Positions 1 to 64,000 of a stretch of DNA of 64,000 nt are shown here, in pieces. The notes beneath the pieces are model-generated. The model ran no database searches. It had not been told where the DNA came from and saw only the letters and a list, made by a program, of their open reading frames with translations. Location: assembly GCA_016786615.1 (NCBI GenBank), contig JAEUVX010000011.1, forward strand, positions 248,001 to 312,000, given 5' to 3'. Each line of letters begins with the position of its first letter. Positions within the stretch are counted from its first letter, which is position 1. Origin of the DNA: Flavipsychrobacter sp. (GTDB taxonomy: Bacteria; Bacteroidota; Bacteroidia; Chitinophagales; Chitinophagaceae). The position numbers were made by a program, and so were the translations under genes.

Positions 1-88
1 TACTGCAATTATGAGCCATTTCCTGCGCTGCGGTATGATAGCTGATGAAACAGAACAGGCATAAATAATACAATAATTTCATTCTCAT
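1..88 (-). CDS. Partial secreted protein, N-terminal part only
   Basis: The minus strand reads an open frame from an ATG at 88 (a second in-frame ATG lies at 82) off the left edge of the window. The first 22 or so residues are a typical signal peptide: MRMK, a Leu/Tyr/Phe/Cys-rich hydrophobic core, then an Ala-Ala-Gln cleavage region. An upstream TAacTTTA at 100-107 resembles the Bacteroidota -7 box. Only about 29 residues are visible, so export is supported but function is not. It could be any periplasmic, surface or outer-membrane protein. Confidence 0.6.
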   Translation of the reverse strand, partial: MRMKLLYYLCLFCFISYHTAAQEMAHNCS

Positions 89-458
89 TACTTGCTTAAT
101 AAAGTTACCGAATTTTGAGGTACGAAATCCCCCCAAACGGGTTAATGGGCTCTTATTACATTAGCATAAATTTATTATACCATAATCTTGCAGGATATGA
201 AAAGAATTTACGCTCAGCGTGCTCAGTTTATATGTAAATCACTTTTGTGGTCTGCTCTGCTATATTCATCTGTAATGATAGTTATCGAATGGCGGGAATT
301 GAAAGCTAAATTAAAAGAAGAGGCTACAGTCGTAAAAATTATTCACGGTACAACACAACCTGTAAAAAACACATCGTACCAAAATGGCAATGTAATAAAA
401 ACAATATGGCTGCACTTATTGCGCAGCCATTTGTAAAACATCTGAAAATTATTGTCTC
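89..458. other. Intergenic stretch with no firmly supported gene
   Basis: The only sizeable frame runs on the plus strand from 188 (or ATG 197) to 436 and would encode about 80 residues with one possible membrane segment. Its last codons run through the hairpin that serves as terminator of the minus-strand XRE gene, and it shows no familiar domain. I treat it as doubtful (about 0.25). Otherwise the stretch holds the upstream region of the partial gene at the left edge and the terminator at 401-434. Confidence 0.5.
401..434 (-). terminator. Terminator of the XRE regulator gene
   Basis: Arms ATGGCTGC (406-413) and GCAGCCAT (423-430) pair perfectly. ACAA/TTGT extends the stem past a one-base bulge. 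Reading on the minus strand the stem is followed by TTTTTATT, as expected for an intrinsic terminator of the gene ending at 459. Confidence 0.7.
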
Positions 459-788
459 TTATGCAGCATTTTCGGCATGCTCTATCAACTGTTTATGTTC
501 GTTGCTTACAATCTGTAATGCAAGGTTTTTTATAGAAGGGAATATCATGTCATATACATCCTTTCTGCTGTCAGGTACATCAGTATCCTGCATACCAAGT
601 ATATATATAATAGACTCCGGCACATCCAGTACCTCACAAACCTTCTTAATAGTACGTGTACTCGGGCGCTTGACACCATTTTCTATCTGCGAAAGTGATG
701 TTTGAGATATATTACATTTATCAGCCAGCTCATATTGTGTAATATCAAGTTGCCTCCTGATTGACCGTATAGCTATTCCAATATTCAT
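459..788 (-). CDS. XRE-family helix-turn-helix regulator
   Basis: A 109-residue protein if started at the ATG at 788. The open frame extends 17 codons further upstream, but that extension has no domain character. Residues about 5-60 form a Cro/C1-type HTH with the recognisable pattern Q-x-E-L-A-D-K ... SQTSLSQIENG-x-x-RPS. The roughly 45-residue C-terminal tail is not recognised and may mediate dimerisation. It is a DNA-binding regulator, probably of its own promoter or of the divergent 76-residue gene at 947. No toxin, restriction or phage gene is adjacent, so its role as antitoxin, phage-type repressor or housekeeping regulator cannot be settled. Confidence 0.8.
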   Translation of the reverse strand: MNIGIAIRSIRRQLDITQYELADKCNISQTSLSQIENGVKRPSTRTIKKVCEVLDVPESIIYILGMQDTDVPDSRKDVYDMIFPSIKNLALQIVSNEHKQLIEHAENAA

Positions 789-934
789 GGGTTGTATATT
801 TTTGGTTGTCTCTGATAATAAAGACGAGCTAACCTGCAAAAAGGTTGGTATTGCCGGTATAAAATATTAACCAATAGAAAAAGATTATATACTTCATAAG
901 CTTCACTGATAATGTAGCACCATAGCAAAAGACC

Positions 935-942
935 TATTTTTG
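935..942 (+). promoter_or_regulatory. -7 box TAttTTTG of the 76-residue gene
   Basis: A perfect TAnnTTTG element lies only 4 bases before the ATG at 947. Transcription from it would start at or next to the start codon, giving a leaderless or nearly leaderless mRNA. No clear TTG is seen at the -33 position. Confidence 0.5.
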
Positions 943-946
943 CCCT

Positions 947-1177
947 ATGGCAGGCAATTTTACGAAGCGGATAAGATTCAATGGCAAGACTGCATTAGCT
1001 GTTATTATACCCCAATTTCGAGACAACGGGATATATTACGAAGTGAATATACAAGGCTATCCAAGGTTCAATATGCGTTGGTCTTCGCTTGACAGGTATG
1101 ATATTGCATCCGAAGGATACAACCTGCCTTATGAACTGATATTAGCAGTAAGCGATGCTATAGAGCAATCTGTCTGA
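947..1177 (+). CDS. Small conserved-looking hypothetical protein, 76 aa
   Basis: A compact soluble protein with a basic N-terminus (TKRIRFNGK), two likely beta strands (ALAVIIPQF, GIYYEVNIQG) and a short C-terminal helix (YELILAVSDAIEQS). There is no signal peptide or membrane segment. A strong -7 promoter element just upstream supports it as a real gene. It is transcribed away from the XRE regulator and converges on the secreted-protein gene ending at 1181, three bases past its stop. I recognise no family. The small alpha/beta fold could bind nucleic acid or protein, but that is a guess. Confidence 0.65.
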   Translation: MAGNFTKRIRFNGKTALAVIIPQFRDNGIYYEVNIQGYPRFNMRWSSLDRYDIASEGYNLPYELILAVSDAIEQSV

Positions 1178-1180
1178 CAC

Positions 1181-2758
1181 CTAATCTTCCATCTTTCTCC
1201 ATGCAATATGAAGGCTTTCTGTTTTACCAGCTTTTTTACGCATCATAATTGCAAGTGTCTTGTTGGCTTTATGAAATGACTGGCTTCCCGGATAAATATG
1301 CATAAACTGTCCCTCTGCATTACCACCGAAAAAGTGTCTCTTTGTTACAATATTTTTACGGTTGATACTATATAAGACCGCATTAGTGGTAGTATAGTCA
1401 AAGAGTTGTGACTGTTTTTCAAAATCTGTTTTTTTGAAATTCTCCTCACTTTCGTTGTAAAGTATGTAGTGGTTTTTACTGGTATTTAAAGAAACAGTTG
1501 AAAAAAGGTCTTGCGTGTTTTTTGAATAAAATACTACTGGTTTTGATTCCATTTGCACATAATAATGTGTTTTAGGAATTACTGTCGCCCATATTTCGTC
1601 ACCTTTATCATCAAATTTTGTTACACATAGATTACCTGCCGCACGAGGACTGTATTTTATCCATTTTTCATACAAACTTTCAGGCATAGACTTAGATTCA
1701 AAAACAACTGTTGTTATACCCCTGTCATCCGTGTTCTGATCAATTATTGTTCCATAATACTTTGACGTATTACTATCAATATGTTTCCTGATGTATTCAT
1801 TTGCTTTATTACATGAAAAAGATGCAGATGAAACACCGGAGAAGTCTTTCGGGAATATATACATTCCTTGAAGGACAGAGCCTACCGTTTCATTTTTCAG
1901 CCCTTTTGTCTCAGCACTTAACCATTCCTTTGTCGTTATCATATTTATGTTATCCGCGAATTTATTCACGGTAAACTTCGCATTAACAACCTTCATGTTA
2001 GTGGGCATTTTCACCTCACTGTATACAAATTTGTTTTCGTCTTTTGGCATATATAACAATACATACGTATAGTCATACAATACAGGGTACTGTATGATTT
2101 TAGCTAACTGGAGTGTTGCCATAATATCTCCGGATGGATCCATTTCGGCAGAAATAAAGTTAACATTGTCATATGCTTTACTCCTTACAGTGTATGGTAT
2201 TTCAGCTATCATCTGATGTTTATCATTGTATCTGATCAGCTTTACCTCTGTTACAGTATCTGTGGGTAAACTCATATAACAGAAGACAGCATAATCAGAT
2301 GCGCCTTCTCTTGCCAAAACATATGTACTTATTTTTTTAAGAAAGCTTTGGGACTTAATTACTTTTTCTTCTCCTAAAAATCTACCAGACGCACCATCAT
2401 ATCTTAATCGTATCAATGTCTCGTTATTATCTATGTCTTGAGTCACAAATAGTAGCGCCTCATTATTTACTTCAACGAGAGCATCAAAAAAAATTCTTTC
2501 CAATGCATTAATATCCAATATTTCGGGTACATGTTTTTTACTTGAAATTTCTTTATGGGTTTTATCATACACCTTAACAACGATACCTTTTCTTTTTTCA
2601 AAGTGAAAAAGCAAAGTATTTCCGTTGGATAGTTGCAGCACTTTGTTCCAACCATCTTGTGTAATATCTATCGGGGCGCTGATAACGAGTGTACTGTCTT
2701 GTGCTTTTGCCGTGTTTATAATGAAAATAAACAAGAATAACCGGGTAATAAATTTCAT
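1181..2758 (-). CDS. Secreted protein of unknown function, 525 aa
   Basis: Start chosen at ATG 2758, because the peptide from there is a clean signal peptide (MKFITR, a Leu/Phe/Ile core, then TAKA before Gln). The frame extends 14 codons upstream without purpose. The mature part is rich in short beta-type strands (LIRYNDKHQMIAEIPYTV, VYSEVKMPT), like a propeller or beta-sandwich that accumulates per-residue observations, but I see no diagnostic repeat or catalytic motif. There is no T9SS sorting domain at the C-terminus, which ends in HIAWRKMED. It is probably periplasmic. Codon use is somewhat more AT-rich than in gcvP next door. Confidence 0.75.
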   Translation of the reverse strand: MKFITRLFLFIFIINTAKAQDSTLVISAPIDITQDGWNKVLQLSNGNTLLFHFEKRKGIVVKVYDKTHKEISSKKHVPEILDINALERIFFDALVEVNNEALLFVTQDIDNNETLIRLRYDGASGRFLGEEKVIKSQSFLKKISTYVLAREGASDYAVFCYMSLPTDTVTEVKLIRYNDKHQMIAEIPYTVRSKAYDNVNFISAEMDPSGDIMATLQLAKIIQYPVLYDYTYVLLYMPKDENKFVYSEVKMPTNMKVVNAKFTVNKFADNINMITTKEWLSAETKGLKNETVGSVLQGMYIFPKDFSGVSSASFSCNKANEYIRKHIDSNTSKYYGTIIDQNTDDRGITTVVFESKSMPESLYEKWIKYSPRAAGNLCVTKFDDKGDEIWATVIPKTHYYVQMESKPVVFYSKNTQDLFSTVSLNTSKNHYILYNESEENFKKTDFEKQSQLFDYTTTNAVLYSINRKNIVTKRHFFGGNAEGQFMHIYPGSQSFHKANKTLAIMMRKKAGKTESLHIAWRKMED

Positions 2759-2828
2759 ATAGGTAGTAATATTTGATGCCGCCAAGTTAATAAAGAGCAA
2801 ATAATTTTTATAACAATTAACTATTAAA

Positions 2829-2861
2829 AATATAGCCCCAGCAAATTGCAGGGGCTATATA
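2829..2861 (-). terminator. Intrinsic terminator of gcvP
   Basis: A perfect 9-bp stem TATAGCCCC (2831-2839) / GGGGCTATA (2851-2859) is followed on the minus strand by a T-rich tract (TTTTTAATAG). It lies 20 bases past the gcvP stop. Confidence 0.85.
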
Positions 2862-2880
2862 ATATTAAATCATTTATCTG

Positions 2881-5763
2881 CTATGCTTCTGCTTCCATGT
2901 AAGAAGAAACAGGTTCGCATGTACAAATCAGGTTGCGGTCGCCGTATGTATTATTCACACGTGCTATGCTCGGCCAGAATTTATTGTCCTTCACCCATTC
3001 CAATGGGTATGCTGCCTGCTGGCGGCTGTAAGGACGATTCCACTCATCTGCAGTTACCACAAACTGTGTATGCGGTGCATTTTTCAGTACGTTATCTTTC
3101 TTATCTGCTTTACCTTCTTCTATAGCGCGTATCTCTGCACGGATGCCCAGCAACGCGTCGCAAAAGCGGTCCAGTTCGGCTTTATCTTCACTCTCAGTAG
3201 GTTCTATCATGATAGTACCAGGGACTGGGAAGCTAAGCGTTGGTGCGTGGAAGCCATAGTCCATCAAACGTTTTGCAACGTCTTCTGCTTCTATCTCTGC
3301 TGTCTTTTTGAACGGACGCAGGTCTACGATGAATTCGTGTGCACATGTACCGCCTGTACCTGTATATAGTATATCGAAGTCTTTTTGCAGACGTGCACGC
3401 ATATAGTTCGCATTCAGTATCGCATACTCTGTTGCTTTGCGCACACCTGTAGAACCCAGCATTCTGATGTATGCATAAGATATCAGCAATATACTTGCAG
3501 AACCAAACTGAGCTGCAGAAACTGCATTCGCTGCCTTGCCATTTGTTTCCGTAACATGCGATGGCAAGTGCGGAGCCAGATGCGACTTCACACATATTGG
3601 GCCCATACCGGGGCCACCACCACCGTGTGGTATAGCAAATGTTTTGTGCAAATTCAGGTGGCAAACGTCTGCGCCAATCAGGCCCGGTGCTGTAAGACCT
3701 ACCTGTGCATTCATGTTTGCACCATCCATATATACCTGTCCACCGTGTTGGTGAACGATGTCTGTAATTTCTTTTATTGTCTCTTCGTACACACCGTACG
3801 TAGATGGATATGTAACCATGATACCAGCTAGGTTTGCTGCGTGCTGTGCAGCTTTTACCTTCAGGTCTTCTACATCTATGTACCCGTTTTCCAGCGCTTT
3901 TACCACTACTACTTTGTAGCCAACCATTACTGCTGATGCAGGGTTGGTACCGTGCGCAGATATCGGTATCAACATTACGTTGCGGTGTTTATCGCCGCGG
4001 CTATCATGGTAAGATTTTATAGTCAGCAACCCGGCATACTCGCCTTGCGCGCCGCTGTTTGGCTGCAGGCTGCACGCATCAAATGCTGTGATTTCGCACA
4101 GGTAGTCAGACAGTTCTTTTGCCATTTGCAAATAACCTGCTGCCTGGCCTTTTGGTACAAACGGGTGCATCTTGCTCCAGTGTGCCCAACTAAGCGGCAT
4201 CATTTCTGTAGCAGCGTTCAGCTTCATGGTGCAAGAACCCAGCGATATCATGCTTGTATTCAGGCTCAGGTCCTTGTTCTCCAGCATTTTGATATAGCGC
4301 ATCATTTGCGATTCGCTGTGATGCGTGTTGAATACCGGGTGTGTAAGGAATGAAGATGTACGCGTAAGAGATGTACCGATGTTTGTCAGTACTTCTTCGT
4401 GATTAATTTCAAAACTTACAGGCTCACCTGAATTATCGAATATGCTTATGATATTGAACAGGTCTGATGGTGTTGTTGTTTCATCAAGAGAAATACCAAC
4501 CAAAGTATTATCTGCAAAATAACGGAAGTTGATTTGAGCAGCTTCTGCTTTTGTTTTGATATCATTCGCGTCAGCTACTTTCACAACGATTGTATCAAAA
4601 TAAGATTCTGACACAATGCTGCAACCATGCGCTTTCAACTGATTAGCTAATGTATGTGTCAGCACGCTAACACGTTTAGCGATATTTATCAAGCCATCAG
4701 GGCCATGATACACTGCATACATAGCAGCCATATTAGCCAGCAATGCCTGTGCAGTACAGATGTTAGATGTTGCTTTCTCGCGTTTGATGTGCTGTTCACG
4801 TGTTTGCAGCGCCATACGCAGCGCGCGGTTGCCGTTAGCATCAATACTTACACCAATGATGCGGCCTGGTATAGCACGCTTGAAATCATCAGTACAAGAG
4901 AAGAATGCCGCATGAGGGCCACCATAACCCAATGGCACACCAAAACGTTGTGCACTACCCAGTGCTACATCAGCACCTAATTCTCCCGGAGGTGTAAGTA
5001 GTGTCAGTGCCAGCAAATCTGTTGCCATTGCTACATAAGCACCTGCTGCATGTACTTTTTCTATAAAGCTGCGATAGTCTTCAATACTACCTTTATCATT
5101 AGGATATTGAAGCAATGCACCGAAGTAAGTATTATCTATTGTTGCTATTTTGTAATCTCCAACCACTATCGTAGCACCCAGTGGTGTAGCGCGGGTTATT
5201 ACAACATCCAGCGTTTGCGGGAAGATGTTTTCATCAACAAAAAATTTAGGACGCTCCAGATTATCATGGTCTTTGTTCAATGTTGCAAGGAACATGTGCA
5301 TTGCTTCCGCAGCAGCAGTAGCTTCGTCCAGCAACGATGCATTTGCAATTGGTAAGCCTGTCAGGTCACTAACCATAGTCTGGTAGTTCAGCAGGCTCTC
5401 CAGGCGGCCCTGAGAAATTTCTGCCTGATACGGTGTATACTGTGTGTACCATCCCGGATTTTCAAAGATATTGCGCAGGATAACGCTTGGTGTAAGGGTA
5501 TCATAGTAACCCTGACCTATATAAGTTCTGTAAACCTTATTCTTTACTGATATTTCTTTTGAAATACGCAGGTATTCCGCTTCGCTGATACCTTCAGGTA
5601 TGCTCAACGCTTTGTTCATGCGGATAGCCGAGGGTACCGTTCGGCCAATCAGCTCTTCCATATCTGTTACACCAATAGTTGCCAGCATCTGCCTGGTATC
5701 ATGTTCATTAGGGCCTATATGGCGTCCTGTGAACTCCTGATTTTGAAGGGAAAACAAATTCAT
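2881..5763 (-). CDS. gcvP: Glycine dehydrogenase (aminomethyl-transferring), P protein
   Basis: A 960-residue full-length single-chain P protein of the glycine cleavage system. It decarboxylates glycine on PLP and passes the aminomethyl group to lipoyl-H protein. Both homologous halves are present. The N-terminal half begins with the FxxRHIGP signature. The C-terminal half has the PLP-lysine segment HLNLHKTFAIPHGGGGPG and the Gly-rich GSATGL-type loop region. The organism has the fused form rather than split gcvPA/gcvPB. It is transcribed alone: a strong promoter lies just upstream (5802-5831), an AAGGAG Shine-Dalgarno sits ahead of the ATG, and an intrinsic terminator follows. No T or H protein gene or glycine riboswitch is seen nearby. 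Confidence 0.97.
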   Translation of the reverse strand: MNLFSLQNQEFTGRHIGPNEHDTRQMLATIGVTDMEELIGRTVPSAIRMNKALSIPEGISEAEYLRISKEISVKNKVYRTYIGQGYYDTLTPSVILRNIFENPGWYTQYTPYQAEISQGRLESLLNYQTMVSDLTGLPIANASLLDEATAAAEAMHMFLATLNKDHDNLERPKFFVDENIFPQTLDVVITRATPLGATIVVGDYKIATIDNTYFGALLQYPNDKGSIEDYRSFIEKVHAAGAYVAMATDLLALTLLTPPGELGADVALGSAQRFGVPLGYGGPHAAFFSCTDDFKRAIPGRIIGVSIDANGNRALRMALQTREQHIKREKATSNICTAQALLANMAAMYAVYHGPDGLINIAKRVSVLTHTLANQLKAHGCSIVSESYFDTIVVKVADANDIKTKAEAAQINFRYFADNTLVGISLDETTTPSDLFNIISIFDNSGEPVSFEINHEEVLTNIGTSLTRTSSFLTHPVFNTHHSESQMMRYIKMLENKDLSLNTSMISLGSCTMKLNAATEMMPLSWAHWSKMHPFVPKGQAAGYLQMAKELSDYLCEITAFDACSLQPNSGAQGEYAGLLTIKSYHDSRGDKHRNVMLIPISAHGTNPASAVMVGYKVVVVKALENGYIDVEDLKVKAAQHAANLAGIMVTYPSTYGVYEETIKEITDIVHQHGGQVYMDGANMNAQVGLTAPGLIGADVCHLNLHKTFAIPHGGGGPGMGPICVKSHLAPHLPSHVTETNGKAANAVSAAQFGSASILLISYAYIRMLGSTGVRKATEYAILNANYMRARLQKDFDILYTGTGGTCAHEFIVDLRPFKKTAEIEAEDVAKRLMDYGFHAPTLSFPVPGTIMIEPTESEDKAELDRFCDALLGIRAEIRAIEEGKADKKDNVLKNAPHTQFVVTADEWNRPYSRQQAAYPLEWVKDNKFWPSIARVNNTYGDRNLICTCEPVSSYMEAEA

Positions 5764-5801
5764 ACTATAAATTAGAACTCCTTAAAGATTATAAAGAAAT
5801 G

Positions 5802-5831
5802 CAAAGTTAGCGGGATAGCGGGTAATTGCAA
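5802..5831 (-). promoter_or_regulatory. gcvP promoter, TTG-N19-TAacTTTG
   Basis: On the minus strand a TTG at 5831-5829 is separated by 19 bases from TAACTTTG at 5809-5802. This matches the Bacteroidota housekeeping promoter in sequence and spacing. The gcvP ATG lies 38 bases downstream with AAGGAG between. Confidence 0.75.
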
Positions 5832-5844
5832 AACCAATCAGCTT

Positions 5845-5862
5845 CTTATTAAGATTAATAAG
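5845..5862. promoter_or_regulatory. Palindrome upstream of the gcvP promoter, possible operator
   Basis: CTTATTAA-GA-TTAATAAG is a perfect 8-bp inverted repeat with a 2-base centre, 13 bases upstream of the gcvP -33 element. A spacer this short cannot form a normal RNA hairpin, so a dimeric protein-binding site is more likely than a terminator. It could instead belong to the end of the ParA gene at 5911. The function is inferred. Confidence 0.35.
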
Positions 5863-5910
5863 ATTTGTGTGTAATATATGATGCTTACAATTGATTATTT
5901 GTAGAACAAA

Positions 5911-6651
5911 CTACTCCAGCACCCCTTCTTTTATCTCGTTCCACAGTGCACGGTAGCAGGTGGCGGCAAAGCTGCTTGGTGCGAAAGCCTCTACCGGAGC
6001 ATTTTTGATGCCCATTCTTTCAATATCCGATAGGTATGGAATGTAGTATTCAAAAAAACGCTTGTCTTTGTAAAGCTCTGTCATTATGTCTTTATGCATA
6101 TTCTTGCGGATGTCAACCATAGTAAAAAAGCACATCAGCTTTTCAAGTTCGCCAGCTTTTTCTTCAAAATAGTTCTTTACAATATCGTAGGTACGCACAG
6201 ATAGCGTTGTTGGTATTACCGGCATCAATACGGCATCCGATGCACAGAAGATATTATCTGCCAGATGAGAGAAGCCCGGTGGACAGTCTATAAATACAAA
6301 ATCGTAATCATGCTCCAGTCCTTTCAGTAAGTTGCGTAGTTGCTTTTTAGAATGTTTATCATCCAGCAGCAAATCGAGCTTGCGGGCAGAGAGGTCTGCG
6401 GGTATGATGTCCAGCCCTTCATAGTCTGTACCCATGATAGCCTCATCTATCGTCATGCTATGCTCTATCAGCTTTTTGGCTGCACCTTTTTCTTTGGGCT
6501 GCGCTTTGTAGTAAAAGCTGGCAGCCCCCTGCGGGTCAAGGTCCCAAAGCAGGGTTTTATAGCCGTCTTTTGCGGCCATGTATGCAAAGTTGACACACGA
6601 TGCAGTTTTACCCACACCACCTTTCAGGTTGTATAAAGATGCTACAAACAT
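5911..6651 (-). CDS. ParA/MinD-family ATPase, orphan
   Basis: A 246-residue deviant-Walker P-loop ATPase. The N-terminus reads NLKGGVGKTASCVNFA (deviant Walker A with the signature lysine), then LLWDLDPQGAAS (switch I/Walker A' region) and FVFIDCPPG (Walker B). ParA proteins dimerise on ATP and ride the nucleoid to position plasmids, chromosomes or protein complexes. No parB, parS-like array or bactofilin lies beside it, and the chromosomal parAB pair is usually near the origin, so this is probably a solitary cargo-positioning ParA. It reads toward gcvP but is separated from it by the gcvP promoter. Confidence 0.85.
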   Translation of the reverse strand: MFVASLYNLKGGVGKTASCVNFAYMAAKDGYKTLLWDLDPQGAASFYYKAQPKEKGAAKKLIEHSMTIDEAIMGTDYEGLDIIPADLSARKLDLLLDDKHSKKQLRNLLKGLEHDYDFVFIDCPPGFSHLADNIFCASDAVLMPVIPTTLSVRTYDIVKNYFEEKAGELEKLMCFFTMVDIRKNMHKDIMTELYKDKRFFEYYIPYLSDIERMGIKNAPVEAFAPSSFAATCYRALWNEIKEGVLE

Positions 6652-6764
6652 TACATTGATATTAAGCTATATAAAACTACATTTTTATGTGTATCACGAC
6701 AATGGGGTTATGTTATGTTTTTGAAACGTACAAGAGCTTATTCCCTACTTTTACATACACCATC

Positions 6765-7367
6765 ATGTCGGGTATGGATACTACATTTGATTTCGGAACT
6801 ATAATTACTGCGATAGAAAACAGGTATTGCAAACTAAGCGAGGATTGCATCGCTGCATTACCACTGCACTTCAAACTGATGCCTGCATCAAAAGATACCA
6901 AACTGGTGAAAGAGGGCCAGTATGCCGATAAGACCTATTACATAATACAAGGCTGTGTAAGGGCATTTTATGTTAAGGATGGCAAAGAGATAACAGACTG
7001 GTTTGCTTTTGAGAATGAGTTTGTATGTTCTATCCACAGTTTCTTTAATAATGTTCCCAGCCCGCATTATATTGAGGTGCTTGAAGACAGCCTGCTACTG
7101 GAAATTAACAGAGCAAATGCGCAACTACTCAGTGACAAATACCACAATTTTGAGAGACTACAGAAAAAAGTAGTAGTGCACACTTTACTGAAACTACAGA
7201 ACCGTGTGGAATCATTATTATTCGAAACCGCGAGTAACCGTTACAAAAGTTTATTGACCACACAACCAGATATTACGCAACGTGTGCCTCTCACTCATAT
7301 TGCATCTCACCTTGGCATAACGCTGGAGACACTCAGTCGCATACGCAACCCCAAGTACGGAATTTGA
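6765..7367 (+). CDS. Crp/Fnr-family transcription regulator
   Basis: 200 residues from the ATG at 6765, which sits 11 bases behind a -7-like TActTTTA (6746-6753). The longer frame from 6687 overlaps that promoter. The N-terminal half is a cyclic-nucleotide-binding-type jelly roll (LVKEGQYADKTYYIIQGCVRAF; KEITDWFAFENEF). The C-terminus carries a winged HTH, LTHIASHLGITLETLSRIR. There are no Fnr-type cysteine clusters, so it is probably not an oxygen-sensing iron-sulfur protein. It lies 60 bases ahead of a quinone reductase gene on the same strand and is the obvious candidate regulator of it. Confidence 0.88.
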   Translation: MSGMDTTFDFGTIITAIENRYCKLSEDCIAALPLHFKLMPASKDTKLVKEGQYADKTYYIIQGCVRAFYVKDGKEITDWFAFENEFVCSIHSFFNNVPSPHYIEVLEDSLLLEINRANAQLLSDKYHNFERLQKKVVVHTLLKLQNRVESLLFETASNRYKSLLTTQPDITQRVPLTHIASHLGITLETLSRIRNPKYGI

Positions 7368-7427
7368 TGTATGTCAAATGTAATCTCGCAGGGCCTGTTC
7401 AACTTTGCTTTTGTAATAAAGACAAAC

Positions 7428-8012
7428 ATGACAGGCAAGAAGATACTGGTCATTAACGGACACCCTGATACAGAAAGTTTTAACCATGCCCTTACAGATG
7501 CATACGTCAGAGGCGCACAAAAATCAGGCACAGTTGCAGAGGTAATACATATCGGTACACTCAGCTTCAACCCCAACCTGCAATATGGCTACAGACAGCG
7601 CACAGAACTGGAACCCGACCTGCTGGACGCACAGCAGAAGATAATGTGGGCAGAGCATATCGTATTCATTCATCCACTTTGGTGGGGTTCTTATCCGGCT
7701 ATCATGAAAGGCTTTCTGGACCGTGTGCTGCTGCCGGGCTTTGCATTCAAAAAACGAGAGGGTTCTGTTTGGTGGGACAAGCTATTGAAAGGCAGAACGG
7801 CTACCATCATCTGTACGATGGACCAACCCGCATGGTACTATTGGCTGGTTTATAAAAGCCCCGGCATTAATGCACTGAAGAAAACTACGTTGGAGTTTTG
7901 TGGTATTAAACCTGTGCGTACTGTAGCGATTGGCCCGATAAGATTATCAAAAGAAAAGTACCGTGACGCATGGTTGCAAAAAGTAGAACAGTTAGGATTA
8001 AACAATAAATAA
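7428..8012 (+). CDS. NAD(P)H quinone oxidoreductase, flavodoxin-like fold
   Basis: 194 residues from ATG 7428. It opens KILVINGHPDTESFNHAL, the FMN/FAD phosphate-binding loop of the NQO1/KefF/MdaB family. It continues with HIVFIHPLWWGSYPAIMKGFLDRVLLPGFAF, the conserved ring-stacking and dimer segment. These soluble flavoproteins reduce quinones or electrophiles by two electrons, often as detoxification. The gene directly follows a Crp/Fnr regulator and probably belongs to its regulon. The exact substrate cannot be told from sequence. Confidence 0.88.
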   Translation: MTGKKILVINGHPDTESFNHALTDAYVRGAQKSGTVAEVIHIGTLSFNPNLQYGYRQRTELEPDLLDAQQKIMWAEHIVFIHPLWWGSYPAIMKGFLDRVLLPGFAFKKREGSVWWDKLLKGRTATIICTMDQPAWYYWLVYKSPGINALKKTTLEFCGIKPVRTVAIGPIRLSKEKYRDAWLQKVEQLGLNNK

Positions 8013-8014
8013 CA

Positions 8015-10045
8015 TTACTTCTTCTCCACTTCTTTCATCCCGATATTGAATAGTTTGTATGCTAACTGCACTGCAGCTACTTCAGGCTTACTGTATGCAA
8101 AAGATTGCTCTTGTACTGCATATTCACCGCTTTTGTCCATCACATAATACTTGATGCGTTTTTTGTTACCTGTTCCGCTGAAACTGACATACGCCTCCGG
8201 AGCCGGTACGTTGCTATTATCTACCCAATTAATATTACAAGCTTTCAGGCGTTCTATTACCTTGCTATCCTCATCCCCAACTACACGCAGACGCATATTC
8301 ATCTTCAATCCGCTGTTTGGTATCAGTTGCGGATAAAATTGATATAGCTTATATACAATATTGCTGTACGCAAGGTTGTCCTTACGCTCCAGCGCACATT
8401 CAGCCTGCGCCTGGTAGACACGGGCTATAAATAGTTTTTCATATTCTGCGTCCATATTCGGGTCGCGCAATATTTCATCGAGCAACAAGCGTGCTTCTTT
8501 ATAATTACCCTGCTTCATTTGCAGCTTGGCCACAAACAGGTTGAAGTATTTACGTACGTACTTTCTGTCATCTGTCTGCGATTCTTTTTCAAACCGTTTC
8601 AAGAAGAACTTGGTACTGAAATCTTTTATCAGGTACCATATCTCATCCCAACCTACTGTACTTTCGGTACTGAAGAGTTTGTACACAACTTTATCCCTTT
8701 CAGGGTTCATTGCAAACTGGTTGATGATAAGGTATTGCTGTACATATTTTTCACTAAGCAGTTTTGCCATACTTCCCAAAACATTCGGGTTATACCACCA
8801 GTTACTGTTTTCAAACTTCTTACGTTCCAGTTCAGCTTCTTTATTCATCAGTTTTACAAGCTGTGTACTGAAATCATAATGCGTTTGCCCGAGTGTAGTA
8901 CCTATGTGCAGTTCTTTAAACTCAGCAGCCTTATTGATATGTCTGTTCGATTCCGACAGCTGCCCATCGTAATACAGTGCACGTGCCAATGCTATATTAT
9001 ACCAACCAAATCCCGGGGTTGAGCCATTAGCTTTTATCATATCACGCATCAGGCTTACACCTTCTTTCGGCTGTGATTTGTAGATGTTGATGATGCTTGT
9101 ATAGTATGCCCACTCTTTCAGGCGTTTATCACGGCTGTCTTGTGCTATGGCTTCTTCGTATTCTTTTTCAGCCTCACGGAAATCACCACAGATACTACGG
9201 AATGTTGCATAGTTGTTATGCGGGAAGATGCCGCTCTTGCGCAATAATTCATAATAGTACCGTGCAGAATCTACTTTGATGGCGTAGCTGTACAGCATAG
9301 CCTTGTAGTGATACACACTATTCTTTTCCTGCTGCTCATACCCGGGTGGAAATATCTGAGAGTTGATATGCCTGTTAATATTGATACGTCTCAAGCCCGA
9401 ATCAAGATAACGATTTGCCAACCGTTCATTTTCTTCAATACTGTTTTTCAGAAAGAAGTATTTATCGCTTGTATAAAAACGGTTGCGATGCACTGTCCAC
9501 CCCAGGTAGTTATATGCATCCATAAAATAATCCCGCTGAAAATTCCACTTCAATACTCTGCGCAGCAGGTTATATACTTTCACAGGGTCTTCTATGTTGG
9601 CATAGCAGTCCATCAGATAATACGCTATAGTAGTATAGTCTATCTGGTATCTGTATGCATATACATAAACGGCTACATCAGGACTGCGTGTAGAAAGCTC
9701 TTTTTTATAATCTTTCTCCATCAACAGCAATGCTTTTTCAAGTGGCACTGCAGCATTTTTGTAGCCTGTATAATCGGCAGCATGCTCATGCTTGTAAGCT
9801 CCTTCATACATCCACCCGACATAATAGCTGCTGTCAATCCTTTTAAACTCTCTGCTGCGAGGCAACGCATCTGCACTCAGCATATCTGTACCCATACGCT
9901 TGGCGTCTATTTCATAACGCTGCGCAGGATTTTTTCGATGCATCATGGGTTGTGCATCTGCTGCAAAAGAAATAAGGATACAAGCCCACAGGCTTATTGC
10001 ATATATAAACCTGCGTGCCGCTTCAGCAATGCCAGTGTTATGCAT
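8015..10045 (-). CDS. Secreted TPR-like protein coupled to MoxR
   Basis: 676 residues with an N-terminal signal sequence (FIYAISLWACILISFAADA before Gln). The body is almost entirely helical with degenerate TPR units, for example DFREAEKEYEEAIAQDSRD and GNYKEARLLLDEILRDP. Its start overlaps the end of moxR by 8 bases (ATGCATAA), so translation is coupled. MoxR ATPases normally work with DUF58 and VWA-domain partners in envelope stress or complex assembly. Here the only partner in the operon is this periplasmic TPR protein, so it may be a scaffold of that chaperone system. I cannot name the family. Confidence 0.8.
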   Translation of the reverse strand: MHNTGIAEAARRFIYAISLWACILISFAADAQPMMHRKNPAQRYEIDAKRMGTDMLSADALPRSREFKRIDSSYYVGWMYEGAYKHEHAADYTGYKNAAVPLEKALLLMEKDYKKELSTRSPDVAVYVYAYRYQIDYTTIAYYLMDCYANIEDPVKVYNLLRRVLKWNFQRDYFMDAYNYLGWTVHRNRFYTSDKYFFLKNSIEENERLANRYLDSGLRRININRHINSQIFPPGYEQQEKNSVYHYKAMLYSYAIKVDSARYYYELLRKSGIFPHNNYATFRSICGDFREAEKEYEEAIAQDSRDKRLKEWAYYTSIINIYKSQPKEGVSLMRDMIKANGSTPGFGWYNIALARALYYDGQLSESNRHINKAAEFKELHIGTTLGQTHYDFSTQLVKLMNKEAELERKKFENSNWWYNPNVLGSMAKLLSEKYVQQYLIINQFAMNPERDKVVYKLFSTESTVGWDEIWYLIKDFSTKFFLKRFEKESQTDDRKYVRKYFNLFVAKLQMKQGNYKEARLLLDEILRDPNMDAEYEKLFIARVYQAQAECALERKDNLAYSNIVYKLYQFYPQLIPNSGLKMNMRLRVVGDEDSKVIERLKACNINWVDNSNVPAPEAYVSFSGTGNKKRIKYYVMDKSGEYAVQEQSFAYSKPEVAAVQLAYKLFNIGMKEVEKK

Positions 10046-11030
10046 ACAATTTCAATTTCGCAAGTCGTTCTGCTTCTTTGTTTATGATACTGTCCAATGC
10101 TTTTTGTTTACCGTCTTTGTTTCTGTATATCAGGCGATGGTCGAGTACGGCTCTTGCTATATCTTTTACATCGTCTTCTATCACAAACGTACGGCCACGC
10201 AGCAGTGCGTATGCACGCAGGCATTTGATGAAAGCAATACCGCTACGGGTAGATGCACCAAGTGAAATATCCTGATGCTCGCGTGTACCGCGTACCAGGT
10301 TGCTCACTGCCTTCAGTATTTCTTCATGTACAAATACATTCTCAGCCTGTTGCTGCAATTGCAGTATATCATTAAAGCTCAATACCTGTTGCAGTGACAC
10401 AAGGTTATCTGCAATCGAAACATACTCGCGATATATATTCAGTTCCGTTTGCTCATCAACATACCCGAAATATATCTTCATAAAAAATCTGTCGAGCTGA
10501 GCTGCGGGCAAAGGGTATGTGCCTTCCATCTCTATGGGGTTCTGTGTAGCTATGCTAAAGAACAAGCGCTCCAGTTTGATGGTAGTATCCCCAACCGTTA
10601 TCTGATGTTCCGCCATGGCTTCCAGCAACGCACTCTGCACTTTGGGCGATGCACGGTTTATCTCATCTGCCAGCAATACATTACAAAACAGTGGTCCTTT
10701 TTTGAATATAAAATCTTTATTCCTGTCGTCGAAGATATAAGTACCTATCAGGTCCATCGGCAGCAGGTCTGGTGTAAACTGTATTCGTTTGAATATAACA
10801 TGCTCACCTTCTTTTTCACCGCTTATGCATTGTGCCAGTGTACGTGCCAGCACAGTTTTACCTGTACCGGGGTTATCTTCCATCAGTATATGGCCGCCAG
10901 CCAGCAGGCAGGTAAGCACCATTTCTACCTGGTGGCGCTTGCCGCGTATTACTTTTTCTATTTGTGAAATAAGATGCTGTACAGCCTCTGTCGGATTAGT
11001 AGTTATAGCTTCAGATGTAGGTTCTATCAT
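10038..11030 (-). CDS. MoxR-family AAA+ ATPase
   Basis: 330 residues from ATG 11030 (a TTG three codons earlier is less likely). It has Walker A NPGTGKT at residues 53-59, Walker B LLADEIN, a sensor-1 ATQNP motif and the MoxR helix-2 insert region (KVQSALLEAMAEHQITVGD). MoxR proteins act as chaperone ATPases for assembly or activation of von Willebrand-domain complexes in the envelope. The usual downstream DUF58 and VWA genes are missing. The next gene is the overlapping secreted TPR gene. It is the first gene of a two-gene unit. Confidence 0.93.
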   Translation of the reverse strand: MIEPTSEAITTNPTEAVQHLISQIEKVIRGKRHQVEMVLTCLLAGGHILMEDNPGTGKTVLARTLAQCISGEKEGEHVIFKRIQFTPDLLPMDLIGTYIFDDRNKDFIFKKGPLFCNVLLADEINRASPKVQSALLEAMAEHQITVGDTTIKLERLFFSIATQNPIEMEGTYPLPAAQLDRFFMKIYFGYVDEQTELNIYREYVSIADNLVSLQQVLSFNDILQLQQQAENVFVHEEILKAVSNLVRGTREHQDISLGASTRSGIAFIKCLRAYALLRGRTFVIEDDVKDIARAVLDHRLIYRNKDGKQKALDSIINKEAERLAKLKLYA

Positions 11031-11108
11031 ATATACCAAGCTTTCTACAAGTTTACAGATTTATATGCTGTCATGAGGACTTTGCAATATAATTTTTTGT
11101 GAAAAGAA

Positions 11109-11139
11109 AACCGGCAACAGGTATATCCCATTGCCGGTT
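11109..11139 (-). terminator. Intrinsic terminator of porX
   Basis: A perfect 9-bp stem AACCGGCAA / TTGCCGGTT with a 13-base loop is followed on the minus strand by a TTTTCTTTTC tract. It lies 22 bases beyond the porX stop. Confidence 0.8.
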
Positions 11140-11161
11140 TCAATGTTTATTAATATTAATC

Positions 11162-12724
11162 TTACTTACTCGCCAACCTCACCACCGGCACCAGCATCTC
11201 TTCCAACGATATCCCCCCATGCTGAAAGGTATTGCGATAGTAATTCACGTAGTGGTTGTAATTGTTGGGGTAGCACAGAAACACATCTTCCTTCGCGAAT
11301 ATGAAAGTAGAACTTACATTCGGGCGGGGCAAGCCTGCCTCTCTCGGGTCGCGGAAGGCAAGTACGTCTTTGGCTTCGTACTGCAGGTTTTTACCATGCT
11401 TATAGCGCAGGTTAGTAGTTGTCTGCCTGTCGCCAATACACTTGCTTGGTGTTTTTACACGTTGCGTGCCGTGGTCGGTAGTTATTATTATCTGTATGTT
11501 TTTATCAGCTATCTTTTTCAGTGCTCGATATAGCGGCGAGTGCTCAAACCAGCTCACTGTCAGCGAACGATAAGATATTTCATCACCTGCCAGCTCTTTC
11601 AGCACTTCCATTTCGGTACGTGCGTGCGATAGCATATCTACAAAATTGTACACCACAACACTCAGGTCATTATTCAGGTAGTTGTGTATGTTGTCTTCAA
11701 AATCCTTGCCGTGCTCGTTGTTGGTAATCTTGGTGTATTGTGTTTTCAAATGGTCCAGTTTCAGTTGTTTCAACTGGTTGCGCAGAAACAATTCTTCATG
11801 CAGGTTTTTACCACCTTCTTCATCATCATTTTTCCATTCATTCGGAAACTTCGTTTCTATGTCTATCGGCAGCATACCTGCAAACAATGCATTGCGGGCA
11901 TACTGTGTTGCGGTAGGCAATATGCTGTAAAACATATCTTCTTCCACCATCCTGAATGTTTCGCTGATAATGGGTTGCAGTACCTTCCACTGGTCGTAGC
12001 GCAGATTGTCTATCACTACTACAAAAGTCGGTTTGCCTTGTTCCAGATGAGGAGCAATTTTATTCTTAAACAACTCATGCGACAGCAATGGCGCTTCACC
12101 TGATTTGTCTTTTATCCATTTGCTATAGTGTTTCGATACGAATTTGAAGAACTCTGTATTGGCTTCCGATTTCTGCGATTGCAATACTTCCATCATTTCA
12201 TCGCTATCGCTGCGCGCCATTTCCAATTCCCAATACACCAGCTTTTTATACAACTCCTTCCATTCTTCGTGATTAGGATTAGAGCTGAGCGCCATAAACA
12301 GGTTGCGAAAATCCTGCTGATAGGCAGATGTTGTTTTTTCGCTCACCAGCCTTTTGCTGTCTATTATCTTCTTCAGTGAAAGTAATACCTGATTGGGGTT
12401 CACCGGCTTGATGAGGTAATCACTTATCTGTCCGCCGATGGCTTCTTCCATAATATTTTCAGCCTCGTTTTTGGTAACCATTACCACGGGCTGATTGGGG
12501 TTCATTTCCTTTATCTTGGAGAGGGTTTCCAACCCCGTAATACCGGGCATACTTTCATCCAGCAATACTACATCTACACTTTTCTCTTTCAGAAACTCCA
12601 GTGCATCGTGGCCATTGCTCAGCGGTGTTACTTCATATCCTTTATTCCTCAAAAAGAGTATCTGCGACTTCAGCGAATCTATCTCATCATCTACCCACAA
12701 TATTTCGCCCTGTATGTTACTCAT
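11162..12724 (-). CDS. porX: PorX, response regulator of type IX secretion (REC + PglZ)
   Basis: 520 residues from ATG 12724, which has a GGGAGG Shine-Dalgarno. The 24-codon upstream extension has no domain. Residues about 8-120 are a receiver domain: acidic pair D12/D13, phospho-acceptor Asp56 in LLDESMP, a Thr near 84 and the switch Lys in YLIKPV. After a helical linker follows an alkaline-phosphatase-superfamily PglZ domain with FVVVIDNLRYDQW and TTDHGTQRV, the metal-site motifs. PorX receives phosphate from PorY and controls T9SS genes together with an ECF sigma factor. In known PorX the PglZ domain is a zinc phosphodiesterase acting on oligonucleotides. No histidine kinase is adjacent. 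Confidence 0.95.
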   Translation of the reverse strand: MSNIQGEILWVDDEIDSLKSQILFLRNKGYEVTPLSNGHDALEFLKEKSVDVVLLDESMPGITGLETLSKIKEMNPNQPVVMVTKNEAENIMEEAIGGQISDYLIKPVNPNQVLLSLKKIIDSKRLVSEKTTSAYQQDFRNLFMALSSNPNHEEWKELYKKLVYWELEMARSDSDEMMEVLQSQKSEANTEFFKFVSKHYSKWIKDKSGEAPLLSHELFKNKIAPHLEQGKPTFVVVIDNLRYDQWKVLQPIISETFRMVEEDMFYSILPTATQYARNALFAGMLPIDIETKFPNEWKNDDEEGGKNLHEELFLRNQLKQLKLDHLKTQYTKITNNEHGKDFEDNIHNYLNNDLSVVVYNFVDMLSHARTEMEVLKELAGDEISYRSLTVSWFEHSPLYRALKKIADKNIQIIITTDHGTQRVKTPSKCIGDRQTTTNLRYKHGKNLQYEAKDVLAFRDPREAGLPRPNVSSTFIFAKEDVFLCYPNNYNHYVNYYRNTFQHGGISLEEMLVPVVRLASK

Positions 12725-12880
12725 AGTATATGCCTCCCGGTTTGTTGTTCTAATTAAACTTAAAAATACATTTCCCTGATGGCAATCCCTACGCATTTAA
12801 CGCAAGTTTACCATCTTTACAGCCCGATAACGCAGCCTGCCCGGGTATATTGTGTTATCGCTTCACAATCATTTGATAAA

Positions 12881-13336
12881 ATGAGCAACATAATAATAAG
12901 AGACGCTGCTATTGCAGACTGCCCACGCATGATGGAACTGGTACACGAACTGGCAGTTTTTGAAAAAGCACCCGATGAAGTAACCGTGAGCATGGAACAC
13001 TTTATACAGAGCGGCTTTGGCGATAAACCTGTGTGGTGGGCTATTGTTGCAGAAGCCGATGGTGTGGTGGTAGGCTTTGCGCTATACTACATCCGCTACA
13101 GCACATGGAAGGGGCAGCGCATGTACCTGGAAGATATCCTGGTAACGGAAGCATGGCGTGGCAAAGGTATAGGCGGCAAACTGATGGACAGGCTGATTGA
13201 AATAGCCAAAGAAAAAAACTTCACAGGTATGCTGTGGCAGGTTTTGGATTGGAATGAACCAGCCATCAACTTCTACAAAAAATACAATGCAAAATTCGAC
13301 CCTGAATGGGTGAACGTGAGTTTGGAAATGAGCTAG
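12881..13336 (+). CDS. GNAT-family N-acetyltransferase
   Basis: 151 residues from ATG 12881. The longer frame from 12779 lies in the promoter region shared with porX. It has the full GNAT fold: an N-terminal strand IIIRDAAIADCPRMMELVHELA, then YLEDILVTEAWRGKGIGGKLMDRL containing the acetyl-CoA pyrophosphate loop (RGKGIG), and NEPAINFYKKYNA near the end. This layout is typical of spermidine/diamine-type acetyltransferases, but the substrate is not determined. It is transcribed divergently from porX, and its stop overlaps the end of the convergent small membrane-protein gene by four bases. Confidence 0.92.
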   Translation: MSNIIIRDAAIADCPRMMELVHELAVFEKAPDEVTVSMEHFIQSGFGDKPVWWAIVAEADGVVVGFALYYIRYSTWKGQRMYLEDILVTEAWRGKGIGGKLMDRLIEIAKEKNFTGMLWQVLDWNEPAINFYKKYNAKFDPEWVNVSLEMS

Positions 13337-13554
13337 CTCAGCTTTCTCAAACGCCTTATACTTCTGATGAGGTTTGCTGTACTCATCAATATCAACATCA
13401 AGCCTAAACCATATAAAGCTGGTTTTGTATAACTATACCCGAGATAAATCAGATAAAAGCAAAATAGTATAGACAGTATACTACTTACAACCACAAAACG
13501 ATTACCAAACTTTGAGAAGTATACAGGATCAGAAAGCTTTTGAAAGAAGTCCAT
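13333..13554 (-). CDS. Small two-helix membrane protein
   Basis: 73 residues with two hydrophobic segments (about residues 21-42 and 46-63) and a basic C-terminal tail (RSIRRLRKLS), which predicts an inner-membrane protein with the tail in the cytoplasm. I do not recognise a family. It starts 12 bases after the PorG-like gene's stop on the same strand and is probably the last gene of the Omp85-nadK-porG unit. Confidence 0.6.
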   Translation of the reverse strand: MDFFQKLSDPVYFSKFGNRFVVVSSILSILFCFYLIYLGYSYTKPALYGLGLMLILMSTANLIRSIRRLRKLS

Positions 13555-13566
13555 TATCGGTAGCTA

Positions 13567-14433
13567 TTAGTACATGAAATAGCCCTCTTTCAGGTATGCA
13601 GGGCACTTGTATGTTTTGAACTGGAAAGACAGATTGAACAGGAACATCATATACTGGTCTTTGGTTGCACTGTTGCCTCGTTGTTTTCCTTCACGCCCAA
13701 GCGGATCGCCACCTTTTTCCAGAGAGCGGTCTTGCAGGTAATAAGCCACCGGTGGGTTCGAAGGGTCTTCTGCTTCAAACAGCTTACGGTCAACATAAGT
13801 AGTGCTAACATCATCCAGATAATCTGTCAATGTCAGTCGGTGAACAACTTCAAAGCCCACATTCACTCCGGGAACCACCCAGTACTTCACACCCAGCCCT
13901 AATGGGAAGCAAATATTGAAATTATTGTATATCCTGCCTGCATAGCCTACATACTGGCCCTCAGTACCTACATCTTTCAGATTGTAACGAGAGCCATTGT
14001 AGAATGTATAAGGGTTAAAATAAAATGCACCTACACCTGCGGTGATGTATGGGGTAAAACGACTGTGGAGCTCCCCTGTGCTAAATCGAAAAAAGTTGAA
14101 CTCTGTCTGAAAAGCTACTTCTACCACATCGCTGCGAAAATTAAGGTTGCGTTTTTTGTTATATGAATTGGTAGAAAAAGCATCATCATAGCCCAGTTTG
14201 GCATAATTGGCAGTAAATCTGGTTGCAATAAAAGGGCTCAGGTGTATTCTGGCAAACACTCCGCCCGCAGGCCGCACATATTTGAAACCATAATTATCAT
14301 TCAAATCACCAAAATATTGAGAACCACCCAATGCAAAACCATATTCCTGGCCTGTAAAGAAACTCTGCGCCTGCGCCTCGCGGCCGCAAACCATTGATAA
14401 CAGCAGTAAGAATGTGATTATTGATTTTTGCAT
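13567..14433 (-). CDS. DUF6089 / PorG-like outer-membrane beta-barrel protein
   Basis: 288 residues with a signal peptide ending near QAQS. The body is an eight-strand-type barrel with the DUF6089 opening EYGFALGGSQYFGDLND and the typical PYITAGVGAFYFNPYT and LPLGLGVKY-like strands (FPLGLGVKYWV). PorG is the outer-membrane anchor of the T9SS PorKN ring, and this family includes it. Its place downstream of nadK matches common Bacteroidota gene order. A second family member lies at 43467, so which of the two is the true PorG cannot be decided from sequence alone. Confidence 0.8.
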   Translation of the reverse strand: MQKSIITFLLLLSMVCGREAQAQSFFTGQEYGFALGGSQYFGDLNDNYGFKYVRPAGGVFARIHLSPFIATRFTANYAKLGYDDAFSTNSYNKKRNLNFRSDVVEVAFQTEFNFFRFSTGELHSRFTPYITAGVGAFYFNPYTFYNGSRYNLKDVGTEGQYVGYAGRIYNNFNICFPLGLGVKYWVVPGVNVGFEVVHRLTLTDYLDDVSTTYVDRKLFEAEDPSNPPVAYYLQDRSLEKGGDPLGREGKQRGNSATKDQYMMFLFNLSFQFKTYKCPAYLKEGYFMY

Positions 14434-14479
14434 AGCTCAATAAGGTATAACTACAAATGTAATAGTTTATTGTTTGATG

Positions 14480-15358
14480 TCAATTACGCTTATCGATACC
14501 CCAATACAGCTTCTGCCTGATGGTATTCAGAAAGTTGTGCTCATCCGGGCGTACCAGCGATATGGTGAAGTTTTCGCGCTTTACTGCCAATTGCACATTG
14601 CTGGTAATGATTTCAGTACGCGAATCGAGGGTACATAAAAACTGCTCTGTTCGCCCTTCTACTTCAAAAGAGATTACATTATCATCCGGCACCACAACAG
14701 GGCGTGTATTCAGGTTGTGCGGGGCAACAGCCGTAATGATAAAGCTGGATGTTTGCGGAAATACCACCGGGCCACCACAACTAAGTGAATAACCGGTGGA
14801 ACCTGTTGGCGTAGCCACTACCAGGCCATCTGCCCAATAGGTATTCATAAACTCACCATTCAGATACGTGTGTATCTTAATCATCGAAGATGAATCCTTC
14901 CTGTGTATCGTAAATTCATTGAGTGCAAAGGGTGCGTCTGCGAACAATGGCACACTGCTATCCAGGTGCAATAGTGTACGTTTTTCGAGTGTGTATGACC
15001 CCCTTACTAATGATAAGATGGCTGCTTCTACTTCTTCTTCGGGTATGGCAGCCAGAAAACCCAGCCTGCCAAGGTTGATGCCGATAAGCGGGATATTACT
15101 GCCACCTACAAACGATATAGTATCTAACAATGTACCATCGCCCCCAAGACTGAACAGCATATCTGTATTAAGGGGCAAATCCAGTTTACTTGTAAAAAGT
15201 CGGGGAGTACATTTCAGGTTTACATGCGGTTGAATACGCTCATAGAACTCTTTATAAAAGACCATTTGCAGTCCATGGCTTTCCAGCATGGCTACGATAT
15301 GTTGCAGCGTAGTTATATCATGTTGCTCAAAAGTTCTGTTATAAAGTGCTACTAACAT
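14480..15358 (-). CDS. nadK: NAD kinase
   Basis: 292 residues. The ATP/NAD-kinase signature GGDGTLLDT is present, followed by GINLGRLGFLA, the NE-x-x-IHR diphosphate-binding segment and the conserved TPTGSTGYSLSCGGPVV motif. It phosphorylates NAD to NADP in the cytoplasm. The gene lies 8 bases after an Omp85-like gene and 46 bases before the PorG-like gene, an operon order that recurs in this phylum although the functions look unrelated. Confidence 0.97.
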   Translation of the reverse strand: MLVALYNRTFEQHDITTLQHIVAMLESHGLQMVFYKEFYERIQPHVNLKCTPRLFTSKLDLPLNTDMLFSLGGDGTLLDTISFVGGSNIPLIGINLGRLGFLAAIPEEEVEAAILSLVRGSYTLEKRTLLHLDSSVPLFADAPFALNEFTIHRKDSSSMIKIHTYLNGEFMNTYWADGLVVATPTGSTGYSLSCGGPVVFPQTSSFIITAVAPHNLNTRPVVVPDDNVISFEVEGRTEQFLCTLDSRTEIITSNVQLAVKRENFTISLVRPDEHNFLNTIRQKLYWGIDKRN

Positions 15359-15366
15359 ATCAAGTA

Positions 15367-16812
15367 TTATTCGCTATTAACATGTAAAAATAAACCTTTT
15401 TCGCCCAAGTGGTTCCACGCATACTCAAGCCGCAGCTTAAAGTCGTATGCCGAAACAACATCTACCCCAACACCATAACCTACCAATGCCCTGTTGTTCA
15501 GATAGCTGTTTCCGGGGAAACGATTGGCTGCATACCCTACATCTACAAACACTTTCGGGTACACCCTTACAGGTATTACAGCAAGATATTTTATAGGAAA
15601 ATTCCGGATGGCCGTGTTCAGCAATTCGTACTTAAAGTTCGACCGTAATAAGCCATACTGAGAACCATCTATTACATAATATTCGTATCCCCTCAGGTAT
15701 TCGCTGCTGTTACCCATTGCATACCTGAATGTATAGGGTTGCTCATCGGGTGCCGTAAGCCTGCCACGCAGCACCTCAGACCACAGCCATTTTCTGCCCA
15801 GCCGTTTAAAGTATCCCACTTCTCCGCTTACATAACTCTGAAAGTCAAATCCTTTTACCCCAACACGCACTACTGCATAACCTACTACCTTCAAACCTGT
15901 TAGCGGATAATTCCAGTTATCAACCTTATTCAGGTCGTACCGGTAGGTAAATTCCATCAACTGCAACTGTCTGGCTGCTTTTTTGTAATAATCCGCATTA
16001 AGCTGTACAATAGTATCATTCGCCATAAAATCGCGATAGCGCAATTCAATAGTATGCCTGTTGGCATAGCCCGGGCGATGTACATACTGGGCAGCCATTT
16101 CAAAATGGCGGATAATGTAAGTACCCGGCTTTTTTACAAACTTCAGTTTATTGCTGTCTGTAGTATAAAAAGTTTCTTCATTCTGCGAAAAGAAGAATGA
16201 TGCACCTAAACCATGCTGTTGCTTTTTATCGATATAAGGCCTGAAATATTCCAGCCCGAATTTTTGTGTATATCCTACCTGTACAGTCGCGCTCAATTCC
16301 TCAAGGTTGCCCCTGAAATTGCGGTGCTTGAACGCCACGCCAAGGTTAGCACGCCTTATATCATGGTTTTGCTCGTTCCACCATACATTAAAGTTGCGGT
16401 CTGCCAGTTTCAATGTCAGCTCGGGTAGTATATACCATTGCTCCCGCACTTTAATATGCCAGTCTATCGTAGTATCGTTTATTACTACAGTATTTACAAC
16501 AACCTCCGAAAACAGGGACAGGTTCATCAGCCGCTTTCGGTTCACCTCCATTTCGTCAGGTACTTTCAGCTTCGATATTTTTTCACCCTCTGCCACACTC
16601 ATTTCCCTGAGTATAATACTGCGGCGGGTACGCTTGTTGCCTTCAATATGTATGCTTCGTATATGTTGTTTTTCCATCAGCACAAAACTGCCCGTATCTG
16701 CAGATTGAGCATGCACAAGATGAGGCATACCGCACAGCAGCAAGATGATATATAACAGACAACGGGGGTGTATCACATTCAAAACGGCTGCAAGATAATA
16801 ATCTGTTGCCAC
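15367..16812 (-). CDS. Omp85/BamA-TamA-like outer-membrane protein with POTRA domain
   Basis: 481 residues. After a signal peptide ending HLVHA comes one POTRA-like domain (IRSIHIEGNKRTRRSIILREM ... LSLFSEVVVNTVV), followed by a beta-barrel of about 16 strands with a surface-antigen-type C-terminus (AYDFKLRLEYAWNHLGEKGLFLHVN). With a single POTRA it is shorter than BamA and closer to the small Omp85 proteins of unknown cargo. The frame opens at GTG 16812. A second GTG at 16776 would give a tidier signal peptide, so the start is uncertain. Confidence 0.82.
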   Translation of the reverse strand: MATDYYLAAVLNVIHPRCLLYIILLLCGMPHLVHAQSADTGSFVLMEKQHIRSIHIEGNKRTRRSIILREMSVAEGEKISKLKVPDEMEVNRKRLMNLSLFSEVVVNTVVINDTTIDWHIKVREQWYILPELTLKLADRNFNVWWNEQNHDIRRANLGVAFKHRNFRGNLEELSATVQVGYTQKFGLEYFRPYIDKKQQHGLGASFFFSQNEETFYTTDSNKLKFVKKPGTYIIRHFEMAAQYVHRPGYANRHTIELRYRDFMANDTIVQLNADYYKKAARQLQLMEFTYRYDLNKVDNWNYPLTGLKVVGYAVVRVGVKGFDFQSYVSGEVGYFKRLGRKWLWSEVLRGRLTAPDEQPYTFRYAMGNSSEYLRGYEYYVIDGSQYGLLRSNFKYELLNTAIRNFPIKYLAVIPVRVYPKVFVDVGYAANRFPGNSYLNNRALVGYGVGVDVVSAYDFKLRLEYAWNHLGEKGLFLHVNSE

Positions 16813-16939
16813 AGCAGCTATCCATTTATAATGGTATTTTAATCCGTACTTATTAACTACAGGTTATTCTACCATTCTTACAGCAAACAGTCTTTCTTAG
16901 TATTGTGTTATCTTTATTTACAACCCTCTTTATAAGAAA

Positions 16940-18445
16940 ATGACAAAACGGATTGCATTATTTACTACACTGTTGTTCACTGCTGTTATTGTATTACAGG
17001 CCTGCAAACACAAACCTTATGTAAAACCTGAAGAAACATACGGCGGTTTCCCGGATGAAGTAGGTAAAATCATAACCAATCGTTGTGCTACCGCAGGTTG
17101 CCACAATGCTGCAAGCTACACCGCTGCAGGAGACCTGCGTATGGATAGCTGGGAAGAGTTGTTTAATGGTGGCAGGCATGGTGCAGCCGTTGTCCCTTAC
17201 AGTATAGGGAACAGCCCTTTGCTTTTCTATATTAATACCGATAGCACATTGGGTCCTGTGGTAAAAGACAACCGTATGCCACCAGTGGATGCCGGCAGCG
17301 CGCTCACAAAAGACGAATACCTGGCAATACGCAGCTGGATAGCGGCAGGCGCACCCGACAGGAACGGGAAAATACCTTTTGGTGATAATGCCGATACAAG
17401 GCAAAAGATATATTTAGTACATCAGGGTTGCGATATAGCAGCCGTTATAGATGGCGAGAAAAAAGTAGTAATGCGTTACATCAGCCTTACGCCGGGTACC
17501 GCGCAAAGCTCTCCGCACTGTATTCGTGTATCGGCCGATGGTGCATATAGCTATATAAGCTACCTGAACGCTAAAAGCATTCAGAAAATAAACACTGTTA
17601 CTGATAAAGTTGAATCATCTGTACTGTTGAAAGATAATGGCAGCAGTTCGTGGAATATATTATATGTTAGCCCCGACAGTAAAGAACTGATGGTTAGCAA
17701 CTGGATAGAAAATGGTTTTGCTGCATGGGTAAATGCACAAACCATGACACAATACAACCCCATCCCCTTCACGCTGAAAAAACCACATGGCATAGCCAGC
17801 AATGCAGCAGGCGACACATTCTTTATTACTTCCGAGCCATATAACGCGGTTTACAAACTGGTACCACCAAGAAATGGCAAACCTGCTTTCCTTGATACTA
17901 TTTCAATAGTTGACGGGCAGGCACCCGATTTTGTCAATACCGCTACCGCGCCTCAACCGCACGAGATAATGATGACACCCGACCACAGCAAATACTTCCT
18001 CACCTGCCAGCGCAGCAACGAAGTACGTGTATTGGATGCACATACCGATAAAGTACTCGCCATTTTCAATGTAGCACAGCGCCCGCAGGAAATTGCCATG
18101 TCTGTAAAACAGCCTTATGTATTCATCAGTTGTATGGAATCTACCAAAGCAGGGCAATACAAAGGCGTGGTAGAAGTGATAAATTATAAAACCCTGCAAA
18201 AGGTAAAAACAATTACAGGCAACTTCAACCAGCCGCATGGCGTAACGGTAGATGACCGAAACAATACCATTTATGTATTCAGCACAAATGTAGATGGGCC
18301 TGCACCGCACCACCCGTCGGGCACAGGCTGCAATGGCAAAAACGGTTACTACAATATCTTCAACCTGAATACGCTGGAGCCTGTCAACAACAGAAACTAC
18401 GAAGTGAGTGTTTTCCCATATTCTGCCGATGTGAGGTTTAAATAA
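16940..18445 (+). CDS. Lipoprotein with cytochrome-c-like motif and YVTN-type propeller
   Basis: 501 residues. A lipobox (LQAC, Cys22) predicts a lipoprotein. Residues 35-135 look like a mono-haem cytochrome domain but with C49-x4-C54-H55 instead of CxxCH, plus an RMPP segment (Met113) of the kind that supplies the distal ligand. From about residue 150 a seven-blade beta propeller follows with YVTN-like units (YISYLNAKSIQKINTVTDKV; VRVLDAHTDKVLAIFNV). Such fusions are seen in envelope electron-transfer or sensing proteins. Actual haem attachment at CX4CH is not certain. Confidence 0.75.
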   Translation: MTKRIALFTTLLFTAVIVLQACKHKPYVKPEETYGGFPDEVGKIITNRCATAGCHNAASYTAAGDLRMDSWEELFNGGRHGAAVVPYSIGNSPLLFYINTDSTLGPVVKDNRMPPVDAGSALTKDEYLAIRSWIAAGAPDRNGKIPFGDNADTRQKIYLVHQGCDIAAVIDGEKKVVMRYISLTPGTAQSSPHCIRVSADGAYSYISYLNAKSIQKINTVTDKVESSVLLKDNGSSSWNILYVSPDSKELMVSNWIENGFAAWVNAQTMTQYNPIPFTLKKPHGIASNAAGDTFFITSEPYNAVYKLVPPRNGKPAFLDTISIVDGQAPDFVNTATAPQPHEIMMTPDHSKYFLTCQRSNEVRVLDAHTDKVLAIFNVAQRPQEIAMSVKQPYVFISCMESTKAGQYKGVVEVINYKTLQKVKTITGNFNQPHGVTVDDRNNTIYVFSTNVDGPAPHHPSGTGCNGKNGYYNIFNLNTLEPVNNRNYEVSVFPYSADVRFK

Positions 18446-18460
18446 ATCAGCATCTTGTTT

Positions 18461-18468
18461 TAGCTTTA
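18461..18468 (+). promoter_or_regulatory. -7-like box TAgcTTTA ahead of folB
   Basis: TAGCTTTA differs from TAnnTTTG in the last base and lies 4 bases before the folB ATG. It would give an essentially leaderless transcript. The alternative is read-through from the preceding gene 27 bases upstream. Confidence 0.3.
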
Positions 18469-18472
18469 CGCC

Positions 18473-18811
18473 ATGCTTAGTGTTTCATTGCATGGTATCA
18501 AGATTGTTGCGCCGATAGGCATGTATGCCGAAGAAAAAGTACACCCCAATACTTTTGAGGTAGATGTGGATGTATGGGTGCGTACGGAAGAAGGAAAAGA
18601 ATGGCCGTTTATAGACTATGCCATCATCAACGATATTGTAAGTGCCGTATTTACGCCCGATAAAGAAATGCTGGAAGAACTTGTACAGCAGATACACACA
18701 AGCGTACAGCAAGAATTTGCAGACGCAGAAAAAGTAAGAGTATGTGTACGCAAACTGCATCCGCCCCTCAGCAATAGTGTTAACTATTCGCAGGTGTGTT
18801 GGGAAAAATAA
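18473..18811 (+). CDS. folB: Dihydroneopterin aldolase
   Basis: 112 residues, the usual FolB length. It contains the N-terminal LHGIKIVAPIGMYAEEK (strand plus the substrate-binding Glu), the FEVDVDVWV strand, the DYAIIND segment with the conserved Tyr, and VRVCVRKLHPPL carrying the catalytic Lys. It cleaves 7,8-dihydroneopterin to 6-hydroxymethyl-dihydropterin in folate synthesis. It follows the lipoprotein gene by 27 bases on the same strand. A hairpin terminator follows. Confidence 0.9.
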   Translation: MLSVSLHGIKIVAPIGMYAEEKVHPNTFEVDVDVWVRTEEGKEWPFIDYAIINDIVSAVFTPDKEMLEELVQQIHTSVQQEFADAEKVRVCVRKLHPPLSNSVNYSQVCWEK

Positions 18812-18853
18812 AATATCTAAATCACTGGTTTTAAATACAAGATATTTTTTTGC

Positions 18854-18890
18854 AAAGGGCAATCGTTAAATGATTGCCTTTCTTGTTTTC
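18854..18890 (+). terminator. Intrinsic terminator after folB
   Basis: GGCAATC / GATTGCC forms a 7-bp stem extended by an AA/TT pair past one G-U wobble, then TTTCTTGTTTTC. It lies 45 bases after the folB stop. Confidence 0.65.
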
Positions 18891-19003
18891 TATTAACAGT
18901 TTTCAGTCTTGGTAGCGCCGTACATTAGCAATACAACAAACAACTATTTGCATGACTATACATTTTACAAAAAGTTTATTGTTCACTTTTAAAACAGTAC
19001 GTT

Positions 19004-19345
19004 ATGCAAAATCAGAAAGCGAGTTTCGAAAACATGAATACCCTCAGCAGTCTTACAGAGACAGCATTTAATAAAGGGTACACAGACAACTTCAGGGTTG
19101 AAGAAGATGGCTTGTTCGCACCTGCTACAGGCATACACTATCTGCCCAACGAAGTAAAGATTGATAACTTCTATCGTTTTGAAGGTGCATCAAATCCCGA
19201 AGACAATGCAATCCTGTATTGCATAGAAACACACGATGGTGTAAAAGGCACATTGATAGATGGCTATGGTGCCAACACAGATGATTTGATTGGTGAATTC
19301 ATCAAAGACGTAGAAGAAATACAAAAGGCAGAATCCGTAAAATAA
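19004..19345 (+). CDS. Conserved Bacteroidota hypothetical protein, 113 aa
   Basis: A soluble acidic protein with the pattern FNKGYTDNFRVEEDGL ... IDNFYRFEGASNPEDNAILYCIETHDGVKGTLIDGYGANTD. Relatives in this phylum are often labelled phosphoribosylpyrophosphate synthetase, but no PRPP-synthase motif is visible and I would not use that name. ATG 19034 (MNTLSS) is an alternative start that matches relatives better. It is a single gene with its own upstream region (TATTTGC near 18945) and a shared bidirectional terminator. Confidence 0.75.
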   Translation: MQNQKASFENMNTLSSLTETAFNKGYTDNFRVEEDGLFAPATGIHYLPNEVKIDNFYRFEGASNPEDNAILYCIETHDGVKGTLIDGYGANTDDLIGEFIKDVEEIQKAESVK

Positions 19346-19371
19346 TATTGGGCGTATAGAGGATAGGTAAA

Positions 19372-19401
19372 AAAGGGAGACTGTGTTTACAATCTCCCTT
19401 T
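19372..19401. terminator. Bidirectional terminator between the 113-aa gene and purL
   Basis: A 9-bp perfect stem AAAGGGAGA / TCTCCCTTT with a 12-base loop has T-runs on both sides (GCGTTTTTT on plus, TTTTTTACC on minus). It serves two convergent genes, ending at 19345 (+) and 19409 (-). Confidence 0.8.
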
Positions 19402-19408
19402 GCGTTTT

Positions 19409-21622
19409 TTATGCGTTCAGCAGTTTTTCAATTGCTGTATCGTATGCTTCTTTCCAGTCTTTTATGTATCCCCAGTCTGCATTATCTATTTTGATATTGC
19501 CACCTGCTTTTACCATACCTATTTTGCTGTATGGATGGCTACCCATTGCAGCTTCAAATGCAGCTACTTTATCGGCGCTTACACTTACCACTACGCGGCT
19601 TTGTGCCTCACCAAACAGGAATGCATCTTTGCGGATGTTGCTGTCTGTAGTTATTTCAAAGCCCATGTTCTTTTGCATAGCGCTTTCTACCAGTGCTATA
19701 AACAGGCCACCTTCTGCCGTATCGTGCGCGCTGTTTACCACTTTACTGCGTACCGCTTTCAGTACTACATCCTGCAGTGCATATTCTTCTTCCAGGTCGA
19801 AGTGCGGAGCAGGGCTTTGTGAAATACCCAGTACATTGTACAGGTATTCAGAACAGTTGATGTCGTTGCGGTTTTGTCCTATAACATATATCGCGTCGCC
19901 ATCGTTTTTGAAGTACATCGTCATCTTCTGGTCCAGATTATCCAGTACACCTACCATACCGATAGTAGGCGTAGGATATACAGGGCCGTCATCACTGCTC
20001 TGGTTGTAGAAGCTAACGTTACCACCCGTAACAGGCGTACCCAGCTTACGACAAGCATCGCCCATACCGCGTATAGCGTGTACAAACTGATAGTAAACTT
20101 CTTTATTGTAAGGGTTACCAAAGTTCAGACAGTTGGTAATAGCTACCGGCAGGCCACCGCTACATACTATGTTACGTGCAGCTTCACTCACAGCTATCAT
20201 ACCACCTTTGTAAGGGTTTGAATATACATAGCGGCTGTTGCAGTCTGTAGTCATCGCAATACCTTTTGCAGAGCCGTGTACGCGTACTATTGCAGCATCG
20301 CTCGGTTCGTTTGTTTGTGTATTGCCTGTACCTACCATGCTGTCATACTGTTCGTACACCCAGCGTTTGCTGGCAATGGTTGGCAATTGTACCAATTCCA
20401 TAGCTACGGCAGTAAGGTCGGCAGGCACAGCTACCGTATCCTGATTGAATGCGTTGATTTCTGCAAAGTATTTAGGCTCTTCGTATTCGCGTGTGTACAC
20501 AGGTGCACCGCCACCCAATACCAAACTGAAAGCAGGAACATCTGCCACCAGTTCGCCATTCATGTAGTATTTCAGGTTCTTATCTTCTGTTACTTCACCT
20601 ATCTGCACACAGTGGATGTCCCACTTGTCAAATATCTTCTGTACCTCAGCCTCGCGTCCTTTCTTCACTACTATCAGCATGCGCTCCTGGCTTTCGCTCA
20701 GCAGCATTTCCCATGCCTGCATATTTTTCTGACGTGTAGGTACCTTATCCAGATGGATAATCATACCATGTTCGCCCTTAGCGCTCATTTCAGAGCAAGA
20801 GCAGGTAATACCTGCAGCGCCCATATCCTGCATACCTATCAGTGCACCCGTTGGTATCACTTCAAGACAAGCTTCTAAAAGTTTCTTTTCTTCAAACGGA
20901 TCGCCCACCTGTACAGATGGCAGGTCGTTCACGCTATCTTCCGTAATATCTGCTGATGCGAAAGATGCACCACCGATACCGTCTTTACCCGTTGCAGCAC
21001 CTACTATGAAGACACTGTTGCCTTCGCCGTAAGATGTTGCAGATACTGTCTGGCCTGCTTTTACCACACCCACGCTCATGGCGTTTACCAATGGGTTTGT
21101 CTGGTAGCAACCGTCAAAATATATTTCGCCCGCTACTGTAGGTACGCCAAAGCAGTTGCCATAGTGGCCAATGCCTTTTACAACGCCTTTCAGCAACCAT
21201 TTTGTTTTAGGATTATCCAGCTTACCAAAGCGCAGCGAGTTCAGCGATGCGATAGGGCGTGCACCCATGGTAAAGATATCGCGGTGAATACCACCAACAC
21301 CCGTTGCAGCACCCTGAAACGGTTCGATAGCCGAAGGGTGGTTGTGCGATTCTATTTTGAATACGCAACCCAGGCCATCACCTATATCTACCAGACCGGC
21401 ATTTTCTTCACCCGCTTTTACCAGCAGGCGTTCACCATCGCGTGGCAGGGTTTTCAGCTGTGTAATGGAGTTTTTATAACTGCAGTGCTCGCTCCACATA
21501 ACGGAGTACATAGCAGTTTCGTTGAAATTGGGTGTACGACCCAGTATTTGCTTTATCTGTTCAAATTCTTCTTCGCGAAGGCCCAGTTTGACCGCTTGTT
21601 CGAGTGTAGCTTCTTGCTGCAT
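19409..21622 (-). CDS. purL: Phosphoribosylformylglycinamidine synthase subunit PurL (small type)
   Basis: 737 residues, the short PurL that works with separate PurS and PurQ. It opens with EEFEQIKQILGRTPNFNETAMYSVMWSEHCSYKNS, the conserved N-terminal segment. It carries ESHNHPSAIEPFQGAATGVGGIHRDIFTMGARP (ATP/substrate loop) and DMGAAGITCSCSEMSAKG. It converts FGAR to FGAM in purine synthesis using ammonia from PurQ. It is transcribed alone from a TAccTTTG promoter. purS and purQ are not in the window. Confidence 0.97.
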   Translation of the reverse strand: MQQEATLEQAVKLGLREEEFEQIKQILGRTPNFNETAMYSVMWSEHCSYKNSITQLKTLPRDGERLLVKAGEENAGLVDIGDGLGCVFKIESHNHPSAIEPFQGAATGVGGIHRDIFTMGARPIASLNSLRFGKLDNPKTKWLLKGVVKGIGHYGNCFGVPTVAGEIYFDGCYQTNPLVNAMSVGVVKAGQTVSATSYGEGNSVFIVGAATGKDGIGGASFASADITEDSVNDLPSVQVGDPFEEKKLLEACLEVIPTGALIGMQDMGAAGITCSCSEMSAKGEHGMIIHLDKVPTRQKNMQAWEMLLSESQERMLIVVKKGREAEVQKIFDKWDIHCVQIGEVTEDKNLKYYMNGELVADVPAFSLVLGGGAPVYTREYEEPKYFAEINAFNQDTVAVPADLTAVAMELVQLPTIASKRWVYEQYDSMVGTGNTQTNEPSDAAIVRVHGSAKGIAMTTDCNSRYVYSNPYKGGMIAVSEAARNIVCSGGLPVAITNCLNFGNPYNKEVYYQFVHAIRGMGDACRKLGTPVTGGNVSFYNQSSDDGPVYPTPTIGMVGVLDNLDQKMTMYFKNDGDAIYVIGQNRNDINCSEYLYNVLGISQSPAPHFDLEEEYALQDVVLKAVRSKVVNSAHDTAEGGLFIALVESAMQKNMGFEITTDSNIRKDAFLFGEAQSRVVVSVSADKVAAFEAAMGSHPYSKIGMVKAGGNIKIDNADWGYIKDWKEAYDTAIEKLLNA

Positions 21623-21639
21623 ATATTTAAAAGAAAGTG

Positions 21640-21647
21640 CAAAGGTA
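21640..21647 (-). promoter_or_regulatory. purL -7 box TAccTTTG
   Basis: TACCTTTG on the minus strand, 17 bases before the purL ATG. No good TTG is found 19-21 bases further upstream. No PurR-type operator or purine riboswitch is recognisable. Confidence 0.55.
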
Positions 21648-21883
21648 AATTAAAAGTCTTAAGTCTTAAGGCGAAAGTAGAAAGCAGCCATTTTATTAAA
21701 AAATATGACGATGTGTTGTGTTTATCTGTGTTAAGAATGGCATTCGTCTATCTGACAGTACAGCCGTAAGTAAGCAGCGTCAGAGATACACCGGCAATAT
21801 TGCTCTCAAAAGAAAGTAAAAGCTGGCGTAAGGCAATTACATAATCTAGTAAATACGCTATAGGATAGGTATTAGACACAAAA

Positions 21884-21907
21884 AGCCGCACTCCTAAGAG
21901 TGCGGCT
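21884..21907 (-). terminator. Terminator of the secreted Gly/His-rich protein gene
   Basis: A perfect 10-bp stem AGCCGCACTC / GAGTGCGGCT with tetraloop CTAA is followed by TTTTTGTG on the minus strand. Confidence 0.85.
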
Positions 21908-21937
21908 CATTACCAACCTCAACATTACCAAAACACA

Positions 21938-22441
21938 CTATTTTCCTTTGCCGTGTCCTTTACCATGGCCGCCATGTCCTTTGCCGCCACCATTTCCACG
22001 TCCGTTGTTATTATATCCTTTGCTTTTGTAATGGCCATATGCATTGCCATTATTCCCTTTATGGTATTTAGGCTCGCGGCTGTCGCGTATCACCACCACA
22101 TTGCTCGGGCGTCCACGGTATGATACATACCTGTCGCGATACACCGTATGTCTTGTCCATGGGCGTGCATCATTAATCACTATTTTATGTACATGGTATA
22201 GATCTACCGGTCGCGGTAGTGCAGACCTGCGCACCCATGCGCCGTTGGCAAATACCACAAACGCCCTGCTGTTTACATCGTAATATGCGTCTGCATCAGG
22301 CAGGTAGTAGTAACGCACATAATCGTAACCTACAGGACCCCATGCAGGTTGCATGCCGATGTTCACGTTTACGTTTACCTGCGCGTTGGTTGCAACAGTC
22401 GTTGCAATCAACAGTGCCGAAATCATGATTATCTTTTTCAT
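21938..22441 (-). CDS. Secreted protein with Gly/His/Lys-rich tail
   Basis: 167 residues. A signal peptide (MKKIIMISALLIATTVATNA) precedes QVNVNVNIG and a Tyr-rich central part (YYYLPDADAYYDVNSRAFVVFANGAWVRR) resembling small periplasmic YXWGXW-like or stress-induced proteins. Residues about 125-167 are low-complexity Gly, Asn, His and Lys (repeats of GHGKGHG-type), which could bind metal or polyanions. It stands alone with its own strong terminator. Function unknown. Confidence 0.75.
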   Translation of the reverse strand: MKKIIMISALLIATTVATNAQVNVNVNIGMQPAWGPVGYDYVRYYYLPDADAYYDVNSRAFVVFANGAWVRRSALPRPVDLYHVHKIVINDARPWTRHTVYRDRYVSYRGRPSNVVVIRDSREPKYHKGNNGNAYGHYKSKGYNNNGRGNGGGKGHGGHGKGHGKGK

Positions 22442-22540
22442 AACATACGTTTTGTAGGTATAATGCCAATACCGTGCCTGTTATGCCATGTTTGCAGTAA
22501 TTTAACGCTTTACACGGATAGCCGCTATTGGTTTTTAACA

Positions 22541-22564
22541 TATCTGTTGCAAGCGTAACAGATA
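22541..22564. repeat. Inverted repeat after the DUF2306 gene
   Basis: TATCTGTT / AACAGATA pair perfectly across an 8-base loop (GCAAGCGT), just past the stop of the minus-strand gene at 22575. There is no U-tract, so it is either a weak terminator or a 3'-end stabilising hairpin. Confidence 0.4.
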
Positions 22565-22574
22565 CTTGTCAGTT

Positions 22575-23189
22575 TCACGCATTATGTTCAACATGCCTGT
22601 TGTTTAACATAGCTGCAACAGCAAGGTTAGGCACCCAGCACAGCCACGATACTATGATGTAAGACATAGCGCCGTCGCCCGTTGCTATACTTAGCAGTGG
22701 CAACCATATCCGTAGTGTCACAGCCTCAAAACTGTAGGCATAGCTATACACCATCATCTGCCTGTGTGCAGCAATATTTCTTTGCAGGATATGCAGGTAG
22801 GCCTTTAGTGTGGTATAAAACCATATGATGCCCAGCGTTACAAAACCTGTAGCTGCTACCACACCGCCATTGGCATAACACCCGATGTATATGCCAGACA
22901 ACGCGCTCATCCATACGGCTGTAATATATACCTTGCCGATGTTTTGATGGAGCGTTACCCTGCGTTGACGTAGTTTATTACTAAACTGAGGCCAGCCTAC
23001 AAGTAAAGCAATACCACCACATACAATATGAATGTAGAAACACAATTGCCAAAGTGCACTGTTGTAAATGGCATCAGGCTTACTACCAAGTAGCCCTATC
23101 TTGCCGCTGAATATGAAATATATAACGGGATAGATACCAATGACGGTAGCTAGTACACACATGACAGCCCAAACCCATTTATTCTTCAT
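22575..23189 (-). CDS. DUF2306 family membrane protein
   Basis: 204 residues from ATG 23189; the frame's 9-codon extension to 23216 is not needed. There are seven or eight hydrophobic helices with the DUF2306 pattern: LCFYIHIVCGGIALLVGWPQFSNKLRQR, then HQNIGKVYITAVWMSALSGIYIG, HRQMMVYSYAYSFEAVTLRIW and the conserved His residues within or at the ends of membrane helices. Those histidines suggest haem or metal binding, but no function is established. It is transcribed divergently from the thioredoxin gene. Confidence 0.85.
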   Translation of the reverse strand: MKNKWVWAVMCVLATVIGIYPVIYFIFSGKIGLLGSKPDAIYNSALWQLCFYIHIVCGGIALLVGWPQFSNKLRQRRVTLHQNIGKVYITAVWMSALSGIYIGCYANGGVVAATGFVTLGIIWFYTTLKAYLHILQRNIAAHRQMMVYSYAYSFEAVTLRIWLPLLSIATGDGAMSYIIVSWLCWVPNLAVAAMLNNRHVEHNA

Positions 23190-23272
23190 AGTCAATATTT
23201 TATGAAGGTGAGACAAGCCGAAGGCTGTTTACCCCCATCTGTATCGTTCATTTTTCGTAGCTTTCCATTGCA

Positions 23273-23782
23273 ATGAAAAACATCAGAATACTATACAACA
23301 CTTTGCTGGCGGTATTGTTGCTTACAATATCGGTTAATGCTAATGCGCAGGAAGTAAAAGATGGCCTTACCTGGTATACGGATATCTATCAGGTGCAAAA
23401 GCTGAATGAGAAAACGAAGAAACCGGTATTTGCATTCTTTACAGGTAGCGACTGGTGCGGCTGGTGCCACAGGCTGGAGGCTGCTGTATTCAGCAAACCG
23501 GGTTTTAAAGAATGGGCAAAGAAAAATGTGATTCTGCTGGAGCTCGATTTTCCGCGCAATAAACAATTGCCTGAAAAGCTTGCCAGACAAAATGCAGAGC
23601 TGCAGCAATTCTTTCAGGTAGGTGGTTATCCTACTATCTGGATGTTCAATATGGCTAAAGATGCCAAAACAGGCAAGTTTAATATCAGTGGTTTAGGTTC
23701 GCTGGGTTATCCGCAGTCGGAACGTGGCAAAGAAGAAACCACTTTTATTACCAATGCCAATGCTATTCTAAAGAATAAGTAA
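23273..23782 (+). CDS. Periplasmic thioredoxin-fold protein (CGWC)
   Basis: 169 residues with a signal peptide (LLAVLLLTISVNANA before Gln). The thioredoxin-7/DUF255-like active site reads GSDWCGWCHRLEAAVFSKPGF, with Cys-Gly-Trp-Cys followed by His. The cis-Pro loop is GGYPTIW. Such proteins reduce disulfides or thioester-like bonds in the periplasm. The stop is one base from the convergent pirin gene's end. Confidence 0.9.
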   Translation: MKNIRILYNTLLAVLLLTISVNANAQEVKDGLTWYTDIYQVQKLNEKTKKPVFAFFTGSDWCGWCHRLEAAVFSKPGFKEWAKKNVILLELDFPRNKQLPEKLARQNAELQQFFQVGGYPTIWMFNMAKDAKTGKFNISGLGSLGYPQSERGKEETTFITNANAILKNK

Positions 23783-23783
23783 G

Positions 23784-24749
23784 CTACCTGTTTACCACAT
23801 CGGGGTTGCCCATTTTGCCTGCATTATAGTCGTTGATACATTGCATGATTTGCGCTTCGGTGTTCATCACAAACGGGCCGTAAGAATACACTACCTCGTT
23901 CAGCGGCTGGCCACCCAGCAGGAATATCTCCGCACCTTCTTCGCTATACAGGCTGATGTTATCCGCACCACGTTTGTACAGCACCAGTTGATTGGGCTTT
24001 ACGGCGTTCTGCCCCTCTACTTCCAGCTTGCCGCTTACTACGTATATAAAGGCATTATGTTCGTTGTTAACGGGTATATCCAGCCTTGCCTGTTTATTCA
24101 GCTTCAGGTAATAATAGAATGCGGGTGTGTAGGTTTTAACGGTTGATTTCTCGCCAAACAACTCGCCCAATACCACACGTGCCGTATAGTCTTTGTTTAC
24201 TATCACAGGCATATTATCATCCCTGTACACCGTAGTGCTGGGGGCATCGTGCTTGTGTGCCGATGGTATGTTCAGCCATATCTGGAAGCCGTGTATCTTG
24301 CCGCCTTCTTTCTTCAGCTGCTCGCCGCTTTCCTCCATGTGTATGGCACCGCGCCCGCTGTTGAACATCATATACTCGCCAGTCTGTATCTGGAAATCGT
24401 AATCGAGGCTATCCTTGTGGTGGCCGCTGCCCGACAGGAAGTAGGTAGTAGGTATCACCCCCGCGTGCGGATGCGCAGGCACTTTCAGTGCGGTGCTGCC
24501 CGGTTTCAAATCTACAGGGCCAAACTCATCGAAGAATACAAAAGGCGATACATGGTCGTTCTGATTGCCCGCAAAGGCACGCATTACAGGCAGTGTGCCT
24601 ACCATAGTGGCATCGGCATCCAGTATGCGGTGTATCTGGCGGTTTCGCTTGTTGGTGTACATACCGCTTTGCCCGAAGAGTAATGACGGTGCTGCTACAG
24701 ATGCACCCAGTATTGCCGAACCTTTAATGAATTTTCTTCTGCTCATCAT
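23784..24749 (-). CDS. Pirin-family bicupin with Tat signal
   Basis: 321 residues (or 320 from the second ATG at 24746). The N-terminus SRRKFIKGSAILGASVAAPSLLFG is a twin-arginine signal, unusual because pirins are normally cytoplasmic. The first cupin carries the metal ligands: HPHAGVIPTTYFLSG (two His) and GAIHMEESG (His, Glu). The second cupin runs to the C-terminus (SYGPFVMNTEAQIMQCINDYNAGKMG). Pirins are Fe(II) proteins, some with quercetinase activity. Tat export implies the metal is loaded before export and that the enzyme acts in the periplasm. Confidence 0.88.
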   Translation of the reverse strand: MMSRRKFIKGSAILGASVAAPSLLFGQSGMYTNKRNRQIHRILDADATMVGTLPVMRAFAGNQNDHVSPFVFFDEFGPVDLKPGSTALKVPAHPHAGVIPTTYFLSGSGHHKDSLDYDFQIQTGEYMMFNSGRGAIHMEESGEQLKKEGGKIHGFQIWLNIPSAHKHDAPSTTVYRDDNMPVIVNKDYTARVVLGELFGEKSTVKTYTPAFYYYLKLNKQARLDIPVNNEHNAFIYVVSGKLEVEGQNAVKPNQLVLYKRGADNISLYSEEGAEIFLLGGQPLNEVVYSYGPFVMNTEAQIMQCINDYNAGKMGNPDVVNR

Positions 24750-25158
24750 GGTATAAAGTTAGGTACTTATAGTAAGGAAAACCACCAACTAATGTTTATA
24801 CATCAATAGGATGGGTTTATATATGTTGGAATGGGTTTTGCTGCAAGCTGAAAAGCTCTCCTGTTGTTTTAGGAGGAGTACCCGACAGGGGGAAGGTGGT
24901 AACTACGCTCCACGAGCTTTTTGCTGTGCACATGCCTGGGCTTCCTTTCTTTCTTTTGGCAGCAAGAAAAAAAGAAACAAAGAAAAGCTGCCAGAGACCA
25001 ATGACAGAAAGGTCTCTGGTGGCTGTCGATTGAGCTACATTGCTACTGTGCTGCCGGGCTGTAGGGTGCTATTCCTCTTATTTAAAAAAATGTAGTGCAT
25101 TGCTGACATTATCATTTTCATTATTTGTTGATAGTTTTTGATAGTATTTGCATAGTTT
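24750..25158. other. Non-coding stretch holding repeat copy A
   Basis: About 150 bases of unremarkable sequence are followed by the structured repeat (24913-25074). Then comes an AT-rich tail with short direct repeats of ATAGTTTTT/ATAGTATTT between 25125 and 25165. No gene is supported here. The 94-codon frame over the repeat is an artefact of its A/G-rich strand. Confidence 0.6.
24913..25074 (+). repeat. Two-hairpin dispersed repeat, copy A
   Basis: This segment aligns with 45802-45958 over its whole length. Conserved blocks are CGAG-TTTTTGCTG, CCTG-GCTTCCTTTC, TTTCTTTTG, GAAACAAAGAAA (copy B: GTAACAAAGAAA), TGCTACTGT-CTGCC and a final TGCTATT. Hairpin 1 here is imperfect (TTTCTTTT against AAAGAAA). 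Hairpin 2 pairs 24986-24999 with 25011-25024: nine perfect pairs, CCAGAGACC / GGTCTCTGG, extended by five more including two G-U wobbles. I do not know a named family for it. It is non-coding. Confidence 0.7.
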
Positions 25159-25599
25159 TTACAATTTTCTTTTCCAACCATATTCCAGTTTAGTATCTAA
25201 CACTATAGCTCTCAACACTTGAGATACTGTTGGTTGTTGCTGTAATGTTTCAGAATGGTTACGAATTGTTGCTTTCCGGTTACAATTTGTTGCTGTATCG
25301 CTGCAATTTGTTTCGTTTTGTTGCATTGCCGATTTAATGATACGTGCCAATAATACACGCTTCCAGTACACATCTGCCAATGCCATACCATAGTCTTGCT
25401 GCAATTGTTCTAACACTGCATCTTCTGTTATTGTGAATGCTGCCTGTATTTTATTGCGGATGTATGGAACGGAAAGCAACCGGCAGGCATTGTTATAAGC
25501 AGCGGTTGACGAAGATTGCGGGTAAGCTTTGAGATAGGCTTCTTTGCGATTACCATGTGCAATCATTTCCTGTATAAAGGTTTCGTGGCGAAAGTTCAT
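25159..25599 (-). CDS. Terminase-small-subunit-like protein, orphan
   Basis: 146 residues from ATG 25599; the frame extends upstream to 25650 without domain. The N-terminal 60 residues fit the phage terminase small subunit HTH region: RHETFIQEMIAHGNRKEAYLKAYPQ ... AAYNNACRLLSVPYIRNKI. A middle helix follows (VYWKRVLLARIIKSAMQQ), then a low-complexity Asn/Thr/Cys-rich stretch. No large terminase, portal or capsid gene is near, so it is a prophage remnant or a domesticated DNA-binding protein. Its 3' end faces repeat copy A, 84 bases away. Confidence 0.6.
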   Translation of the reverse strand: MNFRHETFIQEMIAHGNRKEAYLKAYPQSSSTAAYNNACRLLSVPYIRNKIQAAFTITEDAVLEQLQQDYGMALADVYWKRVLLARIIKSAMQQNETNCSDTATNCNRKATIRNHSETLQQQPTVSQVLRAIVLDTKLEYGWKRKL

Positions 25600-25747
25600 G
25601 GTGGTGACTTTTATTAATACAAAAATACAACTATTTATGATAAATAGCACTATTAATACATTCTACTAATGAAAGCAGCCAAAGAACCGGGTATAGGTGT
25701 GATTGTGAATTTGTGTAAGGAGGTAAATATTACCTGATACTGCTCAC

Positions 25748-28522
25748 CTACCGCACCAGTGTTATATCTCCTTTCAGCAGTTCTTTTGCGCCAAGGTATT
25801 CCAGCGTGCACATGTAGTAATACACCCCGAAATCGGCAGGCTGCCCTTTGTGCATTCCATTCCATCCGGTTGTTACATCTGTGGTAGTAAATATTTTTTG
25901 CCCCCAGCGGTTGTACACACTCAGTTCATAATCCTTCACATTCGCAATATCTCCCAGCAGCTTCAGCAGGTCGTTACTACCATCGGCATTGGGCGAAAAT
26001 GCAGAAGGGAACCATATCTTACAATTCCTGAATGTTATGTTTACCGCATCGTACACTATACCGCATACGTTTTCTATCTGCACTGTTACCACACCGGGTT
26101 GCGATACGGTATAAGTACTATCGGTACTGCCACCCGACCACAGCATCTTTGTACCTGCGGGTTTTTCTATATACTCAGGCAGCTTCAATGTAGTGCCTTT
26201 GCACAGGTCTCTTGCAGGGCCCAGCTCTATATACGGCAGCAACAGTTCTGCTACGTTTATGCTATCCACGCTTGTGCAGCCATTGTAGGTTACCGCAAGT
26301 GTATAGAAGCCCTTGCCATTGGTTTTTGTGGTGCTTTGTTTGCTGCCCGTACTCCAGTTGTATAACGAGCCTGCGGGCTGAGAATTACTGCGCAGTGTTA
26401 TTGTGTCTTTGGCACATATAGCCGTATCGTTGCCTGCAAACACTATCGGGTTAGCTTTTGTATCGAGTGTGATGGTATCCCTTGTCTTGCAACTGCCTGC
26501 GCTTACCTGCAACCAGTATATACCCGCCGCAGATGCGTTGATGTTGTTATCAGTACTTCCTGTACTCCACAAATGAGTACCTGTTTGTGATGTAAATTTG
26601 TTACGAAGCGTGATGCTGCCACCCTCACATATCAGTGTATCGGGGCCGAGGTTTACAAGCGGCAATTGCAGTACGGTTATATCTATTGTATCGTATGCCA
26701 CACAACCATTAAGTGATGCCCGCAACCAATACCTGCCACCGGACGAAACATCGAGATAAGAAGCTGTGCTGCCTGTGCTCCACAAATTGGTGTAAAACGG
26801 CAAACCTGTTTTATTCTGCAGGCGTATTACATCTTCCGCACAAATCGTGGTATCATTCCCGAGGTCAACAAGCGGCACAGGTGTTACTGCCAGGTTGATG
26901 GTGTCTGATGCAGCGCAGGTATTCTTAGTTACCGTCAGCCAGTACTTGCCCGATGCTTTTGCAAAGATGGCAGAATCTACAGACGCATTGCTCCACAAAT
27001 AGGTAGCACCTGCAAGATTGGTATAGATGTTTTTGAGCCTTACAGAATCGTTGCCGCATATTGCAGTATCATTACCCAAAGACAATTGTGGCACAGGCTG
27101 TATCGTTACATTAAACGTATCGCTGTTGGGGCATACCACACCCGATACCGTAACCCAGTATTTGCCTGTAGCAGTAACGGTGATAGAAGGAGTACTTGCA
27201 CCGGTGTTCCACAAATAACCTGTAGCACCGGGGCGCGCTGCATTCAGTGTATGCGATGTACCGCAAATGATAGTATCTTTTTTAGAACCTACAGGCCCTA
27301 TAAACAGGTTTTTGCAAAATGCACTGCCACCCATAAACTCTCCCATGTTTTTGAACAGTGAAATGTTTTTAATACCGGATGTAGTGAACGTATATGATGT
27401 AGCAGGATTGTAGAAATTAGTAACATTATATGGCGGCAATTGCACCATGCGTATTTTATAAAAGTTGCCGTTCGACTGGCTGAAGATACCATAGTTCAAT
27501 GCACTGTCTGACACAAACGGCGAGAAGCCATTAGATGAACCTGTATTGGTATTGCCGAGGCTGGTAACGGTTGGTGCATTGGTAATGCTGTTATTAAAAT
27601 CCCATTTGGTGAGCAAGCCATTCTCGTTGCACACATAGGCATACAACTGGTTGCAATCTGCAATGATGCCCACACTTCTCGGTATTGACAAATAGCTGCC
27701 CGGGTTTCCGAGCAGTGTTCCCGTAGGTGTATTGTTCTGAATATTTGTACCGAAATTGTAGCGTGTAATAGTGCCGTTGATGAGGCTGGTTACCAGCATA
27801 TACCAGTTGCCGTTTTCATTGTGTATGGCAAAGCCACACGGATTAACAACAGAGCCAACATTATTGATGCGCGTAAACGTAGGCGTATTTGTGATAGATG
27901 TACCGAAATCGACACGAAGTATTGTGGAGTTTCGGTCGGCAATAAAACCTATCCATTGGTTACCGTATTTAGCCACGCCAAACTGGTGTGCCCAAAACAT
28001 GAGTGATGTGCTGTACATGGATGATGCAGGTGCATTGGCAAGAGACGAGCCAAAGCTAAGGCTGTACAACCTGTCGTTGGTAACAACAAAACCATACCAG
28101 TTGCCTGTTGCAGAATCCCTTACTATATCTACACCTTCCAGTTGCGATGTACCATACACACCTACTAATGATGATGTATAACTGCTGCTATGCGGATTGC
28201 CTGTGAAGGTAAGCCTGCGCAATTCTCTTGTATGATAATTAGTAACAAATGCATACCATACACCATTATCTTTTATAAATTTTGAAAATGTAGGAGTACT
28301 GAGGCCACTACCAGCCATTGATACCGCAGCGGAAATCACGGGTGTCTGATTCAGATTTACCGTATCCATCACCCATGTATTGTAAACACTGTTGTTGGTA
28401 GTAGAGAAAGCAACAGGGACGCCAAGACAAGCTGTATCAACCGATGATAGCTGTGCTTGTGTATTGTTAGCATTGTATAAAAAGAACAATGCTGCGAGGG
28501 TTATAAGTCTGACAAGTTTCAA
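25748..28522 (-). CDS. Secreted multidomain protein with type B T9SS sorting domain
   Basis: 924 residues. After a signal peptide (LITLAALFFLYNANNTQA) a roughly 380-residue N-terminal region carries propeller-like units (GNWYGFVV, GNWYMLVTS). Six Ig-like repeats of about 70 residues follow, each with LGNDTxICxxDxxxL ... LWSTGSTxxxxxxxxxGxYWLxVxxxxCxxxDTI. The last 85 residues are the gliding-motility-associated C-terminal domain (FPSAFSPNADGSNDLLKL ... YELSVYNRWGQKIF ... GVYYYMCTLEY). It is exported by the T9SS whose SprA is encoded at 35350. It is probably a surface adhesin or glycan-binding protein. No catalytic domain is seen. Confidence 0.92.
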   Translation of the reverse strand: MKLVRLITLAALFFLYNANNTQAQLSSVDTACLGVPVAFSTTNNSVYNTWVMDTVNLNQTPVISAAVSMAGSGLSTPTFSKFIKDNGVWYAFVTNYHTRELRRLTFTGNPHSSSYTSSLVGVYGTSQLEGVDIVRDSATGNWYGFVVTNDRLYSLSFGSSLANAPASSMYSTSLMFWAHQFGVAKYGNQWIGFIADRNSTILRVDFGTSITNTPTFTRINNVGSVVNPCGFAIHNENGNWYMLVTSLINGTITRYNFGTNIQNNTPTGTLLGNPGSYLSIPRSVGIIADCNQLYAYVCNENGLLTKWDFNNSITNAPTVTSLGNTNTGSSNGFSPFVSDSALNYGIFSQSNGNFYKIRMVQLPPYNVTNFYNPATSYTFTTSGIKNISLFKNMGEFMGGSAFCKNLFIGPVGSKKDTIICGTSHTLNAARPGATGYLWNTGASTPSITVTATGKYWVTVSGVVCPNSDTFNVTIQPVPQLSLGNDTAICGNDSVRLKNIYTNLAGATYLWSNASVDSAIFAKASGKYWLTVTKNTCAASDTINLAVTPVPLVDLGNDTTICAEDVIRLQNKTGLPFYTNLWSTGSTASYLDVSSGGRYWLRASLNGCVAYDTIDITVLQLPLVNLGPDTLICEGGSITLRNKFTSQTGTHLWSTGSTDNNINASAAGIYWLQVSAGSCKTRDTITLDTKANPIVFAGNDTAICAKDTITLRSNSQPAGSLYNWSTGSKQSTTKTNGKGFYTLAVTYNGCTSVDSINVAELLLPYIELGPARDLCKGTTLKLPEYIEKPAGTKMLWSGGSTDSTYTVSQPGVVTVQIENVCGIVYDAVNITFRNCKIWFPSAFSPNADGSNDLLKLLGDIANVKDYELSVYNRWGQKIFTTTDVTTGWNGMHKGQPADFGVYYYMCTLEYLGAKELLKGDITLVR

Positions 28523-28589
28523 GTATCAAAATTTTAGGTAGGCAAATTTAAGGATATAGAAGATATGCAGAATAATAATTGCATTAAAA

Positions 28590-28615
28590 AAGCGCCTTGT
28601 AGTAACAAAGCGCTT
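28590..28615 (-). terminator. Terminator of the DUF2795 gene
   Basis: A 10-bp stem (AAGCGCCTTG / CAAAGCGCTT, one G-U wobble) is followed on the minus strand by TTTTTTAATGC, 20 bases past the gene's stop. Confidence 0.8.
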
Positions 28616-28635
28616 AGTATTAATTTCATTTTTTC

Positions 28636-28857
28636 TTAGTACTCATCTTCATTGAAGAAGAAGTCTTCCTGCGTAGGATAATCAGGCCATATATCTTCAA
28701 TGCCTTCGTATATTTCGCCTTCGTCATCAAGCTCCTGCAGGTTTTCTACAACTTCCAGTGGCGCACCCGAACGTATTGCGTAGTCAATCAGTTCGTCTTT
28801 TGTAGCAGGCCATGGTGCGTCTTCCAAGTGTGATGCTAATTCTAACGTCCAAAACAT
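28636..28857 (-). CDS. DUF2795-like small acidic protein
   Basis: 73 residues, strongly acidic at the C-terminus (DEEG-type, then DYPTQEDFFFNEDEY). It opens FWTLELASHLEDAPWPATKDELIDYAIRSGAPLEVVENLQEL, the conserved pattern of a small protein found widely in Bacteroidota and related to DUF2795. Function is unknown. The short all-helical unit resembles protein- or nucleic-acid-binding HeH folds. It is a single gene with a strong terminator. Confidence 0.82.
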   Translation of the reverse strand: MFWTLELASHLEDAPWPATKDELIDYAIRSGAPLEVVENLQELDDEGEIYEGIEDIWPDYPTQEDFFFNEDEY

Positions 28858-29066
28858 ATTATAAATTATTTATTTTTATACTCTATTTCCGCAAATGTAA
28901 GTTTTCAATTAACAATAACAAATTTTCTACTCTTAAGGTTATCCTATGTTTTCTCCCCACCCTGCAAACAGGAACGTAGTGTTTGGTATTACAATTTAAT
29001 TACTGGATTTTTACAACCATTATTAATCCGGCATACTAAAGCCGTAAAAAAATATATACGCCTGAT

Positions 29067-29723
29067 ATGCTGGTTGCAGAAAACCTCTTCAAAAAATATG
29101 CAGACCTTACTGTTGTAAACGGTGTGAGTTTAAATATTACAAAAGGAGAGATAGTTGCTGTAGTTGGCCAGTCGGGTGCCGGCAAAAGTACATTGTTGCA
29201 TTTGCTTGGTGTGCTGGACAAACCAGACAGCGGCAAAGTATTAATAGATGGCACTGATGTTTTTAAACTACCGGCTAAAAAACAGGCTGCGTTCCGCAAC
29301 AAACACATAGGCTTCGTATTTCAATTCCATCACCTGCTGCCCGAATTCAGTGCAGTAGAAAACGTAGCTGTTCCGCTATGGATTGCCGGGCAAGGCAGAA
29401 AACAAGCGTTGGATAATGCTGCGGCTATGCTGCAAGTAGTAGGCCTGGGAGACAGATTGGATAATAAACCATCCGAATTATCGGGCGGGGAACAACAAAG
29501 AGTAGCTATAGCAAGGGCTTTGGTAAACAAACCAAGCATTGTAATGGCAGACGAACCTACAGGCAACCTTGATAGTGCCAATGCCAAGGCAATACATGAT
29601 TTATTTATTGAATTGCGCAATAAACTGGGGCAAACCTTTATTATGATTACCCATAACGATGAACTTGCTGCCATGACCGACCGTACGCTGATAATGAAAG
29701 ACGGCCAGCTTGTATCAGAATAG
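29067..29723 (+). CDS. ABC transporter ATP-binding protein, LolD/MacB type
   Basis: 218 residues. Walker A GQSGAGKST, Q-loop FQFHHLLPEFSAVENV, signature LSGGEQQRVAIARAL, Walker B IVMADEPTGNLD and H-loop ITHND are all intact. The FQ-x-HHLLPEF stretch is typical of LolD, the ATPase that powers release of lipoproteins from the inner membrane. No LolC/E or MacB-type permease is adjacent, so the partner must be elsewhere and the transported substrate is inferred by family only. Confidence 0.93.
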   Translation: MLVAENLFKKYADLTVVNGVSLNITKGEIVAVVGQSGAGKSTLLHLLGVLDKPDSGKVLIDGTDVFKLPAKKQAAFRNKHIGFVFQFHHLLPEFSAVENVAVPLWIAGQGRKQALDNAAAMLQVVGLGDRLDNKPSELSGGEQQRVAIARALVNKPSIVMADEPTGNLDSANAKAIHDLFIELRNKLGQTFIMITHNDELAAMTDRTLIMKDGQLVSE

Positions 29724-29828
29724 CTGATTTTGCGCCTCAAACAGGTTATGTTAATAAATATATATAGCTTTTTACATGTTAAGTTTTAAAGAATTTGATG
29801 CCGTACTTCATGTTTTAGCCAAAAAGTA

Positions 29829-29836
29829 TATTTTTG
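29829..29836 (+). promoter_or_regulatory. acpP promoter -7 box TAttTTTG
   Basis: A perfect TAnnTTTG element 24 bases before the acpP ATG. No TTG at the right distance is obvious. It would drive acpP-fabF-rnc. Confidence 0.55.
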
Positions 29837-29860
29837 CACCATAAAATAAATGCATTAGCC

Positions 29861-30097
29861 ATGTCTGAAATTGCACAACGCGTTAAAAAAATCATCATTG
29901 ATAAACTCGGTGTTGAAGAAGCAGAAGTAACTCCTGAGGCAAGCTTTACCAATGACTTGGGTGCTGACTCTCTGGATACAGTAGAGCTTATCATGGAATT
30001 CGAAAAAGAATTCAACATTTCTATCCCTGACGAACAGGCAGAAACTATCACTACAGTTGGCCAGGCTATAGCATACCTGGAACAAAACGTAAAGTAA
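29861..30097 (+). CDS. acpP: Acyl carrier protein
   Basis: 78 residues from ATG 29861, ignoring the 9-codon extension that overlaps the promoter. It is acidic and helical, with the phosphopantetheine attachment site [10 protein letters not shown] (Ser37). It carries acyl chains as thioesters for fatty-acid synthesis. It is first in an acpP-fabF-rnc operon, with fabF 34 bases downstream, the arrangement seen across bacteria. Confidence 0.97.
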
Positions 30098-30131
30098 TCA
30101 ACTAAACTATTCAGTAACAGAAATTGTTTCA

Positions 30132-31391
30132 ATGAATTCACCGTTCAGACGAGTTGTCGTTACGGGTATCGGCGCCCTTACGCCCATAGGTAATACTGCA
30201 CCCGCATATTGGGAAGGCCTTATCAATGGGGTTTCGGGCGCTGATTTCATTACCAATTTTGATGCGAGCAAGTTTAAGACAAGGTTTGCATGTGAATTGA
30301 AAGGATTCAATCCTGAAGATTTTCTTGAGAAAAAAGAAGCACGCAAACTAGACCGTTTTGCACAGGTAGCTATTGTTGCTGCTGATGAAGCAGTGAAACA
30401 TGCTAAGCTGGACGACCCAAGCCTTAATAAAGACCGTATAGGTGTTATATGGGCATCGGGTATAGGCGGTATGATTACCTTTATCGAAGAAATGACAGCG
30501 TTCAACGCGGGCGATGGTACACCTCGTTTCAATCCTTTCTTCATTCCCAAACTGATACTGGATATTGCCGCAGGGCATATATCTATGCGCTACAGCTTCC
30601 GCGGCCCCAACTTTGCCACGGTTAGTGCCTGTGCATCTGCTACCAACGGCCTGATTGACGCATTTACTTACATACGCCTCGGCAAAGCTGATGCTATTGT
30701 AACCGGCGGTTCTGAGGCTGTAGTTACCCAATCGGGTATCGGTGGTTTCAATGCTATGAAAGCACTGAGCGAACGCAATGACGACCCTAAAACTGCCAGC
30801 CGTCCTTTTGACCTCAATCGTGATGGTTTTGTATTGGGCGAAGGTGCGGGTGCCATTATCCTTGAAGAACTGGAGCACGCTAAACAACGCGGCGCTACAA
30901 TATATGCAGAGGTTGCAGGCGGCGGCATGAGTGCCGATGCTTACCACCTGACTGCACCACATCCTGAAGGCCTGGGCGTTATTAACGTAATGCGCAACGC
31001 ACTGGATGATGCCGGCATGAAGCCTGAAGATATTGACTATATCAACGTACACGGTACTTCTACACCGCTGGGCGATATCGCAGAAGTAATTGCAATACAA
31101 AAAGTATTTGGCGAGCATGCTTATAACCTGAATATAAGTTCTACCAAATCGATGACAGGACACCTCCTGGGTGCTGCCGGTGGTGTTGAAGCTATTGCTG
31201 CTATACTATCTGTAGTAAATGATACGGTACCTCCTACCATCAATCATCAGACTACTGACCCTGCTTTCGACCCGAGGTTGAATTTCACATTGCATACAGC
31301 GCAGAAACGTACCATACGTGCTGCACTAAGCAATACATTCGGCTTTGGCGGACACAATGCGTCTATTATCTTCAAAAAATACGAAGAGTAG
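30132..31391 (+). CDS. fabF: Beta-ketoacyl-ACP synthase II
   Basis: 419 residues, standard length. The catalytic triad is visible: Cys167 in VSACASATNG, His in VHGTSTPLGD and His in SMTGHLLGAAGGVEA, with the FGFGGHN glycine loop near the end. It elongates acyl-ACP with malonyl-ACP in the cytoplasm. Its neighbours acpP upstream and rnc 3 bases downstream make a tight operon. Confidence 0.97.
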   Translation: MNSPFRRVVVTGIGALTPIGNTAPAYWEGLINGVSGADFITNFDASKFKTRFACELKGFNPEDFLEKKEARKLDRFAQVAIVAADEAVKHAKLDDPSLNKDRIGVIWASGIGGMITFIEEMTAFNAGDGTPRFNPFFIPKLILDIAAGHISMRYSFRGPNFATVSACASATNGLIDAFTYIRLGKADAIVTGGSEAVVTQSGIGGFNAMKALSERNDDPKTASRPFDLNRDGFVLGEGAGAIILEELEHAKQRGATIYAEVAGGGMSADAYHLTAPHPEGLGVINVMRNALDDAGMKPEDIDYINVHGTSTPLGDIAEVIAIQKVFGEHAYNLNISSTKSMTGHLLGAAGGVEAIAAILSVVNDTVPPTINHQTTDPAFDPRLNFTLHTAQKRTIRAALSNTFGFGGHNASIIFKKYEE

Positions 31392-31394
31392 AAC

Positions 31395-32117
31395 GTGCGC
31401 AGGTTCACGTCACGAATCTTACATTTCTTTTCTCCCAACAAAGAGTTGGTGCGACAATTGGAGCACTTGCTGGGCTATACGCCAAAGCACCTGCCATACT
31501 ATCAGCTTGCATTAATGCACCGCAGCAAAATTGAAGAGCTGCAGCAAAACAATGAAAGGCTGGAGTTTCTGGGTGATGCTATTCTGGGCTCTATCGTTGC
31601 TGAATATCTTTTTAAAAAATACCCTACACAACCCGAAGGCTATCTTACAGAGCTGCGCAGCCGTATTGTGCGCCGCGAAACGATGAACAATGTAGCACTG
31701 CGAATGGGCCTGCACAAAATGGTGCAGTATAACCAGAACGACCGCGGACTGAGCCGCAGCCATATATTCGGCAATGCGCTGGAGGCTTTGATTGGCGCCG
31801 TTTATCTGGATCAGGGCTTTTCTAAAACACGTACTTTCATACTCAATCAGGTCATCAAACCATATATAGACATTGATGTACTGGAAAGCACTGATACCAA
31901 TTACAAAAACAAACTGCTGAGCTGGGCACAACGCAATGGCAAAGAGCTAAGCTTTGACAGTGTGGACGAAAAACTGGAAGGCACCCGTAAAATATTCACT
32001 ATCGCCATAATACTATCGGGCGAGCAGGTAGCTACAGGTACAGGCTTCAACAAAAAAGAAGCAGGCCAGGTAGCCGCACAAAAAGCACTGGAAGTGCTGG
32101 GTGTTCCTAATAATTAA
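31395..32117 (+). CDS. rnc: Ribonuclease III
   Basis: 240 residues, starting at a GTG three bases after the fabF stop. It has the RNase III signature NNERLEFLGDAILGSIVAEYL with the metal-binding acidic residues, a second acidic site in FGNALEALIGAVYLDQG, and a C-terminal dsRNA-binding domain (YKNKLLSWAQRNGKELSF ... GFNKKEAGQVAAQKALEVL). It processes rRNA precursors and other double-stranded RNA. The stop lies 1 base from the convergent paaD stop. Confidence 0.96.
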   Translation: MRRFTSRILHFFSPNKELVRQLEHLLGYTPKHLPYYQLALMHRSKIEELQQNNERLEFLGDAILGSIVAEYLFKKYPTQPEGYLTELRSRIVRRETMNNVALRMGLHKMVQYNQNDRGLSRSHIFGNALEALIGAVYLDQGFSKTRTFILNQVIKPYIDIDVLESTDTNYKNKLLSWAQRNGKELSFDSVDEKLEGTRKIFTIAIILSGEQVATGTGFNKKEAGQVAAQKALEVLGVPNN

Positions 32118-32118
32118 T

Positions 32119-32613
32119 CTAATGACATTTGAAATGCTCGAAGGGCTCTTTGCAATCGAGGCATTTATATAAAGACTTGCAGGATGTAGGGCCGAAGCGG
32201 CTTACCAGTTGTGTATGTTCACTGCTGCATCGCGGGCAGGGAATATTATCATCTTCAAAAAGGCCAAGCGGATTATCTGATGTTTTGCGTACCGGTGGCG
32301 CAATGCCATATTCTTTCAGCTTGCGTTTACCCTCTTCACTCATCCAGTCAGTCGTCCATGCAGGGCTCAATTGCTGCTCGATATTTACTTTTTTGAAGCC
32401 CCTGCTCATCAGCGCCATACGGATGTTTATACCTATCACATCCATAGCCGGGCAGCCACTATAGGTAGGTGTTATTACAATAGTCACTTCATCCCCATTG
32501 AGCTCAACTTCCCTTACGATACCTAAGTCGAGAATGGTAAGCACAGGTACTTCAGGGTCTGTAACCTGTTGCAGCCATTCGTATATTTTGGATATAGAAG
32601 ATTCTATACTCAT
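32119..32613 (-). CDS. paaD: Phenylacetyl-CoA epoxidase maturation protein PaaD
   Basis: 164 residues. The N-terminal MIP18/DUF59 domain reads VTDPEVPVLTILDLGIVREV ... TPTYSGCPAMDVI, and a C-terminal zinc-ribbon-like part has CPRC and CLDC pairs. PaaD is thought to help assemble the epoxidase metal or iron-sulfur centres. It is the last gene of the paa operon. Its ATG overlaps the stop of the preceding TonB-like gene in an ATGA junction, so it is translationally coupled to that gene rather than directly to paaC. Confidence 0.93.
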   Translation of the reverse strand: MSIESSISKIYEWLQQVTDPEVPVLTILDLGIVREVELNGDEVTIVITPTYSGCPAMDVIGINIRMALMSRGFKKVNIEQQLSPAWTTDWMSEEGKRKLKEYGIAPPVRKTSDNPLGLFEDDNIPCPRCSSEHTQLVSRFGPTSCKSLYKCLDCKEPFEHFKCH

Positions 32614-33059
32614 CTGTTAATAATCTCCTGTCGCCAAGTAATTGGTTGCGTATAATAAACCCGTACATGCTTTCCATTCATCTTACCCGGCTTCCATTTA
32701 GGCATATTCTTAACAACTCTAATAGCTTCTCTTTCTAAAGATTCGCCATTTATAATTTTATTGCCAGTAATGTGAATACTATCTAATGAACCATCAACAT
32801 TAACAATAAACTTGACTATCAATCTACCTTGAATTCCATTATCGAGAGCATCAGGTGGATAGCGCATATTGCCAGCAAGATATTCATTCAAATTGAATGT
32901 TGGTTCTGGCATTTCATCAACATATTTATAAATTGAATCAGAAACCGGCTTTTTTTCGACAGTCGGCAATTCTGTTTCAAAATCAGCAACTTTAGTTTGT
33001 GCATACAACCGAACTGCTGAAAGCAATAACATCAGATTTAGTAATAAGGCTTTCTTCAT
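32610..33059 (-). CDS. TonB C-terminal-domain protein inside the paa operon
   Basis: 149 residues. A cleavable-looking signal peptide (LLLNLMLLLSAVRLYA before Gln) is followed by a short linker and a TonB_C domain (MRYPPDALDNGIQGRLIVKFIVNVDGSLDSIHI ... RVVKNMPKWKPGKMNGKHVRV). It lacks the Pro-rich spacer and membrane anchor of a working TonB energy transducer. It starts 12 bases after paaC and overlaps paaD by 4 bases. It is visibly more AT-rich than its neighbours, which suggests late insertion into the operon. A role in phenylacetate use is not established. Confidence 0.85.
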   Translation of the reverse strand: MKKALLLNLMLLLSAVRLYAQTKVADFETELPTVEKKPVSDSIYKYVDEMPEPTFNLNEYLAGNMRYPPDALDNGIQGRLIVKFIVNVDGSLDSIHITGNKIINGESLEREAIRVVKNMPKWKPGKMNGKHVRVYYTQPITWRQEIINR

Positions 33060-33071
33060 GTGTACAAAATA

Positions 33072-33887
33072 TTACCATTCCATATCAGGATAGGCCCTTT
33101 GCATAAACTGCAACTCTGTAAGTATATATCCGAGGTGTTCGCTGTGGCGTCCTTCTTTGCCACCACTGTGCATCCATGCATTGGCAGGTATGCTTAGGGT
33201 AGCTTCTTCCAATACAGCATCTACACGTTTCTGCCATTGTGTTTTAATGGCATTCAAATCTACACCCATACCAGCCGCCAGCATTTCTTTATCTGCCGTT
33301 GTCATTTCAAACAACTCGCCTGTATATGCCCAGTTATGATTTACAGCCTCCTGCATACGTGCTTTACTTTCTGCGGTACCATCGCCAAGGCGTATCATCC
33401 ATTCGCTGCTCCAGCGCAGGTGGTAGGTTACTTCTTTCAAAGATTTTTCGGCAATAGCAGCTAAAACAGTGTCTTTGCTTTTTTGCAATTCTGTATAAAA
33501 ATAAAAGTTGTACGCATCATAGAAAAATGAGCGTACTACAGTGTAGCCCCAGTCTTTATTAGGCTGTTCGGTAAGCAGTACATTACGAAAATCCCAGCCA
33601 TCGCGCAGATAAGCGAGGTCATCTTCATCAATTTTCTCATCTTTTGCAATCTTGGCCTGCAATGCAGCAGATACAAAAAGGGTTTTCTTTTCTTCAGCCG
33701 GCAATGCATTAAACATATCAGCAGCGTGCTGATATAATGAACGTGCCTGCCCCAGATGGTCGAGCGATGTATTGGTAATTGCAATATCCTGCTCCAGTAT
33801 CGGGCCATGCCCGCACCATTCGCTGATGCGGTGGCCAAGTATCAGTGCATTATCTGCTATCTGTAATGTGTATGTTAGTTGATTCAT
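33072..33887 (-). CDS. paaC: Phenylacetyl-CoA epoxidase subunit PaaC
   Basis: 271 residues from ATG 33887 (the frame's extra 14 codons upstream lie in the paaB-paaC spacer). It is a ferritin-like helical protein of the family: LILGHRISEWCGHGPILEQDIAITNTSLDHLGQAR ... VTYHLRWSSEWMIRLGDGT ... GREGRHSEHLGYILTELQ-type C-terminus (here GGKEGRHSEHLGYILTELQ). It is the structural partner of catalytic PaaA in the multicomponent monooxygenase that epoxidises phenylacetyl-CoA. Confidence 0.95.
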   Translation of the reverse strand: MNQLTYTLQIADNALILGHRISEWCGHGPILEQDIAITNTSLDHLGQARSLYQHAADMFNALPAEEKKTLFVSAALQAKIAKDEKIDEDDLAYLRDGWDFRNVLLTEQPNKDWGYTVVRSFFYDAYNFYFYTELQKSKDTVLAAIAEKSLKEVTYHLRWSSEWMIRLGDGTAESKARMQEAVNHNWAYTGELFEMTTADKEMLAAGMGVDLNAIKTQWQKRVDAVLEEATLSIPANAWMHSGGKEGRHSEHLGYILTELQFMQRAYPDMEW

Positions 33888-33933
33888 TTGTTTGGATTTT
33901 GAAATTTTAAACTTACTTGCTTTATCCAAACAA

Positions 33934-34299
33934 TTACATGTGTGTTAATTCATCCGGCAGGTTATAAAAAGTCGGGTGGCGATATACTTTATCGTTAGCA
34001 GGCTCGTACATAGATGCTGCTTCAAACGGGTCGGAAGCATGTACATATTTGCTTTCCACTACCCAGATGCTTACACCTTCCATACGGCGTGTATATACAT
34101 CACGTGCATTTTCAACTGCCATCTTTGCATCAGCAGCGTGCAGGCTACCGGCATGTTTATGGTCGAGACCCGCTTTGCTACGTATAAACACTTCCCACAA
34201 AGGCCACTCGTTTGCAGTGTTGTGTGTACCGCTTGCACCCGTTGCCTGTTCTTTATCGCCGTAATCTCCGTAGAGATTTTTATTTATGAATTGGTTCAT
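33934..34299 (-). CDS. paaB: Phenylacetyl-CoA epoxidase subunit PaaB
   Basis: 121 residues. It has the PaaB pattern WPLWEVFIRSKAGLDHKHAGSLHAADAKMAVENARDVYTRR followed by IWVVESKYVHASDP. PaaB bridges PaaAC heterodimers in the complex. It sits between paaA (23 bases upstream) and paaC (46 bases downstream). Confidence 0.95.
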   Translation of the reverse strand: MNQFINKNLYGDYGDKEQATGASGTHNTANEWPLWEVFIRSKAGLDHKHAGSLHAADAKMAVENARDVYTRRMEGVSIWVVESKYVHASDPFEAASMYEPANDKVYRHPTFYNLPDELTHM

Positions 34300-34322
34300 T
34301 ATTCCGTATTTGTATCAGCAGG

Positions 34323-35279
34323 TTAGGCTGCTTTTGTTTCTTTATTTTCTTTACGTGCCTTACGTTTTTCTGAATATGCCATTGCAGCATCGCGCACCCA
34401 TGCACCGTTTTCCCAAGCGTTCTTACGAGCCTCCAGGCGTTCTTTATTACAAGGGCCATTGCCTTTTACTACATTCCAGAATTCATCCCAGTTGATAGGG
34501 CCGAAGTCGTAATGACCACGTTCTTGATTCCATTTCAAATCAGGATCAGGTACTGTCAGTCCTATCAGTTTTGCTTGTTCAACTGTTACATCAATAAACT
34601 TCTGGCGCAGTTCATCATTGGTAAAGCGTTTAATCCTCCAGCGCATACTTTGTGCCGTGTGCGGACTATCTGCATCATTAGGGCCAAACATCATAATAGA
34701 CGGCCACCACCAACGGTTAAGCGCATCCTGTGCCATCTTCTTTTGTATGTCTGTACCATTAGCCAATGTCATCATAATCTCGAAACCCTGGCGCTGGTGG
34801 AAGCTTTCCTCTTTGCACACACGCACCATAGCACGCGCATACGGGCCATAAGATGTGCGGCACAGCGGTACCTGATTCATAATAGCAGCACCGTCAACAA
34901 GCCAACCTATAGCACCCATATCGGCCCATGTAATTGTCGGATAGTTGAATATGGAAGAATACTTTGCCTTGCCTGTATGCAACTGGTCGTACATCTCATC
35001 ACGGGTAATGCCCAATGTTTCGGCAGCACTGTAGAGGTACAGGCCATGGCCGCCTTCGTCCTGCACTTTAGCAAGCAATACAGCTTTGCGGCGCAGGCTT
35101 GGGGCACGTGTTATCCAGTTGCCCTCAGGCAGCATACCTACTATCTCGCTATGAGCGTGTTGAGATATCTGGCGGATGAGTGTTTTGCGATAATCATCCG
35201 GCATCCAGTCACGGGGTTCTATCATCACTTCGCTATCTATCTTGGCATCAAAATGCTCCTGAAAAGAATGCACCGTCAT
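34323..35279 (-). CDS. paaA: Phenylacetyl-CoA epoxidase catalytic subunit PaaA
   Basis: 318 residues. The di-iron ligands are visible in two ExxH motifs, [10 protein letters not shown] and [11 protein letters not shown], within the ferritin-like fold. Other typical stretches are [14 protein letters not shown] and [18 protein letters not shown]. The enzyme adds one oxygen atom to phenylacetyl-CoA, the first committed step of aerobic phenylacetate degradation. It is first in the operon, with a perfect -7 box (35301-35308) directly after the sprA terminator. The reductase PaaE is not adjacent. Confidence 0.96.
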
Positions 35280-35300
35280 TTATTAGAAAATTTAAGATTA

Positions 35301-35308
35301 CAAAGATA
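35301..35308 (-). promoter_or_regulatory. paa operon -7 box TAtcTTTG
   Basis: A perfect TAnnTTTG on the minus strand, 21 bases before the paaA ATG and 6 bases after the sprA terminator stem. It is the first sign that paaABC-tonB-paaD is transcribed separately from sprA. No PaaR/PaaX-type operator could be recognised by eye. Confidence 0.55.
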
Positions 35309-35314
35309 ACAAAT

Positions 35315-35338
35315 AGGGGGTAAAGATGTTTACCCCCT
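35315..35338 (-). terminator. Hairpin terminator after sprA
   Basis: A perfect 10-bp stem AGGGGGTAAA / TTTACCCCCT with loop GATG, 11 bases past the sprA stop. On the minus strand it is followed by ATTTGTTATCTTTG, a weak T-rich tract, so termination is probable but not certain. Confidence 0.65.
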
Positions 35339-35349
35339 GTAAGATATGA

Positions 35350-38300
35350 TTACTGTGCGAATATGAAACGAAGTGTAACACCGGCACGTGTTGTAGTAAT
35401 AGGGTATGATGTAGAAATGTATGGTATGCTCTGCCTGCGATCGTAGTAGAAGCGCAATGTAAGTTTATCGCTTACGATATAGTCTATTGTTGGCGATATA
35501 GTTACCACTTTCTGCCCGCGTGTTATGATTTCCTGATTTTGAGCCAGATAGTTATTACTGCTCTTATCATCCCGCAGTCCTATATCTACTTTTATGTTCA
35601 GGTCATTCTTCAGTTTCTTCACACCAAACACTTCGAACGGCAGTATCAAACCGCGGATACGATAACCTGCACCAATGGTATATTCAGTGCTGTTTGTTTC
35701 GCTCACCTGGTAATCAATCATACTCAGGCTCACAGTGCGTGTCTTGCGATAGTTGAAGCTGAGTGACATACCATTGCGGAATGCAGCATCGAAACCAAAT
35801 AACGGGTTCAACGATTCGGAAATGGTGATATTAGGTACCTGATAGAATGGTACAAAGTTGCCCGAATTGGAATCGATAAACGACGGGAATCCAAGACTGA
35901 ATATATCCTGATAGTACAATGCAGATACAAAGCTGTTCATCGACAGTGTACCGGTGTACCCATGGTTTATTACAAGGTTATTCATCATATTATTGATGAA
36001 TGGTATTTTGGTAAGGCCTGTATAAGCTACCCTCCAGTTTGGCATCGGCGTATAATTGCGGAATGGATTGCTCCTGATATTGCGGTTGCTATGGTCAACC
36101 AAGCCGATGCTGTTAGCACTCTTGCCCGAATAAGCTGCAATAAATGATGGCACTAATACATCTTGCGAATATGCAGTATAACCTTTTTTGTAGTTCGGGT
36201 CGTTAGGGTCTGTTACACCATTGCTATACGGGTTGTCTTTACTAAGCCTTTCTGATACTATTTGCCTGTTATCAACAAACTGCTTAAACGGACCTGCATC
36301 TACCCCTGATTCTTTAAACATGGTATTCAGGCCGATGTATGATGCTGTAAACGAACCTGTTTCGTAAGGGTTGTTATGCGTAAACTCCCCACGGCCACTG
36401 AGAGAGGTATCTTTAAACAATTCACTCATCGACTTGCTGAATGAACGCGTTATAGTAAGATCTACCCTGAAATCTTTAATAGGTTCTATCGTAGTAGTAA
36501 TATTAAGTGTTTGCGCATATTGTTGCTGAAACTGGGCATTGAATAACGAATCTCTGCTGACTCTGTTTGCTGCTGCCTGTGCTTCCAGCCACGAGCGGTC
36601 GGGCTGCATACCATATACATAACCAAAGCCCGGTGCACCGCTCGATGTATTAATACCTAAAAAGCGTGTGCTATCCATATAGCCCGGCAATGTAGAACCT
36701 GCATTTTCAGATATGTTTACAGTAGTACGCTTGACCATCGTAAGCAACCTGCCGGTAAACCTTTCTATATCCGTTACTTCCGGCACCGTGTTTTTACGTT
36801 TAAGTTTAGCCAGTTTCTTTTCTTTCTTCTTTTTCTCTTTATCAGCTTTCTGCTTAGCCAGCAACTCTGCTTTTTGTGCCTTTCTTGCAGAGTCCAGCTG
36901 AGCGTTGGTCATGTTAGCTGCTTTCTCTTCAATGGTATTACCTTTTAAAGAGGCCGTGTCTGATTTTGATTGATTTTTTGATTTTGATATCAGCTTATCA
37001 TTTTTACCCTTTCCTCTCAAATCTTTCAAATCATTCTTTTCTTCCTTCTTACCTGTTGGCATTTTAGCTTGGTTCACTGCACGCAGCCACCTGTTTTTGT
37101 TATACAATTGCGTGAACTGTAATTCCAGGTTTGCCTGTTTATTTTGCGTGTTCCCTAATGTATTACCCAAGTTTCTTGCAAGCTGCGATGCTGCCGTCCA
37201 TGTATAAGTAGCTCCGTATGTCAATCTAAGATTTGTCCAATCTGTTATCGGCAATTTTTGTGTTGGCAGGTTGTAGCTGGTAGAGAAATCCTGTGAGTAA
37301 TTTGTATTACGGCCAAATGATAGTATCTCGTTCCACAAGCTGTCTTTTTTCTGGCTGTTATCTACCCTGCCATATGGCTCGTCTATACGCGAATTATTTG
37401 TAGCCCTGTAGCTGAATGACAAAGAACGTGTCAGTTCCCAACGAAGCTCGTACATCCTTGACCAGGTGAAGTTCTTGAAATATGTAGGTTGTATTGCGAT
37501 AGGGCCATCAGAAACATTGCGAACGAGTGTTTCATTCATAATCTTATTAAGGTCTGTACGGAACGTGAAGTTTGATGGCAACAGATTTACGTTAAAATCT
37601 TTAATAAGTGACCACCATTTAGACCTTGACCTGATTACATTTTTAAACGGTTCAATAGATTTCGACCTGATATTGTAGGTATAACCCAAACCTATTTTAT
37701 GATTCAATAATTCATCTGATTCGATGATTGGATTTCTTTTGAATTGACGATTATACGCGTAACTAACATCAAAGTTTTTGATGCTCCACGGCATTGTTTG
37801 TGCAGTTTGTTTATCGGGGTTGCCCAATACTCGCACGTTTGAGAAATTGACACTCGTAATGGAAGTATAGTCTTGTGCTACTTTACGCATAGAATCGCGC
37901 TGTGCACCATCTCTTGCAGAGTTCAGTTTATCTTTATACTTCACATCCAGATCATAAGGATCGTATTGCGGATTGCTTATATTTTCAGAGTAACCAACAA
38001 ATACCGGCAATTGTACACCCCATTTGCGCGGCATCACCTTACCCATATTCAGATTGGTAGATGCATTATACTGGTAGAAATTATCCCTGAAACGCTGGTT
38101 CAGCTTCTGGTCTATGTTACCATAGCCTACAGTGTGCATTGTACCCCCAAGGTTTACCGAACCTAAATCTGCAAGCTGTATCGATACCTTGCCCGAGGCT
38201 GCATAACCAGGTGTTTCATTCAAACCTGTCATACGCAGTTCATTAAACCATACTTCACCGCATTTCGGCATACCATCATCTGCCGGGGAGTTATTGCCTT

Positions 38301-41300
38301 TTTTAGGATTAGTAACACCCAATAACATAGTTTTGGCATCGCCAAGGTTAGGGTTACCTATTACAGTTATGTAATTACCTTTTTCATTTATTACCTGATA
38401 AGGTATGAATGCCGGGATGCCTTTAGCATTCCTTTCTGTTTTTGCTTTTACAAGGTCATCTAATATTAAATCAAGCTTATTGGCTTCAGGCCATACATCT
38501 TCCGCTGTGGTAGAGCCGGGCAATGTTATCTTCAACGGCACCTGATATTCATAATAGTTATTTGTAAAGTCACTACCTATACGGATGATGGCTCGTACAT
38601 CTCCATCTTTTAACGGCTGTTGCCCTACTCGCGACTCAGCGTGCATAAACATACGCAGCCCCTTGAACTGGCGCATATCAACACCTACTTCTTTAAATAC
38701 TGCCCTTGTATCGCCGTCTTTCAGGTTACAAACCTGTACTGACAACGCCTGTTCGTTCAGTTGAATATTTTGTCCTGTACCAACATTTGCCTGCTGACGC
38801 TGTACACCCGATGGTATTACGTAAGGTACCGGCTGACGGTCACTGTTTTCTTCAAGGCTTACAGATGCTACTGCAAAATCTACAGAGTTCTGATCATCTT
38901 CAGGGATATTTTCTCCCGGGTTTTGTAAAGAGAACATATACCTGCGCCAGTTGTTACGGCCCAGTTCCAATCTTGCGAAACGGAATATCACACTATCCTG
39001 AAAACCATTCAGGAACATACGCATAAAACGTATCGCCCTGAAATCGGAGATATTGCCTGCTTTGGCAGAATATTCGCGGATAGGAACTTTAAACTGATAC
39101 CATGTTTCCCTGCCAATGCTACCATTAGGCAGCTTTACATCACTCTCTTGTTTGTTTACAAGATAGTTGGAACCAATCTGCATGTTAGGCGTAAAGTCGA
39201 TACGATACTGATAATAATCTTCTGCTACGTTCAGGGTATTATCACGGTTTATATCTTCAGACTCCGGTACAGTAGTACCTGCATTTGAAAAACCCGAACT
39301 TCCGTCGTTTACCGGAGAGTTACCATGCGGGTTATTGAATTTCTTGTACCGCTCCAGCACAGGTGTATTATTACTTTCATAATCCCTGTCTCTGAAATAT
39401 TTGTAATCATCGCCCGAAGGGTCTGAATTTGCACTCTGTACGTATGCAGGATTTGCAGTAACAGTACTTGCAACACTCGACAAGTATTGTGCGAAAAATC
39501 CTTTTTCTTCTTCATTATCCAAACCATCATAACCAACATCCTGCACTGCGCGTGCCTGCAAATCATTATCGAATGCACGGGTTATTTGCTGTGTAAGCTG
39601 TGGTGCATAACCCCATACCGACTTATATAGTTTAACAGGGTCTTTAGGATAAGGAATACCGTTTTCAAAGAAACGTCTTGAGTCACGCAATACATCTTCC
39701 GAAACATTACCCAGATTGATGTATAAAGAACCACCTTGTGCGCCGGGATTATTTATGAACGGGTCCATAACCCAAAACTCAATAAACTCAACATTCGACT
39801 GTTCAAAATCACTATTATCAACAGCCCTCATGATACCGCCCCATTTTTCACGCGGGTTTTTGAACTTACCATCTGCATCAATTGCTGAAGCTGATGCATC
39901 AAAATTATACGGGCCACGCTCTTTAGGATAGAATGCAAGGTCTAATGTTGAAAGTGCTCCCTGCAATACGGTTGTATTTCTTTGTTTGAAAACATCCGTT
40001 TGCTGTACCAACCTTATATAGTGCTGATTGGGGTCTTTCTTTACATAATCAGGTACTCCTGTATTGGGTTCTACAAGGGTTGGCTCAAGGAAATACCATG
40101 CTAACCTCGCCCTGTTTCTACCATAGCTCAGCTTATCTACATCACCCGCTTCCGGGAAGAGTATTTTACCGTTTTTATCTAATGCCCCATTTGGCGTACT
40201 TGCTAAAGACCACGCATTGGCAGGAAACTTTAAATCGTATGAACTGCGTGTACCTTCAAAATCATCTATATATACACTACCCTCAGGGTCTAATACATTA
40301 ATTTGTTTTGAGTGGCCGGGGAACAAACCCGCTACCTCACCGGATACGCTTATTAATGAAGGAGCTGTTGTAGAATATAATGGCAACTTATCTAAAGCTC
40401 TTGTAAGTCCCGGAGCCTCTGCCTGGTAGTTTGCATCAATTCCTACTACAGTATTTTTTATCGGGTCTTCGCCAAAAGTTGTTTTTTGTGTGAACGGGCG
40501 CTCTGTAAGGCGCATATAAGTACCACCGATAGTGGTACTCTTATTCAGGAAATAATCGAAGCGGGCCCCTAAAAAGTTTTGTTGTTGAAAGCCGAATGTT
40601 GCATTGTCTTCATACTGTACATTGATGGGAATACCGGAATTGAGAATACCGGAGTTCAATATCTTTAACCTGCCCAATCCGTAATCTATCTGATAATCTA
40701 CGTTTTCAACCAATCGCTGGCCACCTGCACTTACAGCTACCGAGCCTTGCGGTATATTGAAGCCCCCAAGGAATATTTCGGAAGATGACGACGATTTATA
40801 AGACCCTTTTATTACATACCTGTTGTTTTGCTGAAACTGGCGTGCAATTGTTTTAGTTGAATCATAAAGAATATTATAGAGATATTTTTTTTCGAGTTGC
40901 GATGAATTACCTATTGCGGGTTTTAAATCACGTCCGAAAGGTTGCAGCACCGGGAAAATAATTCTACCCTGCTGCGTATTGATTGTTATACCTTCAACAA
41001 AGTCGAATATACCATCAGGAGCAGGGTCATTTTGATTATTCAGCCTGTCAAGGTTCATGATAGTAATCAAGGGTTCACCTGCCCTTGCACCTTCGGGAAT
41101 GTATCTTTTTTCGCCGCCACCCGGGTCTTGATACAGTACATTCAGCCTGAACTCTTCTTTTGAAACGCCTAAACCACCTAGCGCATACACGTTTTTCATC
41201 ATCAGGTTCCAGATAGGTAATGTTGGCGCATTCGATGTTCCTTTCAACATTTTCAGGAACATGATACGCTGATCCGAAACAGTACTGTTCTGATTAGGTA

Positions 41301-42765
41301 ACGGCGGTAAATCCTCAGCAAACTCACCCACCTGATACACTTTACCATTGTATGTATAACGGTATGCCACCGCTAATATATCATCAGGGTTTAACTGTGT
41401 ATTCAATGACAAATAACCCAACTGCGGATTAAATGAATATTCAGAAGGATTCAACCTTCTTGCTGTTATTTCATTATAGTCAAGCCCGGTAGATAGGCCG
41501 ATACCGCTCATAGCACCCGGTGCGCCGATAGTAGTACGTGCAGCAGGATTTTGCTGCAATTGTGCATACAAGCTATTTGCATAGTTATCAGGCAAACCAA
41601 AAGGTATCGGCTTAGCAGCGGGTAATAAAAATTGCTGATACGGATTGTTTTCACCCAAATCCATAAAGCCATACACATTACGCACACCTTCTACAGCACC
41701 GTTCCTGTTTGTAACCCAAACTTCTATCTTATTGATTGTTGCCTGAGAATTGATAATCGGGAAATTCTGCAGTGCTTTATTATAGTTGTTGTAGAAATAC
41801 TGTGATAACAAGAAGTGCCTGTTTTCCTCATAATCATCTGCCTTGATAGAAAACTGCTGTGTTTGCGCTCCGCCTTGTATTGTAAGGCTTTGGCGCTTTG
41901 ACCTTTGCTGCGATACTACACCTGTAACCCACAGTTTACCAAACTGCAATTGTGTTTTAAGGCCGAATAATGATTGCACACCACTGATTAAGGAACTGCG
42001 GAGCGGGAAGCTGATATTACCTGCTTCTATTTTTTTGATGATTTCGTCTTCCTTACCTGTGTACTCCAGACGTTGTATATTCTGATAATCGAAAGTAGCT
42101 TTTGTATTGTTGCTGATGTTCAGCTTCAGCTTATCGCCCACTGTTGCCAGCAGGTTGATGTTCATCTGCAAATCAAAATCGAATATGCCGTATTTCTGTG
42201 CGCGTTGTGGCAGTGTAGGGTTTTTGATATTCTGCCAGTTTCCACCAAATGTCACATCAACATTACCCTGCGGACGAACAGAGATTGCATCACCACCGAA
42301 AATCCTGTTGAACAGGCCTTCGCGGTACATAGTTGGCAATTGCGGTTTTGTATTGAATAATGAAAGGGCATCCATCCTGCGTTTCCAGTACGCTTCTTCA
42401 TCCTTCTGCCCTTGATACTTCACGTACTCATCAAAAGTCATGAAGGTTGGGTTTCTCATGTACCTGTCTCCCAGTTTTTCATTGAAGTAATAACTGTTAT
42501 CGTCAGGATTGTACTCAACCGATTTTTTAATATTGGCAGGGTCTTTCAGGTCGATGCTCGACGGTGTTTTATCTGATGGATTGCCTGTATGGTCGTAAAC
42601 GGGGAATTTGAGGCTGGTATCTCTTGCAGGTTTCGATGTATCTGCCGGTTCGGGTTCCTCATAATCCAGGTCAATGGCATATCCGCGTGCGGCTGCATTC
42701 GCTATTGCAACCACAAGCGTTATAAAAATCAATAATTTGTATCCAAAATTTGTTTTCCGCTTCAA
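35350..42765 (-). CDS. sprA: SprA, type IX secretion outer-membrane translocon
   Basis: 2471 residues, the expected size of SprA/Sov, the single-chain 36-strand barrel through which T9SS cargo crosses the outer membrane. An N-terminal hydrophobic segment is followed by SprA-family signatures: YNPDDNSYYFNEKLGDRYMRNPTFMTFDEYVKYQ, then NVDVTFGGNWQNIKNPTLPQRAQ, DYEENRHFLLSQYF and VLDPEGSVYIDDFEGTRSSYDLK. Residues about 1895-1995 are a Lys/Glu-rich low-complexity insertion. The C-terminus ends in a barrel strand (TLRFIFAQ). ruvA lies 19 bases upstream on the same strand, a synteny conserved in the phylum. Confidence 0.97.
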   Translation of the reverse strand: MKRKTNFGYKLLIFITLVVAIANAAARGYAIDLDYEEPEPADTSKPARDTSLKFPVYDHTGNPSDKTPSSIDLKDPANIKKSVEYNPDDNSYYFNEKLGDRYMRNPTFMTFDEYVKYQGQKDEEAYWKRRMDALSLFNTKPQLPTMYREGLFNRIFGGDAISVRPQGNVDVTFGGNWQNIKNPTLPQRAQKYGIFDFDLQMNINLLATVGDKLKLNISNNTKATFDYQNIQRLEYTGKEDEIIKKIEAGNISFPLRSSLISGVQSLFGLKTQLQFGKLWVTGVVSQQRSKRQSLTIQGGAQTQQFSIKADDYEENRHFLLSQYFYNNYNKALQNFPIINSQATINKIEVWVTNRNGAVEGVRNVYGFMDLGENNPYQQFLLPAAKPIPFGLPDNYANSLYAQLQQNPAARTTIGAPGAMSGIGLSTGLDYNEITARRLNPSEYSFNPQLGYLSLNTQLNPDDILAVAYRYTYNGKVYQVGEFAEDLPPLPNQNSTVSDQRIMFLKMLKGTSNAPTLPIWNLMMKNVYALGGLGVSKEEFRLNVLYQDPGGGEKRYIPEGARAGEPLITIMNLDRLNNQNDPAPDGIFDFVEGITINTQQGRIIFPVLQPFGRDLKPAIGNSSQLEKKYLYNILYDSTKTIARQFQQNNRYVIKGSYKSSSSSEIFLGGFNIPQGSVAVSAGGQRLVENVDYQIDYGLGRLKILNSGILNSGIPINVQYEDNATFGFQQQNFLGARFDYFLNKSTTIGGTYMRLTERPFTQKTTFGEDPIKNTVVGIDANYQAEAPGLTRALDKLPLYSTTAPSLISVSGEVAGLFPGHSKQINVLDPEGSVYIDDFEGTRSSYDLKFPANAWSLASTPNGALDKNGKILFPEAGDVDKLSYGRNRARLAWYFLEPTLVEPNTGVPDYVKKDPNQHYIRLVQQTDVFKQRNTTVLQGALSTLDLAFYPKERGPYNFDASASAIDADGKFKNPREKWGGIMRAVDNSDFEQSNVEFIEFWVMDPFINNPGAQGGSLYINLGNVSEDVLRDSRRFFENGIPYPKDPVKLYKSVWGYAPQLTQQITRAFDNDLQARAVQDVGYDGLDNEEEKGFFAQYLSSVASTVTANPAYVQSANSDPSGDDYKYFRDRDYESNNTPVLERYKKFNNPHGNSPVNDGSSGFSNAGTTVPESEDINRDNTLNVAEDYYQYRIDFTPNMQIGSNYLVNKQESDVKLPNGSIGRETWYQFKVPIREYSAKAGNISDFRAIRFMRMFLNGFQDSVIFRFARLELGRNNWRRYMFSLQNPGENIPEDDQNSVDFAVASVSLEENSDRQPVPYVIPSGVQRQQANVGTGQNIQLNEQALSVQVCNLKDGDTRAVFKEVGVDMRQFKGLRMFMHAESRVGQQPLKDGDVRAIIRIGSDFTNNYYEYQVPLKITLPGSTTAEDVWPEANKLDLILDDLVKAKTERNAKGIPAFIPYQVINEKGNYITVIGNPNLGDAKTMLLGVTNPKKGNNSPADDGMPKCGEVWFNELRMTGLNETPGYAASGKVSIQLADLGSVNLGGTMHTVGYGNIDQKLNQRFRDNFYQYNASTNLNMGKVMPRKWGVQLPVFVGYSENISNPQYDPYDLDVKYKDKLNSARDGAQRDSMRKVAQDYTSITSVNFSNVRVLGNPDKQTAQTMPWSIKNFDVSYAYNRQFKRNPIIESDELLNHKIGLGYTYNIRSKSIEPFKNVIRSRSKWWSLIKDFNVNLLPSNFTFRTDLNKIMNETLVRNVSDGPIAIQPTYFKNFTWSRMYELRWELTRSLSFSYRATNNSRIDEPYGRVDNSQKKDSLWNEILSFGRNTNYSQDFSTSYNLPTQKLPITDWTNLRLTYGATYTWTAASQLARNLGNTLGNTQNKQANLELQFTQLYNKNRWLRAVNQAKMPTGKKEEKNDLKDLRGKGKNDKLISKSKNQSKSDTASLKGNTIEEKAANMTNAQLDSARKAQKAELLAKQKADKEKKKKEKKLAKLKRKNTVPEVTDIERFTGRLLTMVKRTTVNISENAGSTLPGYMDSTRFLGINTSSGAPGFGYVYGMQPDRSWLEAQAAANRVSRDSLFNAQFQQQYAQTLNITTTIEPIKDFRVDLTITRSFSKSMSELFKDTSLSGRGEFTHNNPYETGSFTASYIGLNTMFKESGVDAGPFKQFVDNRQIVSERLSKDNPYSNGVTDPNDPNYKKGYTAYSQDVLVPSFIAAYSGKSANSIGLVDHSNRNIRSNPFRNYTPMPNWRVAYTGLTKIPFINNMMNNLVINHGYTGTLSMNSFVSALYYQDIFSLGFPSFIDSNSGNFVPFYQVPNITISESLNPLFGFDAAFRNGMSLSFNYRKTRTVSLSMIDYQVSETNSTEYTIGAGYRIRGLILPFEVFGVKKLKNDLNIKVDIGLRDDKSSNNYLAQNQEIITRGQKVVTISPTIDYIVSDKLTLRFYYDRRQSIPYISTSYPITTTRAGVTLRFIFAQ

Positions 42766-42784
42766 ACTACCAATTCCTTTAGGG

Positions 42785-43363
42785 TTATAGCACTTTAAGA
42801 GCCTGTTTTATCAGCTCCTCAACTGTCAGAGAGCCCGTATTTTTAATTTTCTTTAGGGCAGCCTCTGCAACAGGCTTGCCAATACCCAGATTTATCAATG
42901 CAAATAACGCATCTTCCTCTGCAGTATTGTGTGCCGACGCAGGTAAAGTTGCAGTATTTTTTTCTATTTGCAGCTTGCCTTTCAGCTCCAGTATGATACG
43001 TTGCGCCGTTTTGGCACCTATACCTTTTACTTTCTCCAGGCTCTTACTGTCTTCTGTGGCTATTACATGTCCTAATTCGGCAGGTGTGAGTGAGGATAAT
43101 ATGATTCTGGCAGTGGTAGCCCCAACCCCGTTAATACCTAATAATTGCCTGAATGTGGAGCGTTCTGTTTCATCAGCAAAGCCATACATTACCCATGCAT
43201 CTTCCCGCACTTGTATGTGAGTGTATAACCTGCATTTTTCAAGCTGCTGAATTTTGTCATATGTCTGTAAAGTAATATTTACTTCATAGCCAACACCGTT
43301 GACCGCAACATGCAACAGCGATGGCGTTTTGTACACAATTTCTCCTTCTATAAACGCATACAT
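42785..43363 (-). CDS. ruvA: Holliday junction DNA helicase subunit RuvA
   Basis: 192 residues with three domains. The OB fold at the N-terminus reads MYAFIEGEIVYKTPSLLHVAVNGVGYEV. Then come tandem helix-hairpin-helix motifs (LLGINGVGATTARIILSSL; LEKVKGIGAKTAQRIILEL) and a C-terminal RuvB-binding helical bundle (EEDALFALINLGIGKPVAEAALKKI). It holds four-way junctions for RuvB. It is cotranscribed ahead of sprA. ruvB is elsewhere. Confidence 0.97.
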   Translation of the reverse strand: MYAFIEGEIVYKTPSLLHVAVNGVGYEVNITLQTYDKIQQLEKCRLYTHIQVREDAWVMYGFADETERSTFRQLLGINGVGATTARIILSSLTPAELGHVIATEDSKSLEKVKGIGAKTAQRIILELKGKLQIEKNTATLPASAHNTAEEDALFALINLGIGKPVAEAALKKIKNTGSLTVEELIKQALKVL

Positions 43364-43413
43364 CTTTCAGAAATATTATTCGGGGGTAGTAAATGGATAT
43401 GTTTTTGAAAAAA

Positions 43414-43442
43414 CAGAGCGGTATGATACACACACCGCTCTG
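43414..43442 (-). terminator. Terminator of the second DUF6089 gene
   Basis: A perfect 9-bp stem CAGAGCGGT / ACCGCTCTG with an 11-base loop is followed on the minus strand by TTTTTTCAAAAA, 24 bases past the stop at 43467. Confidence 0.85.
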
Positions 43443-43466
43443 GAATTTATTAATCGTAAAATAATA

Positions 43467-44438
43467 TTAGAACCACCAAGGTATCTTGTTGCTGTTGAAT
43501 TTATAAATCAGCATCAGCGATACAGTAGAATAGCTATCCCTGTTTTCCTTATTACCTCTTTGCGTCCATGCTTCTTGTTTAGCACCTTGCTGTATTGCCC
43601 AAGATTTGTCGTACATCTCTTTAGCAACCGCTGCTTTTTCAGGAGTCAGGTACCTATCAAGATATTCGCCGGTAACATAGCTGCTGCTTACATTATCCAA
43701 CCTGTCGGTTGTTGTAAAGCGGTACAGGTATTCTATACCCCAAGACATTTTATCATTGATATCAAACCTTAAACCCAAGCCTGCCGGTACGCATACCTGC
43801 CAGAATTTAGGCGTTACAGCACTACCTATATTTTCCGGAGAAAGCCCTTCACCTTCCAGATGCAAGTCTCCTACATATACCCATTTTTCGGCACGTGTAT
43901 TACGATCTATGAAAGTGCTGAACGGACGGTAATGAAACACACCAACACCTGCAGTCAGGTAAGGTTGCCAACGACGTTTTGCTGCACCCGATTCCGAATT
44001 GCTGCGGAAAGGGAATAACTCAATCTGGAAACTACCTTCCCAGATATTGGCTTTAACATCCTGATTGCGCAGATAACGCTGGAAAGCATCAGCCTCTACA
44101 GAAGATGCTGTTTTTGCTTTCTTTTCATTCCAGGCATCTGTAGCATATAGCGTACCGTAGTTTACTCCCAAACGTGCTGCCAGCATAGGATGCGCGGTAA
44201 AGCGACCAAACAGGCCACCCATAAACATCGGCTTTTCAAAATATTTGCCGTTTGTGTAATGGTCTACTACGCTTAACGTACCTACATCACCCCAAAGGTC
44301 AGTCATACCGAAGTTGATACCCATCGAAAATCCGGGGTGCTCAACATACTCTCTTGGTATTGCAGGTTGTGCATTTACCGAAAGTGTGGCAGCGCTAACG
44401 CATAAGGCAAAAAGGCTACGGACAATTTTTTTCCGCAT
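43467..44438 (-). CDS. DUF6089 / PorG-like outer-membrane protein, second copy
   Basis: 323 residues with signal peptide ending VNAQPA. It shares with the 13567 protein the plan FSMGINFGMTDLWGDVGTL ... HPMLAARLGVNYGTLYATDAW ... PYLTAGVGVFHYRPFSTF ... VPAGLGLRFDINDKMSWGIEYLYRFTTTDRLDNVS. It is a barrel of the same family with a longer periplasmic or loop portion. It stands just upstream of ruvA-sprA but has its own terminator. It may be the true PorG or a paralogue tied to SprA. Confidence 0.8.
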   Translation of the reverse strand: MRKKIVRSLFALCVSAATLSVNAQPAIPREYVEHPGFSMGINFGMTDLWGDVGTLSVVDHYTNGKYFEKPMFMGGLFGRFTAHPMLAARLGVNYGTLYATDAWNEKKAKTASSVEADAFQRYLRNQDVKANIWEGSFQIELFPFRSNSESGAAKRRWQPYLTAGVGVFHYRPFSTFIDRNTRAEKWVYVGDLHLEGEGLSPENIGSAVTPKFWQVCVPAGLGLRFDINDKMSWGIEYLYRFTTTDRLDNVSSSYVTGEYLDRYLTPEKAAVAKEMYDKSWAIQQGAKQEAWTQRGNKENRDSYSTVSLMLIYKFNSNKIPWWF

Positions 44439-44471
44439 TTTACTCTGGTTTTAGCGATGAAGATAATAAAA

Positions 44472-45251
44472 TTATTTTCCTTTAAAAATAGCTTTTCTTT
44501 TTTCTAAGAATGCACCGGTACCTTCTTTCATGTCTTCGGTACTGAAACATTCGCCGAAACGCTTGATTTCATTGGCAAATCCGGCAGTTTCGCCCTTAGC
44601 TGCATCATTCACACAAGCTATAACTTTTGCTATGGCAACAGGTGCTTTTGTATGAATTTTTTGTAATATCTCCTTAGTTTTAGCTAAAAGTTCAGCCAAA
44701 GGTGCAACATGATTAACTAAACCTAATGCTTTTGCTTCTTCAGCACCTATCATATCGGCTGTCATCATCAGCTCCATAGATTTGCCTTTGCCTATCAATT
44801 GTGTAAGGCGTTGTGTACCGCCATAACCCGGTATCAGGCCGAGGTTTACTTCAGGCTGGCCGAATTTTGCATTTTCGCTCGCCAAACGGAAATGGCAAGA
44901 CATTGCCAGCTCACAACCGCCACCCAATGCAAAACCATTTACAGCAGCAACTATAGGCTTAGGGCTGTTTTCTATTTTATCGAAAACATTGTCCTGTCCT
45001 TTTTTAGCCAAAGCCGAGCCACCTGCAGCATCCAGGCTTGTAAACTCTGTAATATCCGCACCTGCTACAAATGCTTTTTCGCCTGCACCTGTAAGGATTG
45101 CGCTTTTTATATCAGGGTTGCTGTACACTTCGTCCAGTACTTTGCCTAATTCTTCAATTACGTCTTTGTTCAAAGCGTTCAGTTTGTCAGGACGGTTGAT
45201 AGTAATAACCAATGTGCCGTCTTGCAGGTCTGTCAATAATGTTTGGTACAT
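44472..45251 (-). CDS. Enoyl-CoA hydratase/isomerase (crotonase family)
   Basis: 259 residues. The oxyanion-hole segments AFVAGADITEF and NGFALGGGCELAMSCHFRLAS are present. Both catalytic Glu positions are kept (GGCELA and FGQPEVNLGLIPGYGGTQRL), as in true enoyl-CoA hydratases. It hydrates short trans-2-enoyl-CoAs. It could serve butyrate/fatty-acid metabolism or act as PaaF in the phenylacetate route, since other paa genes are in the region. Sequence alone does not decide. A B12-binding gene lies 39 bases upstream on the same strand. Confidence 0.9.
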   Translation of the reverse strand: MYQTLLTDLQDGTLVITINRPDKLNALNKDVIEELGKVLDEVYSNPDIKSAILTGAGEKAFVAGADITEFTSLDAAGGSALAKKGQDNVFDKIENSPKPIVAAVNGFALGGGCELAMSCHFRLASENAKFGQPEVNLGLIPGYGGTQRLTQLIGKGKSMELMMTADMIGAEEAKALGLVNHVAPLAELLAKTKEILQKIHTKAPVAIAKVIACVNDAAKGETAGFANEIKRFGECFSTEDMKEGTGAFLEKRKAIFKGK

Positions 45252-45290
45252 AAAATAATGTGCTGAAAAGTTTAAATCTGTCTTCGTTTA

Positions 45291-45716
45291 TTAGAAAAGT
45301 TCGGCGCGGTGTTCTTTCACCCAGCCTGTTATATAATCTGCGATTTCCTGTGTAGGCGCTCCGGGAGCAAAAAGCTTGCCCACACCTATTGAATTGAGGT
45401 TTTGCATATCCTCTTCGGGGATGATGCCGCCACCTGTCAGCAATACGTTTTCCAGTCCGTTTGCTTTCATCAAATCCATCACTTTCGGGAAAACGGTATT
45501 GTGTGCGCCACTGAGGATGCTGATGCCGATAGCATCTACGTCTTCCTGCAATGCAGTATTGACAACCATTTCGGGGGTTTGGCGCAAGCCCGTGTATATC
45601 ACTTCCATACCTGCATCGCGCAGTGCGGTTGCTATTACTTTCGCGCCTCGGTCGTGGCCATCAAGGCCCACTTTGGCTACCAATACACGTACCGGACGCT
45701 TCAAACTATCTGTCAT
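45291..45716 (-). CDS. Cobalamin-binding protein, small subunit of an acyl-CoA mutase
   Basis: 141 residues forming a single B12-binding Rossmann-like domain. It has the DxHxxG motif ([11 protein letters not shown], His as lower cobalt ligand), then SILSGAHN and the LLTGGGIIP loop. It matches the C-terminal domain of methylmalonyl-CoA or isobutyryl-CoA mutase, here as a free-standing subunit. The large catalytic subunit is not adjacent. It forms a probable unit with the crotonase gene downstream. Confidence 0.9.
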
Positions 45717-45801
45717 ATTCCAATTAAAAAGCGGGTAAAAGTAATAAATGGCGGGGATTTTACTATGTTCTTTTTCGGTTAAGAGGTATGGATGGCTTGG
45801 C

Positions 45802-45958
45802 GCGAGTTTTTTGCTGCGCTCTTTGCCTGCGCTTCCTTTACTTTCTTTTGCGGAAAAGAAAGTAACAAAGAAAGCCGCCGGGAATTAAAGACTGCCTAAT
45901 TCCCGGTTGCCTCTCCGATATGCTTTTGTGCTACTGTACTGCCAAGCTCAGGAATGCT
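45802..45958 (+). repeat. Two-hairpin dispersed repeat, copy B
   Basis: The second copy of the element at 24913. Hairpin 1 is perfect here: ACTTTCTTTT (45840-45849), loop GCGG, AAAAGAAAGT (45854-45863). Hairpin 2 pairs CCGGGAATTA (45878-45887) with TAATTCCCGG (45897-45906) across a 9-base loop. That stem sequence differs from copy A's CCAGAGACC while remaining fully paired. The 3' block TGCTACTGTACTGCC ... TGCTAT runs to the stop codon of the HEPN-like gene. Same orientation as copy A. Confidence 0.7.
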
Positions 45959-46706
45959 ATTTATCATTTTTCAAATGCCACTTCTTATATACCTCATTTT
46001 GGAAAGTATCAATATCATTAATTGCTTGCGACATTGTATCTAATAGTTCAATACAAAAATCAAAATAAACTTTGTTGTGCGACACATCTATAATCTCAAT
46101 CTTTATATCGCTTGTGCTCATGAAAGAAATTGGTAAATATTGCAACCTATCTAGGTGTGCAAATCTATTTCTGAGCATCCAAACAGTATCGATTGATTTA
46201 ATAGTTTTAGACGTTTTGTCAAACGGTATATCAAATAGCTTTGCAGCATTTTGCATTTTTTTTGCCCATAACTCTCCTTCAGAAAATTTTGCACTAATCT
46301 GTTTAATATACTTCTTTCTTAAATCTTCTATAGAGTCAAAGTCAACTATATCAAATTTTCTGATTTCAGTATCTTTTATGTCCAGTGCTCTTTTAAATAG
46401 GTTTTTATCTTGTAATTTCCATTCAATTAAATCAATCAAAAAATATTCAGTTGCAGATGTAAAATTTAATATACAATTAGATATTGCATTTAATCTTGTT
46501 TCCTGAAGAAGATATTTTTTTTCATTCTTCGCTCTTTCAAGTATGCCTTCAATAGCCTTATAAAATGGTGCATTACTATTTTTGAATATTTCATCAAGTT
46601 CTGATGCAGTATCTCTAAGCTTTTCATCAGAATCCATACAATTTAAAAGCAATCCAAGCCTTGTAATGCTAAAGGATGATAAGAGTCTTGCGTACGCTGC
46701 GAACAT
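45957..46706 (-). CDS. HEPN-like protein with RNxxxH motif, AT-rich orphan
   Basis: 249 residues, almost all alpha-helical. Residues 179-184 read RNRFAH, the Rx4-6H (RNxxxH) active-site motif of HEPN ribonucleases found in toxin-antitoxin, abortive-infection and CRISPR-associated proteins. Upstream helices (SATEYFLIDLIEWKL) fit the HEPN fold, and the C-terminus is another long helix. Base composition is clearly lower in G+C than in the mutase and glnS neighbours, suggesting acquisition. No antitoxin gene is adjacent, so a defence function is inference. It could also be an inactive HEPN scaffold. Its stop codon lies in the end of repeat copy B. Confidence 0.6.
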   Translation of the reverse strand: MFAAYARLLSSFSITRLGLLLNCMDSDEKLRDTASELDEIFKNSNAPFYKAIEGILERAKNEKKYLLQETRLNAISNCILNFTSATEYFLIDLIEWKLQDKNLFKRALDIKDTEIRKFDIVDFDSIEDLRKKYIKQISAKFSEGELWAKKMQNAAKLFDIPFDKTSKTIKSIDTVWMLRNRFAHLDRLQYLPISFMSTSDIKIEIIDVSHNKVYFDFCIELLDTMSQAINDIDTFQNEVYKKWHLKNDK

Positions 46707-46777
46707 AACTTTTTATTTTACTTTTTAATCTAATCCTAACTAAAACAATATAACGAAATTATAAATACTCTTTCAAC

Positions 46778-46785
46778 TATCTTTG
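46778..46785 (+). promoter_or_regulatory. glnS -7 box TAtcTTTG
   Basis: A perfect TAnnTTTG seven bases before the glnS ATG, giving a 5' leader of only a few bases. No clear -33 TTG. Confidence 0.5.
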
Positions 46786-46792
46786 CAGCCTT

Positions 46793-48469
46793 ATGAGCGA
46801 AGAAAAAAGCCTTAATTTTTTAGAAGAGATTATTGAGCAACACCTTGCAGAAGGAAAGTATAAAGAAATACATACACGTTTCCCGCCGGAACCGAATGGC
46901 TACCTGCATATAGGCCATGCTTCGTCTATATGCCTCAACTTCGGGCTGGCAAAGAAATATAACGGCAAGGTCAATCTGCGCTTCGACGATACCAACCCCG
47001 TAACAGAGGATACCGAATACGTAGACAGCATTAAGTACGATATTAAATGGCTGAGCGATGCTATTGGCAAAACATGGGATAATGAGCTATACGCATCAGA
47101 CTATTTCGATACGCTGTATAGCTTTGCTGTGCAACTGATAGAAAAAGGCTTTGCTTATGTAGATGACAGCACTGCAGAAGAAATAGCTGCTACAAAAGGT
47201 AATACTACAGAGCCGGGCAAAAACAGTCCGTATAGAGATAGAAGCGTTGAGGAAAACCTGCAGCTGTTTGCCGATATGAAAGCAGGTAAATATGCTGATG
47301 GCGAAAAAGTATTGCGTGCCAAAATAGATATGGCGCATCCAAACTTGTTGCTGCGCGATCCTATCATGTATCGCATCAAACATGCACACCACCACCGCAC
47401 GGGCGATAAGTGGTGCCTGTACCCGATGTATGATTTTGCACACGGGCAAAGCGATAGTATTGAGAACATTACACACAGTATTTGTACACTGGAATTCATA
47501 CACCACCGTCCGCTGTACGATTGGTTTATAGAGAAGCTGGGCATCTTCCCTTCTCATCAGTACGAGTTTGCACGCCGCAACCTTACCTATACGGTAATGA
47601 GCAAACGCAAACTGCTGCAACTGGTAAATGAAAACCACGTAACAGGTTGGGACGACCCGCGTATGCCTACCATCAGCGGTATGCGCCGCCGTGGTTATCC
47701 TGCACAGTCTATCGTCAACTTCTGCGATACGATAGGCATTGCAAAACGTGAAAATATTGTAGACATCAGCGTGCTTGAATTTCATGTACGCGAACAACTG
47801 AATAAGACATCTAACCGTGTGATGGCTGTGCTGGACCCTGTGAAGCTGGTTATTACCAACTATCCAGAAGGACAAACAGAAGAACTGGATGCTGAGAACA
47901 ATCCGGAAGACCCGAATGGTGGCACACGCAAAATGCCTTTCAGCCGCGAGGTATGGATAGAGCGTGAAGATTTTATGGAAGAACCACCAAAGAAATTCTT
48001 CCGCCTGGGCCCGGGTTTGATGGTGCGTCTGAAAGGTGCATACATTGTAAAATGCGAAGGCTTTAAGAAAGATGATGCAGGAAATGTAACAGAGATACAT
48101 TGTACATACATACCTGAAAGTAAAAGCGGTAGCGATACCAGCGGCATACATGTAAAAGGCACTATCCACTGGGTGAATGTGGCTACTGCAAAAACAGCAG
48201 AAGTGCGCCTGTACGACCGCCTGTTTAAAGTAGAAGACCCATCGAGCGAAGAAGGTGATTTTAAAGATTACATCAACGAAAACTCGTTGGAGATTTTGCC
48301 AAGTGTGTACATAGAACCTGCACTGGCCAATGCGAAAGAAGGCGAGCACTTCCAGTTTTTACGCAAAGGTTATTTCTGTGTAGACAAAGAAAGCACGCCT
48401 GATAAACTGATATTCAACCGCACAGTGGGATTGAAAGATACATGGGCGAAAGAAGCTAAGAAAGGATAG
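46793..48469 (+). CDS. glnS: Glutaminyl-tRNA synthetase
   Basis: 558 residues. Class I synthetase motifs: FPPEPNGYLHIGHASSICLNFG (HIGH) and YTVMSKRKLLQLV (KMSKS variant MSKRK). A beta-barrel anticodon-binding half follows with RFFRLGPGLMVRLKGAYI. A true GlnRS rather than GluRS is supported by the PEPNGYLHIGHA segment and the two C-terminal barrels. It charges tRNA-Gln, so the organism need not rely only on the GatCAB route. It is probably cotranscribed with the DUF1569 gene 27 bases downstream. Confidence 0.97.
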   Translation: MSEEKSLNFLEEIIEQHLAEGKYKEIHTRFPPEPNGYLHIGHASSICLNFGLAKKYNGKVNLRFDDTNPVTEDTEYVDSIKYDIKWLSDAIGKTWDNELYASDYFDTLYSFAVQLIEKGFAYVDDSTAEEIAATKGNTTEPGKNSPYRDRSVEENLQLFADMKAGKYADGEKVLRAKIDMAHPNLLLRDPIMYRIKHAHHHRTGDKWCLYPMYDFAHGQSDSIENITHSICTLEFIHHRPLYDWFIEKLGIFPSHQYEFARRNLTYTVMSKRKLLQLVNENHVTGWDDPRMPTISGMRRRGYPAQSIVNFCDTIGIAKRENIVDISVLEFHVREQLNKTSNRVMAVLDPVKLVITNYPEGQTEELDAENNPEDPNGGTRKMPFSREVWIEREDFMEEPPKKFFRLGPGLMVRLKGAYIVKCEGFKKDDAGNVTEIHCTYIPESKSGSDTSGIHVKGTIHWVNVATAKTAEVRLYDRLFKVEDPSSEEGDFKDYINENSLEILPSVYIEPALANAKEGEHFQFLRKGYFCVDKESTPDKLIFNRTVGLKDTWAKEAKKG

Positions 48470-48496
48470 AAAATAACCCTTTATAAAACAACGATT

Positions 48497-48952
48497 ATGG
48501 TACGTATAGACAACATAGAAGAAACAATTGCTACGCTGAATAAACTGAGTGCCGATACTACACCACTATGGGGCGGCATGACACCGCAACACATGGTAGA
48601 ACACCTGACGATGACCATTCAGGCATCAAGCGGAAAAATGAATATAGAACAACGCAGCACACCAGAAGAAGCTGCTGTAGCTAAGCAGGCGCTTATCTAT
48701 ACAGATATGCAGATAAAGCAAGGTGTAAAAAGTCCGCTGATGGGAGATACATTGCCTGCATACGTAAATGCAAACCTGCAGGATGCCCTCAATGAACTGA
48801 AAACAGAACTACATCATTTTGCTGATTACTATGCTGCCAACCCAAGTGCTACACATATACAGCCAAGGCTGGGCGCACTAAAGCATGATGAATGGATTAT
48901 CTTCCATGGCAAGCATTTTACACACCACTTCAAACAATTCGGACTGATATAA
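48497..48952 (+). CDS. DUF1569 / DinB-like protein
   Basis: 151 residues, a helical-bundle protein. It contains PLWGGMTPQHMVEHLTMTIQASSG and, near the end, WIIFHGKHFTHHFKQFGLI. These carry the spaced His residues that form the metal site of DinB/DUF1569 proteins. The enzymatic role is unknown; related proteins bind nickel or zinc and some act as thiol-dependent transferases. It follows glnS on the same strand and ends at a very strong terminator. Confidence 0.82.
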   Translation: MVRIDNIEETIATLNKLSADTTPLWGGMTPQHMVEHLTMTIQASSGKMNIEQRSTPEEAAVAKQALIYTDMQIKQGVKSPLMGDTLPAYVNANLQDALNELKTELHHFADYYAANPSATHIQPRLGALKHDEWIIFHGKHFTHHFKQFGLI

Positions 48953-48990
48953 AAGTAAAACGCCCCGCAGATTGCGGGGCGTTTTACTTT
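48952..48990. terminator. Strong bidirectional terminator
   Basis: A 17-bp perfect stem (48952-48968 with 48974-48990) around loop AGATT. The GC core GCCCCGC/GCGGGGC is flanked by AAAA/TTTT, so U-tracts exist in both directions. It separates the convergent DUF1569 gene (+) and ridA (-). Confidence 0.9.
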
Positions 48991-49009
48991 ATTCGAATAT
49001 TGTGATTGA

Positions 49010-49390
49010 CTACTTAGCTGCCACAACACTTATCTCTACTTTCACACCTTTGGGCAGGCCTGCTACCTGTACTGTTTCGCGGGCAGGCGGATTTTCTGTA
49101 AAATAGCTGCCGTAAACTTCGTTTACCTGCGCAAACTGGCCCATATCCATCAGGAAGATGGTGCTTTTCAGCACATTGCTGAAATCCATACCTGCTTCTG
49201 TAAGGATGGCTTTCAGATTTTCCATTACCAGCTTGGTTTCTGTCTGTATATCGCCTGTATATAGTTCGTTTGTTTTGGGGTCAATCGCTATCTGTCCTGA
49301 AACAAACAACATATTGCCGAATTGTACTGCCTGATTATATGGCCCGATGGGTGCAGGCGCATTATCTGTACGAATGATTTTCTTTTCCAT
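49010..49390 (-). CDS. ridA: RidA family enamine/imine deaminase
   Basis: 126 residues from ATG 49390. It has the RidA pattern APAPIGPYNQAVQFGNMLFVSGQIAIDP at the start and the C-terminal NPPARETVQVAGLPKGVKVEISVVA, with the conserved Arg that binds the substrate carboxylate. It hydrolyses reactive 2-aminoacrylate and related imines made by PLP enzymes. It is transcribed divergently from tsaB, with the two start codons 41 bases apart. Confidence 0.95.
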   Translation of the reverse strand: MEKKIIRTDNAPAPIGPYNQAVQFGNMLFVSGQIAIDPKTNELYTGDIQTETKLVMENLKAILTEAGMDFSNVLKSTIFLMDMGQFAQVNEVYGSYFTENPPARETVQVAGLPKGVKVEISVVAAK

Positions 49391-49412
49391 GCTGTAAATG
49401 TAATACACTCCT

Positions 49413-49420
49413 TACATTTG
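49413..49420 (+). promoter_or_regulatory. tsaB -7 box TAcaTTTG
   Basis: A perfect TAnnTTTG 11 bases before the tsaB ATG, in the short divergent spacer shared with ridA. The mRNA leader would be about 5-6 bases. Confidence 0.55.
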
Positions 49421-49431
49421 CAGCGATTTTA

Positions 49432-50118
49432 ATGGCATACATCTTACACATAGATACATCGGGCGATGCGGGCATCGTAGCCATCAGCAAGGATGGTGTG
49501 GCAATTGCACAAATGGAAAATGCAGATACACGCAACCATGCTGCCAGCATCAACCTGCATATAGAAAAAGTGCTGCAGGATAGCGGCATCGCGATGGCAC
49601 AGCTAGACGCTATTGCGGTTTGCGGTGGCCCGGGTTCATATACCGGTTTGCGCATTGGCTTGGCTACTGCAAAGGGTATCTGCTACCTGCTGGATAAGCC
49701 GCTGATGATGCACCACAAACTGCAGCTGTTAGCATTGAAAAGCATCCATTCGCATAAAAATGAATATGAGCATTATATCTCCATCCTGAATGCAAGAGAA
49801 GGAGAATACTATTTTGCATCATATAACAGTGAATCAGATACAACAAACGAACCGCAACATATACTTGCGTCTGACCTGCAAGGTGTTTTCAGCGAGTTTA
49901 GTGGAAAATGCCATATAAGCGGCGATATAGGGGATGCATTGAAAGATATTTTAAGCTCTAGAAATCTTGACTTTGAACCTGGTAACCAACCCGATATAGC
50001 AAGATGGGCAGCTTATGCAAACGAACGATATAATTGTAATGATTTTGTCAATTTAGCAAATTCTGAGCCATTCTATTTAAAACAAGTTTATACACATAAA
50101 CCAAAGAATATTAATTAG
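49432..50118 (+). CDS. tsaB: tRNA t6A biosynthesis protein TsaB
   Basis: 228 residues of the ASKHA-fold, inactive-homologue-of-TsaD type. ILHIDTSGDAGIVAISKDG opens the fold. NHAASINLHIEKVL, then IAVCGGPGSYTGLRIGLATAKGICYLLDKPL is the family signature. TsaB pairs with TsaD and TsaE to make threonylcarbamoyl-adenosine at position 37 of ANN-reading tRNAs. The last third is less conserved and more AT-rich. Confidence 0.95.
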   Translation: MAYILHIDTSGDAGIVAISKDGVAIAQMENADTRNHAASINLHIEKVLQDSGIAMAQLDAIAVCGGPGSYTGLRIGLATAKGICYLLDKPLMMHHKLQLLALKSIHSHKNEYEHYISILNAREGEYYFASYNSESDTTNEPQHILASDLQGVFSEFSGKCHISGDIGDALKDILSSRNLDFEPGNQPDIARWAAYANERYNCNDFVNLANSEPFYLKQVYTHKPKNIN

Positions 50119-50186
50119 ATACGGTGTACATTTTTGTATGCTATTATAGTTTTTAACGGTGGTTTAACAGATTTTTTTAATATGGT

Positions 50187-50218
50187 TTTGGTTCATATAG
50201 CAGAATGGTGTATGTTTG
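50187..50218 (+). promoter_or_regulatory. Near-consensus promoter of the ArsR-type regulator
   Basis: TTTG (50187-50190), 20 bases, then TATGTTTG (50211-50218): both boxes and the spacing match the Bacteroidota consensus. The ATG is 73 bases downstream, leaving an unusually long leader with a 6-bp hairpin (50232-50247, GATAGC/GCTATC, loop AACG) and an 8-9 base T-run at 50262-50270. Confidence 0.75.
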
Positions 50219-50291
50219 CACCCCGTTAGAGGATAGCAACGGCTATCAGTACTTAGTTACTCTTTTTTTTATACATAAAATCAATTTGTAA

Positions 50292-50654
50292 ATGGAAACG
50301 ACTATGTCAGCTAATACGCTGGTTATTCGCAAAGATGAAGGTTCGAACGAACAGATTAAATTGGATTATTTAGCAGTGAAGAGTGCGGCAATGACCTTGA
50401 GGGCCATCAACCACAAATTGCGCCAGCAAATCGTTAAACTGCTGGAAGAAAACAAACGCATGAACGTTACCGATATTTACGTGAAGTTGCGCCTGGAGCA
50501 GTCTGTAGCATCTCAACACCTCGCCATCCTGCGTCGTGCAAACATCGTTATTACAGAACGCGATGGTAAATTCATACACTATGCATTGAACCATACACGT
50601 ATCGCTCACGTTGCAAAATTTGTGAACGAACTGGTTAATGCTGAAGAAGCATAA
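50292..50654 (+). CDS. ArsR/winged-helix transcription regulator
   Basis: 120 residues (116 if started at the second ATG, 50304). An ArsR-type winged helix occupies residues 30-110: RAINHKLRQQIVKLLEENKRMNVTDIYVKLRLEQSVASQHLAILRRANIVITERDGKFIHYALN. No metal-binding CxC or His cluster of arsenic or zinc sensors is present, so its signal is not a typical metal. Relatives are common single regulators in Bacteroidota, often highly expressed. Long leader and strong terminator suggest a single-gene transcript. Confidence 0.9.
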   Translation: METTMSANTLVIRKDEGSNEQIKLDYLAVKSAAMTLRAINHKLRQQIVKLLEENKRMNVTDIYVKLRLEQSVASQHLAILRRANIVITERDGKFIHYALNHTRIAHVAKFVNELVNAEEA

Positions 50655-50675
50655 TTAACTACAAGTTAATAAAAC

Positions 50676-50704
50676 AAAAGCCCCGAACAGTATCGGGGCT
50701 TTTT
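50676..50704 (+). terminator. Terminator of the ArsR-type gene
   Basis: Stem AAAAGCCCCGA / TCGGGGCTTTT with 6-base loop, then TTT. It lies 22 bases after the stop and is convergent to paaY. Confidence 0.9.
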
Positions 50705-50730
50705 TAATGCTATCAGGCAAGGTCAACCAA

Positions 50731-51327
50731 TCAACCATTCTTTATCTTATTCCATGTATCATAAAGGCTTTCCTGTGTAGGGCGGTCTGCCGGTATCTCT
50801 GTCAGCGGCTCGCAGGGTTGCAAGGTTTCGTACAGGTCTTTAGGCAGGCTTTGGTATAGCTGCGTGCCTTTGGTCTTCCAGCTTATCATGTCATCGCTCA
50901 CTTCCTTTATTATCTTGCCGGGATTGCCCACTACAAGGCTGCGGCGGGGTATTTTAGTATTGGCAGCAATAAAAGACAATGCACCTATGATACATTCATC
51001 GCCAATCTCTACCTCGTCCATAATAACGCTGTTCATACCCACCAGTACATTTTTGCCGATAGTAGCGCCATGTATTATGGCACCATGGCCTATATGAGCG
51101 CCTTCCTTCAACAACACAGTAACACCCGGGAACATGTGTATAGTACAATTCTCCTGCACATTGCAGCCGTCTTCTATCACAATACCGCCCCAATCGCCAC
51201 GCAGAGCAGCACCGGGGCCTATATATACATCTTTACCTATAATGACATTGCCCGTAACAGCAGCCTGCGGATGCACATAAGCAGTAGGGTGAACAACAGG
51301 CACAAAACCTTTGAATGAATAGAACAT
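50731..51327 (-). CDS. paaY: PaaY-type hexapeptide-repeat thioesterase
   Basis: 198 residues with a left-handed beta-helix: VHPTAYVHPQAAVTGNVIIGKDVYIGPGAALRGDWGGIVIEDGCNVQENCTIHMFPG ... with the His residues of the gamma-carbonic-anhydrase metal site (CTIH, HIGHGAIIHG). The C-terminal tail (ISWKTKGTQLYQSLPKDL ... CEPLTEIPADRP) matches PaaY rather than generic gamma-CA proteins. PaaY hydrolyses dead-end CoA thioesters (2-hydroxycyclohepta-1,4,6-triene-1-formyl-CoA) formed during phenylacetate breakdown. It is 15 kb from the paa operon. Confidence 0.85.
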   Translation of the reverse strand: MFYSFKGFVPVVHPTAYVHPQAAVTGNVIIGKDVYIGPGAALRGDWGGIVIEDGCNVQENCTIHMFPGVTVLLKEGAHIGHGAIIHGATIGKNVLVGMNSVIMDEVEIGDECIIGALSFIAANTKIPRRSLVVGNPGKIIKEVSDDMISWKTKGTQLYQSLPKDLYETLQPCEPLTEIPADRPTQESLYDTWNKIKNG

Positions 51328-51388
51328 GATTCAAAAGTAAAAAAGTAAATTGCCAATACGTATAGTATTTCGGCTATCCAAAAGTATT

Positions 51389-52162
51389 ATGAGAAGACTA
51401 CTGGCTATTCTACTGTTGATTTTATTTATTAATACCTCTTATGGACAGGTGCCTATCAAAGAAAGGTTTGATGCTGGAGTTCAGCATCTTAAGGCAAATG
51501 ATTTTTTTGAAGCAAAAAGCATATTCTCAAAATTGATAGAGATGTCTGATGATGATAAGGTAAAAAAGATGTCTTACATATACCGAGGGTTTGCGAATGA
51601 AGGGCTCGGGAAATATACTGAAGCGATAAACGATTATAATAGGGCGATTGTTTTAGACAGCAATGACGATGCTACATACATAGACCGTGGCAAGGCTTAT
51701 ATAAAAACTGAGAATTATAAAAAAGCAGAAGACGACTTCAAATATGTTATCAAAAGGAATGATAAGAGTAAACATAGCGAAGCGGCTTACTATTATTTAG
51801 CACAAATATGTTATTATACGTCACAGTATAAAGAGGCTGTTGAATATTATACAAAATTATTGGTGCTAGCTCCCAACGATGCTGAAGCATATTTTAATAG
51901 AGGTGCTGCAAAGGGAATGTATATGGATGTTGAAGGTTCAATATCTGACTATGATGCTGCAATAAAAATATATCCTCAATATAAAGAGGCATTTACTAAT
52001 CGTGGTGTGCAGAAGATTAATTTATTAACATCCAAGGGGAAAGTGCAACCTGAATCTGAAGAACTTAAATCTGCTTGCAATGACTTGAGTACTGCCATGA
52101 AATTCGGTGATGAAAGAATTGACTTATTCGACGTTTACTGTACCGATTTAATTAAGAAATAA
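51389..52162 (+). CDS. Secreted TPR protein
   Basis: 257 residues from ATG 51389, chosen because the signal peptide MRRLLAILLLILFINTSYG starts there. Five to six TPR units follow (YIYRGFANEGLGKYTEAINDYNRAIVLDSND; TYIDRGKAYIKTENYKKAEDDFKYVIK; YFNRGAAKGMYMDVEGSISDYDAAIKIYPQY). Probably a periplasmic protein-interaction scaffold. It is more AT-rich than its neighbours. The stop is 5 bases from the convergent yidD stop. Confidence 0.82.
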   Translation: MRRLLAILLLILFINTSYGQVPIKERFDAGVQHLKANDFFEAKSIFSKLIEMSDDDKVKKMSYIYRGFANEGLGKYTEAINDYNRAIVLDSNDDATYIDRGKAYIKTENYKKAEDDFKYVIKRNDKSKHSEAAYYYLAQICYYTSQYKEAVEYYTKLLVLAPNDAEAYFNRGAAKGMYMDVEGSISDYDAAIKIYPQYKEAFTNRGVQKINLLTSKGKVQPESEELKSACNDLSTAMKFGDERIDLFDVYCTDLIKK

Positions 52163-52167
52163 TTTTT

Positions 52168-52392
52168 CTACGGTACCGGATCATACCCGCTCTTGCCCCA
52201 TGGGTGGCAGGATAAAAAACGCTTAAATGCCATAAGCCCACCCTTCCACGGTCCGTATTTTTTGATGGCTTCCAGTCCGTAGGCACTGCAGCTGGGTGTG
52301 TATCGGCATTTAGCCCCCAATAGCGGCGAGATAAAAGCCTGGTAGAACCTGATGAGCCAGATGAATAGTATGGAGAATAAATGCCTGATGAT
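52168..52392 (-). CDS. yidD: Membrane protein insertion efficiency factor YidD, no ordinary start codon
   Basis: A 74-codon open frame. It reads [40 protein letters not shown] ... [17 protein letters not shown], unmistakably YidD with its three conserved Cys and an amphipathic N-terminal helix. YidD assists YidC-dependent membrane insertion and normally follows rnpA, as here (39 bases after it). The in-frame stop TGA at 52393-52395 directly precedes two ATC codons. No ATG, GTG or TTG occurs before the conserved core. Start is given at the first codon after the stop (ATC). The true initiator is uncertain. Confidence 0.85.
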
Positions 52393-52431
52393 TCAAAAAT
52401 AAAAACTAAATACCCAAAACAGGAATAATAA

Positions 52432-52812
52432 TTACTTCACGGCCTCCTGCAGTGCTGCAACTCCTTTTTGTACAGAGGCTTCTATTATGCTGTATTCAGG
52501 CATTTCGATGCCGGTATATATAAGAAATACATGCAGTTGCTTATCAGGGGGTATAACAGCATACAGACTGTGTTTATTAAGCCTCCATGCCTCGCGCAGC
52601 AGGCGGGCAATACGATGGCGCTGCACCGATTTTCTGAATTTCTTCTTCGGTACGGTAAAGCCGGCTAATGCGGGCGAATACTCGGCGCCACGCGGCACAA
52701 CAATGTAAAGAAACTTTACGGGTGAAAAAGAAAACGCTTTCCCTGTACGGAAAAGCGTATCAATATGTTGCTCGCGCTTCAGCCGCTCGTATGCTTTAAA
52801 AGTATTACGAAT
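52432..52812 (-). CDS. rnpA: Ribonuclease P protein component, probable ATT start
   Basis: 126 residues if translation begins at ATT 52812. The frame upstream of the first possible start codon (GTG 52698) encodes conserved RnpA sequence: RNTFKAYERLKREQHIDTLFRTGKAF, the family's normal N-terminus. The rest carries the RNR motif region FRKSVQRHRIARLLREAWR. The frame back to the rpmH region has a TAA and then only GTA, ATA, ACA and others, without ATG/GTG/TTG. ATT aligns with the usual Met. It binds RNase P RNA for tRNA 5' maturation. It follows rpmH by 23 bases. Confidence 0.85.
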   Translation of the reverse strand: MRNTFKAYERLKREQHIDTLFRTGKAFSFSPVKFLYIVVPRGAEYSPALAGFTVPKKKFRKSVQRHRIARLLREAWRLNKHSLYAVIPPDKQLHVFLIYTGIEMPEYSIIEASVQKGVAALQEAVK

Positions 52813-52835
52813 GGCAGATTGATTTTTAAATGTTA

Positions 52836-52991
52836 TTACTTAACACGGCGCTCGTCTGACACTGTCAGCTTGTGACGTCCTTTTGCGCGGCGAGAAGCCA
52901 ATACTTTGCGGCCATTTGCACTTTCCATACGCTTGCGGAAACCATGTACTGATTTACGACGGCGGCGGCTTGGTTGATACGTACGTTTCAT
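52836..52991 (-). CDS. rpmH: Ribosomal protein L34
   Basis: 51 residues: [23 protein letters not shown] ... [23 protein letters not shown], the highly basic L34 sequence in full. It has a normal ATG. It is first in an rpmH-rnpA-yidD operon with a near-consensus promoter and a roughly 55-base leader carrying a small CCTGC/GCAGG hairpin. dnaA is not next to it. Confidence 0.97.
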
Positions 52992-53046
52992 AATCTATAC
53001 TTTAAAGCCCTGCAAAGCAGGTATTGTTATTTAAAATTAAGGAGTG

Positions 53047-53077
53047 CAAAGGTAACAGTTATATTTTAGCCTGCCAA
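53047..53077 (-). promoter_or_regulatory. rpmH operon promoter, TTG-N20-TAccTTTG
   Basis: On the minus strand TTG (53077-53075), 20 bases, then TACCTTTG (53054-53047). Both elements and spacing match the consensus. The rpmH ATG lies 55 bases downstream. Confidence 0.8.
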
Positions 53078-53104
53078 ATAAGAAAGCTGGTTTTTTTGAA
53101 TAAA

Positions 53105-53133
53105 AAAGCCCTGCAAACAGTCCGCAGGGCTTT
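53105..53133 (-). terminator. Terminator of the large TPR gene
   Basis: A perfect 10-bp stem AAAGCCCTGC / GCAGGGCTTT with a 9-base loop is followed on the minus strand by TTTATTC. It lies 17 bases past the stop at 53150. Confidence 0.85.
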
Positions 53134-53149
53134 ATATTAAAAATTATCA

Positions 53150-54730
53150 TTACTTACCGGAAGATGCACCCAGTCCTTTTTTGATTTCTTTTGCGGTAGG
53201 GTTATTGGGGTCTATTGCCTCTATCTTCTGCACCAGTTCCATAGTCTTCACCTTATCCTTTTTATTGTAGTGATAGATAGCAGTGTACTGATATGCCTGC
53301 ATCAGGTCATTCGGCTTACGCGTGTAAGTAGCAGGCACTTCCATCTCCAGCCATTTGGTATAGTATGGCACTGCAAGGCCCTGTGTGGCATCATTATCTA
53401 TTGCTGCTGCTGAACGTCCGCTCCAATAATGGCCAGATGGCTCCGCAGGGAATTTTTCTGTCATAGCACCAAAGCTTTTCAGTGCATTTTCATATTCTCT
53501 GCCATAGTATTTTGAAAAACCTGCGTAGAAGTAATCTGTTACTGTAGCGGCTGGCATTTCACTCAGTATTTTATCATACCACTTAGCCGCCAGCAACCAT
53601 TCTTTAGCGTCCCTCAACGCTTCGCCGTTTTCACGATATGCAATCATCTTATTTTTTGCAGTGTCTGCATCTACAGCTTTCTGCAAATAAGTATTGGCTT
53701 CGTCCACCATGCTGTTTTGCAATAGTATCTTAGCATACATCCTGTAGTCGCTCGGGCTGTTTTTTGATGCATCTTGTCTTTCAAAATACATACGTGCATT
53801 CTTTAAAGCATTTGCAGAATCTTTCAATTCGTACAGACTGAACGCAAGCAGGCCGTAAAACCTTGTTTCAGGTTTCAGGTTGATTAATTCCTGTGCTTTG
53901 GCTGCCGCATCTTTGTAATTTTTAGAAAGGAACAGGATATCCATGTGCTTTTCTGTAACTACAGGAGAAGGGTCTGCTAACCTGATATATTCGTCAACAT
54001 TTTTCTTAGCAAGGTCATACTTACCAACAGAAGTATAGGCATCTGCCAGATCGCGATATGGCAACGGATTGGCAGGGTCAGCTTCTTTAGCTTTCTCCCA
54101 GTTTTCCAGAGCCAGTTTGTATGTTTTAGCTTCATACCACAACTTACCGATACGAGAGAGTGCCAATGAGTTTTTGGGATCTTTCTCTACTACTTTTTCG
54201 TAGTTGCTCATGGCTTCGCCACCACCACCACTTGGCAGCTTCAGAAATGCATCAGCTAATGATATGCGCATATCCAGGTTGTCGTAATTGGCCAATGCCG
54301 CTTTATACCAGTCTATGGCCTGCTGAGCATCGCCACCTTTGGTATATGTAATAGCATCAGCAGCGTATTTCAGTTGTTCCCACTCTTTCTTTTTAGCCTT
54401 TGATGCTAAATCGCTCGCAGCCTTCATACCTTCTGCAGTTTTACCTTCTGCAAAAAGCACACGTGCCAATCCTGCAACATTGGCATTATGGTTTGGCTGC
54501 TTCAGAAATATATTGCGTGCGGCATCTTTATTACCAAGTTGCAATTCTGCCAGGCCCAGATAATAGTTTGCCAACGGGTTAGTACCTGCAAGCGGCTCAA
54601 GCGTTTTCTTTGCTGTCTGGTAACGCTCGTAGTTATACATTTTAATACCTTCTTCCAGTGTCTGCGCCTTCACACTTGTAGCAAGTGCAACGGTTGCAGC
54701 CATCATTACAATCGATTGTCTCATTTTCAT
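53150..54730 (-). CDS. Periplasmic TPR protein, 526 aa
   Basis: Start at ATG 54730; the longer frame adds 11 codons without a signal-like character. The signal peptide (QSIVMMAATVALATSVKA) leads into about a dozen TPR units from end to end (YERYQTAKKTLEPLAGTNPLANYYLGLAELQLGNKDAARNIF; TNPLPYRDLADAYTSVGKYDLAKKNVDEYI-type). It follows the PstS-like lipoprotein gene by 60 bases. The pairing recurs in relatives, often behind exbB/exbD/tonB genes, which are absent here. Probable envelope scaffold; function unknown. Confidence 0.85.
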   Translation of the reverse strand: MKMRQSIVMMAATVALATSVKAQTLEEGIKMYNYERYQTAKKTLEPLAGTNPLANYYLGLAELQLGNKDAARNIFLKQPNHNANVAGLARVLFAEGKTAEGMKAASDLASKAKKKEWEQLKYAADAITYTKGGDAQQAIDWYKAALANYDNLDMRISLADAFLKLPSGGGGEAMSNYEKVVEKDPKNSLALSRIGKLWYEAKTYKLALENWEKAKEADPANPLPYRDLADAYTSVGKYDLAKKNVDEYIRLADPSPVVTEKHMDILFLSKNYKDAAAKAQELINLKPETRFYGLLAFSLYELKDSANALKNARMYFERQDASKNSPSDYRMYAKILLQNSMVDEANTYLQKAVDADTAKNKMIAYRENGEALRDAKEWLLAAKWYDKILSEMPAATVTDYFYAGFSKYYGREYENALKSFGAMTEKFPAEPSGHYWSGRSAAAIDNDATQGLAVPYYTKWLEMEVPATYTRKPNDLMQAYQYTAIYHYNKKDKVKTMELVQKIEAIDPNNPTAKEIKKGLGASSGK

Positions 54731-54790
54731 TTGTTGTACGTATTTAGTGTACAGTTGTTTCAATATTAGTTACTGTTTAGACTATTAATT

Positions 54791-55708
54791 TTACTGAGGG
54801 TTTGAATTAACCGCAGCCTGCCTGAAGATTATGTTACTCCTCAAAGGGAATAATCTCGCCTGCTTAAATATCAACTGTCCTCTTTCTTTACTTAAAAAAT
54901 TTGCAAGGCCTGTAGCCAAACCCGGATATGTTTCCCTGTGAATAAAATACAGGTTACGTGTCAGCGGATACCAATCAGGCGCAATATATGCCTGGTATGG
55001 CAGGTATTCCTTTTGCAAACTATCGTGTACTAAAGCCGCTACCTTTACATCTTTAATAAATGCCATGCCTTCCGCATCGTTATAATCACTTATATAGCTT
55101 ACACCTACAAAACCAATTGCATCCGGATTGTTTGCCACATATTTTATCACACTGTCATTACCTTTTGCAGCAAATACATTTGCACCAAGTTTTTGCCCGG
55201 GTATCAGTGAATCTGTAACATAGCGTACCGTACTGGAGCCCTGATTATCGAATACCACGGTATATTTTTTACTGTACACACCTGTTAATATTCCTTTCAG
55301 CTGGCTTTTGCTGAGTATCGTATCTGCAGATGCTTTGTTGAAAACAACTGCCACAGCATCTTTTGCTATTGCCAGTGATGTTGGCACCACTTTTTTATCT
55401 TCGAGCATTTTCTTCTCATCAGTACTCAATTCTCTTGTCACCAATATCAGCCTTGCCTTATCGTTCAAAAAGTCTTTGATACATTCCGACTCGGGTTTAT
55501 AATGCACATTCACATGCGCGTCTGGGAAACTACTATCGAACACACGCATCTGTTGTTCTATAATAGGCCTGTATGTTTCATCAACACTTATATCTATAGT
55601 TCCGCTGCTAAGCGTATCTGCAGGTTGCTTTGCTTTATCATCACTGCACGAAGCTGCAAACAATACCAAGCCGGCACTAATCAATATATTCTTCAAACCC
55701 TGTACCAT
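54791..55708 (-). CDS. PstS-like substrate-binding lipoprotein
   Basis: 305 residues from ATG 55708. A lipobox (LFAASC) makes it a lipoprotein. The body is a phosphate-binding-protein-type periplasmic domain: GTIDISVDETYRPIIEQQMRVFDSSFPDAHVNVHY, then VAVVFNKASADTILSKSQLKGILTG and GSSTVRYVTDSL. There are no PstA/B/C genes, so it may act with TonB-linked envelope complexes rather than in phosphate import. Its partner gene is the TPR gene downstream. Confidence 0.85.
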   Translation of the reverse strand: MVQGLKNILISAGLVLFAASCSDDKAKQPADTLSSGTIDISVDETYRPIIEQQMRVFDSSFPDAHVNVHYKPESECIKDFLNDKARLILVTRELSTDEKKMLEDKKVVPTSLAIAKDAVAVVFNKASADTILSKSQLKGILTGVYSKKYTVVFDNQGSSTVRYVTDSLIPGQKLGANVFAAKGNDSVIKYVANNPDAIGFVGVSYISDYNDAEGMAFIKDVKVAALVHDSLQKEYLPYQAYIAPDWYPLTRNLYFIHRETYPGLATGLANFLSKERGQLIFKQARLFPLRSNIIFRQAAVNSNPQ

Positions 55709-55802
55709 GAGGTGCAATTTTAGTCAATATTCTAAAAAAACGTATGAATACTCTTTATGTTGTAACATTAATTTAACAGCACTGTCAGCTCTGTGTAAAT
55801 TA

Positions 55803-56045
55803 TTACCTGCTTCGCTTTCTGTACTTCATATCCGTTACCCCACGCCAAATACGAAAGATGCCGTAAAATAACATCAAAGCACCCAGAGCATATGCTAAGC
55901 CTACAGGCAATTCCATAGCACCAAATGCATTCAGGTAAAACAAGAAAAAACTCATGATAAGATAAAACACGCCCATACCGATATGCATTGTTGTCCTGAA
56001 GGAGGAATATGCATTATTATTATCGTTTCGCTCTTCGTAACTCAT
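55803..56045 (-). CDS. Small two-helix membrane protein
   Basis: 80 residues. A hydrophilic N-terminus (SYEERNDNNNAYSSF) is followed by two membrane helices (IGMGVFYLIMSFFLFYL; VGLAYALGALMLFYGIFRIW) and a basic tail (KYRKRSR), so both ends are probably cytoplasmic. No family is recognised. It stands between the PstS-like gene and a 217-base intergenic region. Confidence 0.65.
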   Translation of the reverse strand: MSYEERNDNNNAYSSFRTTMHIGMGVFYLIMSFFLFYLNAFGAMELPVGLAYALGALMLFYGIFRIWRGVTDMKYRKRSR

Positions 56046-56211
56046 TATACGCCGTTTAATTGAGGTGCAAAATTAGTTTAATATTATTGCAGAACATCAG
56101 CTTTTGCTTATAATTCTGCCTATAATATTATAGAAGCAAAAAACGGAGCAATCCATAAGTAGTATAGTTTATTTAACTAATCCTTAGATAATCACAGACT
56201 TGTACAAAAAG

Positions 56212-56242
56212 AAAAAGAGACTGTACAAAACAGTCTCTTTTT
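56212..56242 (-). terminator. Terminator of the H1-like gene
   Basis: A 13-bp perfect stem AAAAAGAGACTGT / ACAGTCTCTTTTT with a 5-base loop has T-tracts in both directions. It lies 20 bases past the stop of the minus-strand gene at 56263. Confidence 0.85.
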
Positions 56243-56262
56243 TTGGATTCGCTAAGTTTAAA

Positions 56263-56529
56263 TTATTTTTTCTTAGCGGCTGCCTTTTTAGGGGCTGCAT
56301 TTGCTTTTGGAGCAGCTTTCTTAGGAGCCGCTTTTTTTGCAGCAGCTTTCTTAGGAGCCGCTTTTTTTGCAGCAGCTTTCTTAGGAGCCGCTTTCTTTGC
56401 AGCAGCTTTTTTAGGAGCCGCTTTCTTTGCTGCAGCTTTTTTAGGAGCTGCTTTTTTCGCAGCTGCTTTTTTAGGAGCTGCTTTTTTGGCTGCAGCTTTT
56501 TTAGGAGCTGCTTTTTTTGCTGTTGCCAT
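56263..56529 (-). CDS. Histone-H1-like Lys/Ala/Pro repeat protein
   Basis: 88 residues made almost solely of Lys, Ala and Pro: about six copies of the decapeptide KKAAPKKAAA, then a variant end (KANAAPKKAAAKKK). The DNA shows a 30-base tandem repeat across the gene. It resembles bacterial H1-like proteins (Hc1, AlgP types) and the C-terminal tails of eukaryotic H1, and should bind DNA or RNA non-specifically and compact the nucleoid. The copy number is likely to vary between strains by slippage. The long plus-strand frame over it is only its shadow. Confidence 0.85.
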   Translation of the reverse strand: MATAKKAAPKKAAAKKAAPKKAAAKKAAPKKAAAKKAAPKKAAAKKAAPKKAAAKKAAPKKAAAKKAAPKKAAPKANAAPKKAAAKKK

Positions 56530-56588
56530 AACTGTGTGAATTTAAGGGTTAAACAAAAACCTTTATATATGGCAAACAGCCAAGGGGG

Positions 56589-56858
56589 TTAGGCCTCGGC
56601 TGTAGCTGAAAATTCTTTAACTGATATTAAAGTCTTAGTACGAGTTTTGCGGAACTCAACGATACCATCTTTCAATGCGAAAATGGTAAAGTCTTTACCA
56701 AGACCTACGTTTGTGCCAGGATGATAAACAGTACCACGCTGACGTACGATGATGTTTCCTGATATAGCAGGTTGGCCACCGTATATTTTTACACCCAACC
56801 TTTTACTCTGCGAGTCCCGGTTGTTCTTTACGCTACCTTCACCTTTTTTATGTGCCAT
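56589..56858 (-). CDS. rpmA: Ribosomal protein L27
   Basis: 89 residues. It opens [28 protein letters not shown] and continues [29 protein letters not shown], diagnostic of L27. There is no cleaved N-terminal extension of the Firmicutes kind. It follows rplU by 40 bases. Confidence 0.97.
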
Positions 56859-56898
56859 TTCTTATGCTAACTATTTACGAATTTACAAAAAAAATAAA

Positions 56899-57195
56899 TT
56901 ATGCAATATCTTTTATTTTTATTTTGGTCAGATATTGACGGTGACCATTACTTTTCTGATAACCTTTGCGGCGTTTCTTCTTGAAAACAATCACTTTATC
57001 ACCTTTCAGATGATCTACGATTTCCGCTTTCACTTTTACTGAATCAGTAAATTTGATATTGCCACCAGTTGAAGTCATCAGTACTTCTGAGAACTCTACG
57101 TTTTCACCTACATTTCCTGACAGGCGGTGAACAAACAATTCATCATCTTTTTTAACCTTGAATTGTTGACCTGCTATATTAACTATCGCAAACAT
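56899..57195 (-). CDS. rplU: Ribosomal protein L21
   Basis: 98 residues: FAIVNIAGQQFKVKKDDELFVHRL at the start and VIVFKKKRRKGYQKSNGHRQYLTKIKI at the end, the L21 signature. It is first of the rplU-rpmA operon, with an AGGAG ribosome-binding site and a promoter just upstream. Confidence 0.97.
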   Translation of the reverse strand: MFAIVNIAGQQFKVKKDDELFVHRLSGNVGENVEFSEVLMTSTGGNIKFTDSVKVKAEIVDHLKGDKVIVFKKKRRKGYQKSNGHRQYLTKIKIKDIA

Positions 57196-57217
57196 GACGC
57201 TCCTAAAATATTTCGCG

Positions 57218-57249
57218 CAAAGGTAACATTATTTTTCCGTTATCCACAA
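57218..57249 (-). promoter_or_regulatory. rplU promoter, TTG-N21-TAccTTTG
   Basis: On the minus strand TTG (57249-57247), 21 bases, then TACCTTTG (57225-57218). The rplU ATG is 23 bases downstream with AGGAG between. Confidence 0.75.
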
Positions 57250-57345
57250 ATATTTTTTTATAATTTGTTGTCAGGGCAATTTACTACTGAAAAATCACGT
57301 TATAATTTACCTGTTGTAATACATGTAATCTCATTGCCATAATTG

Positions 57346-57353
57346 TACTTTTG
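57346..57353 (+). promoter_or_regulatory. GH3 gene -7 box TActTTTG
   Basis: A perfect TAnnTTTG 17 bases before the ATG at 57371. No -33 TTG at normal spacing. Confidence 0.5.
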
Positions 57354-57370
57354 CTTTCCAAGTTTTTACG

Positions 57371-58867
57371 ATGAAGCTTAAATCTTTCCTTGCCAGGCCT
57401 TATGCGTCCATTATTCATAGTCGTATAAGAAAAGGTATGGCTACTGCCGTAGCAGATCAGCAAAACATATTACAACAATTGCTGAAGGTTGGCAGCCGAA
57501 CGGTTTTCGGGAAAGACCATAAGCTAAGTGACGTAAAAACATATGAGGAATTTAAAGCAGCCGTACCCATCCGCGACTATGAGGCATTAAAGCCTTATAT
57601 AGAACAGGTAAAAAGTGGCCAGCAAAATGTGCTTTGGAAAGGTAAACCCATGTATTTTGCCAAAACATCGGGTACAACCAGCGGTGCAAAGTACATACCT
57701 ATCAGTAAAGACTCCATATCTAATCACATAGATACTGCCCGCAACGCACTGCTTTGCTATATGGCAGAAAGTGGTAATACGGCATTTGCAGATGGCAAAA
57801 TGATATTTCTGTCGGGCTCTCCGGTACTGGAACGTATCGGCGGCATTCCTACCGGCAGGCTTAGCGGCATAGTCAACCATTTTATACCCGGCTACCTACG
57901 CGGCAACCAGTTACCATCTTACGAAACCAACTGTATAGAAGACTGGGAACAAAAACTGGAAAAAATAGTATCGGAGACTGTAAATAAAGACATGACACTG
58001 ATTAGTGGCATACCACCGTGGATGCAGATGTATTTTGACTGGCTTACAGAACGGAGTGGCAAAAAAATAAAGGACTTATTCCCCAATCTGCAGGTATTGG
58101 TGCACGGTGGTGTCAATTTTGAACCATATAAAGCCAAACTATTTGAAAGCCTCGGCGGGCCTATTGATACCGTTGAGACATTCCCCGCATCAGAGGGTTT
58201 TTTCGCATTCCAGGATACTTTAGACAAAGAAGGCCTGTTGCTGAATACAAATTCAGGTATATTCTTCGAATTCATCCCTGCCGGTGAAATATTCAATGAT
58301 AACCCTACACGCTTATCGCTGGCAGATGTAAAAATCGGAGAGAATTATGCTTTAATCATCAACAGTAATGCAGGGCTTTGGGGCTATAATATAGGTGATA
58401 CTATACGCTTTGTAAGCACCGACCCATACAGAATTGTCGTTACCGGGCGTATCAAACACTATATATCTGCTTTTGGTGAGCATGTAATAGGCGAAGAGGT
58501 GGAACATGCAATATTGAATGCCGCTACTGAACAAAATGCCAGAATAATTGAGTTTACTGTTGCCCCTATGATACAAACTGATGGCGAACTACCCTATCAT
58601 GAGTGGTTTGTGTCTTTTGAACATACACCGCAAGACATAGCTACATTCAGCAAAGCAGTCGATGATAATTTGCGTAGAAAGAATATCTATTACGACGACC
58701 TGATAAGAGGCAACATATTGCAACCATTGAAAATACGCCCGCTGCATGGCAATGCTTTTATTGAATACATGAAATCAGTAGGCAAACTGGGCGGGCAGAA
58801 TAAAGTACCTCGTTTGAGCAATGACAGAACTATTGCCGATGCATTGAAACAATGGGCTGAATATTAG
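57371..58867 (+). CDS. GH3 family acyl-adenylate/acid-amido synthetase-like protein
   Basis: 498 residues of the ANL-superfamily GH3 fold: YEALKPYIEQVKSGQQNVLWKGKPMYFAKTSGTTSGAKYIPIS (ATP phosphate loop TSGTTSG), then a GGVNFEPYK stretch, FPASEGFFAFQD and a C-terminal domain. In plants GH3 enzymes join auxin or jasmonate to amino acids. The bacterial members have no firmly assigned substrate. It is transcribed divergently from rplU. Confidence 0.92.
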   Translation: MKLKSFLARPYASIIHSRIRKGMATAVADQQNILQQLLKVGSRTVFGKDHKLSDVKTYEEFKAAVPIRDYEALKPYIEQVKSGQQNVLWKGKPMYFAKTSGTTSGAKYIPISKDSISNHIDTARNALLCYMAESGNTAFADGKMIFLSGSPVLERIGGIPTGRLSGIVNHFIPGYLRGNQLPSYETNCIEDWEQKLEKIVSETVNKDMTLISGIPPWMQMYFDWLTERSGKKIKDLFPNLQVLVHGGVNFEPYKAKLFESLGGPIDTVETFPASEGFFAFQDTLDKEGLLLNTNSGIFFEFIPAGEIFNDNPTRLSLADVKIGENYALIINSNAGLWGYNIGDTIRFVSTDPYRIVVTGRIKHYISAFGEHVIGEEVEHAILNAATEQNARIIEFTVAPMIQTDGELPYHEWFVSFEHTPQDIATFSKAVDDNLRRKNIYYDDLIRGNILQPLKIRPLHGNAFIEYMKSVGKLGGQNKVPRLSNDRTIADALKQWAEY

Positions 58868-58948
58868 AATCTTAACAATACTTTATTTTACCAAAAGCCC
58901 ATCTATATCAATAAATTCAGCCAAATTTGCCTTTTGCAAATTTTTACA

Positions 58949-61480
58949 ATGCGTTTTTATTTCAGGGCTTTAGCCACGGTTTTATTCTTCAGCACAGGCA
59001 GTTCATTTGTTTTTGCACAGGCTCCAACTTCAGGAAAAGTAACAGGTAGTATAACAGATGCCGGTAATAAAGGCATGGGATATGTTACAGTCACATTACT
59101 TAAACAGGATTCATCAGTTGTCAATGGCGACCTTACCAAAGATGATGGCAGCTTTTCTATAGCCCCAACAGGTATTGGTAACTTTATTCTCCGTATATCC
59201 GGTATAGGAGCAGCAACCAAATACATAAACAACATCAATATCTCAGCAGATGCTCTTGAAAAAAATCTGGGCACTATAAAAGCAGGTTCAACTACCCAAC
59301 AACTGAAGGGTGTAACTGTAACCGGCGAAAAAGCTGCTTTTGAAATGAACATTGATAAGAAAACTTTCAATGTAGATAAGAACATTACAGCAACTGGCGG
59401 CAGTGCTACAGATGTATTACAAAACATCCCTTCGGTTTCGGTTGATGTTGATGGTTCGGTTTCACTGCGAGGAAAATCAAGTATCATACTCATAGACGGA
59501 AAGCCTGCCACATTATTTGGCGGCGATGTTACCAGTGCACTGCAAAGCCTGCCATCTGCAAGCATTCAGAGTGTTGAGGTAATTACCAATCCCTCATCAA
59601 AATACGATGCACAGGGCATGGCAGGCATCATCAATATCATCACAAAACGCGATAAGAAATTTGGCTTCAATGGCTCTGTAACAGTTGGTGCCGGCACACG
59701 TGATAAGTATAACGGTAGCCTGAACCTGAATGTAAAAAATGAAAAATGGAATATATTCTTCAATAGCAGTGCGCGCTTCAATCGCAATTACAATCGCACT
59801 ACCAACGAGCGTAGCAATACAGGCACTGATGATTTTTTCAGCAGTTATGATGATAATATCCGCAAGTTCAATGGCTTCTTTAATTCTATAGGAGCAGAAT
59901 ATATCATCAACAAAAAAAACAGCGTCACACTTACCCAAAACCTCAACAGAATGCAATGGGGTGGCAACGGTGTATCAAACTACAAAGTATATAGCGGGGC
60001 GGCAATCGACTCTACGCAACGTCGAAGCTCTTATAGTGTAGGTGGTCCGCTGTCTTCTTCTACATCACTCGATTACAAACACAAGTTTGCCAAAGAAAAA
60101 CAAGAGCTGACAGCCAATGCTACTTATGCAAAAACATGGGTAGAACGCAACCAGGAATATGAAACCTATATACTGAATGGCGATGGTACGCAGCGTAACC
60201 GTACTGTGTACCAGAAAGCACCGGGAAGCGGCAGTAATGCCAGCCTGAATGCACAGGTAGATTTCACCACACCATTGAATAAAAAAGACAAACTGGATGC
60301 AGGGTTAAAAACACAAATCGTAGAATTTGAAAGCAGGAATACCCCAACCATTGATTCAGGATTTGGTGCAAAAACTGATTTCACATTACTGAACATATTT
60401 GAGTACAACCAGCAAACACATGCTGCCTATACCAATTATGGTGGCCAACGTGGCAACTGGGGTTACCAGGCTGGCTTACGCCTCGAATACTTTAGCTATA
60501 ATGGCAGTACACAAACACTGATGGGTAAAAGTTATACCACTGAGTTCCTTAACCTGTTCCCCACAGCTTATGTTTCTTATAAACTGCCAAAAGACCAGAA
60601 TATATTTCTCAGTTACAGCCGCCGTACCAACAGACCGCACTTCATGCAGTTGATGCCATATATCGACTTATCGAACCCACAGGATACGAATATGGGCAAC
60701 CCTAATCTGAAGCCTGAGTTTATCAACAATATGGAACTGAACTATAGTAAATCCTTCAAAAAGGGGCATAACCTTACTGCCAGTGCTTACTATCAATACA
60801 CAGAAAGTATGATAGAACGCTATCGTAAATTTTACAGTGATGGTACCACTTTTACTCAGCCTCAAAACCTGAATACAGGTATTACATACGGATTGGAAAT
60901 GATTGGCAAAGCACAATTGATACCGATTTGGGATGCAACACTCAGCTTTAACTTCTTCCAGAACGAAGTACGTGGTGCTAATATAGACCCGGTACTGAAT
61001 AACAGCGGCTTTAGTTGGTTCAGCAAACTGAATACCAACCTGAAACTACCTGAAGGATTTTCATTACAGATAAATGGCAACTACGAGGCTCCCAAAGTAG
61101 CTGCGCAAGGCACATTGCAGGAGGTATATTGGCTGGATATTGCAGTTCGCAAAAACCTGCTTAAAAACAAGGCAACTTTAGTTGTCAATGTATCCGACAT
61201 CTTTAACACACGCAAATACACAACTACATTCGATTACCCGTCGTATAATCAAACCACCTACCGCGACAGAGAAACAAGGATTGGTAACATAAGTTTCACA
61301 TATCGTTTCGGTAGTTCTGAAAACGGGAATAAAGAGCCCAAAGGAATGAATGGTAACAGCCGCCGAGGTAATAAAGAGCAGAAAAATCAACAAACAAAAG
61401 AACGGGAAAACCTTAAAACAGACGAAGGGAGCGGTGGCGGAGAAGGCGGACAAAGCGTTCCTGCACCTTCCGGTAGTTAA
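58949..61480 (+). CDS. Outer-membrane receptor, TonB-dependent type with CarboxypepD-like plug leader
   Basis: 843 residues from ATG 58949. The signal peptide ends SFVFA. Then come a carboxypeptidase-regulatory-like domain (GKVTGSITDAGNKGMGYVTVTLLKQDSS), a plug domain (DVLQNIPSVSVDVDGSVSLRGKSSIILIDGKPATLFGGD ... GIINIITKRDKK) and a large barrel of the OMP_b-brl_3 type. The last barrel strand (NISFTYRF) is followed by a 55-residue hydrophilic tail rich in Asn, Lys, Glu and Gly instead of ending the protein. The substrate is unknown. No SusD partner is adjacent. Confidence 0.9.
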   Translation: MRFYFRALATVLFFSTGSSFVFAQAPTSGKVTGSITDAGNKGMGYVTVTLLKQDSSVVNGDLTKDDGSFSIAPTGIGNFILRISGIGAATKYINNINISADALEKNLGTIKAGSTTQQLKGVTVTGEKAAFEMNIDKKTFNVDKNITATGGSATDVLQNIPSVSVDVDGSVSLRGKSSIILIDGKPATLFGGDVTSALQSLPSASIQSVEVITNPSSKYDAQGMAGIINIITKRDKKFGFNGSVTVGAGTRDKYNGSLNLNVKNEKWNIFFNSSARFNRNYNRTTNERSNTGTDDFFSSYDDNIRKFNGFFNSIGAEYIINKKNSVTLTQNLNRMQWGGNGVSNYKVYSGAAIDSTQRRSSYSVGGPLSSSTSLDYKHKFAKEKQELTANATYAKTWVERNQEYETYILNGDGTQRNRTVYQKAPGSGSNASLNAQVDFTTPLNKKDKLDAGLKTQIVEFESRNTPTIDSGFGAKTDFTLLNIFEYNQQTHAAYTNYGGQRGNWGYQAGLRLEYFSYNGSTQTLMGKSYTTEFLNLFPTAYVSYKLPKDQNIFLSYSRRTNRPHFMQLMPYIDLSNPQDTNMGNPNLKPEFINNMELNYSKSFKKGHNLTASAYYQYTESMIERYRKFYSDGTTFTQPQNLNTGITYGLEMIGKAQLIPIWDATLSFNFFQNEVRGANIDPVLNNSGFSWFSKLNTNLKLPEGFSLQINGNYEAPKVAAQGTLQEVYWLDIAVRKNLLKNKATLVVNVSDIFNTRKYTTTFDYPSYNQTTYRDRETRIGNISFTYRFGSSENGNKEPKGMNGNSRRGNKEQKNQQTKERENLKTDEGSGGGEGGQSVPAPSGS

Positions 61481-61522
61481 TAATTGGTATTATATTTGGT
61501 AACACTATTGAAAAAGTATCAA

Positions 61523-62317
61523 ATGAAACAGATAGTAAAAACATTGCTTGTAGCAGGAGTTGCGTTAGGTAGTACAATGAGTGCAGATGCCCAGACTTTG
61601 AAAGATTGGGTTAACAAAGCTAATACAGTAGTAAACGGCGGTAGCGGCAACAACAATTCGGGCAACGGCAATAACAATAACAATGGTAGTGGCGGGTCGC
61701 TGAATAATATCAGCAACAACGAAATTGTTACGGCATTAAGACAAGCACTGGAGATAGGTACAAAAAACGCTGCCGGCAAGCTTAACATCACTAATGGCTT
61801 TTTTGGCAATCAAATCATAAAAGTATTAATGCCGCCGGAAGCACGCCAGATAGAAAGCACACTTCGTTCATTAGGCATGGGCGCACAAGTAGATAAGGCA
61901 ATCCTTTCTATGAACCGTGCTGCTGAAGATGCTGCAGGGAAAGCGGTGCCAATATTTGTTAATGCCATTACAAGTATGTCTATACAAGACGGTGTCGGCA
62001 TCGTTCGTGGCGGACAAGGTGCTGCAACTAATTACCTGAAAGGAAGAACAACTGCTGCTCTTACATCAGAGTTTCGCCCTGTAATACAGAATTCATTAAA
62101 TAAAGTAGGTGCCACCCGCTATTGGGCAGATATTGTAAACATCTACAACCGCCTGCCGACAGTACGCAATAAAGTGAACCCCGACCTGACAGGGTATGTA
62201 ACAGAACGTGCACTGAATGGATTGTTCGTTACCATAGCAGACGAAGAAAACAAAATACGCCTCAACCCGGCATCAAGGGTTACTGATTTATTGAAAAAAG
62301 TATTCGGTTCTAATTAA
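61523..62317 (+). CDS. DUF4197 secreted protein
   Basis: 264 residues from ATG 61523 with a signal peptide (LLVAGVALGSTMSADA). A 20-residue Asn/Gly/Ser linker leads into the DUF4197 domain: NEIVTALRQALEIGTKNAAGKLN ... IKVLMPPEARQIESTLRSLGMG ... ISMNRAAEDAAGKAVPIFVNAITSM-type helices ... YVTERALNGLFVTIADEENKIR. It is a periplasmic helical protein of unknown function. It follows the receptor gene by 42 bases on the same strand. Confidence 0.9.
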   Translation: MKQIVKTLLVAGVALGSTMSADAQTLKDWVNKANTVVNGGSGNNNSGNGNNNNNGSGGSLNNISNNEIVTALRQALEIGTKNAAGKLNITNGFFGNQIIKVLMPPEARQIESTLRSLGMGAQVDKAILSMNRAAEDAAGKAVPIFVNAITSMSIQDGVGIVRGGQGAATNYLKGRTTAALTSEFRPVIQNSLNKVGATRYWADIVNIYNRLPTVRNKVNPDLTGYVTERALNGLFVTIADEENKIRLNPASRVTDLLKKVFGSN

Positions 62318-62362
62318 TCATATAACGTCTTAACCTTAGTCTTCACACTGTTACTACATTTT

Positions 62363-63967
62363 ATGGAAGAGATTACGCAACAACACGAAACACCCGCACA
62401 GCCTACATTACAATCATGGTGGGAATCCGTTAGTTTTTCGGGGAAAGAAAACTATACTCTTGGTAATGATGGACAATTACTGCAAAAAGCAATTGGTTCA
62501 TTGAAAGAAAGGACAATCAGCACACTGAGCATAGACACTGCCGAAATAACACTGAAGGCATTGAAAGACAAGTTCAGTGAGGTAGAAAATAAATTCAAAG
62601 AACTACTCAATGAATGGGAAAGCACTGAAGATAAGCTGAAACTGATAGGCAAGGTGGAGCGTATGAAAGATTACCTGCAACACACATCCGCAATCGGTAT
62701 GCTGCACGACCTCGAAAAATCTTTATCAGGCATTGAGGATGTTATCAAATCGCTCACTGAAGAAAACTATAAAATAAAAGAAGCACTGGCAAAAGAAGCT
62801 GACGTACTTGCCGACAGCAACACATGGAAAGAAACGACACAAGCGTTTAAAGACCTTGCTGAAAAATGGAAACACATAGGCTTTGTTGACAAGCACCGCA
62901 ATGATGAGTTGTGGAACAGGATAGAAGCTGCTAAAAACAAATTCTATGACCGTAAACGCCAGAACCATGAAGATATAAATAAAGAATTGCTGCAAAACCT
63001 TGACCTTAAAATGGAAATGGTTGAAAAAGCTGAAAAGCTCGCAGCATCAGAAGAATGGAAGGATACTACTGAAGCATTCCACAACCTGATGGAAGAATGG
63101 AAGAAAACAGGACGTACTATTCATGATAAGAACGAAGAACTATGGCATCGTTTTATAACCGCTAAAAATACCTTCTTCGAAAAGAAAAAAGCCCACTTCG
63201 ATATTATACAACAAGAACAGGAAGCAAACCTGCTTGCTAAAACAACGCTTGCCGAAAAAGCAGAGTCGCTGAAAGACAGCACAGAGTGGGCTATTACTGC
63301 ACAGGCTTTTACAGAACTGATGGATCAGTGGAAAAAAATAGGACGGGTACCTCTGGAAAAAGCAGATGAACTCTGGAACCGTTTCATTGGCTCTAAAGAA
63401 CATTTCTTCAACAATAAAAAGCAACATACAGAAACGCTGAAAGTAACCCTGCAGGATAACTATGCACAAAAGATGGCATTGGTAAAACGTGCTGAATCTT
63501 TACAGCACTCTACGCACTGGCGCGAGGCTACCGACGAGATGATTGAACTGATGGAAGAATGGAAAAAAATAGGCCCCGTACCACGCGAGCATAACAATGA
63601 AATCTGGGAGCAATTCAGCAAAGCGCGTAAAAAATTCTTTGAGCGTAAAGATGCAAACCGCGAACAACGCAAGCAAATGGCCGAAAAACACAAAAGCCAG
63701 CGTATTGAACGTGCACATACTTTCGTAAAACAACTTGAAGAAGAAATCAAAGAAGAAAAAGAGCGCCTTGATGACTTTAAGAACAGTATACAAAATATAA
63801 CACCGGGGCGAAAAGCTGAAGAGCTGCGTCAGCACCTTGAAAAACTCATAACACAAACGGAACACAAAATACAGCACAAGCTTGCAAAACTTCAGGACGC
63901 TGCTAAGCAGGTTGCAGAAAATCCCGAAGCACTTGCAGACAATATAGATAATGAAGCATCTGCTTAA
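62363..63967 (+). CDS. DUF349 coiled-coil repeat protein
   Basis: 534 residues, all helical and highly charged. Four to five DUF349 repeats of about 75 residues are visible, each with a W-x-x-T-x-x-F-x-x-L-x-x-x-W-K-x-x-G core (EEWKDTTEAFHNLMEEWKKTGR; TEWAITAQAFTELMDQWKKIGR; THWREATDEMIELMEEWKKIGP) followed by ELWxRFxxAKxxFF. The C-terminal 100 residues are a long coiled coil (VKQLEEEIKEEKERLDDFKNSI). Some DUF349 proteins act in DNA damage responses; here the role is unknown. It ends at a strong terminator. Confidence 0.92.
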   Translation: MEEITQQHETPAQPTLQSWWESVSFSGKENYTLGNDGQLLQKAIGSLKERTISTLSIDTAEITLKALKDKFSEVENKFKELLNEWESTEDKLKLIGKVERMKDYLQHTSAIGMLHDLEKSLSGIEDVIKSLTEENYKIKEALAKEADVLADSNTWKETTQAFKDLAEKWKHIGFVDKHRNDELWNRIEAAKNKFYDRKRQNHEDINKELLQNLDLKMEMVEKAEKLAASEEWKDTTEAFHNLMEEWKKTGRTIHDKNEELWHRFITAKNTFFEKKKAHFDIIQQEQEANLLAKTTLAEKAESLKDSTEWAITAQAFTELMDQWKKIGRVPLEKADELWNRFIGSKEHFFNNKKQHTETLKVTLQDNYAQKMALVKRAESLQHSTHWREATDEMIELMEEWKKIGPVPREHNNEIWEQFSKARKKFFERKDANREQRKQMAEKHKSQRIERAHTFVKQLEEEIKEEKERLDDFKNSIQNITPGRKAEELRQHLEKLITQTEHKIQHKLAKLQDAAKQVAENPEALADNIDNEASA

Positions 63968-63970
63968 AAA

Positions 63971-63998
63971 TAAAAGCCCCGAATATTCGGGGCTTTTA
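63971..63998 (+). terminator. Terminator of the DUF349 gene
   Basis: A near-complete palindrome: 13-base arms (TAAAAGCCCCGAA / TTCGGGGCTTTTA) around a 2-base centre. It works in either direction and starts 3 bases after the stop. Confidence 0.85.
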
Positions 63999-64000
63999 TT

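Follow-up and report, generated by a model that had tools for sequence, protein, structure and literature searches.

An apparently undescribed dispersed repeat of Flavipsychrobacter with a pseudoknot and replaceable stems, most likely REP-like mobile structured DNA

Two segments of a 64,000-nucleotide stretch of Flavipsychrobacter DNA (the window) are members of a multicopy, dispersed, non-coding repeat family. The family is apparently undescribed and most likely represents REP-like mobile structured DNA; its pseudoknot is unusual and its stems are replaceable. Its three helices covary between copies and G-U wobble pairs are nearly absent, making this a clean case of strong covariation that points to DNA, not RNA, structure.

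Results

Two copies in the window

Copy A (24913-25074) and copy B (45802-45958) are both present and share one orientation, and direct inspection and alignment agree on this with the earlier note, which was made from the sequence alone. Common to the two cores (24946-25060 in A, 45838-45948 in B) are hairpin 1, an A-rich linker, hairpin 2 stems that are paired but different, and a 3' block. The features are as follows.

24913..24945, + strand: copy A, 5' block (from the alignment of copies), which varies between copies and is shorter or absent in the short form
24946..24957, + strand: copy A, S1 5' arm TTTCTTTCTTTT of hairpin 1
24958..24963, + strand: copy A, hairpin 1 loop GGCAGC, the 5' strand of pseudoknot helix S2
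24964..24977, + strand: copy A, S1 3' arm, degenerate here
24978..24986, + strand: copy A, A-rich linker L3 CAAAGAAAA
24987..24992, + strand: copy A, S2 3' strand GCTGCC, complement of the hairpin 1 loop
24991..25019, + strand: copy A, hairpin 2, with arms CCAGAGACC (24991-24999) and GGTCTCTGG (25011-25019) and loop AATGACAGAAA
25041..25060, + strand: copy A, conserved 3' block TGCTACTGTGCTGCCGGGCT
45794..45837, + strand: copy B, left junction and 5' block
45838..45865, + strand: copy B, hairpin 1, TTACTTTCTTTT / GCGG / AAAAGAAAGTAA
45866..45873, + strand: copy B, A-rich linker L3 CAAAGAAA
45875..45878, + strand: copy B, S2 3' strand CCGC, complement of the loop GCGG (45850-45853)
45878..45906, + strand: copy B, hairpin 2, with arms CCGGGAATT (45878-45886) and AATTCCCGG (45898-45906) and loop AAAGACTGCCT
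45930..45948, + strand: copy B, conserved 3' block GCTACTGTACTGCCAAGCT
45957..46706, - strand: gene adjoining copy B that matches HEPN (RiboL-PSP), PF18735, marginally, at 28.6 bits against a cut-off of 28.4

The first hairpin, which the earlier note had described from copy B, is intact there and degenerate in copy A (AAGAAAAAAAGAAA; relatives show AAAAGAAAGAAA). The block described as TGCTACTGT-CTGCC is the conserved 3' block of the element. Folding of the single sequences, which is weaker evidence than covariation, gave z = -3.07 for copy B and only -1.44 for copy A. Rfam yielded no match anywhere in the window at gathering thresholds, and nothing convincing below threshold around copy A (best E 0.44).

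A multicopy family

When used as queries in whole-genome BLAST, copies A and B miss each other. Copy A finds three other places in its own genome, one of them split in two pieces: copy C at C1:127 kb, copy D at C9:170 kb, and a partial 5' block at C3:102 kb. Copy B finds copies C and D together with fragments, and copy C as query recovers both A and B. Because each of the two finds C and D and C finds both, and given the covariance model and the covariation of further copies, the likeness between A and B is more than chance.

The covariance-model search that the earlier note had proposed did turn up further copies. Model R1 (113 positions, 21 pairs) gave 62 matches of at least 60 bits in the 15 genomes of the genus, spread over 11 of them, and the family is larger than first reported. 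The source genome, G000, holds four full copies by this model. At this cut-off the matches number 11 in G007, 10 each in G004 and G006, eight in G011, seven in G012, five in G009, four in G000, three in G008, two in G002, and one each in G010 and G014. There is no R1 match of at least 60 bits in G001, G003, G005, or G013; weaker hits in these four genomes, as well as weak matches to the same hairpin 1 on the opposite strand, were left out of the counts. An order-wide search at E 1e-6 found the element in 12 of 248 genomes and 8 of 125 genera, its own included, and every carrier comes from the source organism's own family. Hairpin 2, which was expected to stay paired in additional copies, does so in the full copies (89-97% of cells paired per helix); in truncated ones (C3:102 kb, L079, and L087) it is missing.

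Stems replaced with their pairing kept

The observation behind the earlier note, a stem with both arms replaced together, is borne out in three alignments against shuffled and slid controls. Alignment A2 (38 rows, covering S1 and hairpin 2) was made after dropping two of 40 core extractions, one an identical copy and the other an overlong second match of the same copy. In A2, 96.2% of cells are paired and the covariation score is 0.329, compared with a shuffled mean of 0.095 (0/500 shuffles) and at most 0.078 in slid controls. The two model-fitted alignments, in which identical rows were counted once in the pair counts (63 of 66 rows in A3, 24 of 27 in A4), give 98.5% paired cells and a score of 0.570 versus 0.128 shuffled (0/500) for the 63 distinct rows of A3, and 97.9% and 0.697 versus 0.183 (0/500) for the 24 distinct rows of A4. 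A3 includes three rows from outside the genus, and the rows of A4 all come from other genera of the family.

In each of the three alignments, all nine pairs of hairpin 2 have changed on both sides. Hairpin 2 stems in the genus include CCAGAGACC, CCATAGACC, CCGGGAATT, CAAAGCATT, CCAAAGGAC, CCACGCATT, ACAGCCATC, CCGACTTTA, CCGACAATC, and CGACGAATT, and the sequence of S1 is also variable (TTTCTTTCTTTT, TTACTTTCTTTT, GTTCTTTTTTT, GTTCTTTCTTTG, and others). The hairpin 2 loop keeps its central AC in most rows and invariantly in A2. Copies differ in their combination of hairpin 1 type, hairpin 2 type, and a linker insert of ~47 bp, and these many combinations indicate recombination between copies.

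Covariation alone does not prove structural selection, since template switching can also replace both arms jointly. According to passages of PMC8794818, template switching in DNA replication can alter several bases at once in a compensatory way and re-establish Watson-Crick pairs. Some of the covariation may be mutational, which counts against the explanation that we favor below.

A third helix and the linker

A helix that had been overlooked in the earlier note, S2, joins the loop of hairpin 1 to the segment just 5' of hairpin 2. Its two strands change together: GGCAGC/GCTGCC in copy A, GCGG/CCGC in copy B, and TACCC/GGGTA, TGCAC/GGTGC, and TTGTGC/GCACA among other copies. Over 35 distinct pairs (L064 excluded), S2 has a mean of 3.94 contiguous Watson-Crick base pairs, compared with 2.64 for shuffled partners (0/5000); it reaches at least 4 bp in 21 pairs and is 3 bp or shorter in 14. 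With the order S1a, S2a, S1b, linker, S2b, the arrangement is that of an H-type pseudoknot.

The linker resembles a mirror image of the S1 3' arm (CAAAGAAAA with AAAAGAAAG; CAAAAAAA where S1 is TTCTTTTTTT), a likeness of sequence that raises the idea of a linker-S1 triple helix. Because the linker and arm words are near-symmetric, Hoogsteen and Watson-Crick pairing of the linker are indistinguishable.

The ~47-bp insert sits at one fixed position in the linker, combined with several hairpin 2 types, in three genomes (L021, L059, L062, L063, L069, L070, L072, and L339). Its carriers are copy D of G000 and several copies in G004 and G007. It can be read as an 11-codon open reading frame in some copies, and the frame or the start differs in others. 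One copy (L081 2052-2186, minus strand) has its linker interrupted by a CCTGCCTGCCGGCAGGCAGG palindrome.

Wobble pairs

Selection on a + strand RNA is expected to leave G-U far commoner than A-C, and selection on the - strand to do the reverse. The S1 and hairpin 2 cells of A3 and A4, which are not independent because the copies are related, comprise 1757 Watson-Crick, 5 G-U, 11 A-C, and 19 other combinations (n = 1792). As a control, tRNA acceptor stems from fetched loci of mixed phyla (22 of 33 distinct tRNAs were usable) gave 140 Watson-Crick, 13 G-U, and 1 A-C among 154 cells. The first alignment, made with MAFFT, had five G-U cells, four of them in one pair adjoining a gap in four CCGACTTT rows. 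Among the multi-phylum matches listed (described below), the best hairpins downstream have 5 G-U, 8 A-C, and 19 other internal mismatches.

An RNA reading is not favored by these counts, since G-U is less frequent than A-C, unlike in tRNA acceptor stems; selection on an RNA, the leading reading of the earlier note, is weakened accordingly. Scarce G-U could also reflect strong stability selection on an RNA, which counts against a DNA reading. The census is a simple test that can be applied to other candidate structured RNAs.

Insertion sites and neighborhood

The element is absent from both sites in the relatives examined. In 11 of the 14 relatives, site A was examined over the 900 bp upstream of the pirin-like gene, and none has the element there; G002, G006, and G009 continue directly into the sequence of the next gene. 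Copy A is accompanied by ~100 bp of further sequence. A stand-alone homolog of Terminase_2 (phage small terminase), 25162-25650, adjoins copy A; G002, G006, and G009 have sequence that aligns to it in the equivalent position, next to the pirin-like gene.

At site B, the element is absent from 13 relatives examined (of 14). The site is empty in G002, with a left flank that is identical at 78 of 78 positions up to 45793 and diverges after it. The tRNA-synthetase gene of G002 comes directly after the B12-binding gene; in G000, copy B and the HEPN-like gene lie between them. With ~100 bp extra at site A and an extra gene at site B, neither site offers a clean single-element insertion in which a target-site duplication could be judged. 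G010 and G014 each have one copy in the same neighborhood with different, unshared adjoining segments, and provide no clean empty site. Several G011 and G012 copies have flanks that make them look orthologous, and are thus not recent arrivals.

The orientation of genes around the element is not fixed. No constant neighbor arrangement was seen for 23 copies in the genus. Among the multi-phylum matches listed, 78 copies have enough flank; 20 of them overlap an open reading frame of at least 80 aa, many of these short and doubtful, and the other 58, outside open reading frames, occur in all four neighbor arrangements (18/16/15/9). With neighbors in all orientations, a cassette- or attC-like layout, in which the element would always lie downstream of an open reading frame, was rejected, as was a cis-regulatory leader.

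Most copies are single. Inverted pairs occur once in G006, twice in G563, and once in G616; in G563, two different types, X and Y, stand tail to tail at two places and in both orders. An IS608-like route would favor a replication-strand bias; by eye, none is obvious among 10 strong copies on the complete G004 chromosome relative to dnaA at 0.743 Mb, which may not mark the origin.

CGTC-REP-like motifs occur at 0.32 per copy within the first 100 bp on each side, compared with 0-0.06 per 100 bp beyond (63 copies). Motifs of the form CGTC[AT]TTGCGA cluster by copies of the element, for example at L058, L066-L069, L077, and L085, which suggests that the two together form composite repeat islands.

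Candidate enzymes

A dedicated REP-type transposase, which the earlier note had proposed to look for, was sought in the 15 genus genomes and at 20 Y1_Tnp loci and was not found. Y1_Tnp genes are present in 10 of the 15 genomes; the carriers G002, G006, and G012, three of the 11 genomes with strong copies, gave no Y1_Tnp match. Eighteen of the 20 Y1_Tnp loci (two overlapping) have no element within 1.5 kb. An element lies near just two, and one of these is a RAYT that sits within a copy and has palindromes of its own. This RAYT (L064 1357-2070; G004:C1 ~633.8-634.6 kb) has 185 aa and the motifs NHIH and YIHLNP. It was rejected as an autonomous form, as it has its own TTCAAGCG palindromes and merely interrupts hairpin 1 of a copy. 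A RAYT as mobilizer in cis was rejected for now, with Y1_Tnp missing in three carriers and hardly any loci linked to the element.

By eye, no transposase-like open reading frame was recognizable between neighboring copies at seven loci. IS91-type Y2_Tnp was found in 0 of 15 genomes and also in none of the control genomes, so that this result is uninformative.

Discussion

Comparison with known systems

A search by topic and by sequence word in open-license PubMed Central papers found no description of this repeat, and no Rfam family matches either, in keeping with the earlier note, which knew of no described family that fits. Of the three guesses made there (a structured RNA, a REP-like mobile element, or an integration site), the REP-like element is the best. 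REPs or REPINs and our element are all short, intergenic, multicopy, hairpin-forming, and at times arranged as inverted pairs. The 62 strong copies in 11 of 15 genomes and the 58 of 78 copies outside open reading frames among the multi-phylum matches listed conform to this description. Compensatory changes across REPIN hairpins are reported in passages of PMC3116915. Our element differs in its size, about 115-180 bp compared with the 21-65 nt given for REPs in a section of PMC6006769, in its pseudoknot, and in having no constant GTAG/GTGG foot and no associated RAYT that we could find. The S1 foot is varied (TTA/TAA, CTA/TAG, CTT/AAG, TTT/AAA, and others) rather than GT[AG]G 5' of the hairpin, and GTAG stands at the 3' foot in 37 of 116 among the matches listed. 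No RAYT flanked by the repeat in the same genome was found, and the hairpins seen beside RAYTs in the genus are other palindromes, just one RAYT being embedded in our element.

Like our element, the CGTC-tagged REPs are intergenic palindromes for which no dedicated transposase is known, as far as the relevant part of PMC3733652 goes. They adjoin many of our copies but are a distinct sequence family, and the ends of our element lack CGTC. Atypical structures that flank TnpA-REP subclass 2.6 (RAYT group 5) are described in a section of PMC6006769 as occurring in Bacteroidetes, lacking GTAG, and having copies elsewhere in the genome, traits that our element shares. The hairpins seen beside RAYTs in this genus are other palindromes, and the single RAYT embedded in a copy brings its own; our element thus appears different from the subclass 2.6 structures, although it may still prove to be the same. 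In behavior, REPs or REPINs, the CGTC-tagged REPs, and these structures come closest to our element. The same source, in part, describes the ends of IS200/IS605 as sub-terminal hairpins that act as single-stranded DNA, with extra base interactions that include triples (PMC6006769). In our element, by comparison, no constant guide or cleavage tetranucleotide was identified, and three carriers have no Y1_Tnp match.

MITEs such as NEMIS, ERIC, and RUP are short, non-autonomous intergenic repeats, as is our element; the hairpins of our element are internal and asymmetric, and no terminal inverted repeats were seen by eye in the flank listings. Integron attC sites have RYYYAAC/GTTRRRY core sites and lie in cassette arrays. 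Our element would resemble them as a single-stranded hairpin with a free stem, but its neighbors show no constant cassette-like arrangement. Of the features expected of a structured RNA, covarying helices are present, and a match in Rfam and a tolerance of G-U over A-C are both missing.

Explanations

We give about even odds to the reading in which A and B belong to a dispersed repeat of REP/REPIN type, mobile but non-autonomous, whose DNA folds in single-stranded form. A dispersed mobile DNA repeat is supported by the varied orientations of the copies, the relatives that lack the element at both sites, the recombinant copies, the inverted pairs, and the adjoining CGTC-REP-like motifs, whereas movement itself, the single-stranded acting form, and the enzyme are inferred. 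Against this reading weigh that no transposase could be tied to the element, that no clean single insertion was seen, that some copies of G011 and G012 look orthologous, that G004 shows no obvious strand bias by eye, and that S2 is shorter than 3 bp in 24 of 121 pairs among the multi-phylum matches listed. In the mechanism that we propose, the loop of hairpin 1 would pair ~9 nt past the hairpin, which would close a pseudoknot of the H type, and the A-rich linker would run alongside S1. Hairpin 2 would contribute nearly always perfect pairing, a free stem sequence, and a loop with a central A-C, and the conserved 3' block TRCTACTGTG-CTGCC would stay single-stranded. An enzyme that processes single-stranded DNA, acting in trans, could then recognize the shape, the loop, and the 3' block and not the sequence of the stems, which would drift or be replaced while their pairing stays exact, aided by template switching and by recombination between copies. 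If the element does move as folded single-stranded DNA, a processing enzyme with shape-based recognition is implied, and the family would be a natural system in which to measure hairpin rebuilding by template switching.

A structured RNA, in which the + strand is transcribed and folds as pseudoknot plus hairpin 2, either as a small RNA or as an element dispersed by retroposition, appears unlikely. Pseudoknots of the H type with A-rich linkers are typical of RNA, the hairpin 2 loop and the 3' block could be its conserved single-stranded sequence, and S2 gains pairs in some rows when G-U is allowed, but the near absence of G-U from S1 and hairpin 2, where it is no commoner than A-C, departs from tRNA, Rfam has no match, and place and orientation relative to genes are not fixed. 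We judge it distinctly improbable that the family is a passive repeat, that is, an old dispersed sequence whose palindromes were perfected by template switching at replication forks without structural selection. The multi-base compensatory changes ascribed to template switching in the pertinent passages of PMC8794818 would account for near-zero wobble and whole-stem replacement, but not for the covariation of S2, which is no simple palindrome, nor for the conservation of the hairpin 2 loop, the 3' block, and the linker. Very unlikely, in our estimate, is the remaining account, that the copies are solo or paired ends of a larger unidentified transposon, or an internally deleted miniature of one with an X end facing a Y end. 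The tail-to-tail X and Y types at two places in G563, the inverted pairs in G006 and G616, and the position of copy B at the edge of an accessory-gene insertion fit such ends; on the other hand, most copies are single, and a full-length form with a transposase between its ends was not found at seven loci.

The module beyond the order

A pattern with S1 and the linker fixed and with the loop and the downstream sequence left free, CTTTCTTTTN{3,14}AAAAGAAAGNARCAAAGAAAA, matches at least 120 stretches of genome contigs and 9 viral contigs. The matches listed include Bacteroidota, Clostridia, Selenomonadaceae, Phycisphaerales, Lentisphaeria, and Nitrospiraceae. S2 has at least 5 contiguous Watson-Crick base pairs in 44 of 121 distinct pairs among the matches listed, compared with a shuffled mean of 6.0 and maximum of 14 (1000 shuffles), and fewer than 3 bp in 24 of the 121; copies of Clostridia ES-bin-9 are among those without loop pairing. 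The tests of the S1 foot and of downstream hairpins, which require more sequence on both sides, used 116 distinct pairs. Among the matches listed, the free S1 base at position -1 is paired in 113 of 116, compared with 58 after shuffling (maximum 72), and that at position -3 in 110 of 116, compared with 59 (maximum 74). A hairpin of at least 9 bp lies within 140 nt downstream in 51 of 116 among the matches listed and in 5 of 116 after base shuffling.

Viral contigs searched for S1 alone gave 89 stretches with 66 distinct hairpins. In 11 of these 66, CAAAGAAA follows the S1 hairpin within 6 nt on one strand, and the reversed word does so in 1; two of the 11 were already among the matches to the S1-linker pattern. 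The linker is thus conserved, as the query did not contain it and yet it stands next to S1 hairpins. Exact matches to the full pattern are rare (3 of 395 Bacteroidota genomes, the source included; control 0). Copy C has one 38-bp match in the phage collection and none in the plasmid collection, and a form from a viral contig matches plasmids of Chitinibacter and Comamonas and nothing in the phage collection. Rfam gave no match at gathering threshold for the motif in 18 other loci.

The multi-phylum matches may all belong to one homologous family. A wider proposal, tentative and somewhat unlikely in our view, is that of an undescribed class of mobile single-stranded-DNA element in several phyla, with a pseudoknotted and possibly triple-helical module of S1, loop helix S2, and an A-rich, mirror-like linker and with wholesale-replaced stems, whose shape a non-RAYT enzyme would recognize. 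Such repeats, present in several phyla, are easily mistaken for junk or for spurious short open reading frames.

A second, related family has the same layout, with loops GTCC, GCCC, or CGCC paired with GGAC, GGGC, or GGCG and a hairpin 2 loop of GCTCCGC (L021 ~3420-3509, L022 1303-1351, L076 1753-1857, L093-L095, L136, L138, and L139). It shares some genomes with the first family, and recombinants between the two occur. A third form has variable perfect hairpins whose loops are kept, such as TCCA/TCCT and GCATCACG (L118, L121, L124, L144, L207, and L221; Selenomonadales/Quinella and similar). In a Chitinophagaceae MAG, an Acido-Lenti-1 RNA (RF01687) above gathering score (L151 2421-2466) lies ~1.7 kb from a hairpin 1 module.
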